Source: Sandaracinaceae bacterium | GTDB taxonomy: Bacteria > Myxococcota_A > Polyangia > Polyangiales > Sandaracinaceae | Direction: 5' to 3' | Assembly (NCBI GenBank): GCA_019637095.1 | Contig: JAHBWG010000036.1 | Location: 1 to 64,000 of the forward strand | DNA length: 64,000 bases | Shown: piece by piece, positions 1 through 64,000 of the stretch | Numbering within the stretch: position 1 is the stretch's first letter | Layout: each line of letters begins with the position of its first letter | Made by a program: the position numbers and the translations under genes | The notes under the pieces: generated by a model | What the model was told of the DNA's origin: nothing | What the model saw: the letters and a program-made list of their open reading frames with translations, nothing else | Database searches by the model: none

Positions 1-1923
1 GCGCACCGCGCCCTGGGCGAGCCGGGCGTGGCGGTCCCGTGGCTCGGGCTCGCGCTCGGGGTCGGCGGGGGCGTCCTGGGCGCGGTCGCGGCGCATCCGG
101 CGGTGGCCGTCGCCTCGGCGGCGCTCGCGGCGTGCGCGGCCTCGTACGCGCTCGTGCGCGGGTGGTCGTCGCGCGCGGCGGTGGGGTGGCTCGGATGGGC
201 GCTGCCCCCGTCGGGCGCGGTGCTCGCGGCGATCGGCGCGCTGCTGACGCACGGCGCGCGCGGCGACGCTCGCCTGTGGCTGGTCGGCGCGGGGGTCGCG
301 GCGTGCGCGGTCGTGGTGCGCGCGTGGCTCGATGCGCGCGCGATCCGTCCCGTCGACGAGACGGTGCGCTTGCTCGCGGCGAACGTGCCCGCGGCGGCGC
401 GCGTCCCGCAGCCCTCCGACGAGTGGTCGACCGAGGTGGCGACGGAGGAGGTCGCCGCCGTGCGCGTGCGCGCCGGGCAGGAGGTCCTCGCGGTCGAGGG
501 CGAGGTCGTGCCCGTCGACGGCGTGGTGCGCGCGGGGGAGGCGTACGCGCTGCTGCACCCGATCTCGCGGACGCCCGTGCGGCGCGGGCCCGGGGACCCG
601 CTGCTCGCGGGCGCGGTGCTCACGGAGGGCGCGGTGCGCATCCTCGCGACTCGCGCCGGTGACGACCGTGCGCTCGTGCGCCCGCGCGCGTTCGGAGAGC
701 CGCGCGCCGAGCGCGCCGCGGCGCCGGCGCGCCTCGCGGCGCGGCTGAGCGGGTGGGGCGGCCTCGCGCTCGTCGCGCTCGCCGCTGCGGGCGGCCTCCT
801 CGCGGGCGACCTCGGCGCGCAGCTCACGGTGGCGGGCGCGGTCCTGCTCGCGGCCCCGTTCGTCGCGCTGCGCCGCTCGTCCGACGCGCCGTACGTCGCC
901 GCCGGAGCGACCGCGGCGGAGCGCGGGATCGTCTTCCCGAGCGCGCGCGCGCTCGACCGCGCGGGCCGCGCCGCGACCGCCGCGTTCTGCTCGCACGGGG
1001 TCATCACGGAGGGCGAGCCCGAGATCGTGGAGATCCACGCGATCGGCGACGCGCCCTGGGAGCCGCTCATCGCGCTCGCGGCCGGCGCGGAGGCGAACGC
1101 GGCGCACCCGGTCGCGCGCGCGCTGATCCGGTTCTGCCAGCAGCGCGGCATCGAGCCGGTCCCCGCGAGGCGCGCGACGTTCGCGCCGGGCCGCGGCGTG
1201 ATCGCGGTGGCGGCGAGCGGTGAGGCGCTCGTCATCGGGAACCGCGCGCTCCTGCTCGAGCAGGGGGTCAGCGTGGCGATGGCGGACGCGGACGCCGTGC
1301 GCGCCGAGGAGCGCGGGCACACCGTCGTCTTCGTCGGCATCGAGGGGCGCGCTCGCGCGGTGGTGAGCCTGCGCGACGAAGATCGGCTCGGCGCGCGCGC
1401 CGCCGTGCAGCGGCTGATGGACCTCGGGATGGAGGTGGTCCTCATCAGCGGCGATCATCGCGCGACGGTCGAGGCGCTCGCGCGCCACCTGGACGTGACG
1501 CACGTCAAGGCGGAGCTCCTGCCCGAGGAGCGCGGGCCCGCGATCCAGCACCTGCGCGAGTCCGGCGGGCTCGTCGCCGTGGTGGGGCGGCCCGGGTACG
1601 ACGAGGAGCCGCTCGAGGCGGCCGACGTGCCGGTGGTGCTCGGCGCGGCGGGCGCCGTCGCGAGCGAGCGCGCGGTCGCCCTCACGGGCGACGATCCGCG
1701 CGACGCCGCGGCCGGCTTGTGGATCGCGCGCGCCGCGCGCAGGACGGCGCTGCGCGGGATGCTGATCGCGGGCGGCGCGGGCGGGCTGCTCGTGCTCCTC
1801 GCCGCCGCCGGCGTCGCGGCGCCGGCGTTCGTCGCGCTCGGCGCCCTCGCCGTCGACGCGTACGTCCTGCCGGGCGCGGAGCGGCTGCTCCGGCGGATCG
1901 AGCTGCGCCTGCCGCAGGGCTGA
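1..1923 (+). CDS. P1B-type ATPase-like membrane protein lacking the catalytic residues (5' end may lie outside the window)
   Basis: The overall order of a heavy-metal P1B ATPase is kept: N-terminal membrane segments, an actuator-like region (about residues 140-210 counted from the GTG at 28), a membrane pair, a P/N domain with an AAHP motif matching the family HP locus, and a C-terminal membrane pair. The signature residues are gone. The phosphorylated Asp of DKTGT is replaced (CSHGVITEG, Cys about residue 321), the CPC membrane motif reads AAPF, TGES is absent, and the GDGxND hinge reads VGRPGYDEEP. The frame is nevertheless open and codon use matches the neighbours, so this looks like a maintained pseudoenzyme rather than a decaying gene. 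It should not pump ions by the P-type cycle; a regulatory or scaffold role is only inferred. The frame is open to base 1, so GTG 28 is just one possible start. Confidence 0.8.
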   Translation, partial: AHRALGEPGVAVPWLGLALGVGGGVLGAVAAHPAVAVASAALAACAASYALVRGWSSRAAVGWLGWALPPSGAVLAAIGALLTHGARGDARLWLVGAGVAACAVVVRAWLDARAIRPVDETVRLLAANVPAAARVPQPSDEWSTEVATEEVAAVRVRAGQEVLAVEGEVVPVDGVVRAGEAYALLHPISRTPVRRGPGDPLLAGAVLTEGAVRILATRAGDDRALVRPRAFGEPRAERAAAPARLAARLSGWGGLALVALAAAGGLLAGDLGAQLTVAGAVLLAAPFVALRRSSDAPYVAAGATAAERGIVFPSARALDRAGRAATAAFCSHGVITEGEPEIVEIHAIGDAPWEPLIALAAGAEANAAHPVARALIRFCQQRGIEPVPARRATFAPGRGVIAVAASGEALVIGNRALLLEQGVSVAMADADAVRAEERGHTVVFVGIEGRARAVVSLRDEDRLGARAAVQRLMDLGMEVVLISGDHRATVEALARHLDVTHVKAELLPEERGPAIQHLRESGGLVAVVGRPGYDEEPLEAADVPVVLGAAGAVASERAVALTGDDPRDAAAGLWIARAARRTALRGMLIAGGAGGLLVLLAAAGVAAPAFVALGALAVDAYVLPGAERLLRRIELRLPQG

Positions 1924-1978
1924 CGTTCGCCGGTTTCTGGACCCGCGCCGCGCGCTCGTGCGATGGGAGCGCGAAGTC

Positions 1979-3625
1979 ATGCCGCTCGTGCGACGGCGTA
2001 TCCTCTTGCTCGTGGTGCTCGCGCTCGGTGGCTGTGAGGCCGTCGAGGTGAGCCCGATCGAGCTGCTCCCGGCGCCCGCCGCGGTCGAGTCGGCCGTCGC
2101 GGTCGAAGCGCCGCCACCCGTCGAGGCGCAGCGCCCCGTCGCGCCGCCCGCGCCTCGGCCGGTCGCGCGTCCCGCGCCGCCGGCGCCCGCGCCGCCTCCC
2201 GCGCCCGATCCCGAGGAGCTCGCCCGCCGCGAGGCGGAGGCGACGCGCCTCGCGTTCGAGCGCGAGTACCCGTGGCACGGCGTCGCGTACCACTTCCTCG
2301 CGCAGGTCTACGAGCGCGCCGACTCGCGCAGCCGCGTGATCGGCTACATGCGGCGGGGCGCGCAGTTCCGCGCCAAGGCGGGGCTCCGCGGGCACGGCTG
2401 CGAGCGCGGCTGGCACGCGGTGCCGGGCGGCGGCTTCGTGTGCCGCGGGGGTGGCTTCCAGCTCGGCGATCAGCCGCAGACGTTCGAGCCCTCGCCGGTG
2501 CTCGCCGCGACCGACAACGCGCTGCCGTACGCGTACGCGTGGGTGGCGCAAGACGACGTGCCACAGTACTGGAGGCTCCCGAGCCGCGCCGAGGAGCAGG
2601 AGGTGCTCGCGTGGATCGCGCGCCGCCGTCGCGCCGAGAGCACCCCCGCACAGCCCGAGCCGGCGCGCGCCCCGGAGCCGGACCTCGAGGCGCCGCCGGG
2701 GCTCGGCTCGAGCGAGGGCGTCGAGGCCGGCGAGGTGCCGCTCGACGGGGGCGTCCCCTCGCGCCCGTCCGCGGCTGCGCCGGCGGCGCCCGATCCGGCG
2801 CCGGCGGTCCTGCGCATGCGGATGCGGCGCGGCTTCTACGTGAGCATCGACCGGATCGAGACGAACGGGGCGCGGCGCTTCTATCGGACGATCCGCGGCG
2901 GCTACGTGCCGGTCGAGGCGGTCGCCGAGACGGCGCCGCCGTCGATGCGCGGCGTGGTGCTCGGCGGGCGGTGGCGCCTGCCGCTCGGGTTCGTGTACCG
3001 GGAGGGCGTGCGCAGCCTCTCGCGCGCGTCGGTCGGCGGGACGCTGCGCCTCGAGGCGCCGCTCGATCGCTTCACGCCGCTGCCGCTCACCGAGGAGTCG
3101 ATCACGCGGCGCGGGCAGCGCTTCCGTGTCGAGGACCGGGGCCGCGTCGTGCGCGAGGACGTCCTGCGCGTCGCGCGCCCCATCGATCGGCCGGCCCCGA
3201 TCCCGGCGAGGGACCGGTGGATCCACGTCGACCTGCGCGAGCAGGTGCTCGTCGCGTACGAGGGCGATCGGCCGGTCTTCGCGACGATGGTGTCGACGGG
3301 GCGTGAGGGTTATCGCACGCCGACGGGCACGTTCCGCATCCAATCCAAGCACGTCTCGGCGACGATGGACGACCCGGACGCGGGCGACGAGTCCTACTCG
3401 ATCGAGGACGTCCCGTGGACGATGTACTTCGAGGGTAGCTACGCGCTGCACGCCGCGTTCTGGCACGACCGCTTCGGGCGCCCGCGCAGCCACGGCTGCG
3501 TGAACCTCGCGCCGGCCGACGCGCGCTGGGTCTTCATGTTCAGCGCGCCGGAGCTGCCGCCCGGCTTCCACGGGATGAGCGCGGGCCGCGGCGCGATGGG
3601 CACCTGGGTCCACGTCACGGACTGA
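1979..3625 (+). CDS. L,D-transpeptidase (YkuD) lipoprotein
   Basis: A 548-residue exported protein. It starts MPLVRRRI with a hydrophobic stretch and an LGGC lipobox, followed by a Pro/Ala-rich linker (about residues 30-75), so it is probably a lipid-anchored envelope protein. The C-terminal quarter carries the YkuD catalytic block, with an upstream HAAFWHD histidine and SHGCVNL, placing the nucleophile near Cys507. Such enzymes form 3-3 cross-links or attach proteins to peptidoglycan; the substrate here is unknown. I chose ATG 1979 over GTG 1958 because a GGGAG ribosome site lies about 10 bases upstream and the signal peptide then begins properly. It converges with the esterase/extensin gene, which may also act on the wall. 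Confidence 0.88.
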   Translation: MPLVRRRILLLVVLALGGCEAVEVSPIELLPAPAAVESAVAVEAPPPVEAQRPVAPPAPRPVARPAPPAPAPPPAPDPEELARREAEATRLAFEREYPWHGVAYHFLAQVYERADSRSRVIGYMRRGAQFRAKAGLRGHGCERGWHAVPGGGFVCRGGGFQLGDQPQTFEPSPVLAATDNALPYAYAWVAQDDVPQYWRLPSRAEEQEVLAWIARRRRAESTPAQPEPARAPEPDLEAPPGLGSSEGVEAGEVPLDGGVPSRPSAAAPAAPDPAPAVLRMRMRRGFYVSIDRIETNGARRFYRTIRGGYVPVEAVAETAPPSMRGVVLGGRWRLPLGFVYREGVRSLSRASVGGTLRLEAPLDRFTPLPLTEESITRRGQRFRVEDRGRVVREDVLRVARPIDRPAPIPARDRWIHVDLREQVLVAYEGDRPVFATMVSTGREGYRTPTGTFRIQSKHVSATMDDPDAGDESYSIEDVPWTMYFEGSYALHAAFWHDRFGRPRSHGCVNLAPADARWVFMFSAPELPPGFHGMSAGRGAMGTWVHVTD

Positions 3626-3653
3626 TCGGCGCACCCGGATCGGCGCACGGCGA

Positions 3654-6431
3654 TCAGCGCACGAAGACCCGGTCGTCGTCGGGCCGGATGTCGACGTGGA
3701 AGTGGTTGCGGTGCCCGTCGTTGTAGTTCGGCGTCAGCACCGAGCTGAAGGCCTGGGTCTCGACGAGGTCGCAGGCGATCCGCCGCAGCGCGCGCGCCTT
3801 GGCGTCGTCGGGCTCCGGCGCCTCGCACGTCCGGTGCGCCGGCGTCTCGACGAAGTCGGTCAACACGCTCAGGCGGCCGCGCCGCGTCTCGAACGAGAAG
3901 ATGTCGAGGGCCATCCCGAGGCGGTGGAAGCTCTGGTTCGGCCGCTCGCGGTGCGACGACAGGATCGCGATCGAGCGCACGTCCTGCCGTCGCGCGACGC
4001 GCGCCATGATGGGCAGGCGCGCGGCCAGCTCGCAGCTCACGATGACCGGCGAGTCGGGCCGCATGCTGCGGAACGAGACCCCCCCGACCGGTCCGGTGAT
4101 CTCGACCGGCGTGGGCACGGGCGTCCCGAGGTCGTCCACGACGCGCTGGTACTCGACGCCGAGCCGATCGAGGTCTCGCAAGCAGGCTTGCTCAGGACGG
4201 ATCTGCCAGATCGCGCGCTCGGCGCTGCGCCACTCGCCGCCTGGGATGATCGCGCGGTAGTTCAAGAACGTGGGCACCATCCGCGCGATCTGGCGCGCGA
4301 TCGGGCCGTTCGGATCGCTCGGCGGCGCGAGGAAGGCGGTGGGGCGCGGCGGCGCGGGCGGCACCTCGCCCGGCTCGAGCTCCGGCGGCGGCGTCTGCGC
4401 GAGCACGAGCGCGGGGATCACGAAGTCGTCCCGCGCGCCGACCGCGCGCGCGAGGGCGCGCATGCGCTCGGGGTCGACGTTTCCCGGGCGCGCCTCGGCC
4501 CGTGCCTCGTGCGGCGGGAGCTGCCAGTACCGATCGAAGAAGCCGTGGGCGAGCGGCTCGCGCCCGCGGCCCATCACGAGCCGCGGTCGCGCCGCGGTCG
4601 CGCGCGCGTCGTAGACGACGTAGTCCGGGACGAAGTCCGGGAGGTTGCGGGTGCGCGCGACCATGTCCGGGCTCGTGCCCAGGTGGACGAGCACGTACCG
4701 GTTCGGCGCCTCGGGGTTCGGGTAGACGTAGCGCGCGCCGAGCTGCGTGCCCTCGAAGCGCCGCCCGTTCGAGAGCGCGATCGCGTTCGCCTCGGCGCGG
4801 ATCGGGAGCGACTCCATCATCCGATCGAGCACCGCGTTGTCGCCCGGGCTGCCGTAGAGCGCGAGGTGCGCGGAGCGCATGAGCTCGGGCGTGACCTCGG
4901 TGTCTCGGATCACGCGCTGGCCGAGGTACCACACGCCGACCGGCCAGCCCCGCGCGCCGAGCTCGGCGGTGCGCCGCAGGGTCGCCTCCGCGCGCGGGTT
5001 CCGCGTGCCGTACACGTGGACGATCTCGTCGTGGTAGGCGTCGGACATCGGCCCGGCGAGGCCGGGCACCTTCTCGAGGCCCTCCGCCGGCGGCAGGAAC
5101 CCGACGCGCCATGGCGCCCCTTCGCTCTCGCGCGAGAACGTGGCGACGTGACCGAGGTGCAGCCGCGGCCCGGAGTAGACCTCCGCTCCGTCGAGGGACA
5201 CCGCGAGCGTGCCGGAGGGCCCGACCGGCGCGTCGCGCAGATCGAACGAGAGCTCGAGCACGTTCTCGGTCTCTGCGCGCAGGGCGCCGTCGGCGGCGCT
5301 CGCCCGGACCCGGGCGAGCTCGGGGTAGCGCGCGATGCGCGAGACGCTCACCCAGTGCTGGCGCGCGGCGCGGTAATCGCCGGTGACCACGCGCACCTCG
5401 GCGGGGCGCGGGTCGCGCACGAGCTCCGCGAGGTCGGGGTAGATGCGGCCGTGGCGGTGCACCATGTAGAGCAGATCGTGGCCGTGCTCGTACCAGCGCC
5501 CGCGCATGCGTAGGCCCATGTCCGCGACCCGGCGGTCGAGCTCGCGCACGTAGTCGGGTCGCATCGGGCCCGGGTCGACGGTGCCGTGGTAGTAGCGGAA
5601 GGTGGTGTTCTCGGTGTTCTCGAGCATCTCCAACGCGCTCACGCGCCGCAGGGTGGTCATCTCGACCGGGCTCGGGCGCCCGCCGGTGTACTGAATCCAG
5701 CTGGGCGCGCCGGCGATCGCCTGCACGGCGCTGAAACGCCACGCGTGCCGCGTCCCGACGGAGTACGCGCCCATCCCGCCGTTGCTCAGGCCGCCCAGGA
5801 CGACGCGGTTCGGGTCCACGCGGTAGTGGTGGGTTACGTCGTCGAGGACCTCGAGCACGTCCTGCTCGCCCATCCAGCGCCAGATCGGCTGCCCCACGCC
5901 GTCGGGCGCGACCACGATCCAGTCCGGCGTCCAGCGGGCGGTGAAGTCGTCGTAGAGGAACTGGCTGTAGCGGAGCCAGTCCATGTTGTTCCCGAGGACC
6001 ACGCCGAGGAACAGGTTCCCGTTCGACGAGCCGCCGTGCAGCATGATCAGCAGCGGGTAGGCGCGCGAAGGGTCGTAGTTCGGCGGCAGGTAGATCGCGT
6101 AGCCCTGGCGCACCGGGCTGAAGCTCGCGCGGTAGCCGCGGTTGAGGAGCTGCCCGGCGCCGGCGTGGTACGGGTCGCGCCCGGCGGCCGCCGCCTCGAG
6201 GAAGCTCGCCGCGCGGCTGCGCCAGCTGTTCGACTGCGTCGGGAAGCGCCGCTCGATCCGCTCGGCGACGTCGATCAGGTACTCGATGCTGACGAGCGTG
6301 CCTTCGGGGACCGATGGGGGGCGCGCGCGCCGGACGGTCTCGACGCGGTCGCGGAGCTCACGGAAGGACTGCGCCCGGGCGGGGCTCGCCGCGAGCAGGA
6401 GGAGGGGGAGCAAGAGGCGGAGGATGCGCAT
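3654..6431 (-). CDS. Secreted alpha/beta-hydrolase (PHB-depolymerase/esterase-like) fused to an extensin-like M15-fold domain
   Basis: 925 residues. ATG 6431 gives a clean signal peptide (MRILRLLLPLLLLAASPARA) and has GAAGG about 9 bases upstream; the same frame runs on upstream without a plausible start. Residues about 90-370 form an esterase-type alpha/beta hydrolase: an oxyanion-loop LHGGSSNG, then GLSNGGMG with the nucleophile near Ser216. A long middle region has no recognised domain. The last 230 or so residues match the extensin-like C-terminal/peptidase M15 fold: SFHRLGMALDI near 836 and GHRNHFHVDI near 910 supply the His/Asp metal ligands. Combining a carbohydrate- or polyester-type esterase with a D,D-peptidase-like fold in one secreted protein is unusual. 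The substrate is unknown; envelope or prey-polymer processing is inference. Confidence 0.75.
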   Translation of the reverse strand: MRILRLLLPLLLLAASPARAQSFRELRDRVETVRRARPPSVPEGTLVSIEYLIDVAERIERRFPTQSNSWRSRAASFLEAAAAGRDPYHAGAGQLLNRGYRASFSPVRQGYAIYLPPNYDPSRAYPLLIMLHGGSSNGNLFLGVVLGNNMDWLRYSQFLYDDFTARWTPDWIVVAPDGVGQPIWRWMGEQDVLEVLDDVTHHYRVDPNRVVLGGLSNGGMGAYSVGTRHAWRFSAVQAIAGAPSWIQYTGGRPSPVEMTTLRRVSALEMLENTENTTFRYYHGTVDPGPMRPDYVRELDRRVADMGLRMRGRWYEHGHDLLYMVHRHGRIYPDLAELVRDPRPAEVRVVTGDYRAARQHWVSVSRIARYPELARVRASAADGALRAETENVLELSFDLRDAPVGPSGTLAVSLDGAEVYSGPRLHLGHVATFSRESEGAPWRVGFLPPAEGLEKVPGLAGPMSDAYHDEIVHVYGTRNPRAEATLRRTAELGARGWPVGVWYLGQRVIRDTEVTPELMRSAHLALYGSPGDNAVLDRMMESLPIRAEANAIALSNGRRFEGTQLGARYVYPNPEAPNRYVLVHLGTSPDMVARTRNLPDFVPDYVVYDARATAARPRLVMGRGREPLAHGFFDRYWQLPPHEARAEARPGNVDPERMRALARAVGARDDFVIPALVLAQTPPPELEPGEVPPAPPRPTAFLAPPSDPNGPIARQIARMVPTFLNYRAIIPGGEWRSAERAIWQIRPEQACLRDLDRLGVEYQRVVDDLGTPVPTPVEITGPVGGVSFRSMRPDSPVIVSCELAARLPIMARVARRQDVRSIAILSSHRERPNQSFHRLGMALDIFSFETRRGRLSVLTDFVETPAHRTCEAPEPDDAKARALRRIACDLVETQAFSSVLTPNYNDGHRNHFHVDIRPDDDRVFVR

Positions 6432-6499
6432 CGGATCTGCCTTCGATTGTGTCGCATCGGGCGCGGGGGCGCCTGTAACCGGAGCGCGATGGCTTCGCG

Positions 6500-6528
6500 T
6501 TGCGGCCGCGGGCGGCTTCTCATAGGTT
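6500..6528 (+). promoter_or_regulatory. Candidate sigma-70-like promoter of the sugar transferase gene
   Basis: TTGCGG (6500-6505) and TAGGTT (6523-6528) are separated by 17 bases in the 130-base divergent gap, and would start transcription about 27 bases before ATG 6562. Both boxes are only partial matches to consensus. Confidence 0.2.
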
Positions 6529-6561
6529 GCCGGCACTCGTGACCGCGAAGGCGCAGCGAAC

Positions 6562-7983
6562 ATGGCCAGAGGCGGGCTGATCCGCCCCTACGGCTCCGCG
6601 ATCCCGCTGGCCCAGCGCCTCTTCGACGCGGGCTGGATCGCCGCGGTGCATTACGCGGCGTACGCGGCGTACTCCAAGGCGCCCTGGGAGACGCAGCAGA
6701 CGCTGGCGACGGGCGCGGCGGTCCTGGCGTTCTACGTGACCGGCGAGATGGCGGGGCTCTACCAGCCGGCGCGCGGCGTGCCGCTCGCGAAGCAGCTCGT
6801 CCGCATCTGGGCGGCGTGGCTGCCGGTCGTCGCGGTGCTCCTGGGCGCGGCGTTCCTGCTCAAGACGACGGACCAGTTCAGCCGGCTCGCGACGGGCGGA
6901 TGGCTCGTCGGGGCGCCGATCGCGATCAGCGTGTGGCGCGGCGGCGTCGCGACCGTGCTGCGCCAGCTCCGGCTCCAGGGTCGGAACCTCCGCACGGTCG
7001 CGATCTGCGGGGTCACCGAGATCGGCATCGAGCTCGCGCAGCGCATCTCGGGCCGCCCGCAGCTCGGGCTGCGGCTGATCGGCTTCTTCGACGACCGCAC
7101 GCCCGACCGGCTCGAGCGCGTCAGCCTGACGCACGGGGGCATCGTCGGGACCTTCGACGATCTCGTCGAGGGCGCGCGCCGAGGTGAGGTGGATCTCATC
7201 TACATCGCGCTGCCGCTCAAGGCCGAGCCGCGTGTCAACGCGCTGCTGCGCCGGCTCGCGGACACGACCGCGAGCGTCTACATCGTGCCCGACTTCTTCG
7301 TCTTCGATCTCCTGCACGGCCGGTGGAGCCAGCTCGGCGACCTGCCCGTCGTGAGCATCTTCGAGACGCCGTTCTTCGGGATCGACGGCTGGGTCAAGCG
7401 CCTCGAGGACATCGTGCTCGGGACGTTCTTCCTCGTCTGCGGCGCGCCGCTGATGACGCTCATCGCGATCGCGATCAAGCTCGACAGCAAGGGCCCGGTG
7501 TTCTTCAAGCAGCGCCGCTACGGGCTCGAGGGCGAGGTCATCGAGGTGCTGAAGTTCCGCACGATGACCGTCGCCGAGGACGGCGCGCAGGTGAAGCAGG
7601 CCACCAAGGACGACCAGCGGATCACGCGCGTCGGCCGGCTCCTGCGGCGCACCTCGCTCGACGAGATCCCGCAGCTCCTCCACGTGGTCGGCGGGAGCAT
7701 GTCGCTCGTCGGGCCGCGCCCGCACGCCGTCGCCCACAACGAGCTCTACCGCAAGAAGATCAGCGGCTACATGCTCCGCCACAAGGTCAAGCCCGGGCTC
7801 ACCGGCTGGGCCCAGGTCAACGGCTGGCGGGGCGAGACCGACGAGCTCTGGAAGATGGAGAAGCGGATCGAGCACGACCTCGAGTACATCCGGCGCTGGG
7901 GGCTCCTGTTCGACCTCCAGATCGTGTTCCTGACCGTCTGGGGCGTGCTCTTCGGCGGCAAGGTGCGCGCGAACGCGTATTGA
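6562..7983 (+). CDS. Undecaprenyl-phosphate sugar-1-phosphate transferase (WbaP/WcaJ-type), copy 1
   Basis: 473 residues. It has four N-terminal membrane segments, a central CoA-binding-like domain (about 140-260, including VAICGVTEIG and GFFDDRT), a fifth hydrophobic segment, and a C-terminal bacterial sugar transferase domain with FKQRRYG, KFRTM, RRTSLDEIPQL, SLVGPRPHA and KPGLTGWAQVNG. Enzymes of this family move a hexose-1-phosphate from a nucleotide sugar to undecaprenyl phosphate at the inner membrane, the committed step of exopolysaccharide assembly. A close paralogue sits at 58050..59459, near the far end of the cluster; both begin with a GLIRP motif right after the start. It is divergent from the esterase gene and probably heads a plus-strand run with the Hsp70-like and DCC genes. 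Confidence 0.92.
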   Translation: MARGGLIRPYGSAIPLAQRLFDAGWIAAVHYAAYAAYSKAPWETQQTLATGAAVLAFYVTGEMAGLYQPARGVPLAKQLVRIWAAWLPVVAVLLGAAFLLKTTDQFSRLATGGWLVGAPIAISVWRGGVATVLRQLRLQGRNLRTVAICGVTEIGIELAQRISGRPQLGLRLIGFFDDRTPDRLERVSLTHGGIVGTFDDLVEGARRGEVDLIYIALPLKAEPRVNALLRRLADTTASVYIVPDFFVFDLLHGRWSQLGDLPVVSIFETPFFGIDGWVKRLEDIVLGTFFLVCGAPLMTLIAIAIKLDSKGPVFFKQRRYGLEGEVIEVLKFRTMTVAEDGAQVKQATKDDQRITRVGRLLRRTSLDEIPQLLHVVGGSMSLVGPRPHAVAHNELYRKKISGYMLRHKVKPGLTGWAQVNGWRGETDELWKMEKRIEHDLEYIRRWGLLFDLQIVFLTVWGVLFGGKVRANAY

Positions 7984-8107
7984 GCGCCGCGCGCTTGGAA
8001 CCGAGACGTAACCGCCAGCGCGCGCTCGGGGGTTGCGCACCGGCCACGGGTCGGCAAGAACGAACCCGTCCACGAGCTCCCTCGGGGGGAGATCGAGCAA
8101 CGACGCA

Positions 8108-9286
8108 TTGGCTCATCGCAGCGACAAGGCTCCCCTAGGGTCCCTCGGGATCGACCTCGGGACCACCCACACGGTGATCGCGCACCACGGGGCGCCGCTC
8201 GTCGTCGCGCCGGCGGCGAGCCGGCCGACGCTGTTGCCCTCGGCGCTCGCGTTCCCCCCGTCCGGGGAGGAGCTCGTCGGCTGGGAGGCGCGCGCGCGGC
8301 GGCCCATCGATCCGGCGCACACGCTGCTCTCGACGAAGCGCTTGATCGGCGCGCGCTTCGGCAGCCCGCGCGCCCGGCGCTTCGCCGAGCATCACCCTTA
8401 CGCGGTCGTCGATCGCGACGGGCTCGCGGCGCTGCGCACGCGCGCCGGTGACCTCACCCCGGTCGACGTCGCGGCGCGGCTGCTCGTCGCGGCGGCGGCG
8501 CGCGGGGAGTGCGATCCGTCGGCGCGCCGCGCGGTGATCACCGTGCCCGCGGCCTTCGAGGCGGCCGAGCGCGAGGCGACCCTCGAGGCGGCCCGGCGCG
8601 CGGGCTTCGCGGCCGTCGCCCTCGTCGACGAGCCGGTGGCGACCGCGATCAGCTACCTCGAGCGCTCGAACGTGCGTTACGGCGTGGTGTACGACCTCGG
8701 CGGCGGCACCTTCGACCTCGCGCTGGTCGACTGCAGCCGCTACCCGTTCCGCGTCGTCGCCCACGCGGGCGATCCGTACCTCGGCGGCGACGACGTCGAT
8801 CGCGTGCTCGCGGAGCGGGTCGCGGAGCGCGTGCTCTGTCGCCACCGCTGGGACCTCGCGGCGGATCCGGTCACGTTCGCGCGCCTCGTCGGCGCGTGCG
8901 AGGCCGCGAAGATCGCCCTGCTCGACGCCGAGACGGCCTCGATCGAGCTCGCGGAGGTCGACCCGGCGGGCCCGTTCGCCGATCCGCGCGTCAGCGTCTC
9001 GCGCGCCGACCTCGCGGGCATCACGCACGATCTCGTGCGCGGCACGTTCACGCTCGTCGACCACGTCCTGGCCGAGGGCCGCGTGCGCGCGCGCGACGTC
9101 GACGCGATCTTCCTCGCCGGCGGCTCGACGGCGCTGCCCGGCCTGCGCGAGCTCGTCGGCCAGTACTTCCAGAAGCGCGCGCGCTTCGATCTCGACCCGA
9201 TGCACGTCGTCGCGATGGGCGCGAGCCTCGCCGCGGCGCGCCCGGATCTCGCCGCGCTGCTCGACGCGGAGGGGTTCGCGGCCTAG
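8108..9286 (+). CDS. Hsp70-family protein reduced to the actin-like ATPase domain
   Basis: 392 residues from TTG 8108. It has every nucleotide-binding element of DnaK: GIDLGTTHTV (phosphate 1), YDLGGGTFDLALVD (phosphate 2) and FLAGGSTALPGL (adenosine). It stops shortly after the ATPase domain, so the substrate-binding beta domain and C-terminal lid are missing (DnaK has about 640 residues). No ATG or GTG fits; TTG 8108 has a G-rich GGGGGAGA about 15 bases upstream, and TTG 8033 is a longer alternative. It may act as an ATP-driven switch or scaffold rather than a general chaperone. It lies between the sugar transferase and a DCC oxidoreductase, all co-directional. Confidence 0.82.
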   Translation: MAHRSDKAPLGSLGIDLGTTHTVIAHHGAPLVVAPAASRPTLLPSALAFPPSGEELVGWEARARRPIDPAHTLLSTKRLIGARFGSPRARRFAEHHPYAVVDRDGLAALRTRAGDLTPVDVAARLLVAAAARGECDPSARRAVITVPAAFEAAEREATLEAARRAGFAAVALVDEPVATAISYLERSNVRYGVVYDLGGGTFDLALVDCSRYPFRVVAHAGDPYLGGDDVDRVLAERVAERVLCRHRWDLAADPVTFARLVGACEAAKIALLDAETASIELAEVDPAGPFADPRVSVSRADLAGITHDLVRGTFTLVDHVLAEGRVRARDVDAIFLAGGSTALPGLRELVGQYFQKRARFDLDPMHVVAMGASLAAARPDLAALLDAEGFAA

Positions 9287-9302
9287 GTCTGTCGACGGGA
9301 CG

Positions 9303-9746
9303 ATGCGCTGCGAACCTCGAGGGCCGCTGCCCGACGTGCTCGACCCGAGCGAGGTGGCGCTGCTCTTCGACGCGGAGTGCGTGGTCTGCAGCGCCTGGGT
9401 GCACTTCGTCCTGAAGTGGGACGCGCGAGCGACGTTGCGGATCGGCGCGGTGCAGTCCGAGGCGGGGCGCGCGCTGCTCGAGTACGCGGGCCTCGACCCG
9501 GACGACGTCGACACGATGCTGCTCGTCGAGCGCGGGGTGCCGTGGGCGAAGTCCGACGCGTTCCTGCGCGCGTGCCGCTACTTCCGCTACCCGATGCGGC
9601 TCGCGCGGATCGCGTACGTCTTGCCGCGGTTCCTGCGCGACTGGCTGTACGACCGCGTCGCGAAGAACCGCTACACCCTGTTCGGCAAGAAGGAGCTCTG
9701 CCTGATCCCGGATCCGAGCGCGCGCGCCCGCTTCCTCGAGGGCTGA
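9303..9746 (+). CDS. DCC-family (DUF393/YuxK-like) thiol-disulfide oxidoreductase
   Basis: 147 residues. It carries the family hallmark DAECVVCS: Asp-x-x-Cys-x-x-Cys at about residues 24-30, inside a thioredoxin-like beta strand (VALLFDAECVVC). Conserved downstream features include SDAFLRACRY and a C-terminal WLYDRVAKNRYTLFG segment. Family members are predicted redox proteins with poorly defined partners. It starts with ATG 17 bases after the Hsp70-like gene, so the two are probably co-transcribed. A link between this oxidoreductase and the reduced Hsp70 is suggested only by adjacency. Confidence 0.85.
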   Translation: MRCEPRGPLPDVLDPSEVALLFDAECVVCSAWVHFVLKWDARATLRIGAVQSEAGRALLEYAGLDPDDVDTMLLVERGVPWAKSDAFLRACRYFRYPMRLARIAYVLPRFLRDWLYDRVAKNRYTLFGKKELCLIPDPSARARFLEG

Positions 9747-9759
9747 GCCGCGCGCGCGA

Positions 9760-10317
9760 TCAAGGGCGCGGGCGAGGCCGCGGGGCGGCGGCCTTCGCTC
9801 GCACCCGCGCGGGGACTCCGACGGCGGTGGCGCCGTCGGGGACGTCGTCGATCACCACCGCGTTGGCGCCGATCTTCGCGTGGTCGCCGATCCGCACGCC
9901 GCCGAGGATCTTGGCGCCGGCGCCGACGTCGACGTTGCCGCCGATCGTGGGGAGGCCGGGCCGGGGGCCGTAGCCCACGGTCACCTGCTGCAACAGCAGG
10001 CAGTTCGGCCCGATCACGGCGTCCGGGTGGACGACGACGCCGTTCGGGTGCGGCATCACGAGACCGCCCGCGATCGTGGCGTTCACCGGGATGTCCGCGC
10101 CCGTCACCATCGACCAGAAGCGGTGCTCGGCGACCGCGTACGCCCGGCGCGCGCGGCCGAGGGGACCGCGCGCGTCACGGGCCGCCTGGTACAGCCGGAT
10201 CGCGCGCAGGAGACGGCGCGAGGGCACCCACGACGACGAGCCGACGGCCTCCCGCGACCAGTCGGGGATCGTGGCCGAGACCTCGGGGGGCTGGTCGTGT
10301 CCGGGCAACGAGCGCAA
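9760..10317 (-). CDS. Serine-acetyltransferase-like hexapeptide-repeat acyltransferase
   Basis: About 185 residues ending in a left-handed beta-helix. The hexapeptide pattern is clear in IAGGLVMPHPNGVVVHPDA, then IGPNCLLLQQVTVG, GNVDVGAGAKILGG and IGANAVVIDDVPDGATAVG. The active-site His is in MPHPNG. This subtype of CysE-related enzyme is common in exopolysaccharide loci, where it probably O- or N-acetylates a sugar, though serine acetylation cannot be excluded. The start is unresolved: TTG 10317, TTG 10308 and GTG 10227 are all in frame, none with a good ribosome site. I take the longer form because the SSSWVPSRRLLRAIRLYQ stretch looks conserved. It is divergent from the GT2 gene at 10489. 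Confidence 0.75.
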   Translation of the reverse strand: MRSLPGHDQPPEVSATIPDWSREAVGSSSWVPSRRLLRAIRLYQAARDARGPLGRARRAYAVAEHRFWSMVTGADIPVNATIAGGLVMPHPNGVVVHPDAVIGPNCLLLQQVTVGYGPRPGLPTIGGNVDVGAGAKILGGVRIGDHAKIGANAVVIDDVPDGATAVGVPARVRAKAAAPRPRPRP

Positions 10318-10488
10318 TGTGACACGCGGTGGCCGCCCGAGCCGCTCCCGCGCGTGATCGTGCGCACCTTGAGCGAGTCGGCCGCGTCTGCCAAGGTAGC
10401 GCGCCTCGAGCGTCCCTCCCCGCCGCGACGAGACGTCGCGCCGCCGGGATCGGTCGGAGCCGGGCCTCTGGCCGAGCGAGCGACACCC

Positions 10489-11511
10489 ATGGAACCGATC
10501 GAACTCTCCATCGTCATCCTCTCCTGGAACACGCTCGAGCTGACGCGGGCGTGTCTGCGCTCGCTGCGCGAGGACACCACGCGCCACGCGCGCGAGGTCA
10601 TCGTCATCGACAACGCGAGCCACGACGGTTCCGCCGAGATGATCGAGTCGGAGTTCCCGGAGGTGCGGCTGGTCGTGAACCCCGAGAACCGCCTCTACGC
10701 CGCCGCCAACAACCAGGGCGCGCGCCGCAGCCGCGGCCGCCTCCTGTGCCTGATGAACTCGGACATCGAGGTGCGGCCGGGCGCGCTCGATCGGCTCGTC
10801 GACTTCCTCGACGCGCACCCCGACTACGGCGCGGTGAGCCCGAAGCTGCTGAACCCCGACGGAACGGTCCAGCCCGCGTGCTGTCGCTTCCCGACGCTCG
10901 CCGACCCGGTCGCCGACTCGACGTTCGCCGGCGGGTTCCCGCCGGGGAGCTGGTTCATCGCGCGCCGCGCGATGGCGGACTTCGATCACCTCACGAGCCG
11001 TGACGTGGACCAGCCGCCCGCCGCCTGCTTCCTGATGCGGCGCGAGGAGTACCTCTCGATGGGCGGCTTCGACGAGGAGCTGAGCCTCTACTTCAACGAC
11101 GTCGATCTGTGCCTTCGGCTGTGGCAGCGCGGGCGCAGGATCCGGTTCCTGGCCGAGGCGGAGGTGTTCCACCTCGGCGGCGCCTCGACCCGCGCGCTGC
11201 GCAACCGGGCCGTCAACCTGCTCTGGCTGCGCAACCGCGAGTCGTTCTTCGCGAAGCACTACCCGCGGGTGGGCAAGCCGTGGCTGCGCACCGTGCTCGC
11301 GCTCCACGGCACCGAGCTCCTCGCGCGGATCTCGCTCGGTCCACGCCCGTCCGCGCAGGCGCGGGCCGCGCAGCGAGAGGTCCTCGCGCAGCTCCGCGAG
11401 TGCGTCGCGCCGGCGACCGATCCGGGCTGGAGCGACCCCGACACGGTCCCCGAGACGGGCGGGCATCCGCCGAGCCGCGCCGCGGGCCCCTCCGAGCGCG
11501 GCGACGCGTAG
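10489..11511 (+). CDS. Glycosyltransferase family 2 (rhamnosyltransferase-like)
   Basis: 340 residues with a GT-A fold: IVILSWNTLELT at the N terminus, the nucleotide-binding VIVIDNASHDGS, the NSDIEV metal-binding region near residue 86, and LYFNDVDLCLRL supplying the acceptor-side acidic residues. No membrane segment is evident, so it is probably a cytoplasmic peripheral enzyme that adds one sugar to the lipid-linked repeat unit; donor and acceptor are unknown. Rhamnose is possible, since rmlBACD is in the same region. ATG 10489 is the only start that leaves the GT2 core intact without an odd N-terminal extension. The flippase gene begins 9 bases after its stop. Confidence 0.88.
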   Translation: MEPIELSIVILSWNTLELTRACLRSLREDTTRHAREVIVIDNASHDGSAEMIESEFPEVRLVVNPENRLYAAANNQGARRSRGRLLCLMNSDIEVRPGALDRLVDFLDAHPDYGAVSPKLLNPDGTVQPACCRFPTLADPVADSTFAGGFPPGSWFIARRAMADFDHLTSRDVDQPPAACFLMRREEYLSMGGFDEELSLYFNDVDLCLRLWQRGRRIRFLAEAEVFHLGGASTRALRNRAVNLLWLRNRESFFAKHYPRVGKPWLRTVLALHGTELLARISLGPRPSAQARAAQREVLAQLRECVAPATDPGWSDPDTVPETGGHPPSRAAGPSERGDA

Positions 11512-11520
11512 CGAGCCCGA

Positions 11521-13056
11521 GTGGACGAGCAGCCCGAGCAAACGACGCCCGGAGACGGCGCGCCGGCGGCGCCGGACGGACCGTCCGACGCGGGCGCCGA
11601 CGACGGCCTCGGCAAGAAGGCCCTGCGCAGCGGCGCGTGGGTCGCCCTCGGCTACGGCGGCGGCCAGATCCTGCGCTTCGGGGGGAACCTCGTCCTGACG
11701 CGCCTGCTCTTCGAAGAGGCGTTCGGGTTGATGGCGCTCATCGCCAGCGTGCTCGCGGGCCTCGAGCTCTTCTCCGACATCGGGGTCGGCCCGAGCATCA
11801 TCCAGAGCCCGCGCGAGGACCGCGGGTTCCTCGACACCGCGTTCACGATGCAGGCGGGCCGCGGGCTCGTGCTCTGGCTCGTCGGCTGCGCGCTCGCGAT
11901 CCCGCTCGCGAACCTCTACGAGGAGCCGTCGCTGACGTGGATGCTCCCCCTCTGCGCGCTGAGCGCGCTCGTCAACGGCCTGAGCTCGACCAAGCTCTTC
12001 ACGCTGAACCGCGCGCTCAGCCTCGGGCGCATCGAGGTCATCCAGATCGGCTCTCAGGCCGCGGGCATGATCACCATGGTCGTCTGGGCGCTGATCTCGC
12101 CGACCGTGGTCGCGCTCGTGTCGGGCACGCTCGTCTCGGGCGCGGTGAAGCTCGTGATGACGCACCTGTACCTGCCCGGCGCGAACAACCGGCTGCGCTG
12201 GGACCGCGAGGCGGCCAAGGAGCTCATCACCTTCGGGCGCTGGATCTTCGTGAGCACGCTCCTCACGTTCCTGGCGGGGCAGTCGGATCGGCTCGTCTTC
12301 GGCAAGCTCGTGCCGATGGATCGGCTCGGCGTCTACTCGATCGGGATGGCGCTCGCCACGCTCCCGAGCGACGTCGTCGCGCGGCTCGCGATGCAAGTCG
12401 TCTTTCCCCTCTACAGCCGCGTCCACGAGGGGGAGGGCTTCGGCGAGCTCTTCCAGAAGAGCCGCCTGCCGATCCTCGTCGGCGCGGGCTGGGCCTGCGC
12501 GGGGCTGATCGCGGGCGGGCCCGCCGCGGTGGAGTTCCTCTACGACGACCGCTACCAGGCGGCGGGGTGGGTGATCCAGCTGCTCGCGGCCGGCGCGTGG
12601 TTCACCGTGATGGGCTCGATCTACGGCTCCGTGCTGCTCGCCCAGGGGACGCCGCGCTACGTCAGCATGGGCGCGGCCGGCAAGCTCGCCGCGATGCTCG
12701 TGCTCATCCCTGCGGGGTTCTACCTCGGCGGCCGGTACGACGCGGACTGGGCGTTCGCCGGCGCCGTCGCCGGCTTCGCGCTCGCGGAGGTCGCGCGCTA
12801 CCTCGTGAGCATGATCGCGGCGCGCCCGCGGGTGGGCCGGCTCCGCTACGACCCGTGGCTCACGGTCGTGGTGCTCGGCGTCGGCGTCGGCGTCGCCGCG
12901 CTCGATCGCTTCGTCGCCGGGCTCGGCGTCCACGCGCTCTTGCGCGGGCTCCTCGTCGCGCTCGTCGTCACGCTGCTCTGGGCCCCGCTGGGGCGCCCGC
13001 ACGTGAAGGTGCTCGTGGAGAAGGTCCGCGGGCGCCTCGGGCGCCGCGCGGGGTGA
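11521..13056 (+). CDS. Wzx-type oligosaccharide flippase (MOP/PST family)
   Basis: 511 residues with about 12-14 predicted membrane helices after a short acidic N terminus. The pattern GKKALRSGAWVALGYGGGQ followed by LVLTRLLFEEAFGLMAL is typical of the polysaccharide transporter branch of the MOP superfamily. It should turn undecaprenyl-diphosphate-linked repeat units to the periplasmic face, upstream of the Wzy-like polymerase at 50572..52035. The start is GTG 11521, 9 bases after the preceding glycosyltransferase, which argues for one transcript. Its stop lies 3 bases from that of the convergent GT2 gene. Confidence 0.9.
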   Translation: MDEQPEQTTPGDGAPAAPDGPSDAGADDGLGKKALRSGAWVALGYGGGQILRFGGNLVLTRLLFEEAFGLMALIASVLAGLELFSDIGVGPSIIQSPREDRGFLDTAFTMQAGRGLVLWLVGCALAIPLANLYEEPSLTWMLPLCALSALVNGLSSTKLFTLNRALSLGRIEVIQIGSQAAGMITMVVWALISPTVVALVSGTLVSGAVKLVMTHLYLPGANNRLRWDREAAKELITFGRWIFVSTLLTFLAGQSDRLVFGKLVPMDRLGVYSIGMALATLPSDVVARLAMQVVFPLYSRVHEGEGFGELFQKSRLPILVGAGWACAGLIAGGPAAVEFLYDDRYQAAGWVIQLLAAGAWFTVMGSIYGSVLLAQGTPRYVSMGAAGKLAAMLVLIPAGFYLGGRYDADWAFAGAVAGFALAEVARYLVSMIAARPRVGRLRYDPWLTVVVLGVGVGVAALDRFVAGLGVHALLRGLLVALVVTLLWAPLGRPHVKVLVEKVRGRLGRRAG

Positions 13057-13059
13057 GCG

Positions 13060-14004
13060 TCAGGGGCGGCGCTCGACGAAGTTGTACTTCACGAAGTCCT
13101 TCAGGAAGCCGGCGGGATCGGGATCGCCCTTCTTCTGGAGCTTCGCGCGGACCTTGAAGCTCGCGAGCCCGACGGCGTGCGCGGCGTTCGCGGCCCAGGT
13201 GTACGCCGGGCCGTAGGTCTTCTTGAAGTAGTGCCGCCGGCTGTCGAACCAGTAACGCGGCATGGGGCGCGAGGTGTCCTTGAGCCCGGTCGAGCCGTGC
13301 CCGACGTGCGCGACGCGGCTCTCGACGACGTAGGCGGTCGCCCACCCGCGCAGGCGCGCGCGACGGCACAGATCCGTCTCCTCGAAGTAGAGGAAGAAGG
13401 TCTCGTCGAAGAGGCCGACCGACTCGAGCACCTCGCGGCGGATCATCATCGAGGCGCCCGCGAGCCAGTCGACGCGTCGCGTCGCGGTGGGCATCGGGCG
13501 GATCGGGACCTCGCGCTCGGGCAGGAGCCGCTCGAGCGCCCCGAGGCGGAACGCGCCGATCGCCTCGCTCGCGAGCGTGGGGAAACGGAACGCGGTGAGG
13601 TGGGGCTCACCGTCGATCCCGTGGATGTAGCTGCCCGCGATGCCCACGTCGGGGTGCGCGTCGAGGTAGTCGACCAGCACGCGGATCGCGTCCTGGGCGG
13701 GGAACGCGTCCGAGTTGAGGAGGTAGACGTAGTCGGGCGGATCGTCCCCGGCGAGCGCGCGGCGGATCGCGTAGTTGTTCCCGAAGCCGAAGCCGCCGTT
13801 GTGCCCCGTCTGCATGACCTCGACGTGGTCGAAGTCCGCGCAAGCCGCGGCGAGCTTCGCCTCGCTCCCGTCCCGTGAGTCGTTGTCCACGACCGAGAGC
13901 CGGGAGCCGCCCTCGACGCGGGCGAGCGCAGGCAGCGCAGCGCGCACCGCGTCCAGCGTCATGTCCGCGGTCTTGTAGTTCAGGATGACGGCGAGGAGCT
14001 TCAT
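13060..14004 (-). CDS. Glycosyltransferase family 2
   Basis: 314 residues from ATG 14004, with GAGGG about 8 bases upstream. GT2 landmarks are LLAVILNYKT, VVDNDSRDGS, LLNSDAFP (the DxD-equivalent) and FLYFEETDLCRRARLRG. It resembles the rhamnosyl/galactosyltransferases of capsule clusters but donor and acceptor cannot be read from the sequence. It starts only 10 bases after the stop of the large PKS on the same strand, so it is probably co-transcribed with and possibly coupled to that gene. That is one of the few direct physical links between polyketide and glycan genes in the window. Confidence 0.88.
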   Translation of the reverse strand: MKLLAVILNYKTADMTLDAVRAALPALARVEGGSRLSVVDNDSRDGSEAKLAAACADFDHVEVMQTGHNGGFGFGNNYAIRRALAGDDPPDYVYLLNSDAFPAQDAIRVLVDYLDAHPDVGIAGSYIHGIDGEPHLTAFRFPTLASEAIGAFRLGALERLLPEREVPIRPMPTATRRVDWLAGASMMIRREVLESVGLFDETFFLYFEETDLCRRARLRGWATAYVVESRVAHVGHGSTGLKDTSRPMPRYWFDSRRHYFKKTYGPAYTWAANAAHAVGLASFKVRAKLQKKGDPDPAGFLKDFVKYNFVERRP

Positions 14005-14014
14005 CGTCGGACCC

Positions 14015-17000
14015 TCACTCGGCGGCGCGCGCGCGCTCGCGGGCTCGCGCACGCAGCTCGTTCTCCGCCCCCTCGATCACCGCGCGCAGGCGGCCCGCGA
14101 GGACGCGGACGTTCGGCTCGAGGACCATCGAGTCGTGATCGCCCGGCACCTCGAACACGTCGAGGTGCCCGACGTACGGCGTCCAGCCGTTGTCCTCGAA
14201 GACGTAGCCGCGCTCGTAGTCGAGCTTGCGACCGTTGCCGAGGTCGAACGCCACCTCGAGCTTGGGGCGGAAGAGCGTGACGGCGCCGGGCCACGGGCGC
14301 AGCGCGTAGCGGCCGAGCGCGCGCCGGAACGCCGCCTCGATCGCCTCGTCGTGGAAGACGTCGGCGCCCCGATCCGGCTCGGCGTCGTCGAAGCGCGCGC
14401 GGAGCTTGCCGAGCTCCCAGTTCCACCGGTTCACCGCCCACTCCGAGACGTAGGCGGGGCCCTTCTGTCCGAGCTGCTGGAACTGGATGAGCGCGCGATC
14501 GCGCATCGAGAGCCGCGGCGGCGGCGACGGCAGCGGCGTGTCGAGGAACACGAGCCGCGCGACCTCCTCGCCCGCCGCGCGGAGCTGCTGCGCGATCTCG
14601 TACGCGGTGATCCCGCCACCCGAGAAGCCGCCGAGGAGGTACGGGCCGTGCGGCTGCACCGCGCGCATCTCGGCGATGTACGCCTCGGCCATCTCCTCGA
14701 ACGTCTCGTGCGGCGGCTGGTCCCCGTACAGCCCGCGCGCTTGCAGGCCGTAGAACCGCCGGTCCATGCCGACGAGGTGCGCGAGGTGCCGCAGGTTCAG
14801 CACGTTGCCGAACATCCCGGCGACGAGGAAGAACGGCGTCTTGGGCCCGCCCTCGCCGGGGTGCATCGCCACGAGGTGGGTGAAGCGGGTGCGGGGGGCC
14901 TCGCGCTTGGGCGCGCTCGCGCCTTCGCCGCCGATCCGCGCCTTGATGAGCTCGGCGCACCGGCTCACCGTCGGCGCCTCGAAGAGCACCGAGATCGGGA
15001 ACTCCACCTCGTACGCCTTCTTCACCTTCGCGAAGAGGCGCACCGCGATGAGCGAGTGCCCGCCGAGGTCGAAGAAGCTGTCCTCGACGCCGATCGCGTC
15101 GACGCCGAGCAGCTCCTGCCAGAACCCGACGAGCGTCCGCTCGACCTCGTCGCGCGCCTCGACGTACTCGCTGTCGAGGTCGGGGCGCGCGAGCTTGATC
15201 CCCTCGCCGCCGCGCGCGCTCGGGAGCGCGAGCGCGGCTTGCGCCACGAGCCCGTCGAGGTCGAGCGAGCTGACGAAGACCTCGGGGAGCCGCGGCCCGG
15301 CGAGCACGCGGGCGAGCGCGTCGCGCCCCTCGTCCGGCAGGATGCCGTTCGTGAGGTTGCGCGCGAGCTGGACCTCGGCCGGCGAGGGCTCGCGTGCCGC
15401 GTCCTCGCTCGCGTCGAGCTCGACGTCCCGCGCGGACGGGCGGCTCTTCACCGCGAAGTCCACGTCGCCCGCCATCTTGCGCAGCGCGAGCCGATCCACC
15501 TCGAGCACGACGCGCCCGCTCTCCGGGTCCGCGAGCGTCACGTCGAAGTAGACGAAGTCGGCGTCGTCGGCGTTGCCGTCGTGGCCGCGCACCCAGCTCA
15601 CCACCGAGGGGGGCAAGTCGCCGTGCACGCGTACACGCTCGTAGCCGACGGGCACCCAGAGGTGATCCGCGGCGTAGCCCTCGATGAGCTCCATCGCCCA
15701 GCCCGTGGCGATGTCGAGCAGGGCAGGGTGCAGGCCGTACGCCGCGACCTCACCCGCGTGCGCGGCGGCGAGCGAGAGGCGGGCGAAGGCCTCGCCGTCG
15801 CCGAAGCCGCCAGAGCGCAGCACGCGCCAGCGCGGGCCGAAGCGCAGGTGCCGCTCCTGCGGCGTGACGATGGCGCTCGGATCCGGGGCGCTCGGATCGA
15901 GCGTGAGGGCCCGTCGCGCGCAGCGGCGCTCGATCGCGGCGACGTCGAGCGGCGCCGGCGCGGCGAGCTCGCCGAGCGCGAGGTGCGCTTGCGCGTGCAC
16001 CTCCCAGCCGCGCCGGCCGTCGAGGTCGACCTCGCCGCCGACCTCTAGCGCGTAGCCCCGCGCGGTCGGGCGCAACGCGACGCGGATCTCGCGGCGCGCG
16101 TCGTCGGCGACCGCGAGCGGCCGGATGAAGAAGAGATCCTCGATCTCGAACGGCCCGCGCTCGCCGTTGGCGCGGAGCGCGGCGCGCGCGAGCTCGAGGT
16201 AGCCGGTGCCCGGGACGAGCGCGTGGCCGGCCTTCGTGCGGTGCTCGTCGAGGAGCCAGTGCGTCGCGGGCGACAGGACGCCGCTCAAGAGCGTCTGGCC
16301 GCGCCCGTCGGCGACGCGCGCCGTCAAGACGGCGTGCCCCGGTTGCTCGCCGACGGGGGTCCCCGCGGCGGGCCGATCGGTGTCGAGCTGCGCGGCGGCC
16401 ATGCCGACCTCCGCCCAGAGCCCCCAGTGGACCGAGACGACCCGCGTCGCCTCGCTCGCGCGGCTCTGCGCGTACGCGTCGAGGAACGCGTTGGCGGCGA
16501 CGTAGTCGACCTGACCCGCCGGCGCCGTCGCCGTCGAGGTCGAGCTGAACAACACGAGGAAGTCGAGCGGCGGCTCGGACGCGAACACCTCCGAGAGCAC
16601 GAGCGTGCCCTGGATCTTCGGGGTGAAGACGTCCTCGACCTGCTCCTGGGTCTTGAGCGCGATCAGCTCGTCGGCGACGACGCCCGCGGTGTGCAAGACG
16701 CCTTGCACTGGCCCGAAGCGCTCGCGTGCCTCGGCGACGGCCTCGCGCAGCTCGAGCACGTTGGTGACGTCGGCCGCGACCACCATCACCTCGCCGCCCG
16801 CCTCCTCCACGTCGAGGAGGCGCCGCAGGCGCTTGCTCGTCCGGTCCTCCGGCCCGTGCTGGCGCATCCACTCGGCCCACTGCGCGCGCGGCGGGACGGG
16901 GGAGCGGCTCAGGAGCACGAGCTTGGCCTTCGCCTCGCGGGCGAGCCACTCCGCGAACGTGAGGCCGAGGCCGCCGAGGCCGCCGGTGATCAGGTAGCAG

Positions 17001-20000
17001 CCGCCCTGGCGCAGCGGCGGGCGCGCCGCGGGGGGCAGGGCGGTCGCGTCGAGCATCTGTTCGAAGCGCTTGGGCCCGCGCCACGCGACGAGCGCGCTCT
17101 TGGGCGGCGAGCGCAGCTCCTCCTCGAGCCGGTCGACGAGCGCGTCGAGCTCCTGCTCCACGCGGCGCCGTCCGCTGAACGGATCGACGATCGCCATGCG
17201 CAGCGTCCCGCCGAAGAGGCGCTCGCTCTGTCGAGGTAGCTCCACGTCGACGAGGCTCGCGGTCACGCCCTCGAGCTCGCGCGGGACGACCTTCACCGGC
17301 CCGAGCGCCGTCGCCTTGTCGGGGTAGGCCACCGGCTCTCCGTCGACCTGCATCAGCCCGTTGAGGATCACGCTGAGGTGCAGGGGGCCGGGCACGCTCT
17401 CGTCGGCGAGCGCCTGCGCGAGGAAGAACAGGCTGAAGAAGCCGCGCTCCTGGTGGTGGTGGAACAGGCTCGAGCCCGGGCGGAAGGTCTCCTTGGCCTC
17501 GAGCAGCCACAGGTGGACGACGCGGTCCGGCGTCGCGCCGGCGGCGACGAGGTCGCGCACGAGCGCCGCGTAGCCCTCCTTGCCGCGCTCGGGGCTGAGC
17601 GAGAACTCGCGCTCGCCGCGCTGGAGGTAGGCGTCGCCCTCGTAGACCGCGACGACCCGATCCCCGCTCGCCTCGAGGCGCTCCTTGAGGCGCTTGCCGA
17701 CGCCGGCCTGATCCATGAAGAGCAGCCACGTGTGCGGCTCGCCACGGCGCGGGTCGGTGAGCGCGGGCTTCCAGATCGGCCGCCAGCCCCAGCGCTCGAC
17801 GTCGGGGATCTTCACGAGGTCGGTGCCCGGGTCGGCGACCTGGACCTTGCCCGGCTCGATGAAGAAGTACTTGTGGTTCCACGCGTACGTCGGGAGCTCG
17901 ACGCGCACGTGCGCCTCGCCTGGCCACAGCGCGTCGACGTCGAACGTGCCCCCGCTCGCCCAGATGCGGCCGAGGCACGCGGTGAAGAACGCCTGGTCGT
18001 CGACCGCCTCGTCGCGGTGCCGGATCGACGACAACGCGTTGTGCGTGCCCTTGCGGTAGTCGGGGTGGGCGCGCACGAGGCTGCTGAGCGCGCGCCCGGG
18101 GCCGCACTCGATCAGCACGCGGTTCTGGCCCGCGAGGAGCGTCGCGACGTCGTCGGCGAAGCGCACCGTGCTGCGCAGGTGCTTCACCCAGTACTCGGGG
18201 CTCGTGGCCTGCGCGTCGGTGATCCAGGTCCCGGTCACGTTGCACAGGAACGGCACGGTGGGCTTCGTGAGGCGGATCGAGCGGAGGTAGGCGCCGAACT
18301 CGTCGAGGATCGGATCGAGCAAGCGCGAGTGCGCGGCGGTCGGGATCGCGAGGCGCTTGGCCTCGACCTCCTCCATCGTCGCGAGCCGCGCCGCGAGCGC
18401 GTCGATCGCGGCGGGCGGTCCGCTCACCACGGTCGCGTCGGGGGCGTTGAGCACGGCGAGGTCGAGCGCGTCGCCGAGGAGCGGCGCGACGGCGTCGGCG
18501 GGCAGGTTCACGCTCAGCATCGCGCCCTCGGCCGTCTTCTCGAAGAGCCGGCCGCGCAGGACCACGAGGCCGAGGCAGTCCTCGAAGCTCATCACGCCCG
18601 CGAGGTGGGCGGCGGTGTTCTGCCCGAGGCTGTGGCCGAGCAGCGCCTGCGGGCGCACGCCCCAGGACTCGAACAGCCGCGCCATCGCGACGCTCGTGAG
18701 GAAGATCGCCGGGAGCTGGCTCGGCATCCGGTCGAGCTCGGCGTTGGCCGCGTCGACCGCGTCGGGCGCGGCGAACAGCAGCGGCTCGAGGTCGATCCCG
18801 TGCCGCTCGCGCAGGAGCGCGAGGCCGCGGTCGAGGTGCTCGCGGAACACCGGCTCGTGCGCGTGCAGGTCGATCGCCATCCGCGGGTACTGCGCGCCGC
18901 CGCCGGGGAGCAGGAACACCGTCGAGGCGCGCTCGGGCGCCGTGTGCGTGAAGACGCGCCGCGGATCCTGCTCCTCGAGCAGGCGCGCCGCCTCCTCGAC
19001 GCTCGCCGCCGCCACGACGCGCCGCCGCTCGAACGCGCGCCGCCCGTGGTGGAGCGTCCACGCGACGTCGCCGAGGTTCGCGTCCGGGTGCTCGCGCAGG
19101 TACGCGGCGAGGTTGGCCGTGTTGCCGTCGAGGCTCGGGCCGCTCTTGGCCGAGATCATGAGGAGCGAGAAGCGCCGGGTCGGCTCGTCGCCGGGCGCGA
19201 GGCCGGGCGGCTCCTGCAAGACGACGAACCCGTTCGTGCCGCCGACGCCCAGCGAGTTCACGCCGGCGCGCCGCGGGTGCTCGCTCGGCGCGGGCCAAGG
19301 CGTAGCGCGATCGTTGACGACGAACGGGGAGCTCGCGAAGTCGATCGTGGCGTTCGGCTTCTCGTAGCCGAGGCTCGGCGGGAACGTCGCGTTCTCGAGC
19401 GCGAGCGTCGCCTTGATCAGCGAGGCCACGCCCGCGGCGGTGTCGAGGTGGCCGATGTTCGTCTTGACCGACCCGATGCGGCAGAAGCCGCGGTCCTGGG
19501 TCCCGGTGCGGAACGCCTGCGTGAGCGCCTCGATCTCGATCGGGTCGCCGAGATAGGTGCCGGTCCCGTGGCACTCGACGTAGCCGATCGTGCGCGGATC
19601 GATCTGGCCGACGCCGAACGCCTCGACCATGCACGTCGCCTGGCCGTCGACGCTCGGCGCGAGGTAGTTCACCTTCGTCGAGCCGTCGTTGTTGATCGCC
19701 GAGCCGCGGATCACCGCGTGGATCACGTCGCCGTCGTCGAGCGCGTCCTCGAGGCGGCGCAGCGCGACCACGCCCGCGCCCGAGCCGAACACCGTCCCCT
19801 GGGCGCGGTGATCGAACGCGTGGCAGTGCCCGTCGGGCGAGAGGATCTCGCCCTCTTCGTAGTGGTAGCCCTGCCGATGCGGCAGGAGCACCGTCACGCC
19901 GCCCGCGAGCGCGAGGTCGCACTCGCGCGCGAGCAGGCTCTGCGCCGCGACGTGCACCGCCACGAGCGAGGTGGAGCAGGCCGTCTGGATCCCGACCGCG

Positions 20001-20524
20001 GGCCCGCGCAGATCGAAGAGGTAGCTCACGCGCGTCGAGAGGAAGTCCTTGTCGTTGCCGGTGTGGCGCAGGAGGAACATCCCGACGTCGCGGACGAGCT
20101 CGGGGCGCGTGCAGAGGTTGAAGTAGAAGTACGAGCCCATCCCGCAACCGGCGAACACGCCGATCGGCCCCTCGAAGCGCTCCGGCGGGTGGCCCGCGCT
20201 CTCGAGCGCCTCCCAGCAGCACTCGAGGAAGTGCCGGTGCTGCGGGTCCATGATCGCCGACTCCTTCGGGCTGAAGCCGAAGAACTCGCCGTCGAAGAGC
20301 TCCATGTCGTCGAGCGGCGCCGACGCCCGGACGTAGCTCTTCTTCTCGAGATCCGCGCGGCTCACGCCGGCCGCGATCAGCTCCTCGTCCGAGAAGAAGC
20401 GGATCGACTCGACGCCTCCGGCGAGGTTCCTCCAGTACTCCCTCGGGTTGCGGGCGCCAGGCACCCGCGCCGCCATCCCGACGATGGCGATGTCCGACTC
20501 GAAGATCTCGTACTCGTCCGACAC
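14015..20524 (-). CDS. Type I polyketide synthase, KS-AT-KR-DH-ACP-TE
   Basis: 2169 residues. KS: about 8-430, nucleophile Cys183 in TACSTS, with HGTGT and NIGH. AT: about 540-850, Ser632 in GHSLGQ; the specificity segment reads TAAHS instead of HAFHS or YASH, so the extender is uncertain. KR: TGGLGGLG and catalytic Tyr1341, with VADE where B-type KRs have LDD. DH: His1428 in DEHRTKAG and Asp1604 in HPALLDIA, both present. ACP: Ser1824 in LGGHSLI. TE: Ser1968 in GFSGGG, His2130 in GDHDS. The KR comes before the DH, opposite to the usual order. GTG 20524 has AAGGAG 9 bases upstream. With an N-terminal KS and its own TE, it looks like the last station of an assembly line; the matching starter could be the NRPS at 52141..56769. 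The next gene downstream is a GT2. Confidence 0.92.
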   Translation of the reverse strand: MSDEYEIFESDIAIVGMAARVPGARNPREYWRNLAGGVESIRFFSDEELIAAGVSRADLEKKSYVRASAPLDDMELFDGEFFGFSPKESAIMDPQHRHFLECCWEALESAGHPPERFEGPIGVFAGCGMGSYFYFNLCTRPELVRDVGMFLLRHTGNDKDFLSTRVSYLFDLRGPAVGIQTACSTSLVAVHVAAQSLLARECDLALAGGVTVLLPHRQGYHYEEGEILSPDGHCHAFDHRAQGTVFGSGAGVVALRRLEDALDDGDVIHAVIRGSAINNDGSTKVNYLAPSVDGQATCMVEAFGVGQIDPRTIGYVECHGTGTYLGDPIEIEALTQAFRTGTQDRGFCRIGSVKTNIGHLDTAAGVASLIKATLALENATFPPSLGYEKPNATIDFASSPFVVNDRATPWPAPSEHPRRAGVNSLGVGGTNGFVVLQEPPGLAPGDEPTRRFSLLMISAKSGPSLDGNTANLAAYLREHPDANLGDVAWTLHHGRRAFERRRVVAAASVEEAARLLEEQDPRRVFTHTAPERASTVFLLPGGGAQYPRMAIDLHAHEPVFREHLDRGLALLRERHGIDLEPLLFAAPDAVDAANAELDRMPSQLPAIFLTSVAMARLFESWGVRPQALLGHSLGQNTAAHLAGVMSFEDCLGLVVLRGRLFEKTAEGAMLSVNLPADAVAPLLGDALDLAVLNAPDATVVSGPPAAIDALAARLATMEEVEAKRLAIPTAAHSRLLDPILDEFGAYLRSIRLTKPTVPFLCNVTGTWITDAQATSPEYWVKHLRSTVRFADDVATLLAGQNRVLIECGPGRALSSLVRAHPDYRKGTHNALSSIRHRDEAVDDQAFFTACLGRIWASGGTFDVDALWPGEAHVRVELPTYAWNHKYFFIEPGKVQVADPGTDLVKIPDVERWGWRPIWKPALTDPRRGEPHTWLLFMDQAGVGKRLKERLEASGDRVVAVYEGDAYLQRGEREFSLSPERGKEGYAALVRDLVAAGATPDRVVHLWLLEAKETFRPGSSLFHHHQERGFFSLFFLAQALADESVPGPLHLSVILNGLMQVDGEPVAYPDKATALGPVKVVPRELEGVTASLVDVELPRQSERLFGGTLRMAIVDPFSGRRRVEQELDALVDRLEEELRSPPKSALVAWRGPKRFEQMLDATALPPAARPPLRQGGCYLITGGLGGLGLTFAEWLAREAKAKLVLLSRSPVPPRAQWAEWMRQHGPEDRTSKRLRRLLDVEEAGGEVMVVAADVTNVLELREAVAEARERFGPVQGVLHTAGVVADELIALKTQEQVEDVFTPKIQGTLVLSEVFASEPPLDFLVLFSSTSTATAPAGQVDYVAANAFLDAYAQSRASEATRVVSVHWGLWAEVGMAAAQLDTDRPAAGTPVGEQPGHAVLTARVADGRGQTLLSGVLSPATHWLLDEHRTKAGHALVPGTGYLELARAALRANGERGPFEIEDLFFIRPLAVADDARREIRVALRPTARGYALEVGGEVDLDGRRGWEVHAQAHLALGELAAPAPLDVAAIERRCARRALTLDPSAPDPSAIVTPQERHLRFGPRWRVLRSGGFGDGEAFARLSLAAAHAGEVAAYGLHPALLDIATGWAMELIEGYAADHLWVPVGYERVRVHGDLPPSVVSWVRGHDGNADDADFVYFDVTLADPESGRVVLEVDRLALRKMAGDVDFAVKSRPSARDVELDASEDAAREPSPAEVQLARNLTNGILPDEGRDALARVLAGPRLPEVFVSSLDLDGLVAQAALALPSARGGEGIKLARPDLDSEYVEARDEVERTLVGFWQELLGVDAIGVEDSFFDLGGHSLIAVRLFAKVKKAYEVEFPISVLFEAPTVSRCAELIKARIGGEGASAPKREAPRTRFTHLVAMHPGEGGPKTPFFLVAGMFGNVLNLRHLAHLVGMDRRFYGLQARGLYGDQPPHETFEEMAEAYIAEMRAVQPHGPYLLGGFSGGGITAYEIAQQLRAAGEEVARLVFLDTPLPSPPPRLSMRDRALIQFQQLGQKGPAYVSEWAVNRWNWELGKLRARFDDAEPDRGADVFHDEAIEAAFRRALGRYALRPWPGAVTLFRPKLEVAFDLGNGRKLDYERGYVFEDNGWTPYVGHLDVFEVPGDHDSMVLEPNVRVLAGRLRAVIEGAENELRARARERARAAE

Positions 20525-20611
20525 GCGTAGACGCTCCTTGGGCGGGCCGCGAGCATGCTCGGCGCGCTCGGATCGCGCAACGCGGCGCGGCCTCTCGCCG
20601 GTTGGGATCGG

Positions 20612-21511
20612 TCAAAGGCCGCGGATGTCGCGCACCGGGAGGCGCGGCCCGAACCGTGGCGCGCCGGTGCCGCTCGCCGCGAGCAGCGCGACGACCCGCC
20701 CGCGGTGGGGCCGGAACGGCTCGAGCAACGCGAGCATCCGCGCGTCGTCCGCGCGCGCCTCGCCGGCGAGGGCGTGCGCGACGAGGTGCGGGAGGTTGTA
20801 GTCGCCCACGATCACCGCGTCAGGGTCGCCGAACACCGCCGTGCGCACGAGCGCGGCGGTCCACGGGCCGACGCCGCGGAACGCGAGCAGGCGCGCCTCG
20901 AGCGCGTCCGGGCCGTCCGCGGCGAGCCGCTCGAGCGACGCGGCGCGCCGCGCCACGCGCAGGATCGTCTCGGCGCGCCGCCGCTCGACGCCGAGCGGGT
21001 GGAAGTCGGCGTAGCTCATGCTCGCGAGCACCTCCGGGGCGGGCGGGAGCCAGAGCCCCTCGGTCGGCCCGGGCGCGCGCTCGCCGTGGCGGTGGACGAG
21101 GTCGGCGAAGGAGCGCGCGGCGCCCTTGCCCGTCACCTTCTGGCCGAGGATCGCGGGCACCAGGCGCTCGAGCACGCGGCCGCTCCGCCCGAAGCGCAGG
21201 CCGCGCAGGCGCCGCGCGAGCGCGCCGACGCGGCGGTCGTCGGTCACGAACGCCTCCGGCCGGTCGTCGGCGCCGAGGTGCGCCGGCGCCGCGTCGAGCG
21301 CGCGCGCCGCGCCGGGCCCCCACGCCTGCGCCTCCACGCGCGCCTCGTCGAGCGGGCGGTAGGTGACGGCGACGGGCCCCTCCGGCGTTCGAAACGCGCC
21401 GTGGTACGCGCCGTCGCGCACGAAGCCGGTCGGGTCCAAGCCGAGGAACGCCGTGCGGCGCATCGTGCGCGCGAGATCGAGGGGCCCGGGGAGCTCGATC
21501 GTGCGCCGCAC
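20612..21511 (-). CDS. HhH-GPD base-excision DNA glycosylase (AlkA-like)
   Basis: 299 residues. The C-terminal half has the helix-hairpin-helix LAFRGVGPWTAALVRTAVFG followed by GDPDAVIVGDYNLP, where Asp is the expected catalytic residue of the HhH-GPD class. The preceding AILGQKVTGKGAARSFADL matches the AlkA/3-methyladenine glycosylase II core. It removes damaged bases from DNA in the cytoplasm; exact lesion specificity is not readable. The start is GTG 21511 without a clear ribosome site. It appears unrelated to the surrounding glycan and polyketide genes and marks the start of a general-purpose block. Confidence 0.85.
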   Translation of the reverse strand: MRRTIELPGPLDLARTMRRTAFLGLDPTGFVRDGAYHGAFRTPEGPVAVTYRPLDEARVEAQAWGPGAARALDAAPAHLGADDRPEAFVTDDRRVGALARRLRGLRFGRSGRVLERLVPAILGQKVTGKGAARSFADLVHRHGERAPGPTEGLWLPPAPEVLASMSYADFHPLGVERRRAETILRVARRAASLERLAADGPDALEARLLAFRGVGPWTAALVRTAVFGDPDAVIVGDYNLPHLVAHALAGEARADDARMLALLEPFRPHRGRVVALLAASGTGAPRFGPRLPVRDIRGL

Positions 21512-21607
21512 GCCGCGAGCATAGCTGCGCGCTCACTGTAAGGTCCCCCGCCTCTTGAATCCGGCGCCGAGATTTGCGAAGGAACCCGCCTCGCCGAGAG
21601 GGAGCCC

Positions 21608-22993
21608 ATGATTCAGCGCTGCGCGATCTGCCTCGTCCTGCTCACCGCCTGCTCCGTGGGCGAAACACCGCACACCACGGGCGACGCGGGCCCCGGCGGC
21701 CGGCTCGACGGCGACCTCGGCCCCGGCTTCGACGGCGGGGGCGGGCCCCGGATCGACTACGCCTCCATCGGCGGCACGGTGTGGGCGCCCGGCAACGCGC
21801 CGGGGATGGTCGCGGCCGGCCACGAGATCCCCATCTTCGGCGCGCTCGTCCGCGTGACGCCGACGCGCCAGCGCCCCATCCCGGACATGGTGTACTGCGA
21901 GCCCTGCGTCGCGGTCGAGGGGCCGCACGTCCGCACCGGTCACGATGGGCGCTTCCGCCTCGACAACATCGTGCCGGGTGACTACTGGCTCACCGTCGAG
22001 AAGGGGCAGTTCCGCATCGAGCGCCAGATCAGCCTCGGTGAAGGCGAGACGCTGAGCCTCGACGCGACGTACACGACGCTGCCGAACCGGCACGACGCCG
22101 CGCGCGGGATGACGATCCCCAGCATCGCGATCGCGGCCGGCTCCTACGACTCGCTCGAGGACGTGTTCGGCAAGATGGGGATGGGCACCGTCGACGGGAG
22201 CGGGAACTTCGGCGTCGGGCCCGGCTCCGAGCGCATCCACTTCTACCAGAACGGCGGGACACGCTACTCGGGGGAGATGGGCACGCTCGGAGATCTCGTG
22301 CGCGACCTGTCGCGGATGCTCCGCTACCACGTGATCTTCATCCCGTGCTCGGGCTCCTCGAACGCCTCCGCGCTGCGCGAGCAACAAGTCTTGCGCAACC
22401 TCCGCGACTACGTCGCCGCGGGCGGCAAGCTGTACGTCACGGACTGGTCCGGCGAGTGGATGGACAACGTCTTCCCCGCGTTCGTCACGCTCGAGGGATC
22501 GGGGACGGACACGCCCGCGAGCGCTTACGATCCGGCGGCCAACACGTGGAACACCTCGCAGTTCGGCGACGCGGACGGGGCCTCCTACGACAGCGACAAC
22601 GCCGAGGCGGTCCACCCGGACCTGCGCGCGTGGTTGCACGGCCAGGTCGGACCGACGCCGCGCTCCGGCGTGCAGACCTTCGACGCGGGCCGCTTCGACG
22701 TCGTCGACAACTGGAACACGATCACCGCGCTCACGCGCGTGCCGGTGGGCGTCGACCACGAGGGCCTGCCGGTGACCAACGAGCCGATCGGCTGGGTCAT
22801 CGGGAGCCGCGACGCGTCGACCCCGCGGCGCCCGCTCACCGTGACCTTCCAGCCGGCGGGCTGCGGCCGCGTGCTCTACAGCACCTACCACACCACGCAC
22901 ACTCCGCACGCGGGGCTCGTCCCGCAGGAGCGCATCCTGCTCTACCTCATCATGGAGATCGGGGTCTGCGTCGAGGACCCGATCCTGATTTGA
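21608..22993 (+). CDS. Secreted lipoprotein with carboxypeptidase-regulatory-like and glutamine-amidotransferase-fold-like regions
   Basis: 461 residues. The signal peptide ends at an LTACS lipobox and is followed by a Gly/Asp-rich linker. Residues about 55-155 look like a carboxypeptidase-regulatory-like beta-sandwich (GALVRVTPT, then HDGRFRLDNIVPGDYWLTVEKG). The second half, with HVIFIPCSGSS, VLRNLRDYVAAGGKLYVTDWS and a final VLYSTYHTTH, resembles the flavodoxin/class I amidotransferase-like fold seen in uncharacterised myxobacterial lipoproteins. I do not recognise a catalytic triad and assign no function. ATG 21608 has an AGAGGGAG ribosome site. The following SDR start overlaps its stop (TTGA), so the two are translationally coupled. 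Confidence 0.75.
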   Translation: MIQRCAICLVLLTACSVGETPHTTGDAGPGGRLDGDLGPGFDGGGGPRIDYASIGGTVWAPGNAPGMVAAGHEIPIFGALVRVTPTRQRPIPDMVYCEPCVAVEGPHVRTGHDGRFRLDNIVPGDYWLTVEKGQFRIERQISLGEGETLSLDATYTTLPNRHDAARGMTIPSIAIAAGSYDSLEDVFGKMGMGTVDGSGNFGVGPGSERIHFYQNGGTRYSGEMGTLGDLVRDLSRMLRYHVIFIPCSGSSNASALREQQVLRNLRDYVAAGGKLYVTDWSGEWMDNVFPAFVTLEGSGTDTPASAYDPAANTWNTSQFGDADGASYDSDNAEAVHPDLRAWLHGQVGPTPRSGVQTFDAGRFDVVDNWNTITALTRVPVGVDHEGLPVTNEPIGWVIGSRDASTPRRPLTVTFQPAGCGRVLYSTYHTTHTPHAGLVPQERILLYLIMEIGVCVEDPILI

Positions 22994-23976
22994 CCGAAGG
23001 CGTCGTCCTCGTCACCGGCGGCGCCGGCCGCCTCGGGTGCGCGCTCGTGCGCGAGCTGCTCGCGCGCGGCGCGCGCGTCCGCGTGCTCGACCCCGCGCGC
23101 GCGCCGCGCTCGCTCGAGGGGCTCGCGGTCGAGCGCATCGAAGGCAGCGTGCTCGACGCCGAGGCGGTGCGCGCCGCGCTCGACGGGGTGCGCCTCGTCG
23201 TGCACGCGGCCGCGCGGATCGACCTCGGCCCCGATCCGGACGGCGCGCTGCGCGCCATCAACGTCGAGGGCACCCGCCGCGTCGCCGACGCGTGCGCCGG
23301 CGCCGGCGTCCGGCTCGTGCACGTCAGCAGCCACGCGGCGCTCGACCGGCGCCCGCTCGACCGCGCGCTGACGGAGGACAACCCGCTCGCCCTCGACGAC
23401 CCGTGCCCCTACCACCGGAGCAAGGCCGAGGCGGATCGCCTCGTGCTCGAGCGGGCGCGCGCGGGCGCGCTCGACGCGGTCGTCGTCTGTCCGGGCACGC
23501 TCACCGGGCCGTGGGACTTCGAGCCGTCGCTCCTGGGCCGCGCGCTGATCGATCTTTGCGCCGGCAAGATCCCCATCCTGCTCGACGCGACGACCGACTA
23601 CGCGGACGTGCGCGACGTGAGCCGCGCGGTCGTCGAGGCGGGCGCGCGCGGGCGCCGCGGGGAGCGCTATCTCCTGACGGGCGACGTGCGCGACATCCTC
23701 TCGCTCGCGCGCTCCGTCGAGGCGGTGACCGGCGCCCGCCTCCCGCGCCGCGCGCTGCCGCTCTGGGTCGGCTGGGCCATGCTGCCGCTGACGGAGGCGC
23801 TCGCCCGCGCGCGCGGCGCCGCGCCCCTCTACTCGGCGGGGATGCTGCGCGCGAGCGTGTCGAACCCGGTGGTGCGCCGCGACAAGGCGGAGCGCGAGCT
23901 CGGCTACACCCTCCGCTCCCTGGAGTCGTCGCTCGCCGACGCGTTCGCGTTCTTCCGGGACGAGGGACGGCTCTGA
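22990..23976 (+). CDS. NAD(P)-dependent epimerase/dehydratase, 3-beta-HSD-like extended SDR
   Basis: 328 residues. The Rossmann motif TGGAGRLG is at the N terminus, a typical extended-SDR HAAARID follows strand 4, and the active-site YHRSK (Tyr and Lys four apart) is near residue 140. The C-terminal half, with TDYADVRDVSRAV and a short hydrophobic segment, suits the 3-beta-hydroxysteroid dehydrogenase/nucleoside-diphosphate-sugar epimerase branch. Substrate unknown. The likely start is TTG 22990, which overlaps the previous stop by four bases (TTGA), so translation is probably coupled to the lipoprotein gene. The product has no export signal, so that coupling is functionally puzzling. Confidence 0.82.
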   Translation: MTEGVVLVTGGAGRLGCALVRELLARGARVRVLDPARAPRSLEGLAVERIEGSVLDAEAVRAALDGVRLVVHAAARIDLGPDPDGALRAINVEGTRRVADACAGAGVRLVHVSSHAALDRRPLDRALTEDNPLALDDPCPYHRSKAEADRLVLERARAGALDAVVVCPGTLTGPWDFEPSLLGRALIDLCAGKIPILLDATTDYADVRDVSRAVVEAGARGRRGERYLLTGDVRDILSLARSVEAVTGARLPRRALPLWVGWAMLPLTEALARARGAAPLYSAGMLRASVSNPVVRRDKAERELGYTLRSLESSLADAFAFFRDEGRL

Positions 23977-23980
23977 CGGC

Positions 23981-25504
23981 TCAACGCACGTCGTAGGCGC
24001 CGCGGAGCAAGGCGGCTTGCTGCCTGCTGAACGCGCGGCCGCCGCCCGCCCAGAACATGACGTTCGTCGCGCCGAACGGGCCGCACTCGTCGGGTACGAG
24101 GACGCCGTCGCCGTCGAGATCGTTCTCGGCGCGGCACTCGGGGGTGTCGGTGAGCGGGTCGAAGACCGATCCGTCGGCCTCCGAGGTGTGGAAGAGGCCG
24201 GCGAAGTGCCCGATCTCGTGCGCCATCACGAGGCCGAGGTGCGCGGGGCTCTCGACGAGGTCGGCGGCGATCGCCACGCCGCTCGCGCCCGTGCCCGGGA
24301 GCGCGTGCGGCCCTGGGATCCCGCTCGCGATCCCGAGCGCGCCCTCGATGAAGCGCACGAGGAACACGTGCACGGCGGGCCGGCGCGCCCCCGCGGAGAG
24401 GCGGTAGAGCACCGGCAGGTCGGGGGGCGCGCCGAGCAGGCCCTCGCTGCCCGTCAGCATCTCGAAGCGGCGCCGCAGCCCGCCGACGACGTCGTGGACG
24501 CGGACCTCGCCGATCGCGAGCCCCGCGGGCGCGAGCACCTCGCGCAGCGCCTCGACGGCCTCGGTGAGCGGGGGCGGAGGCGCGCCGTCCCGGCTCGTCC
24601 AGCCGTTGCCGCCCGCGAGGTAGACGTCGAGGTCGAGCGCGTCGCCGGGCGCCATGCGCTGGAGCACGATCCGCTCGCTCGGCCCCGGCGTCGTCGCGCT
24701 GAGCAGCACTTCGAAGCCCAGGCGCGGCGGCGGCGAGCGCGGGCCGTTCGGGTGCAGCAAGGTGACGACCTCGCGGACCGTCGCGGCGCCGATCCCCCAC
24801 GCGGGCGCGGGCGCGTCCGCTTCGCGCGGCGCGAACGCGTCGAAGAGCACCTCCATGGCCGCGGTCCGCGACAGGACGCGCTCGATCAGCGGCTCGCTCT
24901 GGGTCGGGCCCCGCCAGATCACGAGCGCGCCCGGGCGCAGATCGGACAGCACGTCGGAGGCGGCCGGCACGTCGAGCAATGGCCCCGGCTCCGGCCCCGC
25001 CACCCGGACGCTCTCCGGCGCGGCCACGCGCGCGGTGCACGCGGTCAGCCGCTCCATCGCGCTCGGCGAGGTCGTCACCCAGACCTCTCGGCAGAGCTCC
25101 GCCGCGTCGCAGTCCGCGTCGCTCGCGCAGGGCACCACGCACGCGCCGGCGATCGCGCAGAGGTGCCGGTCGCAGCTCGCGCGCTCGCGGCACGGCGCGC
25201 CCGGCGCGCCGCTCGGATCGGGCTCCGGCGCGCCGCAGAACAGCCCGATCGACGCGAGATCGCGCGGGGGATCGCCGATCGACCCGCGGCAGACGCCCTC
25301 GGCGCAGTCGGCGTCGCGCGCGCAGCGCGGCCGGATCGGGCCCGCGTCGGCGGAGGCGTCGCGCTCGCCCGCGTCCGGACGCGCCGCGTCGGCGGCCGCG
25401 TCGAGCGGGCGCTCGATGCCCGCGTCGAGCCCGTCCGCGAGGTGGCTGCGCGCGCCGCAGGCCGCGAGGAGGAGCAGGAGCGGGAGCGCGGTCAGCCGTC
25501 GCAT
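23981..25504 (-). CDS. Metzincin-type zinc metalloprotease lipoprotein
   Basis: 507 residues. The N-terminal signal ends with an LLAACG lipobox, then an Asp/Ala-rich linker and a Cys-rich region (about 55-150) typical of myxobacterial surface lipoproteins (repeated CxxDADC). The C-terminal part carries HEIGHFAGLFHT, the full HExxHxxGxxH zinc site near residue 425, followed about 60 residues later by NVMFWAGGG, a credible Met-turn. It should be an active secreted endopeptidase held at the outer or cytoplasmic membrane. It converges with the SDR gene, 4 bases between stops, and follows the repeat-bearing lipoprotein on the same strand. Confidence 0.82.
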   Translation of the reverse strand: MRRLTALPLLLLLAACGARSHLADGLDAGIERPLDAAADAARPDAGERDASADAGPIRPRCARDADCAEGVCRGSIGDPPRDLASIGLFCGAPEPDPSGAPGAPCRERASCDRHLCAIAGACVVPCASDADCDAAELCREVWVTTSPSAMERLTACTARVAAPESVRVAGPEPGPLLDVPAASDVLSDLRPGALVIWRGPTQSEPLIERVLSRTAAMEVLFDAFAPREADAPAPAWGIGAATVREVVTLLHPNGPRSPPPRLGFEVLLSATTPGPSERIVLQRMAPGDALDLDVYLAGGNGWTSRDGAPPPPLTEAVEALREVLAPAGLAIGEVRVHDVVGGLRRRFEMLTGSEGLLGAPPDLPVLYRLSAGARRPAVHVFLVRFIEGALGIASGIPGPHALPGTGASGVAIAADLVESPAHLGLVMAHEIGHFAGLFHTSEADGSVFDPLTDTPECRAENDLDGDGVLVPDECGPFGATNVMFWAGGGRAFSRQQAALLRGAYDVR

Positions 25505-25543
25505 CGCGGCGGCTTAGCACGCGCCCGCACGATCACGCCGCGA

Positions 25544-26506
25544 TCACATCGCGTTGATGTTGACGACGAAGCTGCCCGCGCTCGTGCGCGAGAACCCCTC
25601 GACGACGACGAGCACCTCTTGGCCGCTCGTGAGCGTCGCGCTGACGCGGGAGCGCAGGTCGTCGTCCGAGAGGTCGTCGTTGCACCCGAGCGACATCGCC
25701 GCGGCGTCGCAGCCCGCGCGCAGGTAGAGGACGGTGTCGAAGCTCGAGCCGATCGTGTCGAAGACGTACGTGCCGTCGGCGGGCGCGGTCCAGCGCAGCG
25801 CGCGCTCGGGCGACATGCCGCCGCCCGTGGCGGTGACGCAGCCCGCGGGCGGCGCGAGGTCGTCGCCGGCCGCGACGGTGGTGCCCATGAACACCGCCAT
25901 CCCGGTCGTGCTCACCGCGCCGGTGTCGTCGGGGCACGTGCCGGCGGGGCCCACGACGTTGGTCCCGACGCAGGTCCCGAACGCGTCGCTGAACGCCTGC
26001 GCGGCCGCCATCTCGACCCGCGACTCGCACGCGGTCAGGGCGGACTGCGCGGTCATCCCGCAGCCCGAGAGCGTAGCCTCGTTGCAGCTCGCGCCCTCGA
26101 TGCACGTCGCGTACGCCTCGATCGCGATCGCGGTGCAGGTGAAGTAGGCGCCGACGCCCGCGAAGTTCGCGGTGAACGCCGAGTCCTCGCACGCGTCGCG
26201 CGCGGGCAGCCGGCCGAACGCCTCGCACTCCGCCGCGGTCGCGAAGGGTGCGGCGTCGCAAGCGCAGAGGGCCGCATCGCTCCGCGCATCCGCCGCGCGG
26301 CGACGCGTCAGCGCGGCCATGTCCGGCGTGATCGGCATGCCGGCGTCGGTGCCCATCATCATCGGGCCGGCGTCGGTGCCCATCATCGGGCCGGCGTCGG
26401 TGCCCATCATCGGGCCGGCGTCGGTGCCGCCGCCTCCGCCACCGTCGCAGGCGATCAGGAGGAAGGCGGCCGCGAATGCGGCGTTTCGGGCTCCGAGCTC
26501 GTTCAT
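25544..26506 (-). CDS. Lipoprotein with TDAGPMMG repeats and a C-terminal PPC-like domain
   Basis: 320 residues from ATG 26506 (GGAGA 7 bases upstream). The signal ends at LLIACD, followed by Gly-rich sequence and four imperfect TDAGPMMG repeats (DNA repeat at 26339..26428). The middle contains about ten cysteines, probably disulphide-bonded. The last 90 residues (ALRWTAPADGTYVFDT, FDTVLYLRAGC, GQEVLVVVEGF) match the bacterial pre-peptidase C-terminal beta-sandwich. No catalytic motif is visible; surface binding or display is likely. The same frame stays open far upstream of ATG 26506, but that extension is antisense to other genes. Confidence 0.75.
   Translation of the reverse strand: MNELGARNAAFAAAFLLIACDGGGGGGTDAGPMMGTDAGPMMGTDAGPMMMGTDAGMPITPDMAALTRRRAADARSDAALCACDAAPFATAAECEAFGRLPARDACEDSAFTANFAGVGAYFTCTAIAIEAYATCIEGASCNEATLSGCGMTAQSALTACESRVEMAAAQAFSDAFGTCVGTNVVGPAGTCPDDTGAVSTTGMAVFMGTTVAAGDDLAPPAGCVTATGGGMSPERALRWTAPADGTYVFDTIGSSFDTVLYLRAGCDAAAMSLGCNDDLSDDDLRSRVSATLTSGQEVLVVVEGFSRTSAGSFVVNINAM
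26339..26428 (-). repeat. 24-base tandem repeat encoding TDAGPMMG
   Basis: About four near-identical 24-base units (GGGCCGGCGTCGGTGCCCAT plus CATC on the plus strand), one with an extra ATC that inserts a Met. The repeat encodes the linker behind the lipobox of the 25544..26506 product. Unit number could vary between strains by slippage without changing frame. Confidence 0.85.
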
Positions 26507-26568
26507 CGTCGTCTCCGGTTCAGGCGAAAGCGCCGACGATGACACGCGGCGCCGTCGCCGCAAGCCGC

Positions 26569-27384
26569 TCACTCGGGCTCGAGGTGCGCCCGCGCCAGCT
26601 CGTAGTTGTCGCGCTGGTCCGGGTGGAACCCGGGGCGCAAGAGCTCGGCGACCGACCGCGCGATGCGCCCGCGCGAGCGCGCGAGCGTCCGCCAGAACGC
26701 GGCGCCGCGATCCTCGGGCGCGCGCGGATCCGGGCCGAGGGCCTGCTCCTGCGTCCACAGCGTGCGCAGCGCCACGCCGAAGAACACCGCGAGCACGCCC
26801 GAGCCGATGGCGAGGCCGAGCGCGCGGGTCGTCCAGCGCGGGTCGACGCGCTCGAGCACGTCGAACGCGACCGACTTGTGCTCGATCTCCTCGCACGCGT
26901 GCCACACGAGCATCCGCCGCACCTCCGGATGCGCGTCGTCGAGCGCGGGCGTGTCGAGGGCCAGCTCCGCGAGCGTCGCGGTGAAGTGCTCGAGCGCGGC
27001 GGTGGTCGCGAGGCGCAGATGCGGCGGCACGCGCGGCTCGACCGTCTCCCACGCGGTGCGCGTGTAGAAGTCGAAGAAGCCGCCGAGCTCGAAGCCCTGG
27101 GCTTCGAGCATGCGGTTGAAGCGATCGTGCTCGTGCCCGTGGCGCCCCTCCTGGCCGAAGAAGCCGCGCACGCGGGCGCGCAGCGCCGGGTCGTCCTCGT
27201 AGACGTGCTCGTAGTGCTTCACCGCGCGGATGAAGAACCGCTCGCCCTCCGGGAACAGGAGCGAGAGCGCGTTGACGACGTGCGTCGCGAGCGGGTCTCC
27301 GGCGAGCCACGCCCGCGGGAGCTCCGGATCGAGCGCGAAGCGCGGCGCGCGGACGGGGATCGGGCGAGCGGTGGCGTCGGGCAT
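26569..27384 (-). CDS. PF10118-type predicted metal-dependent hydrolase (diiron, ferritin-like)
   Basis: 271 residues. Helical, with carboxylate/His clusters suited to a dinuclear iron site: FFGQEGRHGHEHDRFN near residue 90, LEHFTATLAE near 150, and WHACEEIEHKSVAFDVLE near 180, followed by a hydrophobic segment (about 210-235). This matches the PF10118 predicted metal-dependent hydrolase family, whose reaction is not established. Several ATGs are in frame; ATG 27384 has GGGAGGA four bases before it and gives a normal N terminus (ATG 27387 adjoins it). The gene diverges from a MerR regulator with an inverted repeat between them, so regulation by that protein is likely. Confidence 0.8.
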   Translation of the reverse strand: MPDATARPIPVRAPRFALDPELPRAWLAGDPLATHVVNALSLLFPEGERFFIRAVKHYEHVYEDDPALRARVRGFFGQEGRHGHEHDRFNRMLEAQGFELGGFFDFYTRTAWETVEPRVPPHLRLATTAALEHFTATLAELALDTPALDDAHPEVRRMLVWHACEEIEHKSVAFDVLERVDPRWTTRALGLAIGSGVLAVFFGVALRTLWTQEQALGPDPRAPEDRGAAFWRTLARSRGRIARSVAELLRPGFHPDQRDNYELARAHLEPE

Positions 27385-27403
27385 CATTCCTCCCATCGAC
27401 GAA

Positions 27404-27432
27404 ACGTTTACATTCATCGATGGTAACGTCAA
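27404..27432. promoter_or_regulatory. Inverted repeat and candidate promoter between the hydrolase and merR genes
   Basis: ACGTTTAC (27404-27411) and GTAACGT (27423-27429) form an imperfect inverted repeat around a central CATCGATG palindrome. On the minus strand, TTGACG (27432-27427) and TAAACG (27410-27405) are 16 bases apart and could be a promoter for the hydrolase. The stretch is unusually AT-rich for this genome and sits where a MerR dimer would be expected. Confidence 0.4.
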
Positions 27433-27472
27433 GCAGCGGCCCCGAGTCGCGGCGACGGCAGAGTAGGCTTCG

Positions 27473-28240
27473 GTGGTGCCGGAGCGGCTGGAGCTGACGG
27501 TCGAGGAGCTCGCGTCCCGCGTGGGCACCACCGTGCGCAACGTGCGCGCGTATCAGGACAAGGGCCTCCTGCCGCCGCCCGAGCGCCGCGGGCGGCACGC
27601 GATCTACTCGGACGAGCACCTCTTCCGGTTGCGGCTCGTGCACCAGCTGCTCGCCCGCGGGTACACCCTCGCGAGCATCGGCGAGGTGATCGCCGCGTGG
27701 GAGCAGGGGCAGGATCTCGCCGCGCTGATCGGGCTCGAGAGCGCGATCGCGAGCCCGTGGTCGAGCGAGGTGCCCGCGCACCTGACGCTCGCGCAGGTCG
27801 TCGAGCGCTTCGGCGTGACCGCTCCGCGCGCGCTCTCGAAGGCGATCGGGCTCGGCTTCCTCGAGCCCGAGGGGGACGGCTTCCGCGCGCCGAGCCCGCG
27901 CCTGCTCCACGCGGGCGAGGAGCTCGTGCGCGCGGGCGTGCCGCTCGAGGCGCTGCTCGACGAGGCGGGGGCCCTGCGCGCCGACGCCGAGCGGATCGCC
28001 CGCGGCTTCGTCGAGCTCGTCGCGACGCACGTCTTCGACGCGGCCGGCGACGGCGGCACGCTCCCGCCGGCGGACGAGGTGCCGCGCCTCGCCGGGATCG
28101 TGCGGCGGCTGCGGCCGCTCGCCGTCATGGTCGTCGAGGCGGAGCTCGCGCGCGCGCTCGAGCGCGCGGCGCACGAGGCCCTCGACGCGCGCCTCGCGAT
28201 GGTCCTCGACCACATCGAGGGGCGAGACCCCGACGAGTGA
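27473..28240 (+). CDS. MerR-family transcriptional regulator
   Basis: 255 residues. The N-terminal winged helix-turn-helix is clear: LTVEELASRVGTTVRNVRAYQDKGLLPPP, then the YSDEHLFRLRLVHQLLARGYTLASIGEVI wing and helix. The C-terminal part is longer than in metal sensors and has no conserved Cys, so it probably senses an organic ligand or another signal. Two adjacent GTG codons (27473, 27476) can start it. It is divergent from the PF10118 hydrolase; the repeat at 27404..27432 is its most likely operator. Confidence 0.9.
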   Translation: MVPERLELTVEELASRVGTTVRNVRAYQDKGLLPPPERRGRHAIYSDEHLFRLRLVHQLLARGYTLASIGEVIAAWEQGQDLAALIGLESAIASPWSSEVPAHLTLAQVVERFGVTAPRALSKAIGLGFLEPEGDGFRAPSPRLLHAGEELVRAGVPLEALLDEAGALRADAERIARGFVELVATHVFDAAGDGGTLPPADEVPRLAGIVRRLRPLAVMVVEAELARALERAAHEALDARLAMVLDHIEGRDPDE

Positions 28241-28332
28241 CCAGGGGCCGCGTGGGAACGACACCGGCAGTATTCCTCGTCGTCCGCCCGGCCTCGGCGC
28301 GGCGCCGCGACGCCGATCCGATCGCGTCACTC

Positions 28333-29964
28333 CTACGCGGCCCCTTGCGCCGGGGCGGGCGTCGCGAGCGCCTCGACGATCGCGCGCCAGGAGCCGTCGG
28401 TGAGCGGCTCCGCCGGCTCGCCCGTCCAGCGATCCGCCTCGCGCGCGAGGCCCGCCGCGGGCACCCACACGCGCGAGGCGACGACGGGCAGCCACGCGCG
28501 CCGATCCACCATTCCGTCGACGCGCGCCTTGAGCGCGTTGCGCGTGAGGTCGCGGAGCGAGAGCGCGTTGAGCACGCTCGCGTAGAGGACCGCGGCAGGC
28601 CACGCGAGGCCCACGCTGCCGAGCACGCACAGCGCGAGGTAGCCCGCGAGCAGCCAGCCGATCACGCCGCGCCGCCAGAACGGCGACGCGAAGTAGCCCG
28701 TCCCGATCGGCACGAACACGCCGCCCGAGAGGATCCCGATCCCGATGGCCGCCGCGATCGTCAAGATCCCTTGCAATCGTAGGCTCCCCGCCGCTTCGGC
28801 GGGCCGGAAGCGGACCGAGCGCTCGCGGTCCGCGTAGCCGGGGAGGGCGGCGCGCGCCGAGGGGCTGTCGATCCGCACGCGCACGAACCCGTCGAGCCCC
28901 GCCTCGAGCGCGCTCGCGATCTCCGCCTCGAGCGCGGGGAAGAGGTAGACGTGCACCTCGCCGAGCGCGCCCGACGCCGTGCGCGACACGAGGGTGACGA
29001 CCCGGTTCGTCGCGGTGTCGGCGTAGCCCACGCGACAGAGCGTCTCCTCGTCGACCACGAGCGCGCGCGGGCGGAACATCACCCGCGTGAGGAAGACCGT
29101 GCGGTCTTGCGCCAAGATCAGGTGCCCGGCGCGGCAGCGGCCCACCGTCGGCGCGCGGAAGACGTACGCCGGAAGGACCGTGGCGCGCGACATGCCGTGC
29201 TCCTCGAGGTACGCGCGCACCCACGACGGCGGCTCGGGCGGGCCTGCGGGCTCGCTCGCCGCGGCGCGCCGCGCCTTGCGCAGGAGCGCCCAGCCGATGC
29301 GCACGTGGATCCAGGTCAGCCGCGTGAGGAGCGGCCCCGTGACCAGCCCGGCAGCGAGATAGACGGCGAGCAGCAGCGGCACGAGCAGCGTGTGTCCGAA
29401 CGCGAGCCCGGCGAACGTCGCGCCGAGCGCGAAGAAGTCGTCGACGAACGAGTGCGCGAGCTTCAGCCCAGGGATCGGCACCATCGCCAGGAGCAAGCGC
29501 GTGCCGGTCTTGCCCATCGTCGCGATCCAGCCGAAGAGCGCGCTGACGCCGACGGTGAGCGCGACGATCGAGGTGCCGGCGAGGAGCGAGGCCTCGACGA
29601 GCGCGGGCGCGACGACCGGCTCGACGGCGTCTCCCGCGGCGGCGATCCCGAGGATCGTCGCGCACGCGACGCCGGCGAAGGGGCGCCACGCGGTCGAGAC
29701 CGGCACGAGCCAGCGCTCGATGAGCCCGACCTTGTCGGCGAGCGAGTCGGCGAGCGCGAGGGCGGCGAACACGCCGCCGAGCGACCAGAGCACCACCTCG
29801 GGGGCGAGCGCGTGGAGCTGCCGGTGGAGGTCGGCGCCCATCAGGAAGCCGGGCACGGAGCCGGGCGCGGCGAACAAGAAGATCATCGCGAGCGGCAGCC
29901 AGGGGTTCTTCCCCGCGGCCGCGCTCGTCGCCATCGCCGCCACCATCGAGCTCGGGATCACCAC
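28333..29964 (-). CDS. DUF4126-containing polytopic membrane protein
   Basis: 543 residues. The N-terminal 220 or so residues resemble DUF4126: PGFLMGADLH, then ADSLADKVGLIERWLVPVSTAWRP and several hydrophobic helices. A soluble central part (about 240-400) follows, with two or three further membrane segments near the C terminus (ILTIAAAIGIGILSGGVFV and GVIGWLLAGYLALCVLGSVGL). Function unknown. The start is uncertain: GTG 29964 and ATG 29934 are both in frame, neither with a good ribosome site. It converges with merR; 92 bases between them hold nothing recognisable. Confidence 0.7.
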   Translation of the reverse strand: MVIPSSMVAAMATSAAAGKNPWLPLAMIFLFAAPGSVPGFLMGADLHRQLHALAPEVVLWSLGGVFAALALADSLADKVGLIERWLVPVSTAWRPFAGVACATILGIAAAGDAVEPVVAPALVEASLLAGTSIVALTVGVSALFGWIATMGKTGTRLLLAMVPIPGLKLAHSFVDDFFALGATFAGLAFGHTLLVPLLLAVYLAAGLVTGPLLTRLTWIHVRIGWALLRKARRAAASEPAGPPEPPSWVRAYLEEHGMSRATVLPAYVFRAPTVGRCRAGHLILAQDRTVFLTRVMFRPRALVVDEETLCRVGYADTATNRVVTLVSRTASGALGEVHVYLFPALEAEIASALEAGLDGFVRVRIDSPSARAALPGYADRERSVRFRPAEAAGSLRLQGILTIAAAIGIGILSGGVFVPIGTGYFASPFWRRGVIGWLLAGYLALCVLGSVGLAWPAAVLYASVLNALSLRDLTRNALKARVDGMVDRRAWLPVVASRVWVPAAGLAREADRWTGEPAEPLTDGSWRAIVEALATPAPAQGAA

Positions 29965-30010
29965 GCGCCGAAGGGTAGACGCGCGGGTGCGCGCGGGGGA
30001 AGGCGCTCGC

Positions 30011-30256
30011 TCAGCGACCGCGCCGCCGCCGCACCTCGGCGACGACGGCGATCGCGAGCTGTCGGTCGGCGTCCGCGCGCTCGCAGAGCGCGGCGAGCCA
30101 GCGGGGGTAGGCCTCGGCGAGGAACGCCGGCGCGTCCTCGCGGGGATCGAGCAGCGCCTCGCCGGCGTGTCCCGGCCGCGAGACGCGCCACGGCGTCCGC
30201 TCGTCGAGGACGACCAAGGGCACGCGGCCGTCGGGGTGCTTCACGCTGATCTGCAC
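30011..30256 (-). CDS. Small hypothetical protein
   Basis: 81 residues from GTG 30256 (VQISVKHPDGRVPLVVLDERTP). It has mixed charge, no membrane segment or signal, and a basic end (EVRRRRGR). I recognise no domain. Its composition looks more protein-like than the surrounding frame shadows, and it fills a gap between genes, but no strong ribosome site supports it. Confidence 0.4.
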   Translation of the reverse strand: MQISVKHPDGRVPLVVLDERTPWRVSRPGHAGEALLDPREDAPAFLAEAYPRWLAALCERADADRQLAIAVVAEVRRRRGR

Positions 30257-30421
30257 GGCCGCAGCGTAGCGGGCCAGCGGGACGCGCGCGCGTCGAGCTT
30301 CACGCACCGGGTGCCAACCGGCGTTCGCACCCATCCGTCGCGGTTGCGCTATTCTGTCGCCGGCGCCCCGGCTCCGCTCGCGGGCAGGGGGGTTGCAGAC
30401 GCGGGCACGGAGGAGGTCCAC

Positions 30422-31018
30422 ATGCGAAGGATGGTCGTCGCGGTCGCGCTCGCGACCGCCGTGGCGCTCGCGCCCGGCGCGGCAGGAGCGCAGGTCTCGG
30501 GGCAGGTGTACATCGGCCCGGCGCCGCAGCAGCAGCCGGTGTACGGGCAGCCGGTGTACGGGCAGCCGACGTACGGCCAGCCCGTCTACGCGCAGCCCCA
30601 GTACGCGCCGCAGCCGAGGCCGATGCGCACGGAGCAGCGCGCGCACGTGGGCCTCATCGTCGGCGGCGCGGTCATGCTCGGTGTCTCGTGGCTCGTGAAC
30701 GCCGCGCTGATCAGCCCGTTCGCCGGCTGGAGCGCGAGCAGCGGCTACCAGCCGAGCTGGGAGGCGTTCCGCTACGCCGGCCTCGTGCCCGTGGCCGGGC
30801 CGTGGATCCAGCTCGCGCTCAAGCCCAACGGCCTCTCGGACGACGGGTGGGGAACGTACCTGGTGATCGACGGGCTGCTGCAGGCGGCTGGCCTGACCAT
30901 GCTCATCCTCGGCGCGACGATCACCGAGACGGTGACGGTGTATGGAGATCGCCGGACGGGGCCGAGCCTGAGCCTCGGCGTCGGGCCGGGCAGCCTGAGC
31001 GCGACCGGGACCTTCTGA
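30422..31018 (+). CDS. Exported membrane protein with QPVYG repeats
   Basis: 198 residues from ATG 30422, preceded by GGAGG at 30415-30419. Signal peptide (cleavage expected after GAAGAQ), then a run of Gln-Pro-Val-Tyr-Gly-like repeats (about 38-65), then two hydrophobic segments (LIVGGAVMLGVSWLVNAALI and YLVIDGLLQAAGLTMLILGA) joined by an aromatic loop. The Pro/Tyr-rich repeat may be an extended, wall-spanning or adhesive linker. Function unknown. It lies upstream of a polysaccharide deacetylase but with its own 165-base leader region. Confidence 0.75.
   Translation: MRRMVVAVALATAVALAPGAAGAQVSGQVYIGPAPQQQPVYGQPVYGQPTYGQPVYAQPQYAPQPRPMRTEQRAHVGLIVGGAVMLGVSWLVNAALISPFAGWSASSGYQPSWEAFRYAGLVPVAGPWIQLALKPNGLSDDGWGTYLVIDGLLQAAGLTMLILGATITETVTVYGDRRTGPSLSLGVGPGSLSATGTF
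30533..30609 (+). repeat. 15-base tandem repeat encoding QP(V/T)Y(G/A)
   Basis: About five 15-base units starting CAGCCGGTGTACGGG, the first two identical and later ones diverged at third positions and to Thr or Ala. They make the Pro/Tyr-rich linker of the 30422..31018 product. Confidence 0.8.
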
Positions 31019-31054
31019 GCGGCTGGACAGCGCGCGGGAGGACGTGCGTCAATC

Positions 31055-32035
31055 GTGTTCGTGCGCCGGGCGTCGTCCGCGTGGCTCGCCATCGCGCTCG
31101 CCCTCACGGCGTGCGGGTCGGCGTCCCCGGCCGTGACGGCGACCCCCGCGCCGGCTCGGGGACGCGCCGACGCGTCGCCCGCGCGCCTCGCCCCCGAGCC
31201 CGCGGACCGCGTGGCCGAGCGCGTCGACGCGATCCCGGACGCGCCGGCGACCGAGCCCGCGCTGCCGCCGGACCGACGCTTCTACGGGGGGCGCGGCCTG
31301 CGCCACCGCCTGATCCACTTCACGTTCGACGACGGGCCGCGGGCCGCGACCACGCCGCGCCTCCTGGATCACCTCGCGCGCCACCGCGTGCGCGCGACCT
31401 TCTTCCTCGTCACCCGCGCGCTCGACGATCCACGGCGACGCGACACGGCGCGCGCGACGGTGCGCCGCATGGCGGCGGAGGGCCACACGATCGGGCTGCA
31501 CGGGCACGACCACCGCGGCTTCCGGAACCTGAGCGATCGCGACCTGCGCGAGCAGCTCCGGTACGGCGGGCAGCTGATCGCGGACGTCACCGCGCGGGCC
31601 CCCCACTTCGTCCGCCCGCCCTACGGGGGACGCGACGCCCGCACCGATCGCGTGCTCGCGCGCCTCGGCCTGCGCCAGGTCCTGTGGTCGATGACGCCCG
31701 AGCGCCCGCGCAACGACGGCCAGGAGGCGATCGTCTCGCAGTTCCGCGCGCAGCTCGCGGCCCGCGAGGGCGAGCCGTTCCCGGGGACGGTCGTGCTGAT
31801 GCACGACACGCGGCCGTGGGTCGTCGAGGCGATCCCGCGCATCCTGCGCCACCTGCGCCGCCGCAACTGCCAGATCCTCCGCGAGGGTGGCCAGCTCTGG
31901 GACGTCGTGCCCACGCTCGAGGCGCTCTACGGGCTCTCGGACGCCGAGGTCGCGGGGAGGCAAGACGCCCTGCGCGGGGAGCTCGCTCCGCGCTGTGCGG
32001 CCGCCACCGGCGACGAGGACGACACGGAGCCTTGA
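31055..32035 (+). CDS. Polysaccharide deacetylase (NodB-domain) lipoprotein
   Basis: 326 residues from GTG 31055. The signal ends in an LTACG lipobox. The carbohydrate esterase family 4 motifs are in order: FTFDDGP (motif 1), LHGHDHRGF (motif 2), RPPYGGRD (motif 3), WSMTP (motif 4) and VLMHDTRPW (motif 5); the metal ligands Asp and two His are present. It should remove N- or O-acetyl groups from a glycan outside the cytoplasmic membrane, either peptidoglycan or the exopolysaccharide made by this region. It converges with rmlD, with 6 bases between the stops. Confidence 0.88.
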   Translation: MFVRRASSAWLAIALALTACGSASPAVTATPAPARGRADASPARLAPEPADRVAERVDAIPDAPATEPALPPDRRFYGGRGLRHRLIHFTFDDGPRAATTPRLLDHLARHRVRATFFLVTRALDDPRRRDTARATVRRMAAEGHTIGLHGHDHRGFRNLSDRDLREQLRYGGQLIADVTARAPHFVRPPYGGRDARTDRVLARLGLRQVLWSMTPERPRNDGQEAIVSQFRAQLAAREGEPFPGTVVLMHDTRPWVVEAIPRILRHLRRRNCQILREGGQLWDVVPTLEALYGLSDAEVAGRQDALRGELAPRCAAATGDEDDTEP

Positions 32036-32041
32036 GCGCGC

Positions 32042-32878
32042 TCACCGGCGCGCGAGGACGTCGGCGAGGTTGTCGCGCCAGTCGGGCATCGGGCCGAGCG
32101 CGGCCTCGGTGCGCGAGAGGTCGAGCACGCTGTACGCGGGGCGCGGCGCGGGCCGCGGGAACTCGGCGCTCGTGCAGGGGATCACGCGGCAGCGCGGCGC
32201 CACGCGAGCGGCGATCTCGCGGGCGAGCTCGAACCACGTGCACTCGCCGCCGTCGGTGCCGTGGAAGACACCGCGCTCGCCCCGCTCGAGGAGCGCGAGC
32301 GAGAGGCGCGCGAGGTGCTCGGCGCTCGTCGGGCGGCCGCGCTGGTCGTCGACGACGCGCAGCTCCTCGCGCTCGGCCGCGAGCTTCGCGATCGTGAGCA
32401 CGAAGTTCTTGCCCCACGGCGCGTAGAGCCAGCTCGTGCGCACGACGAGGTGCGTGCCCGGCGAGGCGAGGACCGCCTCCTCGCCCACGCGCTTGCTGCG
32501 CCCGTACGCGTTGAGCGGCGCGGTCGGGCCGTCGGTCGGGTAGGGCGCGCTCGCGCAGCCGTCGAAGACGTAGTCGGTCGAGTAGTGGACGAGCGGGACG
32601 CCGACCGCGTCGCAGCGCGCGACGAGCCGCGCGACACCTTCGCCGTTGATGGCGGTCGCGAGCGCCTCGTGGGTCTCCGCGCCGTCGACGTCCGTGTAGG
32701 CGGCGCAATTCACGACCGCGCGCAGGCCCTCCGTCACGTGCGCGGCGACCGATGCGTCGTCCGCGAGGTCGAGCGCGGGGAGGTCCGCCGCGCGCGCCTC
32801 GAGCCCGCGCGCCGCGCACAGCTCGAGCCACGCGCGGCCGAGCATGCCGCCCGCGCCGCAGACGAGGAGCGCGCTCAC
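32042..32878 (-). CDS. rmlD: dTDP-4-dehydrorhamnose reductase
   Basis: 278 residues. The Rossmann motif GAGGMLGRAW is at the N terminus, NCAAYTDVDGAE matches the RmlD strand-4 region, YSTDYVFDG and YGRSK give the catalytic Tyr and Lys, and RTSWLYAPWGKNFV is family-specific. It reduces dTDP-4-dehydro-L-rhamnose to dTDP-L-rhamnose in the cytoplasm with NAD(P)H. The GTG start overlaps the rmlC stop by four bases (GTGA), so translation is coupled. Last gene of the rmlB-rmlA-rmlC-rmlD operon. Confidence 0.93.
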   Translation of the reverse strand: MSALLVCGAGGMLGRAWLELCAARGLEARAADLPALDLADDASVAAHVTEGLRAVVNCAAYTDVDGAETHEALATAINGEGVARLVARCDAVGVPLVHYSTDYVFDGCASAPYPTDGPTAPLNAYGRSKRVGEEAVLASPGTHLVVRTSWLYAPWGKNFVLTIAKLAAEREELRVVDDQRGRPTSAEHLARLSLALLERGERGVFHGTDGGECTWFELAREIAARVAPRCRVIPCTSAEFPRPAPRPAYSVLDLSRTEAALGPMPDWRDNLADVLARR

Positions 32879-33438
32879 GGCGCGTACCTCGGCAGGCGCT
32901 CCCGAGGGATCTCCGCGAGCGCGAGGGCGCCTGCGTCCTTGGCGGACAGCGTCGGCGGTGCGGTGAGCGGCCACGCGATGCCGAGCGCCGGATCGTCCCA
33001 GCGCACGCTGAGCTCGTGCTCGGGCGCGTAGCGCTCGCTGCACTTGTAGGCGAACGTGGCCGGCCCGTCCGAGATCACGCAGAAGCCGTGGGCGAAGCCC
33101 TTCGGCACGAAGAGCTGGTCCTTGGCCTCCGCCGTCAGCACGCGCCCGACGTGCCTGCCGAAGGTGGGCGAGCCCACGCGCACGTCGAGGGCCACGTCGT
33201 AGACCGCGCCCTCGAGCACGTACACGAGCTTGTCCTGCGCGAGCGGGTGCTGCAGGTGAAGGCCGCGCAGGATCCCCGGCGCCGATCGGGACAAGTTGTC
33301 TTGCACGAAGGAGGCGTCGATGCCGGCCTCGCGGTAGCGGGCCTCCTGGTACGTCTCGAGGAAGAAGCCGCGCGCGTCGCCGAAGACGCGGGGCCTCACG
33401 TAGAGGACCTCGGGCAGCTCCGTCGGCTCGACCTCCAC
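32875..33438 (-). CDS. rmlC: dTDP-4-dehydrorhamnose 3,5-epimerase
   Basis: 187 residues, the usual length for RmlC. The cupin shows VFGDARGFFLETY, the catalytic-His segment ILRGLHLQHP, VDVRVGSPTFG-type substrate-loop sequence (here DVRVGSPTFG), VPKGFAHGF and YKCSERYAPEHE with the conserved Tyr. It epimerises C3 and C5 of dTDP-4-keto-6-deoxyglucose. GTG 33438 starts one base after the rmlA stop, with GAGG about 9 bases upstream. Confidence 0.94.
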   Translation of the reverse strand: MEVEPTELPEVLYVRPRVFGDARGFFLETYQEARYREAGIDASFVQDNLSRSAPGILRGLHLQHPLAQDKLVYVLEGAVYDVALDVRVGSPTFGRHVGRVLTAEAKDQLFVPKGFAHGFCVISDGPATFAYKCSERYAPEHELSVRWDDPALGIAWPLTAPPTLSAKDAGALALAEIPRERLPRYAP

Positions 33439-33439
33439 G

Positions 33440-34321
33440 TCAGAGATCCTCGCGCGCGAGGGCCATCAGGTACTGGCCGTACTCGGTCTTCGCGAGCGGT
33501 TCGGCGAGCGCGGCGAGCGCGGTCGCGTCGATCCAGCCTTTGCGGAACGCGACCTCCTCCGGGCACGCGACCTGGAGCCCCTGCCGCGACTCGATCGTCT
33601 GGATGAAGTTCGCCGCCTGCAGCAGCGCCTCCGGCGTGCCGGTGTCGAGCCAGGCGACGCCGCGGCCGAGCCGGACGAGCCGGAGCGAGCGGTCCTCGAG
33701 GTAGAGCCGGTTCAGGTCGGTGATCTCGAGCTCGCCGCGCGCGCTCGGCTTCAGCGCCTTCGCGAAGTCGACGACGCGCTCGTCGTAGAAATAGAGCCCG
33801 GCGACCGCGTAGTGGCTCTTCGGCGCCTTCGGCTTCTCCTCGAGCCCGACGACCGTGCCGTCCTCGTCGAACTCGGCGACGCCGTAGGCGGTCGGGTCCT
33901 TGACCCAGTAGCCGAACACGGTCGCGCCGTGCTGCATGCGGCCGGTGTCCGCGAGCAGGCCCGAGAGGCCGTGGCCGTAGAAGATGTTGTCGCCCAGGAC
34001 GAGCGCGCAGGGCTGGCCCTTCACGAACGACTCGCCGATCAGGAACGCCTGCGCGAGCCCGTCCGGGCTCGGCTGGACGGCGTACGACAGGCTCATCCCC
34101 CAGTGCGCGCCGTCGCCGAGCAGCGTGCGGAACGCCGCCTGGTCGTGCGGCGTGGTGATGATCAGCACGTCGCGGATCCCCGCCAGCATCAGCGTGGTGA
34201 GCGGGTAGTAGATCATCGGCTTGTCGTAGATCGGCATGAGCTGCTTGCTGACGCTCTTGGTCAGCGGGTGCAGCCGGGTGCCCGAGCCGCCGGCGAGGAT
34301 GATTCCTTTTTCGACCGCCAC
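33440..34321 (-). CDS. rmlA: Glucose-1-phosphate thymidylyltransferase
   Basis: 293 residues, standard RmlA size. The nucleotidyltransferase signature [16 protein letters not shown] is followed by [26 protein letters not shown] (metal-binding Asp), VEEKP-equivalent [10 protein letters not shown] and YFYDERVVD. It makes dTDP-glucose from dTTP and glucose-1-phosphate. The start GTG 34321 shares its first G with the rmlB stop (TAGTG), so translation is coupled. Confidence 0.95.
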
Positions 34322-35373
34322 TATCGATCTCCGTAGTTCGCCGCGATCCAGTCGCGGTACGCCCCCGTGCGCACCGCGTCGATCCACGCGTCGTTCTCGA
34401 GGTACCAGCGGACCGTCTTGGCGAGCCCGCTCTCGAACGTCTCCCGCGGCGTCCAGCCGAGCTCGCGCTGGAGCTTCGAGGAGTCGATCGCGTAGCGCAG
34501 GTCGTGGCCCGGACGATCCGTCACGAAGACCTTGAGCGCGCGCAGCTCCTCGAGGTCGGCGCCCGTCGCCTCGGCCACGAGCTCGACGATGCGATCGACG
34601 ACGTCGATGTTCTTCATCTCGTTGTTGCCCCCGACGTTGTACGTCTCGCCGAGCGCGCCCTCGTTCACCACGCGCCAGATCGCCTCGCAGTGATCCTCGA
34701 CGTAGAGCCAGTCTCGCACGTTCTCGCCCTTGCCGTAGATCGGCAGCGGCTTTCGCTCGAGGGTGTTGAGGATCATCACCGGGATGAGCTTCTCGGGGAA
34801 CTGCAGCGGGCCGTAGTTGTTGCTGCAGTTCGTGAGCTTGAACGGCAAGCCGAAGGTGCGGCCCCAGGCGCGCACGAGGTGATCGCTCGCCGCCTTCGAG
34901 GCGGAGTACGGTGAGGAGGGGTCGTAGCGGGTCTCCTCGGTGAACAGGCCCTCGGGCCCGAGCGAGCCGTAGACCTCGTCGGTGCTCACGTGGTGGAAGA
35001 GCTTGCCGTCGAGGCGCCCCGCCCAGTGCTTGCGGCACGCCTCGAGGAGCACGAAGGTCCCGTGGACGTTCGTGCGCACGAACTCGCCGGGGCCGAGGAT
35101 GCTCCGGTCGACGTGGCTCTCCGCGGCGAAGTGGATCACCACGTCGGGGTCGGTGTCGGCGAACAGCTTCGCGACCGCCGCCTCGTCCGCGATGTCGACG
35201 CGCGCGAGGGCGTAGTTGTCCCGCTCGGCGATCGGCGCGAGGCTCGCGAGGTTCGCCGCGTACGTCAGCTTGTCGACGTTGACGAAGCGGTGCTCGGGGT
35301 GCCGCGGCACGAGCAGGCGCAGGAAGTTCGCGCCGATGAAGCCGGCTCCGCCGGTGACGAGGATCGTGCTCAT
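34321..35373 (-). CDS. rmlB: dTDP-glucose 4,6-dehydratase
   Basis: 350 residues, an extended SDR with [32 protein letters not shown] and [10 protein letters not shown] (catalytic Tyr and Lys), plus [15 protein letters not shown], a hallmark of RmlB. It converts dTDP-glucose to dTDP-4-keto-6-deoxyglucose with tightly bound NAD. ATG 35373 has GGAG 9 bases upstream and heads the rmlBACD operon, so the promoter should lie in the 150-base divergent gap before the GT2 at 35525. No clear boxes were seen there. Confidence 0.95.
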
Positions 35374-35524
35374 CGGATGGGCTCCGCGCGCACGCTCGCG
35401 CGGGGCGCTCGGGTGGGAACGGCGGTGGGCTCGGGCATGGGCGACGGACCATGTTCCAAGCCGCGTGGCGCGCAAGTCGACCGGTGCCATACTCGCGCGC
35501 CATGCCTCGCCCGGAGCCGTGCTC

Positions 35525-36685
35525 GTGATTCTCCCCGCCCTCGGGCTCGCCGGCGCGGCGGCCACCCTCCCGGGCACGATCGAGCTGCTCACGCTCACGC
35601 TCGCGGCGCTGCGCGATCGCGGCTCGCCGCGCGGCGCGCCGGCGGGCTGCGGCAAGCTGGCGGTCGTCGTGCCCGCGCACGACGAGGAGGAGGGGATCGG
35701 CGCCTGCGTCCAGAGCCTCCGCGCGTGCGTGGCGCCGCCGAACGGGGTGCGCATCGTCGTGATCGCCGACAACTGCCGCGATCGGACCGCGCAGGTCGCC
35801 GAGGCGGCCGGGGCGGAGGTCCTCGTGCGCCACGACGCGGAGCGTCGCGGCAAGGGCTACGCGCTCGAGGTCGCGTTCGCGCACGTCCTGTCCGACCCCG
35901 CGGTCGAGGCGGCGCTCGTCGTGGATGCGGACACAGAGGTGCAAGACAATTTCCTCGTCGCGATGGCCGCCGCGTTCGCCGGCGGCGCGGACGGCGTGCA
36001 GGCGCCTTACGTGGTGTCGAACCCGGAGGCGTCGCGGCGGGCGCGGCTGATGCACGTCGCGCTCTTGGCGTTCAACGTCGCGCGCCCGCGCGGGCGCGAC
36101 CGGCTCGGGCTCAGCGTCGGCATCCTCGGCAACGGGTTCGGCCTGCACCGGCGGGTGCTCGAGCGGCTGCCGTACACCGCGCGCTCGGTCGTCGAGGACC
36201 TCGAGTACCACCTGATGATGGTCCGCGAGGGCTTCGCGGTGCGCTTCGTCGAGGAGACGTGCGTGCGCGCGCCAGTCCCCGAGAGCGCCGAGGGCCAGGC
36301 GACGCAGCGGACGCGCTGGGAAGGCGGCCGCTTCCGCATGATCCGCGAGCAGGCGCCCGGGCTCGCGGCCGAGGTGCTGCGCGGCCGGCTCGACCTGCTC
36401 GAGCCGCTCGGCGAGCTCCTGCTGTTGCCGCTCGCGACGCACGTCGGGCTGCTCGGGGCGACGTTGCTCGTGCCGTTCCCGCCGACGCAGCTCTACGCGC
36501 TCGCCGGGCTCGGCGTCGTCGGCGCGCACGTGGCGACGGCGCTCAAGGTCGGCGGCGCGGGCCGCGCGGAGCTCGGCGCGCTCGCCGAGGTCCCGCTGTA
36601 CGTCGCCAAGAAGGCGGTCATGCTCCCGTCGCTGCTGCGCGCGTCGGGCGCCGAGCAGGCGTGGGTGCGCACCGCGCGCGATTGA
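35525..36685 (+). CDS. Membrane glycosyltransferase family 2 with a QxxRW motif
   Basis: 386 residues. An N-terminal hydrophobic anchor is followed by the GT-A core: [30 protein letters not shown] (DxD) and [17 protein letters not shown] is the Q-x-x-R-W type motif of processive GT2 enzymes such as cellulose and hyaluronan synthases. One or two hydrophobic segments follow. It may therefore be processive or act on a lipid-linked acceptor at the membrane; the sugar is unknown. I prefer GTG 35525 to GTG 35519 because GGAG lies 8 bases before it. Divergent from rmlB; its 3' end overlaps the convergent temptin-like gene by 68 bases. Confidence 0.85.
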
Positions 36686-37406
36686 GCCCGGCGACACTCG
36701 TGGCCGCGCCGCGCCGGCCGCGGACGAGGAGCGCGAGGGCACCGAGCGCGAGGAGCGGGCCGAAGCGCGAGCCGCCGCGCAGGGGCGCCGCGCGGCACGT
36801 GCAGCCCGCGCCGGTGGCGCCCGGGCCGGCGTCGCGCGGCGCCGCAGCGTCCGTACACCCGGGCCCTCGCACGTGCTCGCAGCGTTGCTCCGCCGCGACG
36901 CACCGATCGACGGTGCAGGGATCGCGGTCGTCGCAGTCGCTCGGGCCCGCGCACGGGCACTCGCCCACGGAGGGATCGGCGTCGTCGCAGTCGAGGGAGC
37001 ACGCGACGCCGTCTCCGTCGCCGTCGTGCGGGGGCACCGACGCGGGATCGCCGGGGTCGCTCGCGCACCGGCACGCGTGGGCGGTGCCGCGCGTCCACCG
37101 CCCGTCCGGATCGGCGAGCTCCTCGCCGTTGGTGAAGCCGTCGCCGTCGCTGTCGAGCGGCGCGAGCTCGGCCCACGTTCGCCCCACGAGATCGGCGCCG
37201 AACGCGTCGAGGCAGGGCGGGCTCGGGCAGCCTCGCCCGCCGTCGCGCGTCTGGTGGCAGAGCACGCATGGCTCCGCCGTCGGCTCGCACGGGACCTCCT
37301 CGAGCGAGCGCGGGAACGCGCGCGCGATCGGGGATCCCAGCGACACGAGCGCGCCGACGGCAGCGAGCGCGCGGAGGCCGCGCGCCGTCGAGGCATCGAG
37401 GCGCAT
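36618..37406 (-). CDS. Temptin-like, Ca-binding-repeat protein with MYXO-CTERM-type tail
   Basis: 262 residues. After a signal peptide, residues about 40-105 match the temptin Cys/Cys domain: CVLCHQ (also a CxxCH pattern), paired cysteines, then [19 protein letters not shown] second Asp-rich stretch ([19 protein letters not shown]) resembles thrombospondin type 3/MopE-like calcium repeats. Near the C terminus GAGCTCR precedes a hydrophobic segment and RGRR, the layout of MYXO-CTERM sorting signals, which anchor proteins to the surface. Oddly, about 30 more residues follow, encoded in the overlap with the convergent GT2. Role inferred as a surface protein; CxxCH alone does not prove haem binding. 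Confidence 0.75.
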
Positions 37407-37451
37407 GCGGAGACGATGACAGACGTCGCGGCCCAGGACGAGCGTCCACGC

Positions 37452-38477
37452 TCATGCGCGCCCGAGCGTCTCCGCGAGGAGCGGCGCGACGAGCTCGGAC
37501 CAGCAGGTGGCGTAGGCGCGCCCGAGCTCGCCCGGGTCGAGCCGCCCGTGCGCCGCCAGCGGACCGGGCGGCGGCACGGTGCGCGGCGGCGCCGTGGGCG
37601 CGAGAGCCGCCGCGCGCGCGGCGACCGCGTCCGCGGCGCTCGGATCACGAGCGAGCGCCCAGCGGAGCGTGGCCCACGCGAGCGCCGCGTGCGCGCTCTC
37701 CTCCTCCGCGATGCGCGTGAGGATCGCGCGGGGCTCGGCGGGCGCGCATCGCCGCGCGCCGGTGCCGGCGACCGTCGCCGCGAACGTCTCGCCCACGCAG
37801 CCCTCCTCGAACACGTCGGCGGCGAGCGCGGCGAGGGCCCCGCCGCGCGGCGCGACCGGCGCGAGCGGTCCGGGCGCGAGGGCGGGGCCGCCGTAGCGCC
37901 ACGCCATCGCGAGGCACAGGCTGGTGTGGACCACCTCGTCGCGCGCGGCGCGGCGCACCGCCGCGAGGATCGCCTCCGGCGCGTCGTGGGCCTGCAGCTC
38001 CGCGTGCGCGCGCTCGAACGACGCGACCGAGGCGTGCTCCATCCGCGCGTCGCGGAGCCACTCGGCCGCGGCTCGTTCGCGCAGCGCGGGCTCGAGCTCC
38101 AGCCCGAGCACGGCGCCGCTCGGCGTCGCGTCGACCCGGCGCAGGTGCGCGATCACGTCCCGCCCGTCGACGCGGAGCGGCCGGCCGGAGACGGCGCGCG
38201 GCGGGTGCTTTCGGCGCTCCGCGTGGCGGATCTCCACCGCCCGCGCCTCGTCCGTGCCGGCGTGCGGCGCCTCGATCGCGCGGGTCCGCGGCGCGCGAGC
38301 CGAGCGCGCGGAGTCCGCTGGCTCCACGGGCAGCGGCGCGAGCTGCGCGCCCACGGGTGGCGCGATCCGCTGCGTGATCTCCGCGCTCGACGCCGGCTCC
38401 GCCGCGCACGCGAGCAGCGGCAGGGACGTGAGGGCGGCGCGGATGTGCCGCCGCACGCGCTCGGTGTCGATGGTCAC
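37452..38477 (-). CDS. Ferritin-like-fold lipoprotein
   Basis: 341 residues from GTG 38477. The hydrophobic N terminus ends in LPLLACA, a possible lipobox. A spacer leads to a helical region with carboxylate/His motifs spaced as in ferritin-like diiron proteins: [39 protein letters not shown] and [12 protein letters not shown]. Similar proteins occur repeatedly in myxobacterial genomes without a known reaction. It is upstream, on the same strand, of the temptin-like gene (45-base gap), so a shared transcript is possible. Confidence 0.72.
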
Positions 38478-38508
38478 CGACTCGCTCTACGCGAGCGGTG
38501 GGGTGCAT

Positions 38509-39438
38509 CTACCCGCGCGCGCGGAACCAGGCCACGGTCTGCGCGATCCCGGCGGCGAGCGGCACCGCGGGCGGCAGCTCCGGGTGTGGCCGCAGCACCG
38601 AACGCGCGAGGTCGCCCGCGCGGCGCGCGCCATCGCGCACCTCGGCGCGCACGCCGAGCGCGCCTTCGATGGCGCGCGCGAGGGCGCGCGTGGTCGTCTC
38701 GCTCCCGGTGCCCACGTTGACGACGCGCGCCTCGAGCGAGCCCTCGACGGCGCGCACGTTCGCGCGGACCACGTCCCCGACGTACACGTAGTCGCGTACG
38801 CAGCCGTCGTCCCCGGTCTCGCGCATCGCGTTGATCTGGATGGGCTCGCCGGCCGCGAGCCGCTGGCTGAAGATCGCCACGACTCCCGCCTCGCCGTGCG
38901 GGTCCTGGCGCGGCCCGTAGACGTTCGCGTAGCGCAAGATCGTCGCGTCGAGCCCGTGCTCGTGCCGGTACGCCGCGAGGTAGCCCTCGAACGCGAGCTT
39001 GCTGCACGCGTACGGTGAGATCGGCGAGGGCACCGTCGACTCGTCGGCCGCCGTGCCCTCGGGGACCTCGCCGTAGATCGCGCCGCCGGTCGACGCGAAG
39101 ACGAAGCGGCCCACGCCGCGGGCGCGGCAGAGCTCGAGCAGATGGAGCGATCCCATCACGTTGATCTCGGCGTCGCGGATCGGCTCGCGCGTCGAGACCG
39201 ACACGCTCGTCTGCGCCGCTTGGTGGCTCACGGCGTCGAAGCGGTGCGCGTCGAAGAGCGTGGCGAGCGCGTCGGGCTCGCGGATGTCGAGGCGCACGAA
39301 CGTCGCCGCGGCCGGGACGTTCTCCCTGCGCCCCGTGCTCAGGTCGTCGACGACGACCACCTCGTGCCCCGCCGCGAGCAGCGCGTCCGCCACGTGGCTC
39401 CCGATGAACCCGGCCCCGCCGGTGACCAGTACCAACAT
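38509..39438 (-). CDS. UDP-glucose 4-epimerase-like extended SDR
   Basis: 309 residues with [11 protein letters not shown] (NAD binding), SHQAAQTSVSVS, FASTGGAIYGE (active-site Ser region) and YACSKLAFEGYL (Tyr and Lys). Extended SDRs of this type interconvert nucleotide sugars such as UDP-glucose/UDP-galactose. The exact sugar cannot be read; a role in precursor supply for the nearby polysaccharide genes is likely. ATG 39438. It lies just 54 bases downstream of the Wzc-like gene on the same strand, so co-transcription is likely. Confidence 0.88.
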   Translation of the reverse strand: MLVLVTGGAGFIGSHVADALLAAGHEVVVVDDLSTGRRENVPAAATFVRLDIREPDALATLFDAHRFDAVSHQAAQTSVSVSTREPIRDAEINVMGSLHLLELCRARGVGRFVFASTGGAIYGEVPEGTAADESTVPSPISPYACSKLAFEGYLAAYRHEHGLDATILRYANVYGPRQDPHGEAGVVAIFSQRLAAGEPIQINAMRETGDDGCVRDYVYVGDVVRANVRAVEGSLEARVVNVGTGSETTTRALARAIEGALGVRAEVRDGARRAGDLARSVLRPHPELPPAVPLAAGIAQTVAWFRARG

Positions 39439-39492
39439 GTGCGGACCGTAGCAGCTCTCGGGGGTGGTGGTGCTCGACGCGAGCGGACGCGC

Positions 39493-41496
39493 TCACCGCG
39501 CCCGCGCGTGCCAGAACTTCGCGACGTCGCCCGCGCGATCGGGGAGCTTCGAGATGTCGTCGGAGACGCCGGTCAGCACGTAGCCGACGTTGTCCTCCAC
39601 CCCCAGCCGCGTCCGGATGGCCGCGAGCTCCGTCGCGCGCACGCCGCCCGAGCTCACGACCACGAGCACGCGGTCGGCGAGCCGCGCGGCGCGCCGCAGC
39701 GCCTGGCCCTCCGGCCGCTGGCCCCAGGCCGTGCAGATGAGCCGATCGGGCAGCGCGTCGACGTCACCGGGCTGCTCGATCTCGGTCGGGAAGTCGAGCA
39801 GCGCGAGCTCCGTCCCGGTCGGGAGCGCGACCTCCGTCGGCCCGTCGTAGATCTCGCCGGAGAGGACCTCGTCGCCCGAGTCGTCGTAGTAGCTGGCGCG
39901 CTGCGACGCGCGGCTCGTGCGCGTGTTGGCGGGCAGGGCGGGGAGGCTCACGTGGGTCGACGTGGTCCAGTCGTGGTTGAGCTGGCTCGCGAACTCGCGC
40001 GCGAGCGGGATCTCCGCCTCCGTGCTGCCGACGACGAGCAAGGTCCCGCGCGCGTCCGGCGCGAAGTCGTCGAGGTCCGCGATCAGATCGAGGAGCGCCT
40101 TGGGATCGCGGGGCCAGGTCGTCGAGCCGATGACCGGGCCGTTGCCCCAGAACGCGACCTCCTTCGCGGTCTGGACCGTCAGCCCGCGGAGCTCGCGGAA
40201 CATGAGCATCGCGATCATGATCACCACGAACGCGGCGGGGATCCCGAACGCGACGGCGTACTTCTTCTTGGACGGGAGCGCGAACTCGGGCGGGCGTGCC
40301 TCCGCGACGAGGCGGAACCCGGTGTTGACGTCGCGGACCTGGTCCTCGAGCCCGGCGCGCGTCTCGTTGAGCTCGTTCAGGAGCGCCTGCCGCACGTTCA
40401 CCTGCGCGAGGAGCGTCGCGGCGCGGCCCTCGATGTCGCTGAAGCGCACGGTCCGCTCCTGCGCGCGCACCGCGAGCTGCTCGAGGGTCGCGACCCGGTG
40501 GCGGGTCGCCTCGAGCTCGGTCTCGGCCGACTGCAGGCTCGACGCGATCTGCGCGTACACCGGGTTCTGCGCCGAGCGCGACTCGCTCGGCGTCGAGCCG
40601 CCGGCGCGCTCGAGCGCGGAGACCTGGCGTTGGAGGGACTGCACGCGCGGGTGGTCGTCGCCGAGGCCCTGGCCGCGCGCCTCGGTGAGCTGCTGGCGGA
40701 GCTGCCGCAGGCGCACCTGCTCGTCGCTCGCGCCCCCGCTGACCGCGGTCGTGCGCGAGGTCCGGCCGAGCTCGCCGCGGAGCTGCGTGACGCGCGCCTC
40801 GAGCGACTCCACCTCCGCCCGGCCGAGGTCCGCCTGCGAGCGCAGCTGCGCGGCCTGGGCGATCGCGGCCTCCTGCTCGGTGCTCAGGTCGGTGATGTTG
40901 TTCTCGCGCCGGAACTCGTCGTAGGTCTGGCGCGCGGCCGACAAGTCCTGTTGCGCGATCACGACGCGCTCGCCGAGGCTCGCGATGTCGCGTTGGATGT
41001 CGGTGCGGCGGCGCTCGACGTGGTACGCGAGGAAGCGCTCGATGGCGGTGTTGACGAGCCTCGCCGCCTCGTCCGGCGCGGTCCCCCACGACGTGAAGGT
41101 GATGAGCCCGCTGCCCGTGTCGGAGTTCACGACGATGAGCGCGCGCAGGACCACCAGCGGGACCTCGCGCATCTCGGGCATGCGCTCGCGGATGTCCTCG
41201 AGCACCGCGTCCGAGTGCGCCGCCGTCACGAGGCCGGGCTGATCGCGCTGGACCTCGTGCCCCTGCTGCCCCGGGAGCCCGACGTACTGGATCGTTCCGC
41301 TCGCCTCGTACTTGTGCTGGATGACGAACTTGCCGATGAGGTAGCCCACCACGCCGCCGATCGCGGCGGCCGCGAGCAGCCACCACTTGCCCCGGATCAC
41401 CGCGCGCCGAAGGCGAAAGAGGTCGACCGGCAGCCCCGGCCGTGATGAACCTCCCTCTGCCTCGTCGCTCGCGTCGTCCGCGTCCTGGCGCGCCAA
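39493..41496 (-). CDS. Wzc-like polysaccharide copolymerase with degenerate ATPase domain
   Basis: 667 residues from TTG 41496 (GGAG 7 bases upstream); no better start is in frame. N-terminal Wzz domain: membrane helix KWWLLAAAAIGGVVGYLIG, long coiled coil (about 180-400), second helix YAVAFGIPAAFVVIMIAML. The C-terminal 200 residues sit where the BY-kinase would be, but the Walker A position reads VVGSTEAEIPLAREFA with no GKS/T, and no tyrosine cluster closes the protein. It should still regulate chain length and gate export with the Wza-type protein (56790..57815), but autophosphorylation looks lost. It is upstream of the epimerase in the same direction. Confidence 0.85.
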   Translation of the reverse strand: MARQDADDASDEAEGGSSRPGLPVDLFRLRRAVIRGKWWLLAAAAIGGVVGYLIGKFVIQHKYEASGTIQYVGLPGQQGHEVQRDQPGLVTAAHSDAVLEDIRERMPEMREVPLVVLRALIVVNSDTGSGLITFTSWGTAPDEAARLVNTAIERFLAYHVERRRTDIQRDIASLGERVVIAQQDLSAARQTYDEFRRENNITDLSTEQEAAIAQAAQLRSQADLGRAEVESLEARVTQLRGELGRTSRTTAVSGGASDEQVRLRQLRQQLTEARGQGLGDDHPRVQSLQRQVSALERAGGSTPSESRSAQNPVYAQIASSLQSAETELEATRHRVATLEQLAVRAQERTVRFSDIEGRAATLLAQVNVRQALLNELNETRAGLEDQVRDVNTGFRLVAEARPPEFALPSKKKYAVAFGIPAAFVVIMIAMLMFRELRGLTVQTAKEVAFWGNGPVIGSTTWPRDPKALLDLIADLDDFAPDARGTLLVVGSTEAEIPLAREFASQLNHDWTTSTHVSLPALPANTRTSRASQRASYYDDSGDEVLSGEIYDGPTEVALPTGTELALLDFPTEIEQPGDVDALPDRLICTAWGQRPEGQALRRAARLADRVLVVVSSGGVRATELAAIRTRLGVEDNVGYVLTGVSDDISKLPDRAGDVAKFWHARAR

Positions 41497-41573
41497 CCCT
41501 CGGCTCCAAACGCTCGAATCAGGGCGGAGGGTACCATCCAACCCCCCCCGGGCAAGTGTCGTCGCGGTCTCGT

Positions 41574-42707
41574 TCAACGGACGCCGGCCCGGGGCTCGGC
41601 GCGCACGACGTCCCACGCGAGCCGCTGCAGCGCGCGGTTGGTCGCCTCGGGGAGGGGGACGAGCGCCGGGAGGCCCTCGGGCGAGCGCCGGTAGAGCGTC
41701 GCGTAATGGACGAGCGCCGCGAGGTAGATCCCGAGCGCCGAGGGGTGGATGTCGTCGAGCTCGTCCGCGGGGAAGCGGCGCGTGAGCCCGGCGAGCGCGG
41801 CGGCCTCGGCGGCCGGCGCGAGCGGCGTGGCGCGTGGCCACCCTTCGGGCCAGGACGTGTACGGGTTGGAGAAGAGGTCCGCGATCGCCAGCGTGCGCTC
41901 GCCGAGCGAGAGCGGCTCCCGCGCGAGGCGATCGGCGAGCGCGCCGAAGGCGGCGCCGACCGGCACGAGGAAGATCGGGCCGGGCGGGGTGCACCCGTGC
42001 GCGGGCGCGAAGCGAGCGCGCGGCCGCGCGAGCAGGCCGGGTGGGGGCACGGCGCCCGTCGCCGCGAGGTCTGCGAGCCGCTCCCAGTGCGCGCGATCCG
42101 CGCGCAGCCGCGCGCGCCAGTCGTACACGCTCGGCGAGGGGTAGTCGCCGTCCGGGTCCGAGGCGTGGAGGTGGCCCCAGCTCTCGTAGACGTACACGCG
42201 CGCGTCCGGGCGCCTCGCCACGAGCGCGCAGTAGAGCTCCTGGGCGTAGTAGGCGCCGTGCTCGCGCTCGAGGCTCCGCCCGACCGGCAGGCCCTCGGTC
42301 AGGACGAGCGTGTCGTAGCGCGCGGCGCCGCGGCGCAGCCCCTCGAGCCGCGCCGGCATCTCCGGCGCGTCGCGCTCGTACGAGTGGGGCCGGCCGCGGA
42401 CCAGGAGCGAGAGCGGCGCGCCGAACAGGGTGTGATCGAAGCTCGCGTACGCGAGGCCGGCGGCCTCGGCGAGCCGCCCGACCGCTTGCATCAGGTCGAA
42501 CGACGGCTCGACGCGCGCGTCGCGCGCGTTCACGAGCGAGTGGCCGACCCAGTAGACGTGGCGCGAGTCGACCGGGCCGGCGGCGTGGGCCCGCCAGTCG
42601 ACGCTCCAGGGCTCCGGCGTCGGGAGCGGGAAGAAGGCGGCGGCCCCGGCGGCCGAGAGCATGAACAGGGCGATCGCGACGACGGGGCGCGTGCGGCGCG
42701 CGGTCAT
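41574..42707 (-). CDS. SGNH-hydrolase-like exported protein, paralogue A
   Basis: 377 residues. A signal or anchor helix at the N terminus is followed by YWVGHSLVN, where GHS takes the place of the GDS block I motif (Ser57), and DDIHPSALGIY near residue 320, which matches the block V D-x-x-H dyad. The overall plan and the ending (RRSPEGL, then EPRAGVR) are shared with 47280..48275. Such proteins often O-acetylate or deacetylate glycans. ATG 42707 overlaps the stop of the upstream GT-C gene (ATGA), so translation is coupled to a glycosyltransferase. Confidence 0.7.
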   Translation of the reverse strand: MTARRTRPVVAIALFMLSAAGAAAFFPLPTPEPWSVDWRAHAAGPVDSRHVYWVGHSLVNARDARVEPSFDLMQAVGRLAEAAGLAYASFDHTLFGAPLSLLVRGRPHSYERDAPEMPARLEGLRRGAARYDTLVLTEGLPVGRSLEREHGAYYAQELYCALVARRPDARVYVYESWGHLHASDPDGDYPSPSVYDWRARLRADRAHWERLADLAATGAVPPPGLLARPRARFAPAHGCTPPGPIFLVPVGAAFGALADRLAREPLSLGERTLAIADLFSNPYTSWPEGWPRATPLAPAAEAAALAGLTRRFPADELDDIHPSALGIYLAALVHYATLYRRSPEGLPALVPLPEATNRALQRLAWDVVRAEPRAGVR

Positions 42708-44290
42708 GGCGTGCGGGCGCGGCGGCGCAGGACGGCCAGGTTCGCCGCCTCGTCCTCCACGATCAGCTCGAAGTGGCTCGCGATGACGGGGAGGGTCAGC
42801 CAGTCCCGCATCCCGATCCAGTCGGCGAGGTACTCGATCTCGGTGTCCTCCACGACGTACTCCCCCTGCCGTCGCGCGACGAGCGCCTCGTACGCGGCGA
42901 CGTTGACCTTGCCGTCGAGGTTCACGGTGCGGTCGTGGAAGAACCCGAGGGTGCCCGTCTGGATGGCGCCCACCCACACGTCCTCCGGCACGTTGTCGCG
43001 CACCCACGCGACCACCTGGAAGTGCGGGTGCTCGCTCCCCTGGCGGTACTGGCGCTGCGAGAGGAACGTCATCGCCGCGATCGCGCCGACGGCGACCACC
43101 GGCGCGAGCTTCGGGCCGAGGGCGCCGGCGCGCTCGTACGCCCACGCGAGGCCGCTCACCGTCATCAAGACGAAGAACGGGCTGATCGGGAGGAAGTAGC
43201 GCGGCAGGAACCACGCGGCGCCGAAGTAGAGGCCATAGAAGGCGCAGAGCCCGGCCACGTAGATCGCGACGAGGCCGGCGAGGCGGCGCTCGCCCGGCGA
43301 GAGGCGGGGGCGCGCCCGCACGAGCCACCCCGCGACGCCGAGCACGGGCACGAGCGCGAGGGCGATCACCAGCGGGTGGGACGAGATCGCGTGCGGGATC
43401 GGCACGATCGCCCCGAGGTACTCGGCGAGCACGATGGGCAATCCCCCGAGGTTCCCGCCGAAGTGGCCGGTGAGGGCCTCCGCGCGGCCGCTCACCGGCA
43501 TCACGTGGCCGAAGCCGACGTAGTTGTAGACGAGCCACGGCGAGGCCACGACGACGCTCGTCGCGCCGAAGGCGAGCGTGCGGGCGAGCCGGCCGCGCAG
43601 CTCCTCGCGCCGATCGCGCAGGCCGGGCCACACGTAGCCGACGCAGGCGGCGAAGATGAGGAACGCGGAGTCGTTGCGGACCCAGAAGGCGAGCCCGAGG
43701 AGCGCGCCGAAGCCGAGCGTGCGGCGCCAGCTCCACAGCGGCGGGCGCTCCTCGGTGTCGAGGAAGGCGAGCCCGACGAGGGCGGCGACGAGCCCGTAGA
43801 AGCCCGTCTCGAGGCAGTTCATCGTGTGCGGCATCGCCACCGGGCTCGCCACCCAGAGCCCCGCGGCGAGCAGCCCCCGCGCGCGCGCGCCGGGGCGCGC
43901 GTGGAAGGCGCGCCGGGCGAGCCGGTAGATCACGTACGCCGTCGCGAGCGAGGCGAGCAGCTGCAGGACGAGCGCCAGAAAGATCCCGGCGGCGCGATCC
44001 GGGCCCACGAGCCGGTAGCCCGCCGCCCAGACGAGCGTGGTCAGGGGCTGCGTTCCGTTGGTCGGGGTCTCGCCGCCCGCGACGCTCAGCCCGCGTCCGA
44101 GGGCGACGTTGCGGCCCATCGTGAGCATGAAGTAGCCGTCCTCCGTCGGCCACTGCGCCATCAGGCGGCCGTCGGCGTCGGCGAGCGGGGCCGCGCGCCA
44201 GAGCACCCCCACGACGACGAGCGCCCCGACGAGGAGCTGGAGCGAGCGCGGCACGCGATCGCGGTTCGGGTCGACACCGGGTTCGGTCAC
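42704..44290 (-). CDS. GT-C-fold (ArnT/PMT-like) membrane glycosyltransferase
   Basis: 528 residues with about 11 hydrophobic helices. The first periplasmic loop carries acidic residues (WPTEDGYFML), the usual catalytic place in GT-C enzymes that use polyprenyl-phosphate sugars, and FWVRNDSAFL and YFLPISPFF follow. It would modify a glycan or lipid on the periplasmic face. It is divergent from the methyltransferase gene across a 197-base gap that holds a perfect inverted repeat, and its stop overlaps the SGNH-like start. Confidence 0.78.
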   Translation of the reverse strand: MTEPGVDPNRDRVPRSLQLLVGALVVVGVLWRAAPLADADGRLMAQWPTEDGYFMLTMGRNVALGRGLSVAGGETPTNGTQPLTTLVWAAGYRLVGPDRAAGIFLALVLQLLASLATAYVIYRLARRAFHARPGARARGLLAAGLWVASPVAMPHTMNCLETGFYGLVAALVGLAFLDTEERPPLWSWRRTLGFGALLGLAFWVRNDSAFLIFAACVGYVWPGLRDRREELRGRLARTLAFGATSVVVASPWLVYNYVGFGHVMPVSGRAEALTGHFGGNLGGLPIVLAEYLGAIVPIPHAISSHPLVIALALVPVLGVAGWLVRARPRLSPGERRLAGLVAIYVAGLCAFYGLYFGAAWFLPRYFLPISPFFVLMTVSGLAWAYERAGALGPKLAPVVAVGAIAAMTFLSQRQYRQGSEHPHFQVVAWVRDNVPEDVWVGAIQTGTLGFFHDRTVNLDGKVNVAAYEALVARRQGEYVVEDTEIEYLADWIGMRDWLTLPVIASHFELIVEDEAANLAVLRRRARTP

Positions 44291-44355
44291 GGGGCCTCGG
44301 GCGCGACGTATAGCACGGGCCGCCCCGCGGCGAGGACGCGCCGCCCCCCCCGCGC

Positions 44356-44379
44356 CGTACGCAAAACGGCTTGCGTACG
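44356..44379. promoter_or_regulatory. Perfect 9-bp inverted repeat, candidate operator
   Basis: CGTACGCAA (44356-44364) and TTGCGTACG (44371-44379) are exact reverse complements separated by AACGGC. They lie in the 197-base gap between divergent genes and are relatively AT-rich for this DNA. The symmetry suits a dimeric helix-turn-helix regulator; no U-run follows, so a terminator is unlikely. Confidence 0.5.
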
Positions 44380-44487
44380 ACGGTGGTCCGTGCTCGGTGA
44401 TGATCTCGCTTTGCCCCGGCGGAGGACCGGGATATCCTCCCCCTTCCGCGGCGTGTGCCGCGGCCTTCCCTTCGTCTTCGGGGTTCG

Positions 44488-45384
44488 ATGTCCCTGGTCT
44501 ACGAGCCGTCGCGCTGGCACGGCCGCGAGCTCGATCAGTTCCTCGACGGCTACCCGCGGCTGCTCGAGCTGCTGCGCGGGGACGACGGACGCGCGTTCAT
44601 GGACTACATGCGCGCGCTGAGCGAGGGCCGCCGCGCGCTGCCGCCCAAGCACGTCATCGCCCAGGCGCACGAGCTCGGGCTCGTGGGGCGCTGGGGCATC
44701 CGCGTGACCTCGCTCGGGCAGCGCGTCGGCGACTCGCTCCGGGAGTATCTCTACTGGGAGGAGCGCGGGCGGGACCTCCCGCGCGCCGAGGCCGTGCCCG
44801 AGCTGCGCCGCGACGCGCACCGGGGCGCGCGCGTGCTCGAGGTCGGGTGTGGCTCCGGGATCAACCTCTTGAGCCTGCACGGGTTCGCCGCCGAGCTCGT
44901 CGGTCTCGATCCGGACCCCGTCTACCTCGCGCTCGGGCGCGTCCTCGCCGAGCTCGCCGAGCTCCCGGCGCCCGAGACCGTCTGCGCGATGGCCGAGGCC
45001 ATCCCGTTGCCCGATGAGAGCTTCGACGTCGCGCTGGTGATCGGGGCGCTCCAGTACACGGAGATCCTGCCGACGCTCGAGGAGGTCGCGCGCGTCCTCA
45101 AGCCGGGCGGCCGCGGCGTCATCATCCTCGGCCACCTCGGCGGTTACCTGCGCCACTCGTTCGTCCCGAGCGCTCGCCGCTCGCTGCGCGCGTTCGCCCG
45201 CGAGACGCGCGAGCTCGTCGGGATGCTGACGTACCCGAGGATCGGGCGCCGCCTCACGCGCCCGGGCGCTGCCGTCTACCCGACGCGCCGTCGCAAGGCC
45301 GATTACCTGCGGCGGGCGGGGCTCGCGCTCACCGCCGTCCGGGACCTCGACGACGAGACGGCCTACGTCGTGCGGCGTCCCTGA
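44488..45384 (+). CDS. Class I SAM-dependent methyltransferase
   Basis: 298 residues. The SAM-binding motif I is VLEVGCGSGINLL (near 113), with an acidic LVGLDPDP at strand 2, SFDVALVIGALQY as motif II and LKPGGRGVIIL as motif III. An N-terminal helical region of about 100 residues precedes the core. It may methylate a sugar, lipid or small molecule; position in the glycan region favours sugar O-methylation, which is inference. ATG 44488 lacks a strong ribosome site. Confidence 0.85.
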   Translation: MSLVYEPSRWHGRELDQFLDGYPRLLELLRGDDGRAFMDYMRALSEGRRALPPKHVIAQAHELGLVGRWGIRVTSLGQRVGDSLREYLYWEERGRDLPRAEAVPELRRDAHRGARVLEVGCGSGINLLSLHGFAAELVGLDPDPVYLALGRVLAELAELPAPETVCAMAEAIPLPDESFDVALVIGALQYTEILPTLEEVARVLKPGGRGVIILGHLGGYLRHSFVPSARRSLRAFARETRELVGMLTYPRIGRRLTRPGAAVYPTRRRKADYLRRAGLALTAVRDLDDETAYVVRRP

Positions 45385-45421
45385 GGTTGCCGCGCGCGGC
45401 GTTTCTTGCCATGGCAGGGGC

Positions 45422-47239
45422 GTGAGGGCTTCGCGCCGCGCGATCGGGATCGCCCTCGGGGCCGCGCTCGTCGCGTGCGGCACCCGGTCGGCAGGTTCGT
45501 CGGCGGCGCCGGCCGCGGCCGAGCCCGCGACGCCTGCGCCGACCGGGTCGGCGCCGGCCGCAGCGCGTGCTCCGGCCGCGTCCGCGCGCCGCTGGCTCGG
45601 GAGCAACCTCGCCGAGCCGAGCTACTGGGGCGGCACGTTCCCGTTCGTGGACCTCATGAAGCACTCGGACCCGTGGACCTCGGGCACCGAGGAGACTTGG
45701 AACGACCGGCGCCCGATCGAGACGGACGCGCACGGGTGGGTGCGTCGGCTCGCGCCCGGGCAGATCGCGCGCGTCTTCATCTTCGGCTCCGAGCAGTGGC
45801 ATCCCGCGGGCCGCGTCACGGTGCGGTTCGCCGGCCGCGGGACGATCGAGTACCGCGGGAGCGTCCGCGACGTCGTGCGAGGGGAGGGCGAGCACACGCT
45901 CGAGGTCCCCGAGGGCAGCGGCCTCTACCTCGAGATCACCGAGGTCGATCCGCGCGATCCGCTCCGCGACATCCGCGTGATCGCGCCGGGGGGCCGGTGC
46001 GAAGAGGACGTGATGGCGTACTGCGAGGCGGACGCGCAGTGCACGGGTCGTTGCGTCCCTTTCACCGAGAGCTACCGGGAGATCCCGTTCCACCCGACGT
46101 TCCTCTCCGACATCCGCGCGTACGGTGCGCTGCGGTTCATGGACTGGCAGGCGACCAACCGTGGCCGCGGCCAGGACGACGCCGAGGAGCTCCCGCTGCC
46201 ACGCCGCTGGGCCGACCTGCCCACGCGCGAGTCCCGCTCGTGGAAGCCGGTCCCCGTCGACGTCATGGTCGAGCTCGCGAACCTCGTCGGGGCGGACCCT
46301 TGGTTCTCCATCCCACACACGGCCGAGGACCAGCTCATCCGCCAGTTCGCCGCGACGGTGGCGGCGCGGCTCGATCGCGCGCGGCGCGTCTACGTCGAGT
46401 ACACCAACGAGGGCTGGAACGACATCTTCGACCAGCACCAGTGGATGAACGGCGAGGGGTGCCGCCGCTACTCGCGAGCGGCTCGCCGCGAGTGCGATCC
46501 CGACGGCAACGGCGTGCTCTGCGAGTACACGCCCTGGAACGCGACGCAGGGCCGCTGCCTCACCTACGGGCGCCGCTTCTTCACCGAGCGCACGGTCCAG
46601 ATCGGCGCGATCTGGCGCGGTGAGTTCCGCGACGTCGAGCCCGAGCGCGTGCGGCGGGTCATGGGCGCGCAGATCGGCGGCGCCGACTGGTGGATCGGGG
46701 AGTTCCTCCAGCGCGAGGTCGACGGGGCGCCCGCTCACACGCAGGTCGACGTGGTCGCCGTCGCTCCGTACTTCGGCCGCGGGAGCGAGACCTCGCTGGA
46801 GGAGATCTTCCGCCGCGTGCCCGCGGGGCGCGCGGACGGCGTCGCGGCGGGGACCTTCCACATCCTCGTCGGTTCCGTCGGCTCGGAGGAGGGCGAGGTC
46901 TTCCAATGGATCCAGCGGGACCTGGCGGCGCTGCGCCGCGAGCTGCCCGCGGGCGCCGTCGAGTACGTCGCGTACGAGGGAGGCCAACACCTCACGAGCC
47001 ACGAGGAGGATCGCGTCGCGCTCTTCCATCGCGCGAACCGCGATCCGCGCATGGAGGCGCTGTACCTCGAGTACCTGACGATGTGGCGCACGCTCACCGG
47101 CGACGCGCTGTTCCTGCACTACACGTCGCCGGGCACGTGGACGCGCTTCGGGACGTGGGGCGCGATGGAGCGGCAGGGCGCGCCGCTCGCGGACTCGCCC
47201 AAGCAGCGCGCGCTGTCCCGCGCCGCCGCGGCTCAGTGA
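45422..47239 (+). CDS. GH-A clan-like glycoside hydrolase lipoprotein
   Basis: 605 residues from GTG 45422 with GCAGGGG just upstream. The signal ends in LVACG. Residues about 60-190 look like a beta-sandwich; a long TIM-barrel-like region follows, with VEYTNEGWND near 330 giving the Asn-Glu acid/base pair typical of clan GH-A, and EYVAYEGGQH near 519 as a candidate nucleophile Glu. It may trim or degrade the exported polysaccharide or a foreign glycan. An in-frame Cys cluster (CEEDVMAYCEADAQCTGRC) interrupts the barrel. Flanked by a methyltransferase and an SGNH-like gene in the same direction. Confidence 0.72.
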   Translation: MRASRRAIGIALGAALVACGTRSAGSSAAPAAAEPATPAPTGSAPAAARAPAASARRWLGSNLAEPSYWGGTFPFVDLMKHSDPWTSGTEETWNDRRPIETDAHGWVRRLAPGQIARVFIFGSEQWHPAGRVTVRFAGRGTIEYRGSVRDVVRGEGEHTLEVPEGSGLYLEITEVDPRDPLRDIRVIAPGGRCEEDVMAYCEADAQCTGRCVPFTESYREIPFHPTFLSDIRAYGALRFMDWQATNRGRGQDDAEELPLPRRWADLPTRESRSWKPVPVDVMVELANLVGADPWFSIPHTAEDQLIRQFAATVAARLDRARRVYVEYTNEGWNDIFDQHQWMNGEGCRRYSRAARRECDPDGNGVLCEYTPWNATQGRCLTYGRRFFTERTVQIGAIWRGEFRDVEPERVRRVMGAQIGGADWWIGEFLQREVDGAPAHTQVDVVAVAPYFGRGSETSLEEIFRRVPAGRADGVAAGTFHILVGSVGSEEGEVFQWIQRDLAALRRELPAGAVEYVAYEGGQHLTSHEEDRVALFHRANRDPRMEALYLEYLTMWRTLTGDALFLHYTSPGTWTRFGTWGAMERQGAPLADSPKQRALSRAAAAQ

Positions 47240-47279
47240 TCGCCTGGCGCGCGCCGAGCGGTCCGGTACGCTCCTGGGC

Positions 47280-48275
47280 GTGAGAGCCCTTCGCTTCTTC
47301 GCCGCCTCGCTCGCGCTCTCTGCCCTCGCCTGTGACGCGCCGCCGGCCGACCCCGACGACGCGGGCACGCCGCCGCCGCCCGGAGACGCTGCGCCGCCGG
47401 GGCACGACGCCGGGCCCCCTCCCGACCTCGAGGGGCCCGTCGACCGCGCGCGGGTCTTCCTCATCGGGCACAGCCTCATCAACCACCACATGCCCGCGAT
47501 GCTCCACGCGCTCGCGCAGGCCGCGGGGCTGGACTACGACTTCCAGACCCAGATCATCAACGGCGCGCCGCTGCGCTGGAACTGGGACCACTCCGCCAGC
47601 GGCGAGGGACGGCACGCGCGGCCGGGCGACGCTCGCGCCGAGCTTCCGTCCGGCCGCTTCGACGTCGTCGTCATGACCGAGGGGATCCCGCTCGACGCGG
47701 ACACGGTGCGCGCGGGCGGCAACTTCTACCAGCTCGCGGTGCAGTCGAACCCGAGCACGCGCACGTTCCTGTTCGAGACGTGGCACGCCCACGAGTGGGA
47801 CGAGCTCTACGCGGTCTACAACATGTATGAGCCCGATCCGGCGCTGCACCTGCCGGGGCGCGGCGCGTACGAGTGGCGCGCGGTCCTCGACGACATGCGC
47901 CCGGCGTGGATCGCGCGGGTGGACGGGATCAACGCCGCGCACCCGGGGCACGTGCCGATGCACGTCGTGCCCGGCGGGCCGGCGATGGGCCGCCTCGTCG
48001 ACGAGATCGAGGCGGGCCGCGTGCCGGGCCTCGGCTCGCGCCGCGACCTGTTCAGCGACGAGATCCACCTCAACGATCTCGGGAACTACTTCGTGGCGCT
48101 GGTGCACTTCAGCGCGATCTTCCGGCGCAGCCCCGAGGGGCTGACGCCCGATCTGCGGGACGAGTGGGGTGGCCGCTACGCGCGCCCGACCGAGGCGCAG
48201 GAGGCGATCTTCCAGCGCGTCGCGTGGGAGCACGTCTCGCGCGATCCGCGCGCCGGCGTGCGGCGCGCCGATTGA
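47280..48275 (+). CDS. SGNH-hydrolase-like lipoprotein, paralogue B
   Basis: 331 residues from GTG 47280. The signal ends at LSALAC, then a Pro/Gly/Asp linker. FLIGHSLINHH puts Ser65 in a GHS block I motif, and SDEIHLNDLGNY gives the Asp/His dyad (His263). It shares with 41574..42707 the ETW/ESW segment, the LVHFSAIFRRSPEGL-like block and the terminal PRAGVR, so the two are duplicated copies on opposite strands with different export modes (lipoprotein here). A glycan O-acyl esterase or acyltransferase role is inferred from family and context. It is 40 bases after the GH-A-like gene. Confidence 0.72.
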   Translation: MRALRFFAASLALSALACDAPPADPDDAGTPPPPGDAAPPGHDAGPPPDLEGPVDRARVFLIGHSLINHHMPAMLHALAQAAGLDYDFQTQIINGAPLRWNWDHSASGEGRHARPGDARAELPSGRFDVVVMTEGIPLDADTVRAGGNFYQLAVQSNPSTRTFLFETWHAHEWDELYAVYNMYEPDPALHLPGRGAYEWRAVLDDMRPAWIARVDGINAAHPGHVPMHVVPGGPAMGRLVDEIEAGRVPGLGSRRDLFSDEIHLNDLGNYFVALVHFSAIFRRSPEGLTPDLRDEWGGRYARPTEAQEAIFQRVAWEHVSRDPRAGVRRAD

Positions 48276-48288
48276 GCGCGCGGCGCGG

Positions 48289-50538
48289 TCACCGAGCCTC
48301 GGCCGCCCTCGGCGCGCCGAACCGCGCGAGCAGAGGGTGCACCGCGACGCGCACGTCGAACTCCGCCTCGATGCGCCGGCGCCCCTCGGCGGCGAGCCGA
48401 TCGCCGAGGGCGCGGTCGGTGGCGAGGCGGGCCATCTGGCGCGCGAGCGCCGGCCAGTTCGAGACGGTGAAGCCGAGCCCGGTCACGTCGTTCTCGACGA
48501 GCTCGGGGATGCCGCCGACGAGCGGCGCGACGACCGGCACCCCGATCGCCATCGCCTCCATGAGCACGACGGGCAGCCCCTCCATGAGGCTCGAGACGAC
48601 GAGCGCGTCCGCCTCGGCGATGTGCTCGAGCGCGGCGCGCTCGCGCGCGTGCCCGACGAGCCGCACCCGCGCCGGCGCAGGCAGCGCCGCGACGCGCGCC
48701 TCGATCGCGCCGCGCTCCGGCCCCTCGCCGACCAACACGAGCTCGGCGTCGATCCCGCGCTCGAGGACCTCCGCGAACGCGGCGAGCAAGCCGAGGTGCG
48801 CCTTCTCCGGCGAGAGCCGCGCGACGCACACGAAGCGGAAGGGCGCTCCGGCAGGCCGCGGCCGCCGCGCCGGCATCGCGGCGAGATCCACGCCGCAGCG
48901 CACGATCCCGAGCTTGTCGTGGTGCGCCGGCTCCACCGTCCGGAACGCCTGCGCGCGCCCGAAGTCGCTCACGCACGCGACGAACGACGCGTGGCGGATC
49001 TTGTCGCCGAGCAGCAGCCCCGCCGGATAGTCGAACTCGCTGATCCCGTGGATCGTGAAGCTCCAGTCGAGGTCGAGGTAGCTCGACGCGAGGTGGCCCA
49101 CGATGGCGGCCGGGTTGGCGAAGTGGTTGTGCAGGTGCTCCACGCCGCGCGCCTCGAGCTCTCGGGCGAGGTGCATCGCCTCCGCGAAGTAGACCGCGGC
49201 GTACGCGGCGCCTCGCACGCCCGGTGGGCGATGGCGGAGCGCCTCGCGGGCGGTCCGCACGAACGCGCGCGGCCGGCGGGCGAGCCGCCCCGCGATCGAG
49301 GAGAGCACCGCGGCGGGCTTGGGCGGCAGCACGTAGAACGTCTCGTCGACGGCGCGCTGCTCCCGCTCGCCGAAGATCTCCTCCGGCGCGGGGGGCCGCA
49401 CGCTGAAGGTCTCGACGGGGACGCCCTCGGCTCGCAGCGCGTCGACCTCGCGCCGGATGAAGGTGTGGCTCGGCGCCGGGTACTGGCTCGTGAGGTACGC
49501 GACGCGCCGCGTCGGGGCCGCGTCGGCCGATGCGTCGGGCACGCGCGCCCACCGGAAGCGCAGCGCGAGACGCTCGGGCGAGAGCCGCCCGTCGGCCGCG
49601 CGCAGCGCGTCGGAGGCGATGTCCCAGCGCGCGAGCGCGAGCGGGTCGGCGCCGGGCGCGTTGGCGCCCCACCGCGTCGTGACGCCGAGGCGGTAGCCCG
49701 CGGCGCGCGCGGCGGCGCGGGTGCGCGCGTCCGCGTCGCCGTTCGGATAGCAGATCGCGGCGACCTCGTGGCCGAGCTCGGCGGCGAGCCGCGCGCGAGA
49801 GCCGGCGAGCTCGCGCTCGAGCCGCGCGTCGTCGCACCGCGGCAGGATCGGGTGCGTCGCGGCGTGCGAGCCGATCTCGTGGCCCTCGGCCGCGAGCGCG
49901 CGCACCTCGTCCCAGCTCATGATCGCGTCCCACGCGGGGCGGGTAACCTCGCCGGCGGCGCGCTCGATGCGGTCGACCCACGCCTCCCGCGCGGGCGTCG
50001 GGAGCCGCTTCGCCCGCTCGAGCGCCGCCTCGAGCGGCCGGCCGCCGAGCAGCACACGCAGCCGCTCGGGGTCGCGCGCGCCGAGCGCCGCGGCGGCGAA
50101 GCCGACGCGGTCGTGCCAGAGCGGGCCGCCCCCGTCGACGGCGTCGGTCGTCACGAAGAACGTCGCGCGCACGCCGTGTCGCTCCAGCACCTCTCGCCCG
50201 TAAACGAAGTTGTCGCGTTGGCCGTCGTCGAAGGTGATCGCGAGCAGGGGGCGCTCCGGGCGCTCCCCGCCCGCCCAGCGCGCGTGCACCTCGGCGAGCG
50301 GTCCGGGCGTGAAGTGTCGCGCGAAGAGCCCGAGGCAGAAGTCGAGCTCTTCGGGGGTGACGGCGAGGCCCGGGAACGCGTAGCGCGCGCGCGCGGGCTC
50401 GGGCAGCACGCGGTGGAACGTCGCGATCGCGAGCGCGCCGCGGAAGGCGCGCTCGGGGCGCGTGATCCCCGCGCGCGACAGCACCCACGCGGCGGCGTCG
50501 CGTGCTCGAGGCTTGGCGTCAGCGAACGGCGCGACCAC
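48289..50538 (-). CDS. Fusion of polysaccharide deacetylase and GT4 glycosyltransferase
   Basis: 749 residues in one uninterrupted frame. Residues about 35-335 form a NodB domain: ITFDDGQ near 104, SHAATHP near 226 and CYPNGD. Residues about 350-745 form a GT-B family 4 glycosyltransferase: YLTSQYPAPSHTFIRREV, RLSPEKAHLGLL, LVGEGPERG, and EGLPVVLMEAMAIGVPVVA with the conserved E-x7-E donor site. There is no signal peptide, so the deacetylase part would act in the cytoplasm, perhaps on a lipid-linked sugar just before or after the GT4 adds its unit. GTG 50538 is 33 bases after the Wzy-like stop, so this is the end of the Wza-NRPS-Wzy run. Confidence 0.85.
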   Translation of the reverse strand: MVAPFADAKPRARDAAAWVLSRAGITRPERAFRGALAIATFHRVLPEPARARYAFPGLAVTPEELDFCLGLFARHFTPGPLAEVHARWAGGERPERPLLAITFDDGQRDNFVYGREVLERHGVRATFFVTTDAVDGGGPLWHDRVGFAAAALGARDPERLRVLLGGRPLEAALERAKRLPTPAREAWVDRIERAAGEVTRPAWDAIMSWDEVRALAAEGHEIGSHAATHPILPRCDDARLERELAGSRARLAAELGHEVAAICYPNGDADARTRAAARAAGYRLGVTTRWGANAPGADPLALARWDIASDALRAADGRLSPERLALRFRWARVPDASADAAPTRRVAYLTSQYPAPSHTFIRREVDALRAEGVPVETFSVRPPAPEEIFGEREQRAVDETFYVLPPKPAAVLSSIAGRLARRPRAFVRTAREALRHRPPGVRGAAYAAVYFAEAMHLARELEARGVEHLHNHFANPAAIVGHLASSYLDLDWSFTIHGISEFDYPAGLLLGDKIRHASFVACVSDFGRAQAFRTVEPAHHDKLGIVRCGVDLAAMPARRPRPAGAPFRFVCVARLSPEKAHLGLLAAFAEVLERGIDAELVLVGEGPERGAIEARVAALPAPARVRLVGHARERAALEHIAEADALVVSSLMEGLPVVLMEAMAIGVPVVAPLVGGIPELVENDVTGLGFTVSNWPALARQMARLATDRALGDRLAAEGRRRIEAEFDVRVAVHPLLARFGAPRAAEAR

Positions 50539-50571
50539 GTCGCGCGACGGTAGCCGCCGGCGCGGCGCCGA

Positions 50572-52035
50572 TCAACTGGGCCGAGCGCTCGCCGCCCGCG
50601 GATCGGGCGTGCTGACGCGCCGCCGGCCGCGGACCCTCGCCGGCGCTGGCTCCTTCGACCACGCCCCGCCCTTTCGCGCGCTCTCCTGCAGCACGCCGAG
50701 CAGCGCGCCCGCGAGCACGTAGGGGTAGGTGGCGAAGAGCCCGTTCGGGATCAGGTCGAGCGCGAGCACCGCGCAGATCACCGTGAGCCCCGCGACGAGC
50801 GTCCGGTCCGCCGGGAAACGGAACCGCGCGAGGCGCAGGGCCGCGAGCAAGACGGGGATCAGCAGCGGACCGAACCGCGTGACGAACCCGACGACGCCGT
50901 GGATGCCCAGGACGATGATCCAGTGGCCGTCGGCGATGCTCGACTCGCGCCCGTCGTCGGCGGAGTAGACGCTCGCGCGCCCGAACCCGCCCCAGCCGAA
51001 CCACAGCCGCTCGCGCGCCTTCTCGAGCAGCACCAGCTCGTTGTCGAACCGGAACTCGAGCGACTGCGCCCGATCCTCGCCGAACGCGGCGGTCGCCTGC
51101 TCGACGAGGCCCTCGGCGGGGAACCAGTCGAAGGCGCGCAGCATCGGGTAGATCGCCACGAAGCACGCCACGGCGAACGCGGTGCGCACCTGCGCCACCG
51201 GCGAGGCGAACGCGATCAGCGCGCCGAAGGCGGCCGCGTACATGATGGAGCCGGTGCTCTTGCAGATCACGACGATCACGAACAGGCCGAGGGCCACTCG
51301 CTTGGCGGGCCAGCGGTAGACGGTGTCATCGCGCTTGGCGAGGACCGCGGCGCCCAGCATCGCGACGCACATGAAGAGCGACAGCGCCAGACCGTGCGCC
51401 ATGAAGTTCATCGGGCGGTAGCCGCCCCAGCGCATGGTCTGCAGGAAGTCGAGGTGCGCGCCGTAGCCGTACACCCAGGTGTGCCACTGCGGGCTCAGCC
51501 GGATCTCGACGAGCAGGAAGAGCGTCTGCACGAGCGCCGAGGCGCCCAGGAACTTCAGGAGGTCCACGACGTCCCGCCGGCTGCGGAAGAAGGCGCGGCC
51601 GAGGAGGAACGGGAGGAAGACGGACAAGAGCGCGCTGACCCCGTACTGGAGGCCGTCGTTGAAGATGAGGCCCTGGACCTCGTGCGTCCGCCAGGAGCCG
51701 TAGCGGAGCGCGTCCGTGTTCGTCTGCCAGGTGATGAAGCCCGCGACGACCGCGACGACGAGGAGCAGGTCGACCCCCCGCCCGATGTGCGCGCGCGCGA
51801 GCGCCGGGCGCCAGCGCACCAGCGCGACGACGAAGAGGAACAGGTACGGCAGCGAGTGCTTGTCGAGCGGCGGGACGGCGGGCAGCTTGATGAAGGCGCC
51901 CTCGGGCCCGAAGAGCGTCGCGAAGAACACCACGTAGAGCACCGCGATCGGCGGCCGCTTCGCCCACACCGCGAACGCGGTGACGGGGAACAGCATGAGC
52001 AGCGCGATGAGCGCGGGCGTCGTGAACTCACCCAC
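50572..52035 (-). CDS. Wzy-like O-antigen/exopolysaccharide polymerase
   Basis: 487 residues with about 10-12 hydrophobic helices and a larger periplasmic loop (about residues 300-370) containing WFGWGGFG and ADGHWIIVLGIHGVVG, similar to the conserved loop of O-antigen ligase/polymerase proteins. It would join lipid-linked repeat units after Wzx flips them. Ligase activity cannot be excluded from sequence, but the Wzx, Wza and Wzc-like partners favour polymerase. GTG 52035 lies 105 bases downstream of the NRPS stop on the same strand; nothing notable is in that gap. Confidence 0.8.
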   Translation of the reverse strand: MGEFTTPALIALLMLFPVTAFAVWAKRPPIAVLYVVFFATLFGPEGAFIKLPAVPPLDKHSLPYLFLFVVALVRWRPALARAHIGRGVDLLLVVAVVAGFITWQTNTDALRYGSWRTHEVQGLIFNDGLQYGVSALLSVFLPFLLGRAFFRSRRDVVDLLKFLGASALVQTLFLLVEIRLSPQWHTWVYGYGAHLDFLQTMRWGGYRPMNFMAHGLALSLFMCVAMLGAAVLAKRDDTVYRWPAKRVALGLFVIVVICKSTGSIMYAAAFGALIAFASPVAQVRTAFAVACFVAIYPMLRAFDWFPAEGLVEQATAAFGEDRAQSLEFRFDNELVLLEKARERLWFGWGGFGRASVYSADDGRESSIADGHWIIVLGIHGVVGFVTRFGPLLIPVLLAALRLARFRFPADRTLVAGLTVICAVLALDLIPNGLFATYPYVLAGALLGVLQESARKGGAWSKEPAPARVRGRRRVSTPDPRAASARPS

Positions 52036-52140
52036 GAGGACCCCCGACCGCCCTCACGCGACCCCGCTCGCGCCGCGCGCCTCTCGTGCGTGCCGCACGC
52101 TCGACGGGTTCTCCCCGCGCGCCCTCTCGAGGCAAGGCCC

Positions 52141-56769
<4,629 letters not shown>

Positions 56770-56789
56770 GGTCGGGTCCTCCTCGGAGG

Positions 56790-57815
56790 TCAGGGGCCGG
56801 CGGTCGCGGGGGATGGGAGCGCGACGAACAAGATCGAGGCGGCGGCGGCGAGCCCGAACAGGCCGGACATCGCGTTCATGCCGTCGCGGAAGTCGGCCAG
56901 CGCGCTCGAGCCCACGTAGACGATGTCGCCGGGGGCGAGGACCGGGTCCGGGTGCTCGCCCGCCACGATGTGGTCGAGCGCCGCGCGATAGACCGCGGGG
57001 CGATCGGAGGGACCGCGCATGATCAGGATGTCGCCGTTGTTCGCGTCGCGCGTCGTCCCGCCCGCCATCGCGAGCGCCTGGGAGAGGCGGATGCCCTCCT
57101 GGAAGTGCAGGACGCGCGCGCTCGCGACCTGCCCGAGCACGCTGATCAGCCCCGTGCGCTGCGGCGGCACGTAGAGGTGATCGCCGGGCCGGATCCGGAT
57201 GTTGTGGCGCGGGTCTCCGGTCAGCGCGATGCGCACGCTGATCGGGACGCCGGAGCCGCCGCGCACGAGCCGGGCGAGGTCGAGGTCGGACAGGAACGTG
57301 CCGTCCTCTCCCCGCGAAGGCCCTCCCGCCGCGGCCAACAGATCGGCCACGCGCATCCCCGGTGTGATCTGCACGCGGCCTTGCGCCCCCACGGCTCCGA
57401 GCACGGTGGCCTGCTGGCCGACCGGCTCGGTCACGATCACCGTCACGCGCACGGTGCGGTTGAACGGGCGCATGCCCTCCTCGATCCGCGCCTCCGCCTG
57501 GGTCAGCGGCACGCCGAGCACCTCGACGTCGCCGACGAGCGGCACGTGCAGCATCCCGCGCTCGTCGACGCTGAGGCCCTCGACGTACGAGACCTCCACG
57601 CTCTCGAGGCGGAGCGTGACGCGGTCGCCGGGGTAGAGCGTCAGCGGCTGCGGCGGGTCGGCGTCGAGGCCGGTCGGGGTGGCGTCGACGACGCGGAAGC
57701 CGTCGTCCGCGCCGGGGTAGGCGGGCGCGCGCGGCGGTCCGCCGCCACCGCACCCGGGAGCGACGGCCAGGGCCGCGAGGAGCGCCGCGAGGCTCAGGGC
57801 GTTGGATCTGCGCAC
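56790..57815 (-). CDS. Wza-type polysaccharide export lipoprotein
   Basis: 341 residues from GTG 57815. The signal ends at VAPGC, a lipobox. The Poly_export domain follows (LYPGDRVTLRLESV, then VDERGMLHVPLVGDVEVLG), and then two SLBB-type domains (VLGAVGAQGRVQITPGM and VLGQVASARVLHFQEG). A final hydrophobic helix (GLFGLAAAASILFVAL) could cross the outer membrane, as in Wza. It should form the outer-membrane exit for the polysaccharide. It heads a minus-strand run into the NRPS (20-base gap), the Wzy-like and the deacetylase-GT4 genes, tying the NRPS to glycan export at the transcript level. Confidence 0.88.
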   Translation of the reverse strand: MRRSNALSLAALLAALAVAPGCGGGGPPRAPAYPGADDGFRVVDATPTGLDADPPQPLTLYPGDRVTLRLESVEVSYVEGLSVDERGMLHVPLVGDVEVLGVPLTQAEARIEEGMRPFNRTVRVTVIVTEPVGQQATVLGAVGAQGRVQITPGMRVADLLAAAGGPSRGEDGTFLSDLDLARLVRGGSGVPISVRIALTGDPRHNIRIRPGDHLYVPPQRTGLISVLGQVASARVLHFQEGIRLSQALAMAGGTTRDANNGDILIMRGPSDRPAVYRAALDHIVAGEHPDPVLAPGDIVYVGSSALADFRDGMNAMSGLFGLAAAASILFVALPSPATAGP

Positions 57816-58049
57816 GGACCGCCTGATAATCCGCCGCGGCCCGGGCTGCAAGGATCCTCGCGAGGCTCCGCCGCGTAGGTTGGTGGCGCCGCGAGGAGCC
57901 ATCGGTGGCCACTCGGGTGGCCAGTTCGCGACGGGGTGGCGCCTCCCGTTGCCCCATCGGAGCGCGGCATGCTCCTTGTAGCTGGCGTGCAAACCTCCTC
58001 TCTGGGAGGATTCCGAGGCCCATGGCGCTTGCCATCATCAGCGGAACCG
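57816..58049. promoter_or_regulatory. Divergent intergenic region with two TGGCCA palindromes
   Basis: The 234 bases between the wza-type and second sugar transferase genes must hold promoters for both directions. Two TGGCCA palindromes at 57906-57911 and 57918-57923 start 12 bases apart, within a GGTGGCCA direct repeat. ATGGC/GCCAT arms around GCTT (58022-58035) form a small hairpin just before ATG 58050. No convincing -35/-10 pair was seen. Confidence 0.35.
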
Positions 58050-59459
58050 ATGCGTAACCGTGGCTTGATCCGACCCCACCACTCCGTGCTCGTCCTCGTC
58101 CAGCGCGGCGCGGACGCGGGGCTGATCGCGCTCGTCCACGTGGTGTTGACGTTGGCCTATTCGCCGAGCGAGTGGACCGACCACGACACCGTGGCGACGG
58201 GGGCCGCCGCGACGCTCTTCCTCTTCGCGGCGGAGGCGGCCGGCCTGTACCACGGCTGGCGCGGGGTCCCGCTCCGCCGGGAGCTGTTCCGCGTCTTCGC
58301 CGCGTGGGCGGTGGTCGCGGCCGCGATGCTCTTCGGCGCGTTCGCGCTCAAGGAGTCCGCGCGGTTCTCCCGCGTCGTCACCGTGGGCTGGTTCGTCGCC
58401 GCGCCGTTCGCCGTCGCCCTCTGGCGCACGGTCGTGCGCCTCACGCTCTCGGAGCTCCGGCGCCGCGGCCGCAACACGCGGCGCGTCGCCATCGCGGGCA
58501 TGACGGAGATGGGCGAGCGCGTCGCCAAGGCGCTCCACGAGAGCCCCTGGCTCGGCATGCAGCTCCTCGGCTTCTTCGACGACCGCACGAAGGAGCGCCG
58601 CCACGATCTGAAGAGCGAGTACGGCGACTGCATCGGCGGCTTCGACGACCTCGTGACGTGGGCGCGCGACGGCGACGTCGACCTCATCTACGTGGCGCTC
58701 CCGCTGAAGGCCGAGCCGCGCGTCAACGCGATCCTGCGCAAGCTCGCGGACACCACGGCGAGCGTCTACATGGTGCCGGACTTCTTCGTCTTCGATCTGC
58801 TCCACGGCCGCTGGACGCAGGTGGACGACATCCCCGTCGTCAGCGTCTTCGAGACGCCGTTCTACGGCGTCGACGGCTGGGTGAAGCGGCTCGAGGACAT
58901 CGTGCTCGGCACGCTGTTCCTCTCCGTCGCCGCGGTGCCGATGCTGCTCATCGCCGCCGGGATCAAGCTCACGAGCCGCGGCCCGGTGTTCTTCAAGCAG
59001 CGCCGCTACGGCCTGAACGGCGAGGTCATCCCCGTCCTGAAGTTCCGCACGATGCGGGTCGCCGAGGACGGCGCCAAGGTGACGCAGGCGACGAAGAACG
59101 ACAGCCGCATCACGCCGTTCGGCGCGTTCCTGCGCCGGACGTCGATGGACGAGCTCCCGCAGCTCATCCACGTGGTCACCGGCACGATGTCGCTCGTCGG
59201 GCCCCGGCCGCACGCCGTCGCCCACAACGAGGAGTACCGGCAGCTGATCCACGGCTACATGCTGCGTCACAAGGTCAAGCCGGGGCTCACCGGCTGGGCG
59301 CAAGTCAATGGCTGGCGAGGCGAGACGGACACGCTCCACAAGATGCAGAAGCGCGTCGAGCACGACCTCGAGTACATCCGCCGCTGGGGCATCCTGTTCG
59401 ACTTGAAGATCATCCTGCTCACGGTGTTCGGCTCGAAGGTCCGACAGAACGCCTACTGA
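58050..59459 (+). CDS. Undecaprenyl-phosphate sugar-1-phosphate transferase (WbaP/WcaJ-type), copy 2
   Basis: 469 residues. It has the same architecture as 6562..7983, with near-identical blocks KLADTTASVYMVPDFFVFDLLHG-like region (here at about 230-250), FFKQRRYG, KFRTM, SLVGPRPHAVAHNE and KPGLTGWAQVNGWRGETD. Differences concentrate in the N-terminal membrane part and the final residues. ATG 58050 gives MRNRGLIRP, aligning with the start of copy 1; an upstream extension to 57936 is open but lacks support. It would prime a polysaccharide on undecaprenyl phosphate. Whether the two copies share a sugar or start different glycans cannot be told here. Its last 7 bases overlap the next gene on the opposite strand. 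Confidence 0.93.
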   Translation: MRNRGLIRPHHSVLVLVQRGADAGLIALVHVVLTLAYSPSEWTDHDTVATGAAATLFLFAAEAAGLYHGWRGVPLRRELFRVFAAWAVVAAAMLFGAFALKESARFSRVVTVGWFVAAPFAVALWRTVVRLTLSELRRRGRNTRRVAIAGMTEMGERVAKALHESPWLGMQLLGFFDDRTKERRHDLKSEYGDCIGGFDDLVTWARDGDVDLIYVALPLKAEPRVNAILRKLADTTASVYMVPDFFVFDLLHGRWTQVDDIPVVSVFETPFYGVDGWVKRLEDIVLGTLFLSVAAVPMLLIAAGIKLTSRGPVFFKQRRYGLNGEVIPVLKFRTMRVAEDGAKVTQATKNDSRITPFGAFLRRTSMDELPQLIHVVTGTMSLVGPRPHAVAHNEEYRQLIHGYMLRHKVKPGLTGWAQVNGWRGETDTLHKMQKRVEHDLEYIRRWGILFDLKIILLTVFGSKVRQNAY

Positions 59460-59947
59460 CCGGCCGTCCTGCTGACCGCGCGGTCGACGAGCGATCGGAG
59501 CAGGTACATCTGCTCGGCGCCGAGCCCCTGCCCGATGAACGCCGCCCCGTACACGAACGCGGCGAGCGCGAGGCCGGCCGGCACGGCGAGGAGCGTCCAC
59601 GGCGGCTGTCCCAGGATCCACTGCGCGAGGCCCCACATCGCGCCGGCGGTCGCGCCGATCGCGATCAGCCCGTAGATCGCCACGAAGAGCGTCCAGACGT
59701 GCGGGTGGGGGGCGAAGCGGCCCGAGAGGCGCGCGCTCGCCGGGGCGTACTCGTCGTCCGGATCCGGGCGCTGCGCCTCGAGCTCGAGCTGCGGAGAGAA
59801 GAAGTGGCGCTGCGCGGGCACGATGCGCAACACGGCGTGCTCGCGAAAGACCATCCCCTCGCACGCCAGCTCGTCGGGCAAGAGCTCGGTGAGCGCGCCG
59901 AGGACGGCGGTCGGCTCGGGGTGCTCGAGCGCGAACACCGGCCGCAT
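59453..59947 (-). CDS. Small membrane protein of unknown function
   Basis: 164 residues from ATG 59947 (an ATG at 59989 would add an Arg-rich leader). A soluble N-terminal part of about 85 residues (FALEHPEPTAVLGALTELLP) precedes two hydrophobic helices (WTLFVAIYGLIAIGATAGAMWGL and WTLLAVPAGLALAAFVYGAAFIG) and a short tail. No family recognised. It follows the small lipoprotein gene by 69 bases on the same strand and overlaps the 3' end of the convergent sugar transferase by 7 bases. Confidence 0.65.
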   Translation of the reverse strand: MRPVFALEHPEPTAVLGALTELLPDELACEGMVFREHAVLRIVPAQRHFFSPQLELEAQRPDPDDEYAPASARLSGRFAPHPHVWTLFVAIYGLIAIGATAGAMWGLAQWILGQPPWTLLAVPAGLALAAFVYGAAFIGQGLGAEQMYLLRSLVDRAVSRTAGQ

Positions 59948-60016
59948 GCGCGGGCGGGTCCGTCGCGTCGGCGCTCGCGGCGGTCGCATCGGCGGCCCAG
60001 GTACGCGCGCCTCCGC

Positions 60017-60529
60017 TCAGCGCACGAGGTGGACGAGCACGCCGTCGCGTCGGGCGGCGGGGACCCGGACACCCGCGAGCGCCTCGCGCACGCAGGTCTC
60101 CTCGGGGGAGCCGGCGAGATCGCCCTGCAGCGACAGGACGATGCGGCCGTCCGAGTCGTAGGCCGCGCGCACGCCGACGCGCTCGCGCCCGACGCAGCCG
60201 AGCACGTCGGCGCGTCGCGCGTCGAGCCCGTTGCGGATCGCGCGCTCGACGTCGGGCGGCGCGCTCGACTCCTCCTCGTCCCCGGCGGTGGCCGCGGCGG
60301 CGCGCTCGGGGAAGCAACGCGGCTCGAACGACGAGGACGTGCACGCGACGATCACCTCGCCCCCGCAGCCGCGCCCGCGGTAGCGGTACTCGCCGAGCTG
60401 CTCCACCTCGGTCGCGGTCCGCGGGCAGTCGAGCGCGCTCGCCGCGTCGCGGAGCGCCGCCGTCCCGGTGTCGAGGTTCGCGCACCCGAGGCACAGCGCG
60501 AACGCGAGCGCGCGCACGCGCTCGCTCAT
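60017..60529 (-). CDS. Small lipoprotein, hypothetical
   Basis: 170 residues. Signal [16 protein letters not shown] with the lipobox Cys at residue 16. Several Cys pairs follow (LDCPRT, RGCGGEVIVAC, RCFPER), then an acidic linker and a C-terminal domain (about 90-170) with LGCVGRERVGVRAAYDSDGRIV, reminiscent of TonB/AgmX-type C-terminal energy-transducer folds, though that match is weak. The ATG overlaps the stop of the biotin carrier gene (ATGA), so it is co-translated with a cytoplasmic enzyme complex, an odd pairing. Confidence 0.7.
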   Translation of the reverse strand: MSERVRALAFALCLGCANLDTGTAALRDAASALDCPRTATEVEQLGEYRYRGRGCGGEVIVACTSSSFEPRCFPERAAAATAGDEEESSAPPDVERAIRNGLDARRADVLGCVGRERVGVRAAYDSDGRIVLSLQGDLAGSPEETCVREALAGVRVPAARRDGVLVHLVR

Positions 60530-61083
60530 TCGAGGACCAGCAGCACGTCCCCCTGGGCCACGTCCGCGCCCTCGACCGGGACGACGCGGACGACGCGCCC
60601 GGGCTCTCCGTCGTAGCGGACGCGGTTGAAGGTCTTCATCACCTCGATGAGCGCGACCGTCTCGCCGCCGGCGAGCGCGGCGCCTGCCTCGACGAACGGC
60701 GGCTCGTCGGGGGCGGGGCGCCCGTAGTAGCGCCCGCCGAGCGGCGCGCGGAACACGGGCCCGGAGGCGCCGGCGGCCTCGCCGGTGGCGACCGTCGTGT
60801 CCGTCGCGCCGCGCACGCCCTCCGGATCCAGGGTGAACAGCGCGTCGCCGTGTCCGACCGGTCGGCGGGCGAGCCGCGGCCCCGCGGGCTGCGTCGCGAC
60901 GCCGAACGCGCCGGACGGCGCGACGAGCGGGACCGCGCGTCCGAGCACCTCGAGCGCGCCGATCGTCGTGCCCGCGCGCACGAGCGCGCCGTCCGCGAGC
61001 GCGTCGCGGAACAGGCCAGGGCAGGGCGCGCGCAGGCACGGCGTCGCGCCGGAGGTGTCGAGGATCGCCTCGAGCGCGCTCAT
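60526..61083 (-). CDS. accB: Biotin carboxyl carrier protein with a second, degenerate biotinyl-like domain
   Basis: 185 residues. The C-terminal half is a standard biotinyl domain: [33 protein letters not shown] with biotinylated Lys150, and GDVLLVLE. The N-terminal half (about 15-85) has the same pattern, [25 protein letters not shown] and HGDALFTLD, but EVLG replaces EVMK, so it cannot carry biotin. The ATG overlaps the stop of the carboxyltransferase gene (ATGA). It carries CO2 between the biotin carboxylase and carboxyltransferase encoded just upstream in the same operon. Confidence 0.85.
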
Positions 61084-62801
61084 CGGAGCCCCTCCCCGAT
61101 CTCGGCGAGGTCGTGGAGGCTCCAGATCCGCGGGTTCTTCACGCGCCGGTAGCCCACGCCCTGGTAGCTCGCCTCGACGAAGAGCTCGAGCCACGCTCGC
61201 AGCGACGCGAGCTCGATGATCTCGTCCGTGTCCTGGCGGCGCGCCGCGACGTAGGGGTCCATGTCCGCCTCGATGCGCGCCTCGACCGCCTTCATCCCGG
61301 CCTCGATCTCGGCGCGCTCCTCCGGGTCCGTCGCGGCGATGCGGAACTCGTCGTCGAGCTTGGTGTTGTACGTCGCGATCGCCAGCGTGCGGCCCTCCAT
61401 CACGCTCAGGCGCGCGAGCGTCGTCGAGAGCTGCACGACGGGATCGTACGGCAGCCCGGCCATCGCGTAGTATCCGGCGCCCGAGGCCTTGCGCAGCAGC
61501 ACGGTGAACATCGGCACCTGGTTGGTGCTGTTCGTGTAGATCAGGCTCGAGCCGTACGCGAGCAGCCCCTGGCGCTCGGCCTCGCTCCCGATGTCGAAGC
61601 CGCTGATGTCCTGCAGCCAGATGAGCGGGATCCCGTCGGCGTCGCAGGCGCGGCTGAACGCCGCGACCTTGGCGATGCCCTGCCGGTAGAGGATCGCGGC
61701 GGGGCGCGGGGCGTCGGGGCTGTCGACGTCGCGCACCAGCCCCTGGCGGTTGATCACGAACCCCGCGTAGAGGCCGCCGACCTTGCCGACCCCGCAGACG
61801 ATCTCCTCGCCGAGGTGCGGCATGCACTCCCAGAAGAGGCTCTGGTCGGTGAGGCGCGCGAGCACCTCCATCGCGTCGTAGGACTCGCGGTGGTCCGCGG
61901 GCAGCAACCGCGCGAGGTCCGCGGGCGGGAACGCGGGCTCGAGCGCGCCCTCGCCGCCGCGGTAGAACGGCGCGCCCGACGTCGGCAGCCGCGCGACGTC
62001 GCGCCGGACGCAGGCGATGAGCGTCTCGTCGTCGGGGACGCGGACGTCCGCGCAGCCGCTCTGGTGCACGTGGACCTCGGGCCCGCCGATGCCGAGGGAG
62101 GTCAGGTGCTGGCTCTTCGCGCCCTTGATGAGCGCGGCGCCTGCGATGACCATGTACGCCTGCTCCGTCATGTAGACCCGGTCGCTGATGATCGGCATGT
62201 AGCCGCCGCCCGCGATGCAGTCGCCGAAGACGCCCGCGATCTGAGGCACGCCCGCGTCGCTGAGCACGCTGTTCATCTTGAAGATGTGCCCCGCGCCGCG
62301 CGCGCCGGGGAACGAGCGCGACTGCTCGGGCAGGAACAGGCCGCTGCAGTCGACGAGGTAGATCGTCGGCAGGCGCAGGCGCAGCGCCATGGTCTGCGCG
62401 CGCTGGATCTTCTCCGGCGTGCGGGGCCACCACGAGCCGCTCGCGACGGTGTTGTCGTTCGCGATCACCATGCACCAGCGCCCCTCGACGCGCGCGAACG
62501 CGGTGACCACGCCCGCGCCCGGCGAGCTCAGGTGCTTGTCGCCGAAGGTCTCTCCGTAGTTGACGAACGTGCCGACCTCGAAGGGCGTCGTGCCGGGATC
62601 GGCGAGCCGCGCGAGCCGCTCCCGCGTCGTCCACTTGCCCTTCTGCGTGACGCGGGCGGCGTACGCGGCGCCCCAGCCCGCCTGGACCTCCTCGCGCCGC
62701 GCGCGCAGCGTGGCCTCGAGCTCCGCGAGCCGGCGCTCGCTGCGCTCGCTCGCGGGGGGGCGCTCGCCGGAACCGATCGGCCGCAAGGGGACGTGCGCCA
62801 T
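61080..62801 (-). CDS. Acyl-CoA carboxylase carboxyltransferase subunit (glutaconyl-CoA decarboxylase alpha-like)
   Basis: 573 residues with both crotonase-fold halves. The N half has DRxRL-like [28 protein letters not shown] and [13 protein letters not shown]; the C half has [16 protein letters not shown] and [16 protein letters not shown], closer to the alpha subunit of glutaconyl-CoA decarboxylase than to AccA/AccD. In this context, with a biotin carboxylase and carrier, it most likely carboxylates an acyl-CoA; the sodium-pump beta subunit of the decarboxylase is not seen. It could provide malonyl- or another extender CoA. ATG 62801 has GGGAGG 7 bases upstream, 3 bases after the biotin carboxylase stop. 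Confidence 0.88.
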
Positions 62802-62804
62802 CTC

Positions 62805-64000
<1,196 letters not shown>

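Follow-up and report, generated by a model that had tools for sequence, protein, structure and literature searches.

The stretch of DNA analysed here (the window) covers 64,000 nucleotides from a Sandaracinaceae bacterium, and it opens with base 1 of contig C128 (GenBank JAHBWG010000036.1) in a 9.25 Mb draft genome. Frame 1 of positions 1 to 1923 is free of stops through 640 codons, confirming the intact frame reported in a preliminary description of this locus. The encoded 640 residues belong to the P-type ATPase superfamily by homology and fold. Specifically, the E1-E2_ATPase and HAD hydrolase matches exceed their Pfam cut-offs, and the predicted model and PDB matches show A, P and N domains attached to a helical membrane portion. 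Scores of the same 640 residues stay below the curated cut-off of every NCBIfam P-type family listed, the best being TIGR01525 at 222.5 bits against 346.25.

The gene is truncated by the contig end, and thus its start lies outside the window. The missing 5′ end is found on contig C161 (reverse strand, positions 36 to 200), where it encodes a four-cysteine (Cys4) finger. The ends of C128 and C161 do not overlap, and a short linker between them is unassembled. The split falls in a proline- and GC-rich linker, whose window part has 80% GC and a GC3 of 97% (window 1 to 1923 and positions 1 to 200 of the upstream piece L072). Genes were called with a custom codon-usage script rather than a standard caller.

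Counts below refer to 64 members, namely the window gene and 63 relatives, aligned alongside 5 and subsequently 52 ordinary pumps. The relatives were drawn from the 111 other genomes with a high-scoring match (24 from a BLAST-ranked list and 39 hand-picked for spread), such that the motif counts exclude the other 48 genomes. Two further loci, L063 and L225, encode ordinary pumps and were removed from the members. The features of the locus are as follows.

1 to 1923, forward strand: 3′ part of the pseudo-P1B-ATPase gene, 640 codons plus stop; open frame with Pfam E1-E2_ATPase and Hydrolase matches over cut-off
559 to 570, forward strand: position of the A-domain TGES motif (residues 187 to 190), with S189 for Glu; Glu in 0/64
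856 to 864, forward strand: position of the M4 CPC motif, P286-F287-V288 by alignment
988 to 1002, forward strand: position of DKTGT, C330-S-H-G-V334; Asp in 0/64, C in 44, S in 10
1090 to 1110, forward strand: N-domain E364...H369-P370, kept; E in 53/64, H in 40/64, P in 57/64
1189 to 1197, forward strand: N-domain GxG loop G397-R-G399, kept; Gly in 63/64 and 62/64
1237 to 1245, forward strand: N-domain G413-N414-R415; G and R invariant (64/64), N in 15/64
1396 to 1422, forward strand: P-domain helix with R466, Q470 and D474 (i, i+4, i+8); R466 in 62/64, and the family-specific Q470 in 61/64 and D474 in 62/64
1447 to 1455, forward strand: S483-G-D485, a TGD-like motif kept by alignment
1531 to 1533, forward strand: R511 replacing the P-domain Lys; R in 57/64, Lys in 52/52 ordinary P1B pumps
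1585 to 1602, forward strand: position of GDGxND, G529-R-P-G-Y-D534; the first Asp is absent from 64/64 members, the last one present in 62/64
1958 to 3625, forward strand: L,D-transpeptidase (YkuD) gene just downstream, which also adjoins the pseudo-ATPase gene in part of the relatives
3657 to 6563, reverse strand: gene for a large protein that combines a putative esterase domain with an extensin-like C-terminal domain, beside the YkuD gene

Pump motifs lost and kept

The phosphorylatable Asp required of a functional P-type ATPase is absent from every member, as is the neighbouring Lys of DKTGT (0/64 each). Two residues after the Asp position, R or H is found in 59/64, followed by G in 56/64 and T in 57/64. 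The preliminary description had proposed examining the conservation of CSHG. The site is indeed conserved, but as [C/S]-x-[R/H]-G-T, and CSHG as such is not the family signature. The Glu of TGES is likewise missing from all 64 members, and neither the first nor the second Cys of the CPx motif in M4, a hallmark of P1B pumps, occurs in any of them. At GDGxND, the Asn is also found in 0/64, and the window gene carries R530 for the first Asp and Y533 for the Asn.

Substitution of Cys or Ser for the HAD-type nucleophile Asp, with R or H two residues on in most members, might indicate a new enzyme with some other phosphotransfer or hydrolase activity. We consider this very unlikely, given that 10/64 members have neither Cys nor Ser at this position and that the first GDGxND Asp and the P-domain Lys are lost as well.

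Residues other than those above are retained. In canonical pumps, the N-domain E, H, GxG and GN residues contact ATP, and CPx, TGES and the P-domain Lys have established roles of their own. The earlier statement that every catalytic signature had been replaced holds for the phosphorylated Asp, CPC, the TGES Glu and, within GDGxND, the first Asp and the Asn, but not for E364, H369, G397-x-G399, G413-N414, S483-G-D485 and D534, all of which are kept; its observation that the HP motif (H369-P370) persists is correct. The Glu, the His, both loop Gly residues and G413 are jointly present in 35/64 members, the window gene among them. Judged by these residues, the nucleotide pocket of the N domain is still there in many members, including the window gene. 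Because the pocket is eroded, with the complete set in only 35/64, nucleotide binding can hardly be the universal function of the family, and the idea that it might be is weakened.

Distribution, origin and selection

Of 144 genomes of the order, 112 (by hand count over the matches listed) give one match of at least 359 bits to a profile built from 25 members, with the next best matches at 321 bits. We infer that this order is Polyangiales from the named relatives with at least 46% identity, which carry the labels Sandaracinus, Sandaracinaceae, Polyangiaceae, Myxococcales, Myxococcota and Polyangia, together with older Deltaproteobacteria or Proteobacteria labels for metagenome-assembled genomes; NCBI places Sandaracinus in Polyangiales. 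The second profile matches of G119, G109 and G137 (306 to 321 bits) are the top scores among presumed ordinary pumps. The remaining 32 of the 144 genomes lack a high-scoring match. Some of these are nearly complete, and thus the gene is dispensable in some lineages. The members read span 9 of the 12 family codes seen, and no member was found in f2, f6 or f11, each of which is represented by one or two genomes.

A class-wide sample of 144 genomes yields 20 matches at 1e-90, of which 19, including that from the window's genome, fall within the same order. The sole outsider at the class level (L225 from genome G248, 322 bits) has DKTGT and was rejected as a family member because it is an ordinary pump.

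A tree places 39 members on one side of a branch and 53 ordinary pumps on the other with SH-aLRT support of 100, as computed by a quick method on the window gene and 38 of the 63 relatives, with six long branches and many rows that deviate from the mean composition. Highly divergent members on long branches include L222, L223, L057 and L219. A single supported clade makes one origin the simplest reading.

Synonymous and nonsynonymous rates were taken from the relatives (NG86), since the best relative of the window gene has only 65-66% identity and is too distant for this purpose. Among 15 pairs with dS below 0.7, dN/dS is 0.05-0.23, and over all 32 pairs compared the maximum is 0.45, reached by a distant pair. 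In four close loci (L207 to L210) the pseudo-ATPase value of 0.07-0.11 is at or below most of those for argF, argD and the Fur-family gene alongside; in pairs with argH, the argH value is below that of the pseudo-ATPase.

One could still suspect a decaying pseudogene or an assembly error, as the gene is spread across two contigs of a draft assembly. The same losses occur, however, in long open frames from 63 other genomes, including some assembled as a single contig, and dN/dS is well under 1. This explanation is already refuted, and we assign it almost no weight; a recent pseudogene is rejected by the motif losses common to the relatives and the low dN/dS. Neither of the outcomes named beforehand as contrary, an absence of homologues sharing the substitutions or a dN/dS near 1, was observed, and the earlier proposal of selection for a non-pumping role agrees with the losses common to homologues and the low ratios of close pairs. 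The family is an old pseudoenzyme kept by purifying selection, not a decaying gene. It combines lost catalytic residues, a retained fold and purifying selection, as expected of a pseudoenzyme; inactivity itself is predicted. Together, these data show an ancient pseudoenzyme family that derives from P1B (CopA-type) copper pumps, has a single origin by the tree, and is widespread in Polyangiales. Its members retain the fold of a pump but have lost the metal path and, with the TGES Glu, the residue that serves dephosphorylation.

Conserved regions and the cysteine finger

An AlphaFold model of a relative (from genome G005, using a 25-row alignment) has a pLDDT of 90.4 and a pTM of 0.83. The closest solved structures are CopA in its E1 state (7r0g) and the CopA P and N domains with AMPPCP-Mg or ADP-Mg. 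Matches to the latter have Z scores of 26.5-27.0 and rmsd values of 1.6-1.8 over 263 residues, with 3a1e (AMPPCP-Mg) at Z 27.0 and 1.6 over 263. Similarity to the CopA type spans nearly the whole length (293 bits), and the family shares with CopA (3j09, 3a1e, 7r0g) its domain order of membrane helices, A, P and N, its predicted fold and its N-domain GxG loop. It differs in lacking the phosphorylated Asp, the TGES Glu, CPC, the invariant P-domain Lys, the first GDG Asp and the conserved columns of MA-M4, and in having the Cys4 finger in place of the HMA domain.

It is the cytosolic domains and the YHS/TRASH-type finger that are conserved. Columns with at least 85% identity number 0/177 in MA-M4 and 5/70 in M5-M6, compared with 29/101 in the second part of the P domain and 9/38 in the finger. 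In M3-M4, ordinary pumps have 13/66 such columns whereas the family has 0/66. The helices are nonetheless hydrophobic on average, with M3 the lowest (Kyte-Doolittle mean of at least 1.0 in 30/64 members). A membrane part that serves only as an anchor best explains helices that are hydrophobic yet unconserved. The persistence of hydrophobic helices in most members might also be expected of a transporter or channel with an altered, ATP-independent mechanism, but the complete absence of conserved columns from MA-M4, set against the 13/66 of ordinary pumps in M3-M4, makes this highly improbable.

When aligned with the 52 ordinary pumps, 11 columns reach 88% conservation or more among family members yet no more than 15% in the pumps. 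Among them are R390 and R415 (64/64 each), E436 (63), Q470 (61), D474 (62), R511 (57) and G551 (63). Based on their spacing by four along one predicted helix, R466, Q470 and D474 could form a candidate binding surface.

All four finger Cys residues are present in 60-61 of the 61 members that have the finger, and Cys occupies the first ligand position in 61/61. The 3-4 ligand Cys spaced Cx2C...Cx3C that characterize YHS/TRASH domains are found here. A profile of the finger scores 42.1 against YHS domains, whereas 40 column-shuffled controls score no more than 13.4; this YHS set consists of five sequences from four loci, four lying within DKTGT pump frames and one in a separate small frame of L101. 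By this profile comparison, the finger is related to YHS domains. The curated Pfam score for YHS/TRASH is not reached, and no finger hit passes the threshold among the 7 proteins scanned, as in L061 (TRASH_HVO_1752_C, E 0.021; zf-FCS, E 0.33). The finger folded alone has a pLDDT of 86. A PDB fold search with it returns nothing under E 0.001, the best match being a weak one to ribosomal L24e (E 0.03, probability 0.99).

According to one study (PMC4626032), four Cys residues of L24e ligate Cd, Asp is frequent as the first ligand among YHS and TRASH domains, and a YHS domain, probably a copper sensor, confers a copper response on an M. phlei adenylyl cyclase. The family shares the Cys-x2-Cys ... 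Cys-x3-Cys arrangement with the TRASH/YHS modules and L24e covered there, but its finger, whose metal binding is putative, is fused to a dead pump.

Gene neighbourhood and candidate functions

An arginine biosynthesis gene is the immediate same-strand neighbour in 42/63 relatives' loci (argH downstream in 15, argD upstream in 14, argF upstream in 13), mostly across gaps of fewer than 110 bases, with neighbour product names here and below resting on representatives only. Often lysA is found behind argH, and a Fur-family regulator gene lies downstream in 15 of 63 loci. In twelve loci (L200, L201, L203, L204, L206 to L210, L218, L223 and L227), argF, the pseudo-ATPase gene and the Fur-family gene stand in a row on one strand. 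With its mostly short gaps, this row is likely an operon. In the window's genome, C161 carries argH and lysA upstream of the pseudo-ATPase gene, divergently oriented and behind a porin-like gene. Extending the search to four genes gives an arginine gene in 43/63 loci and none in 20/63, among them the f5 loci and three loci with genus code g2. Neighbours in the loci that lack one are YkuD, Nudix, frr or other genes, and in the f5 and g2 loci Nudix or frr follows. We take the Nudix and frr genes to be such from reading their sequences.

What might a pump that presumably does not pump do beside these genes? The reading we favour, to which we give about an even chance, is a membrane-anchored, non-transporting regulatory protein that receives a metal input via its finger and acts in arginine regulation or tethering. 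The variable hydrophobic helices would serve as the anchor, and the Cys4 finger would be a putative transition-metal site (Zn or Cu). The conserved A/P/N head would present a ligand-responsive or partner-binding surface, its nucleotide pocket still present in many members. The output would be of a regulatory or scaffolding kind, most likely regulation or membrane tethering of arginine biosynthesis according to the metal or nucleotide state, which is the weakest step of the proposal. We tie the output to this pathway because the gene usually adjoins ones for arginine biosynthesis, as well as lysA or a Fur-family regulator. With 20/63 loci lacking a nearby arginine gene, however, the link may reflect inherited gene order rather than function. 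This link is the best clue to the output.

A more specific version, in which a copper pump has become a membrane-bound sensor of both metal and nucleotide that controls arginine (and lysine) biosynthesis via a new P/N-domain surface, strikes us as distinctly unlikely, while the sensor role raised in the preliminary description is possible in general terms.

Alternatively, the dead copy may work as the regulatory partner of a true P1B pump encoded at another site, pairing or competing with an active CopA-like pump. Candidates exist, since the same genome encodes eight other P-type ATPases, all with DKTGT, and both the fold and the YHS-type finger match those of copper pumps. Nevertheless, no second P-type ATPase was found in the 63 relatives' loci, the window or L072, the upstream piece of 15 kb, so that the earlier suggestion of a genuine pump possibly just upstream is not supported, and the membrane helices, the natural pairing surface, are unconserved. 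We regard a partner role as unlikely, although it retains appreciable weight.

A single phosphorylated Asp is what defines P-type pumps, and here an order-wide clade has lost that Asp along with the rest of the machinery. A UniProt survey (PMC3896382) reports DKTGT in 99.77% of P-type ATPases, with 22 exceptions. Like these variants, the family is P-type with no intact DKTGT, but the variants have single point changes whereas here the whole motif set is gone from a conserved clade. The passages of PMC10654040 consulted make no mention of such a family, and no description was found in literature on inactive, pseudo- or uncharacterised P-type ATPases, the finger domain or myxobacteria, a coverage that excludes most subscription journals. 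About as tightly conserved as the adjoining arginine enzymes, the family would be a natural pseudo-pump family and offers a defined setting in which to study what the headpiece of a pump can do without pumping. These observations suggest that the pump shape has been put to a new use, probably in sensing or regulation.

Four of the loci examined (L094, L098, L101 and L135) encode ordinary pumps of the copper type that carry a YHS domain in frame, and these provide a plausible picture of the ancestor. Their finger is related to that of the family by profile comparison, but they keep DKTGT and CPx, and their finger opens with Asp (DxVCG) whereas that of the family opens with Cys (CxxC). On the other side of the gene, the pairing of the esterase/extensin-like protein with YkuD recurs in several relatives.
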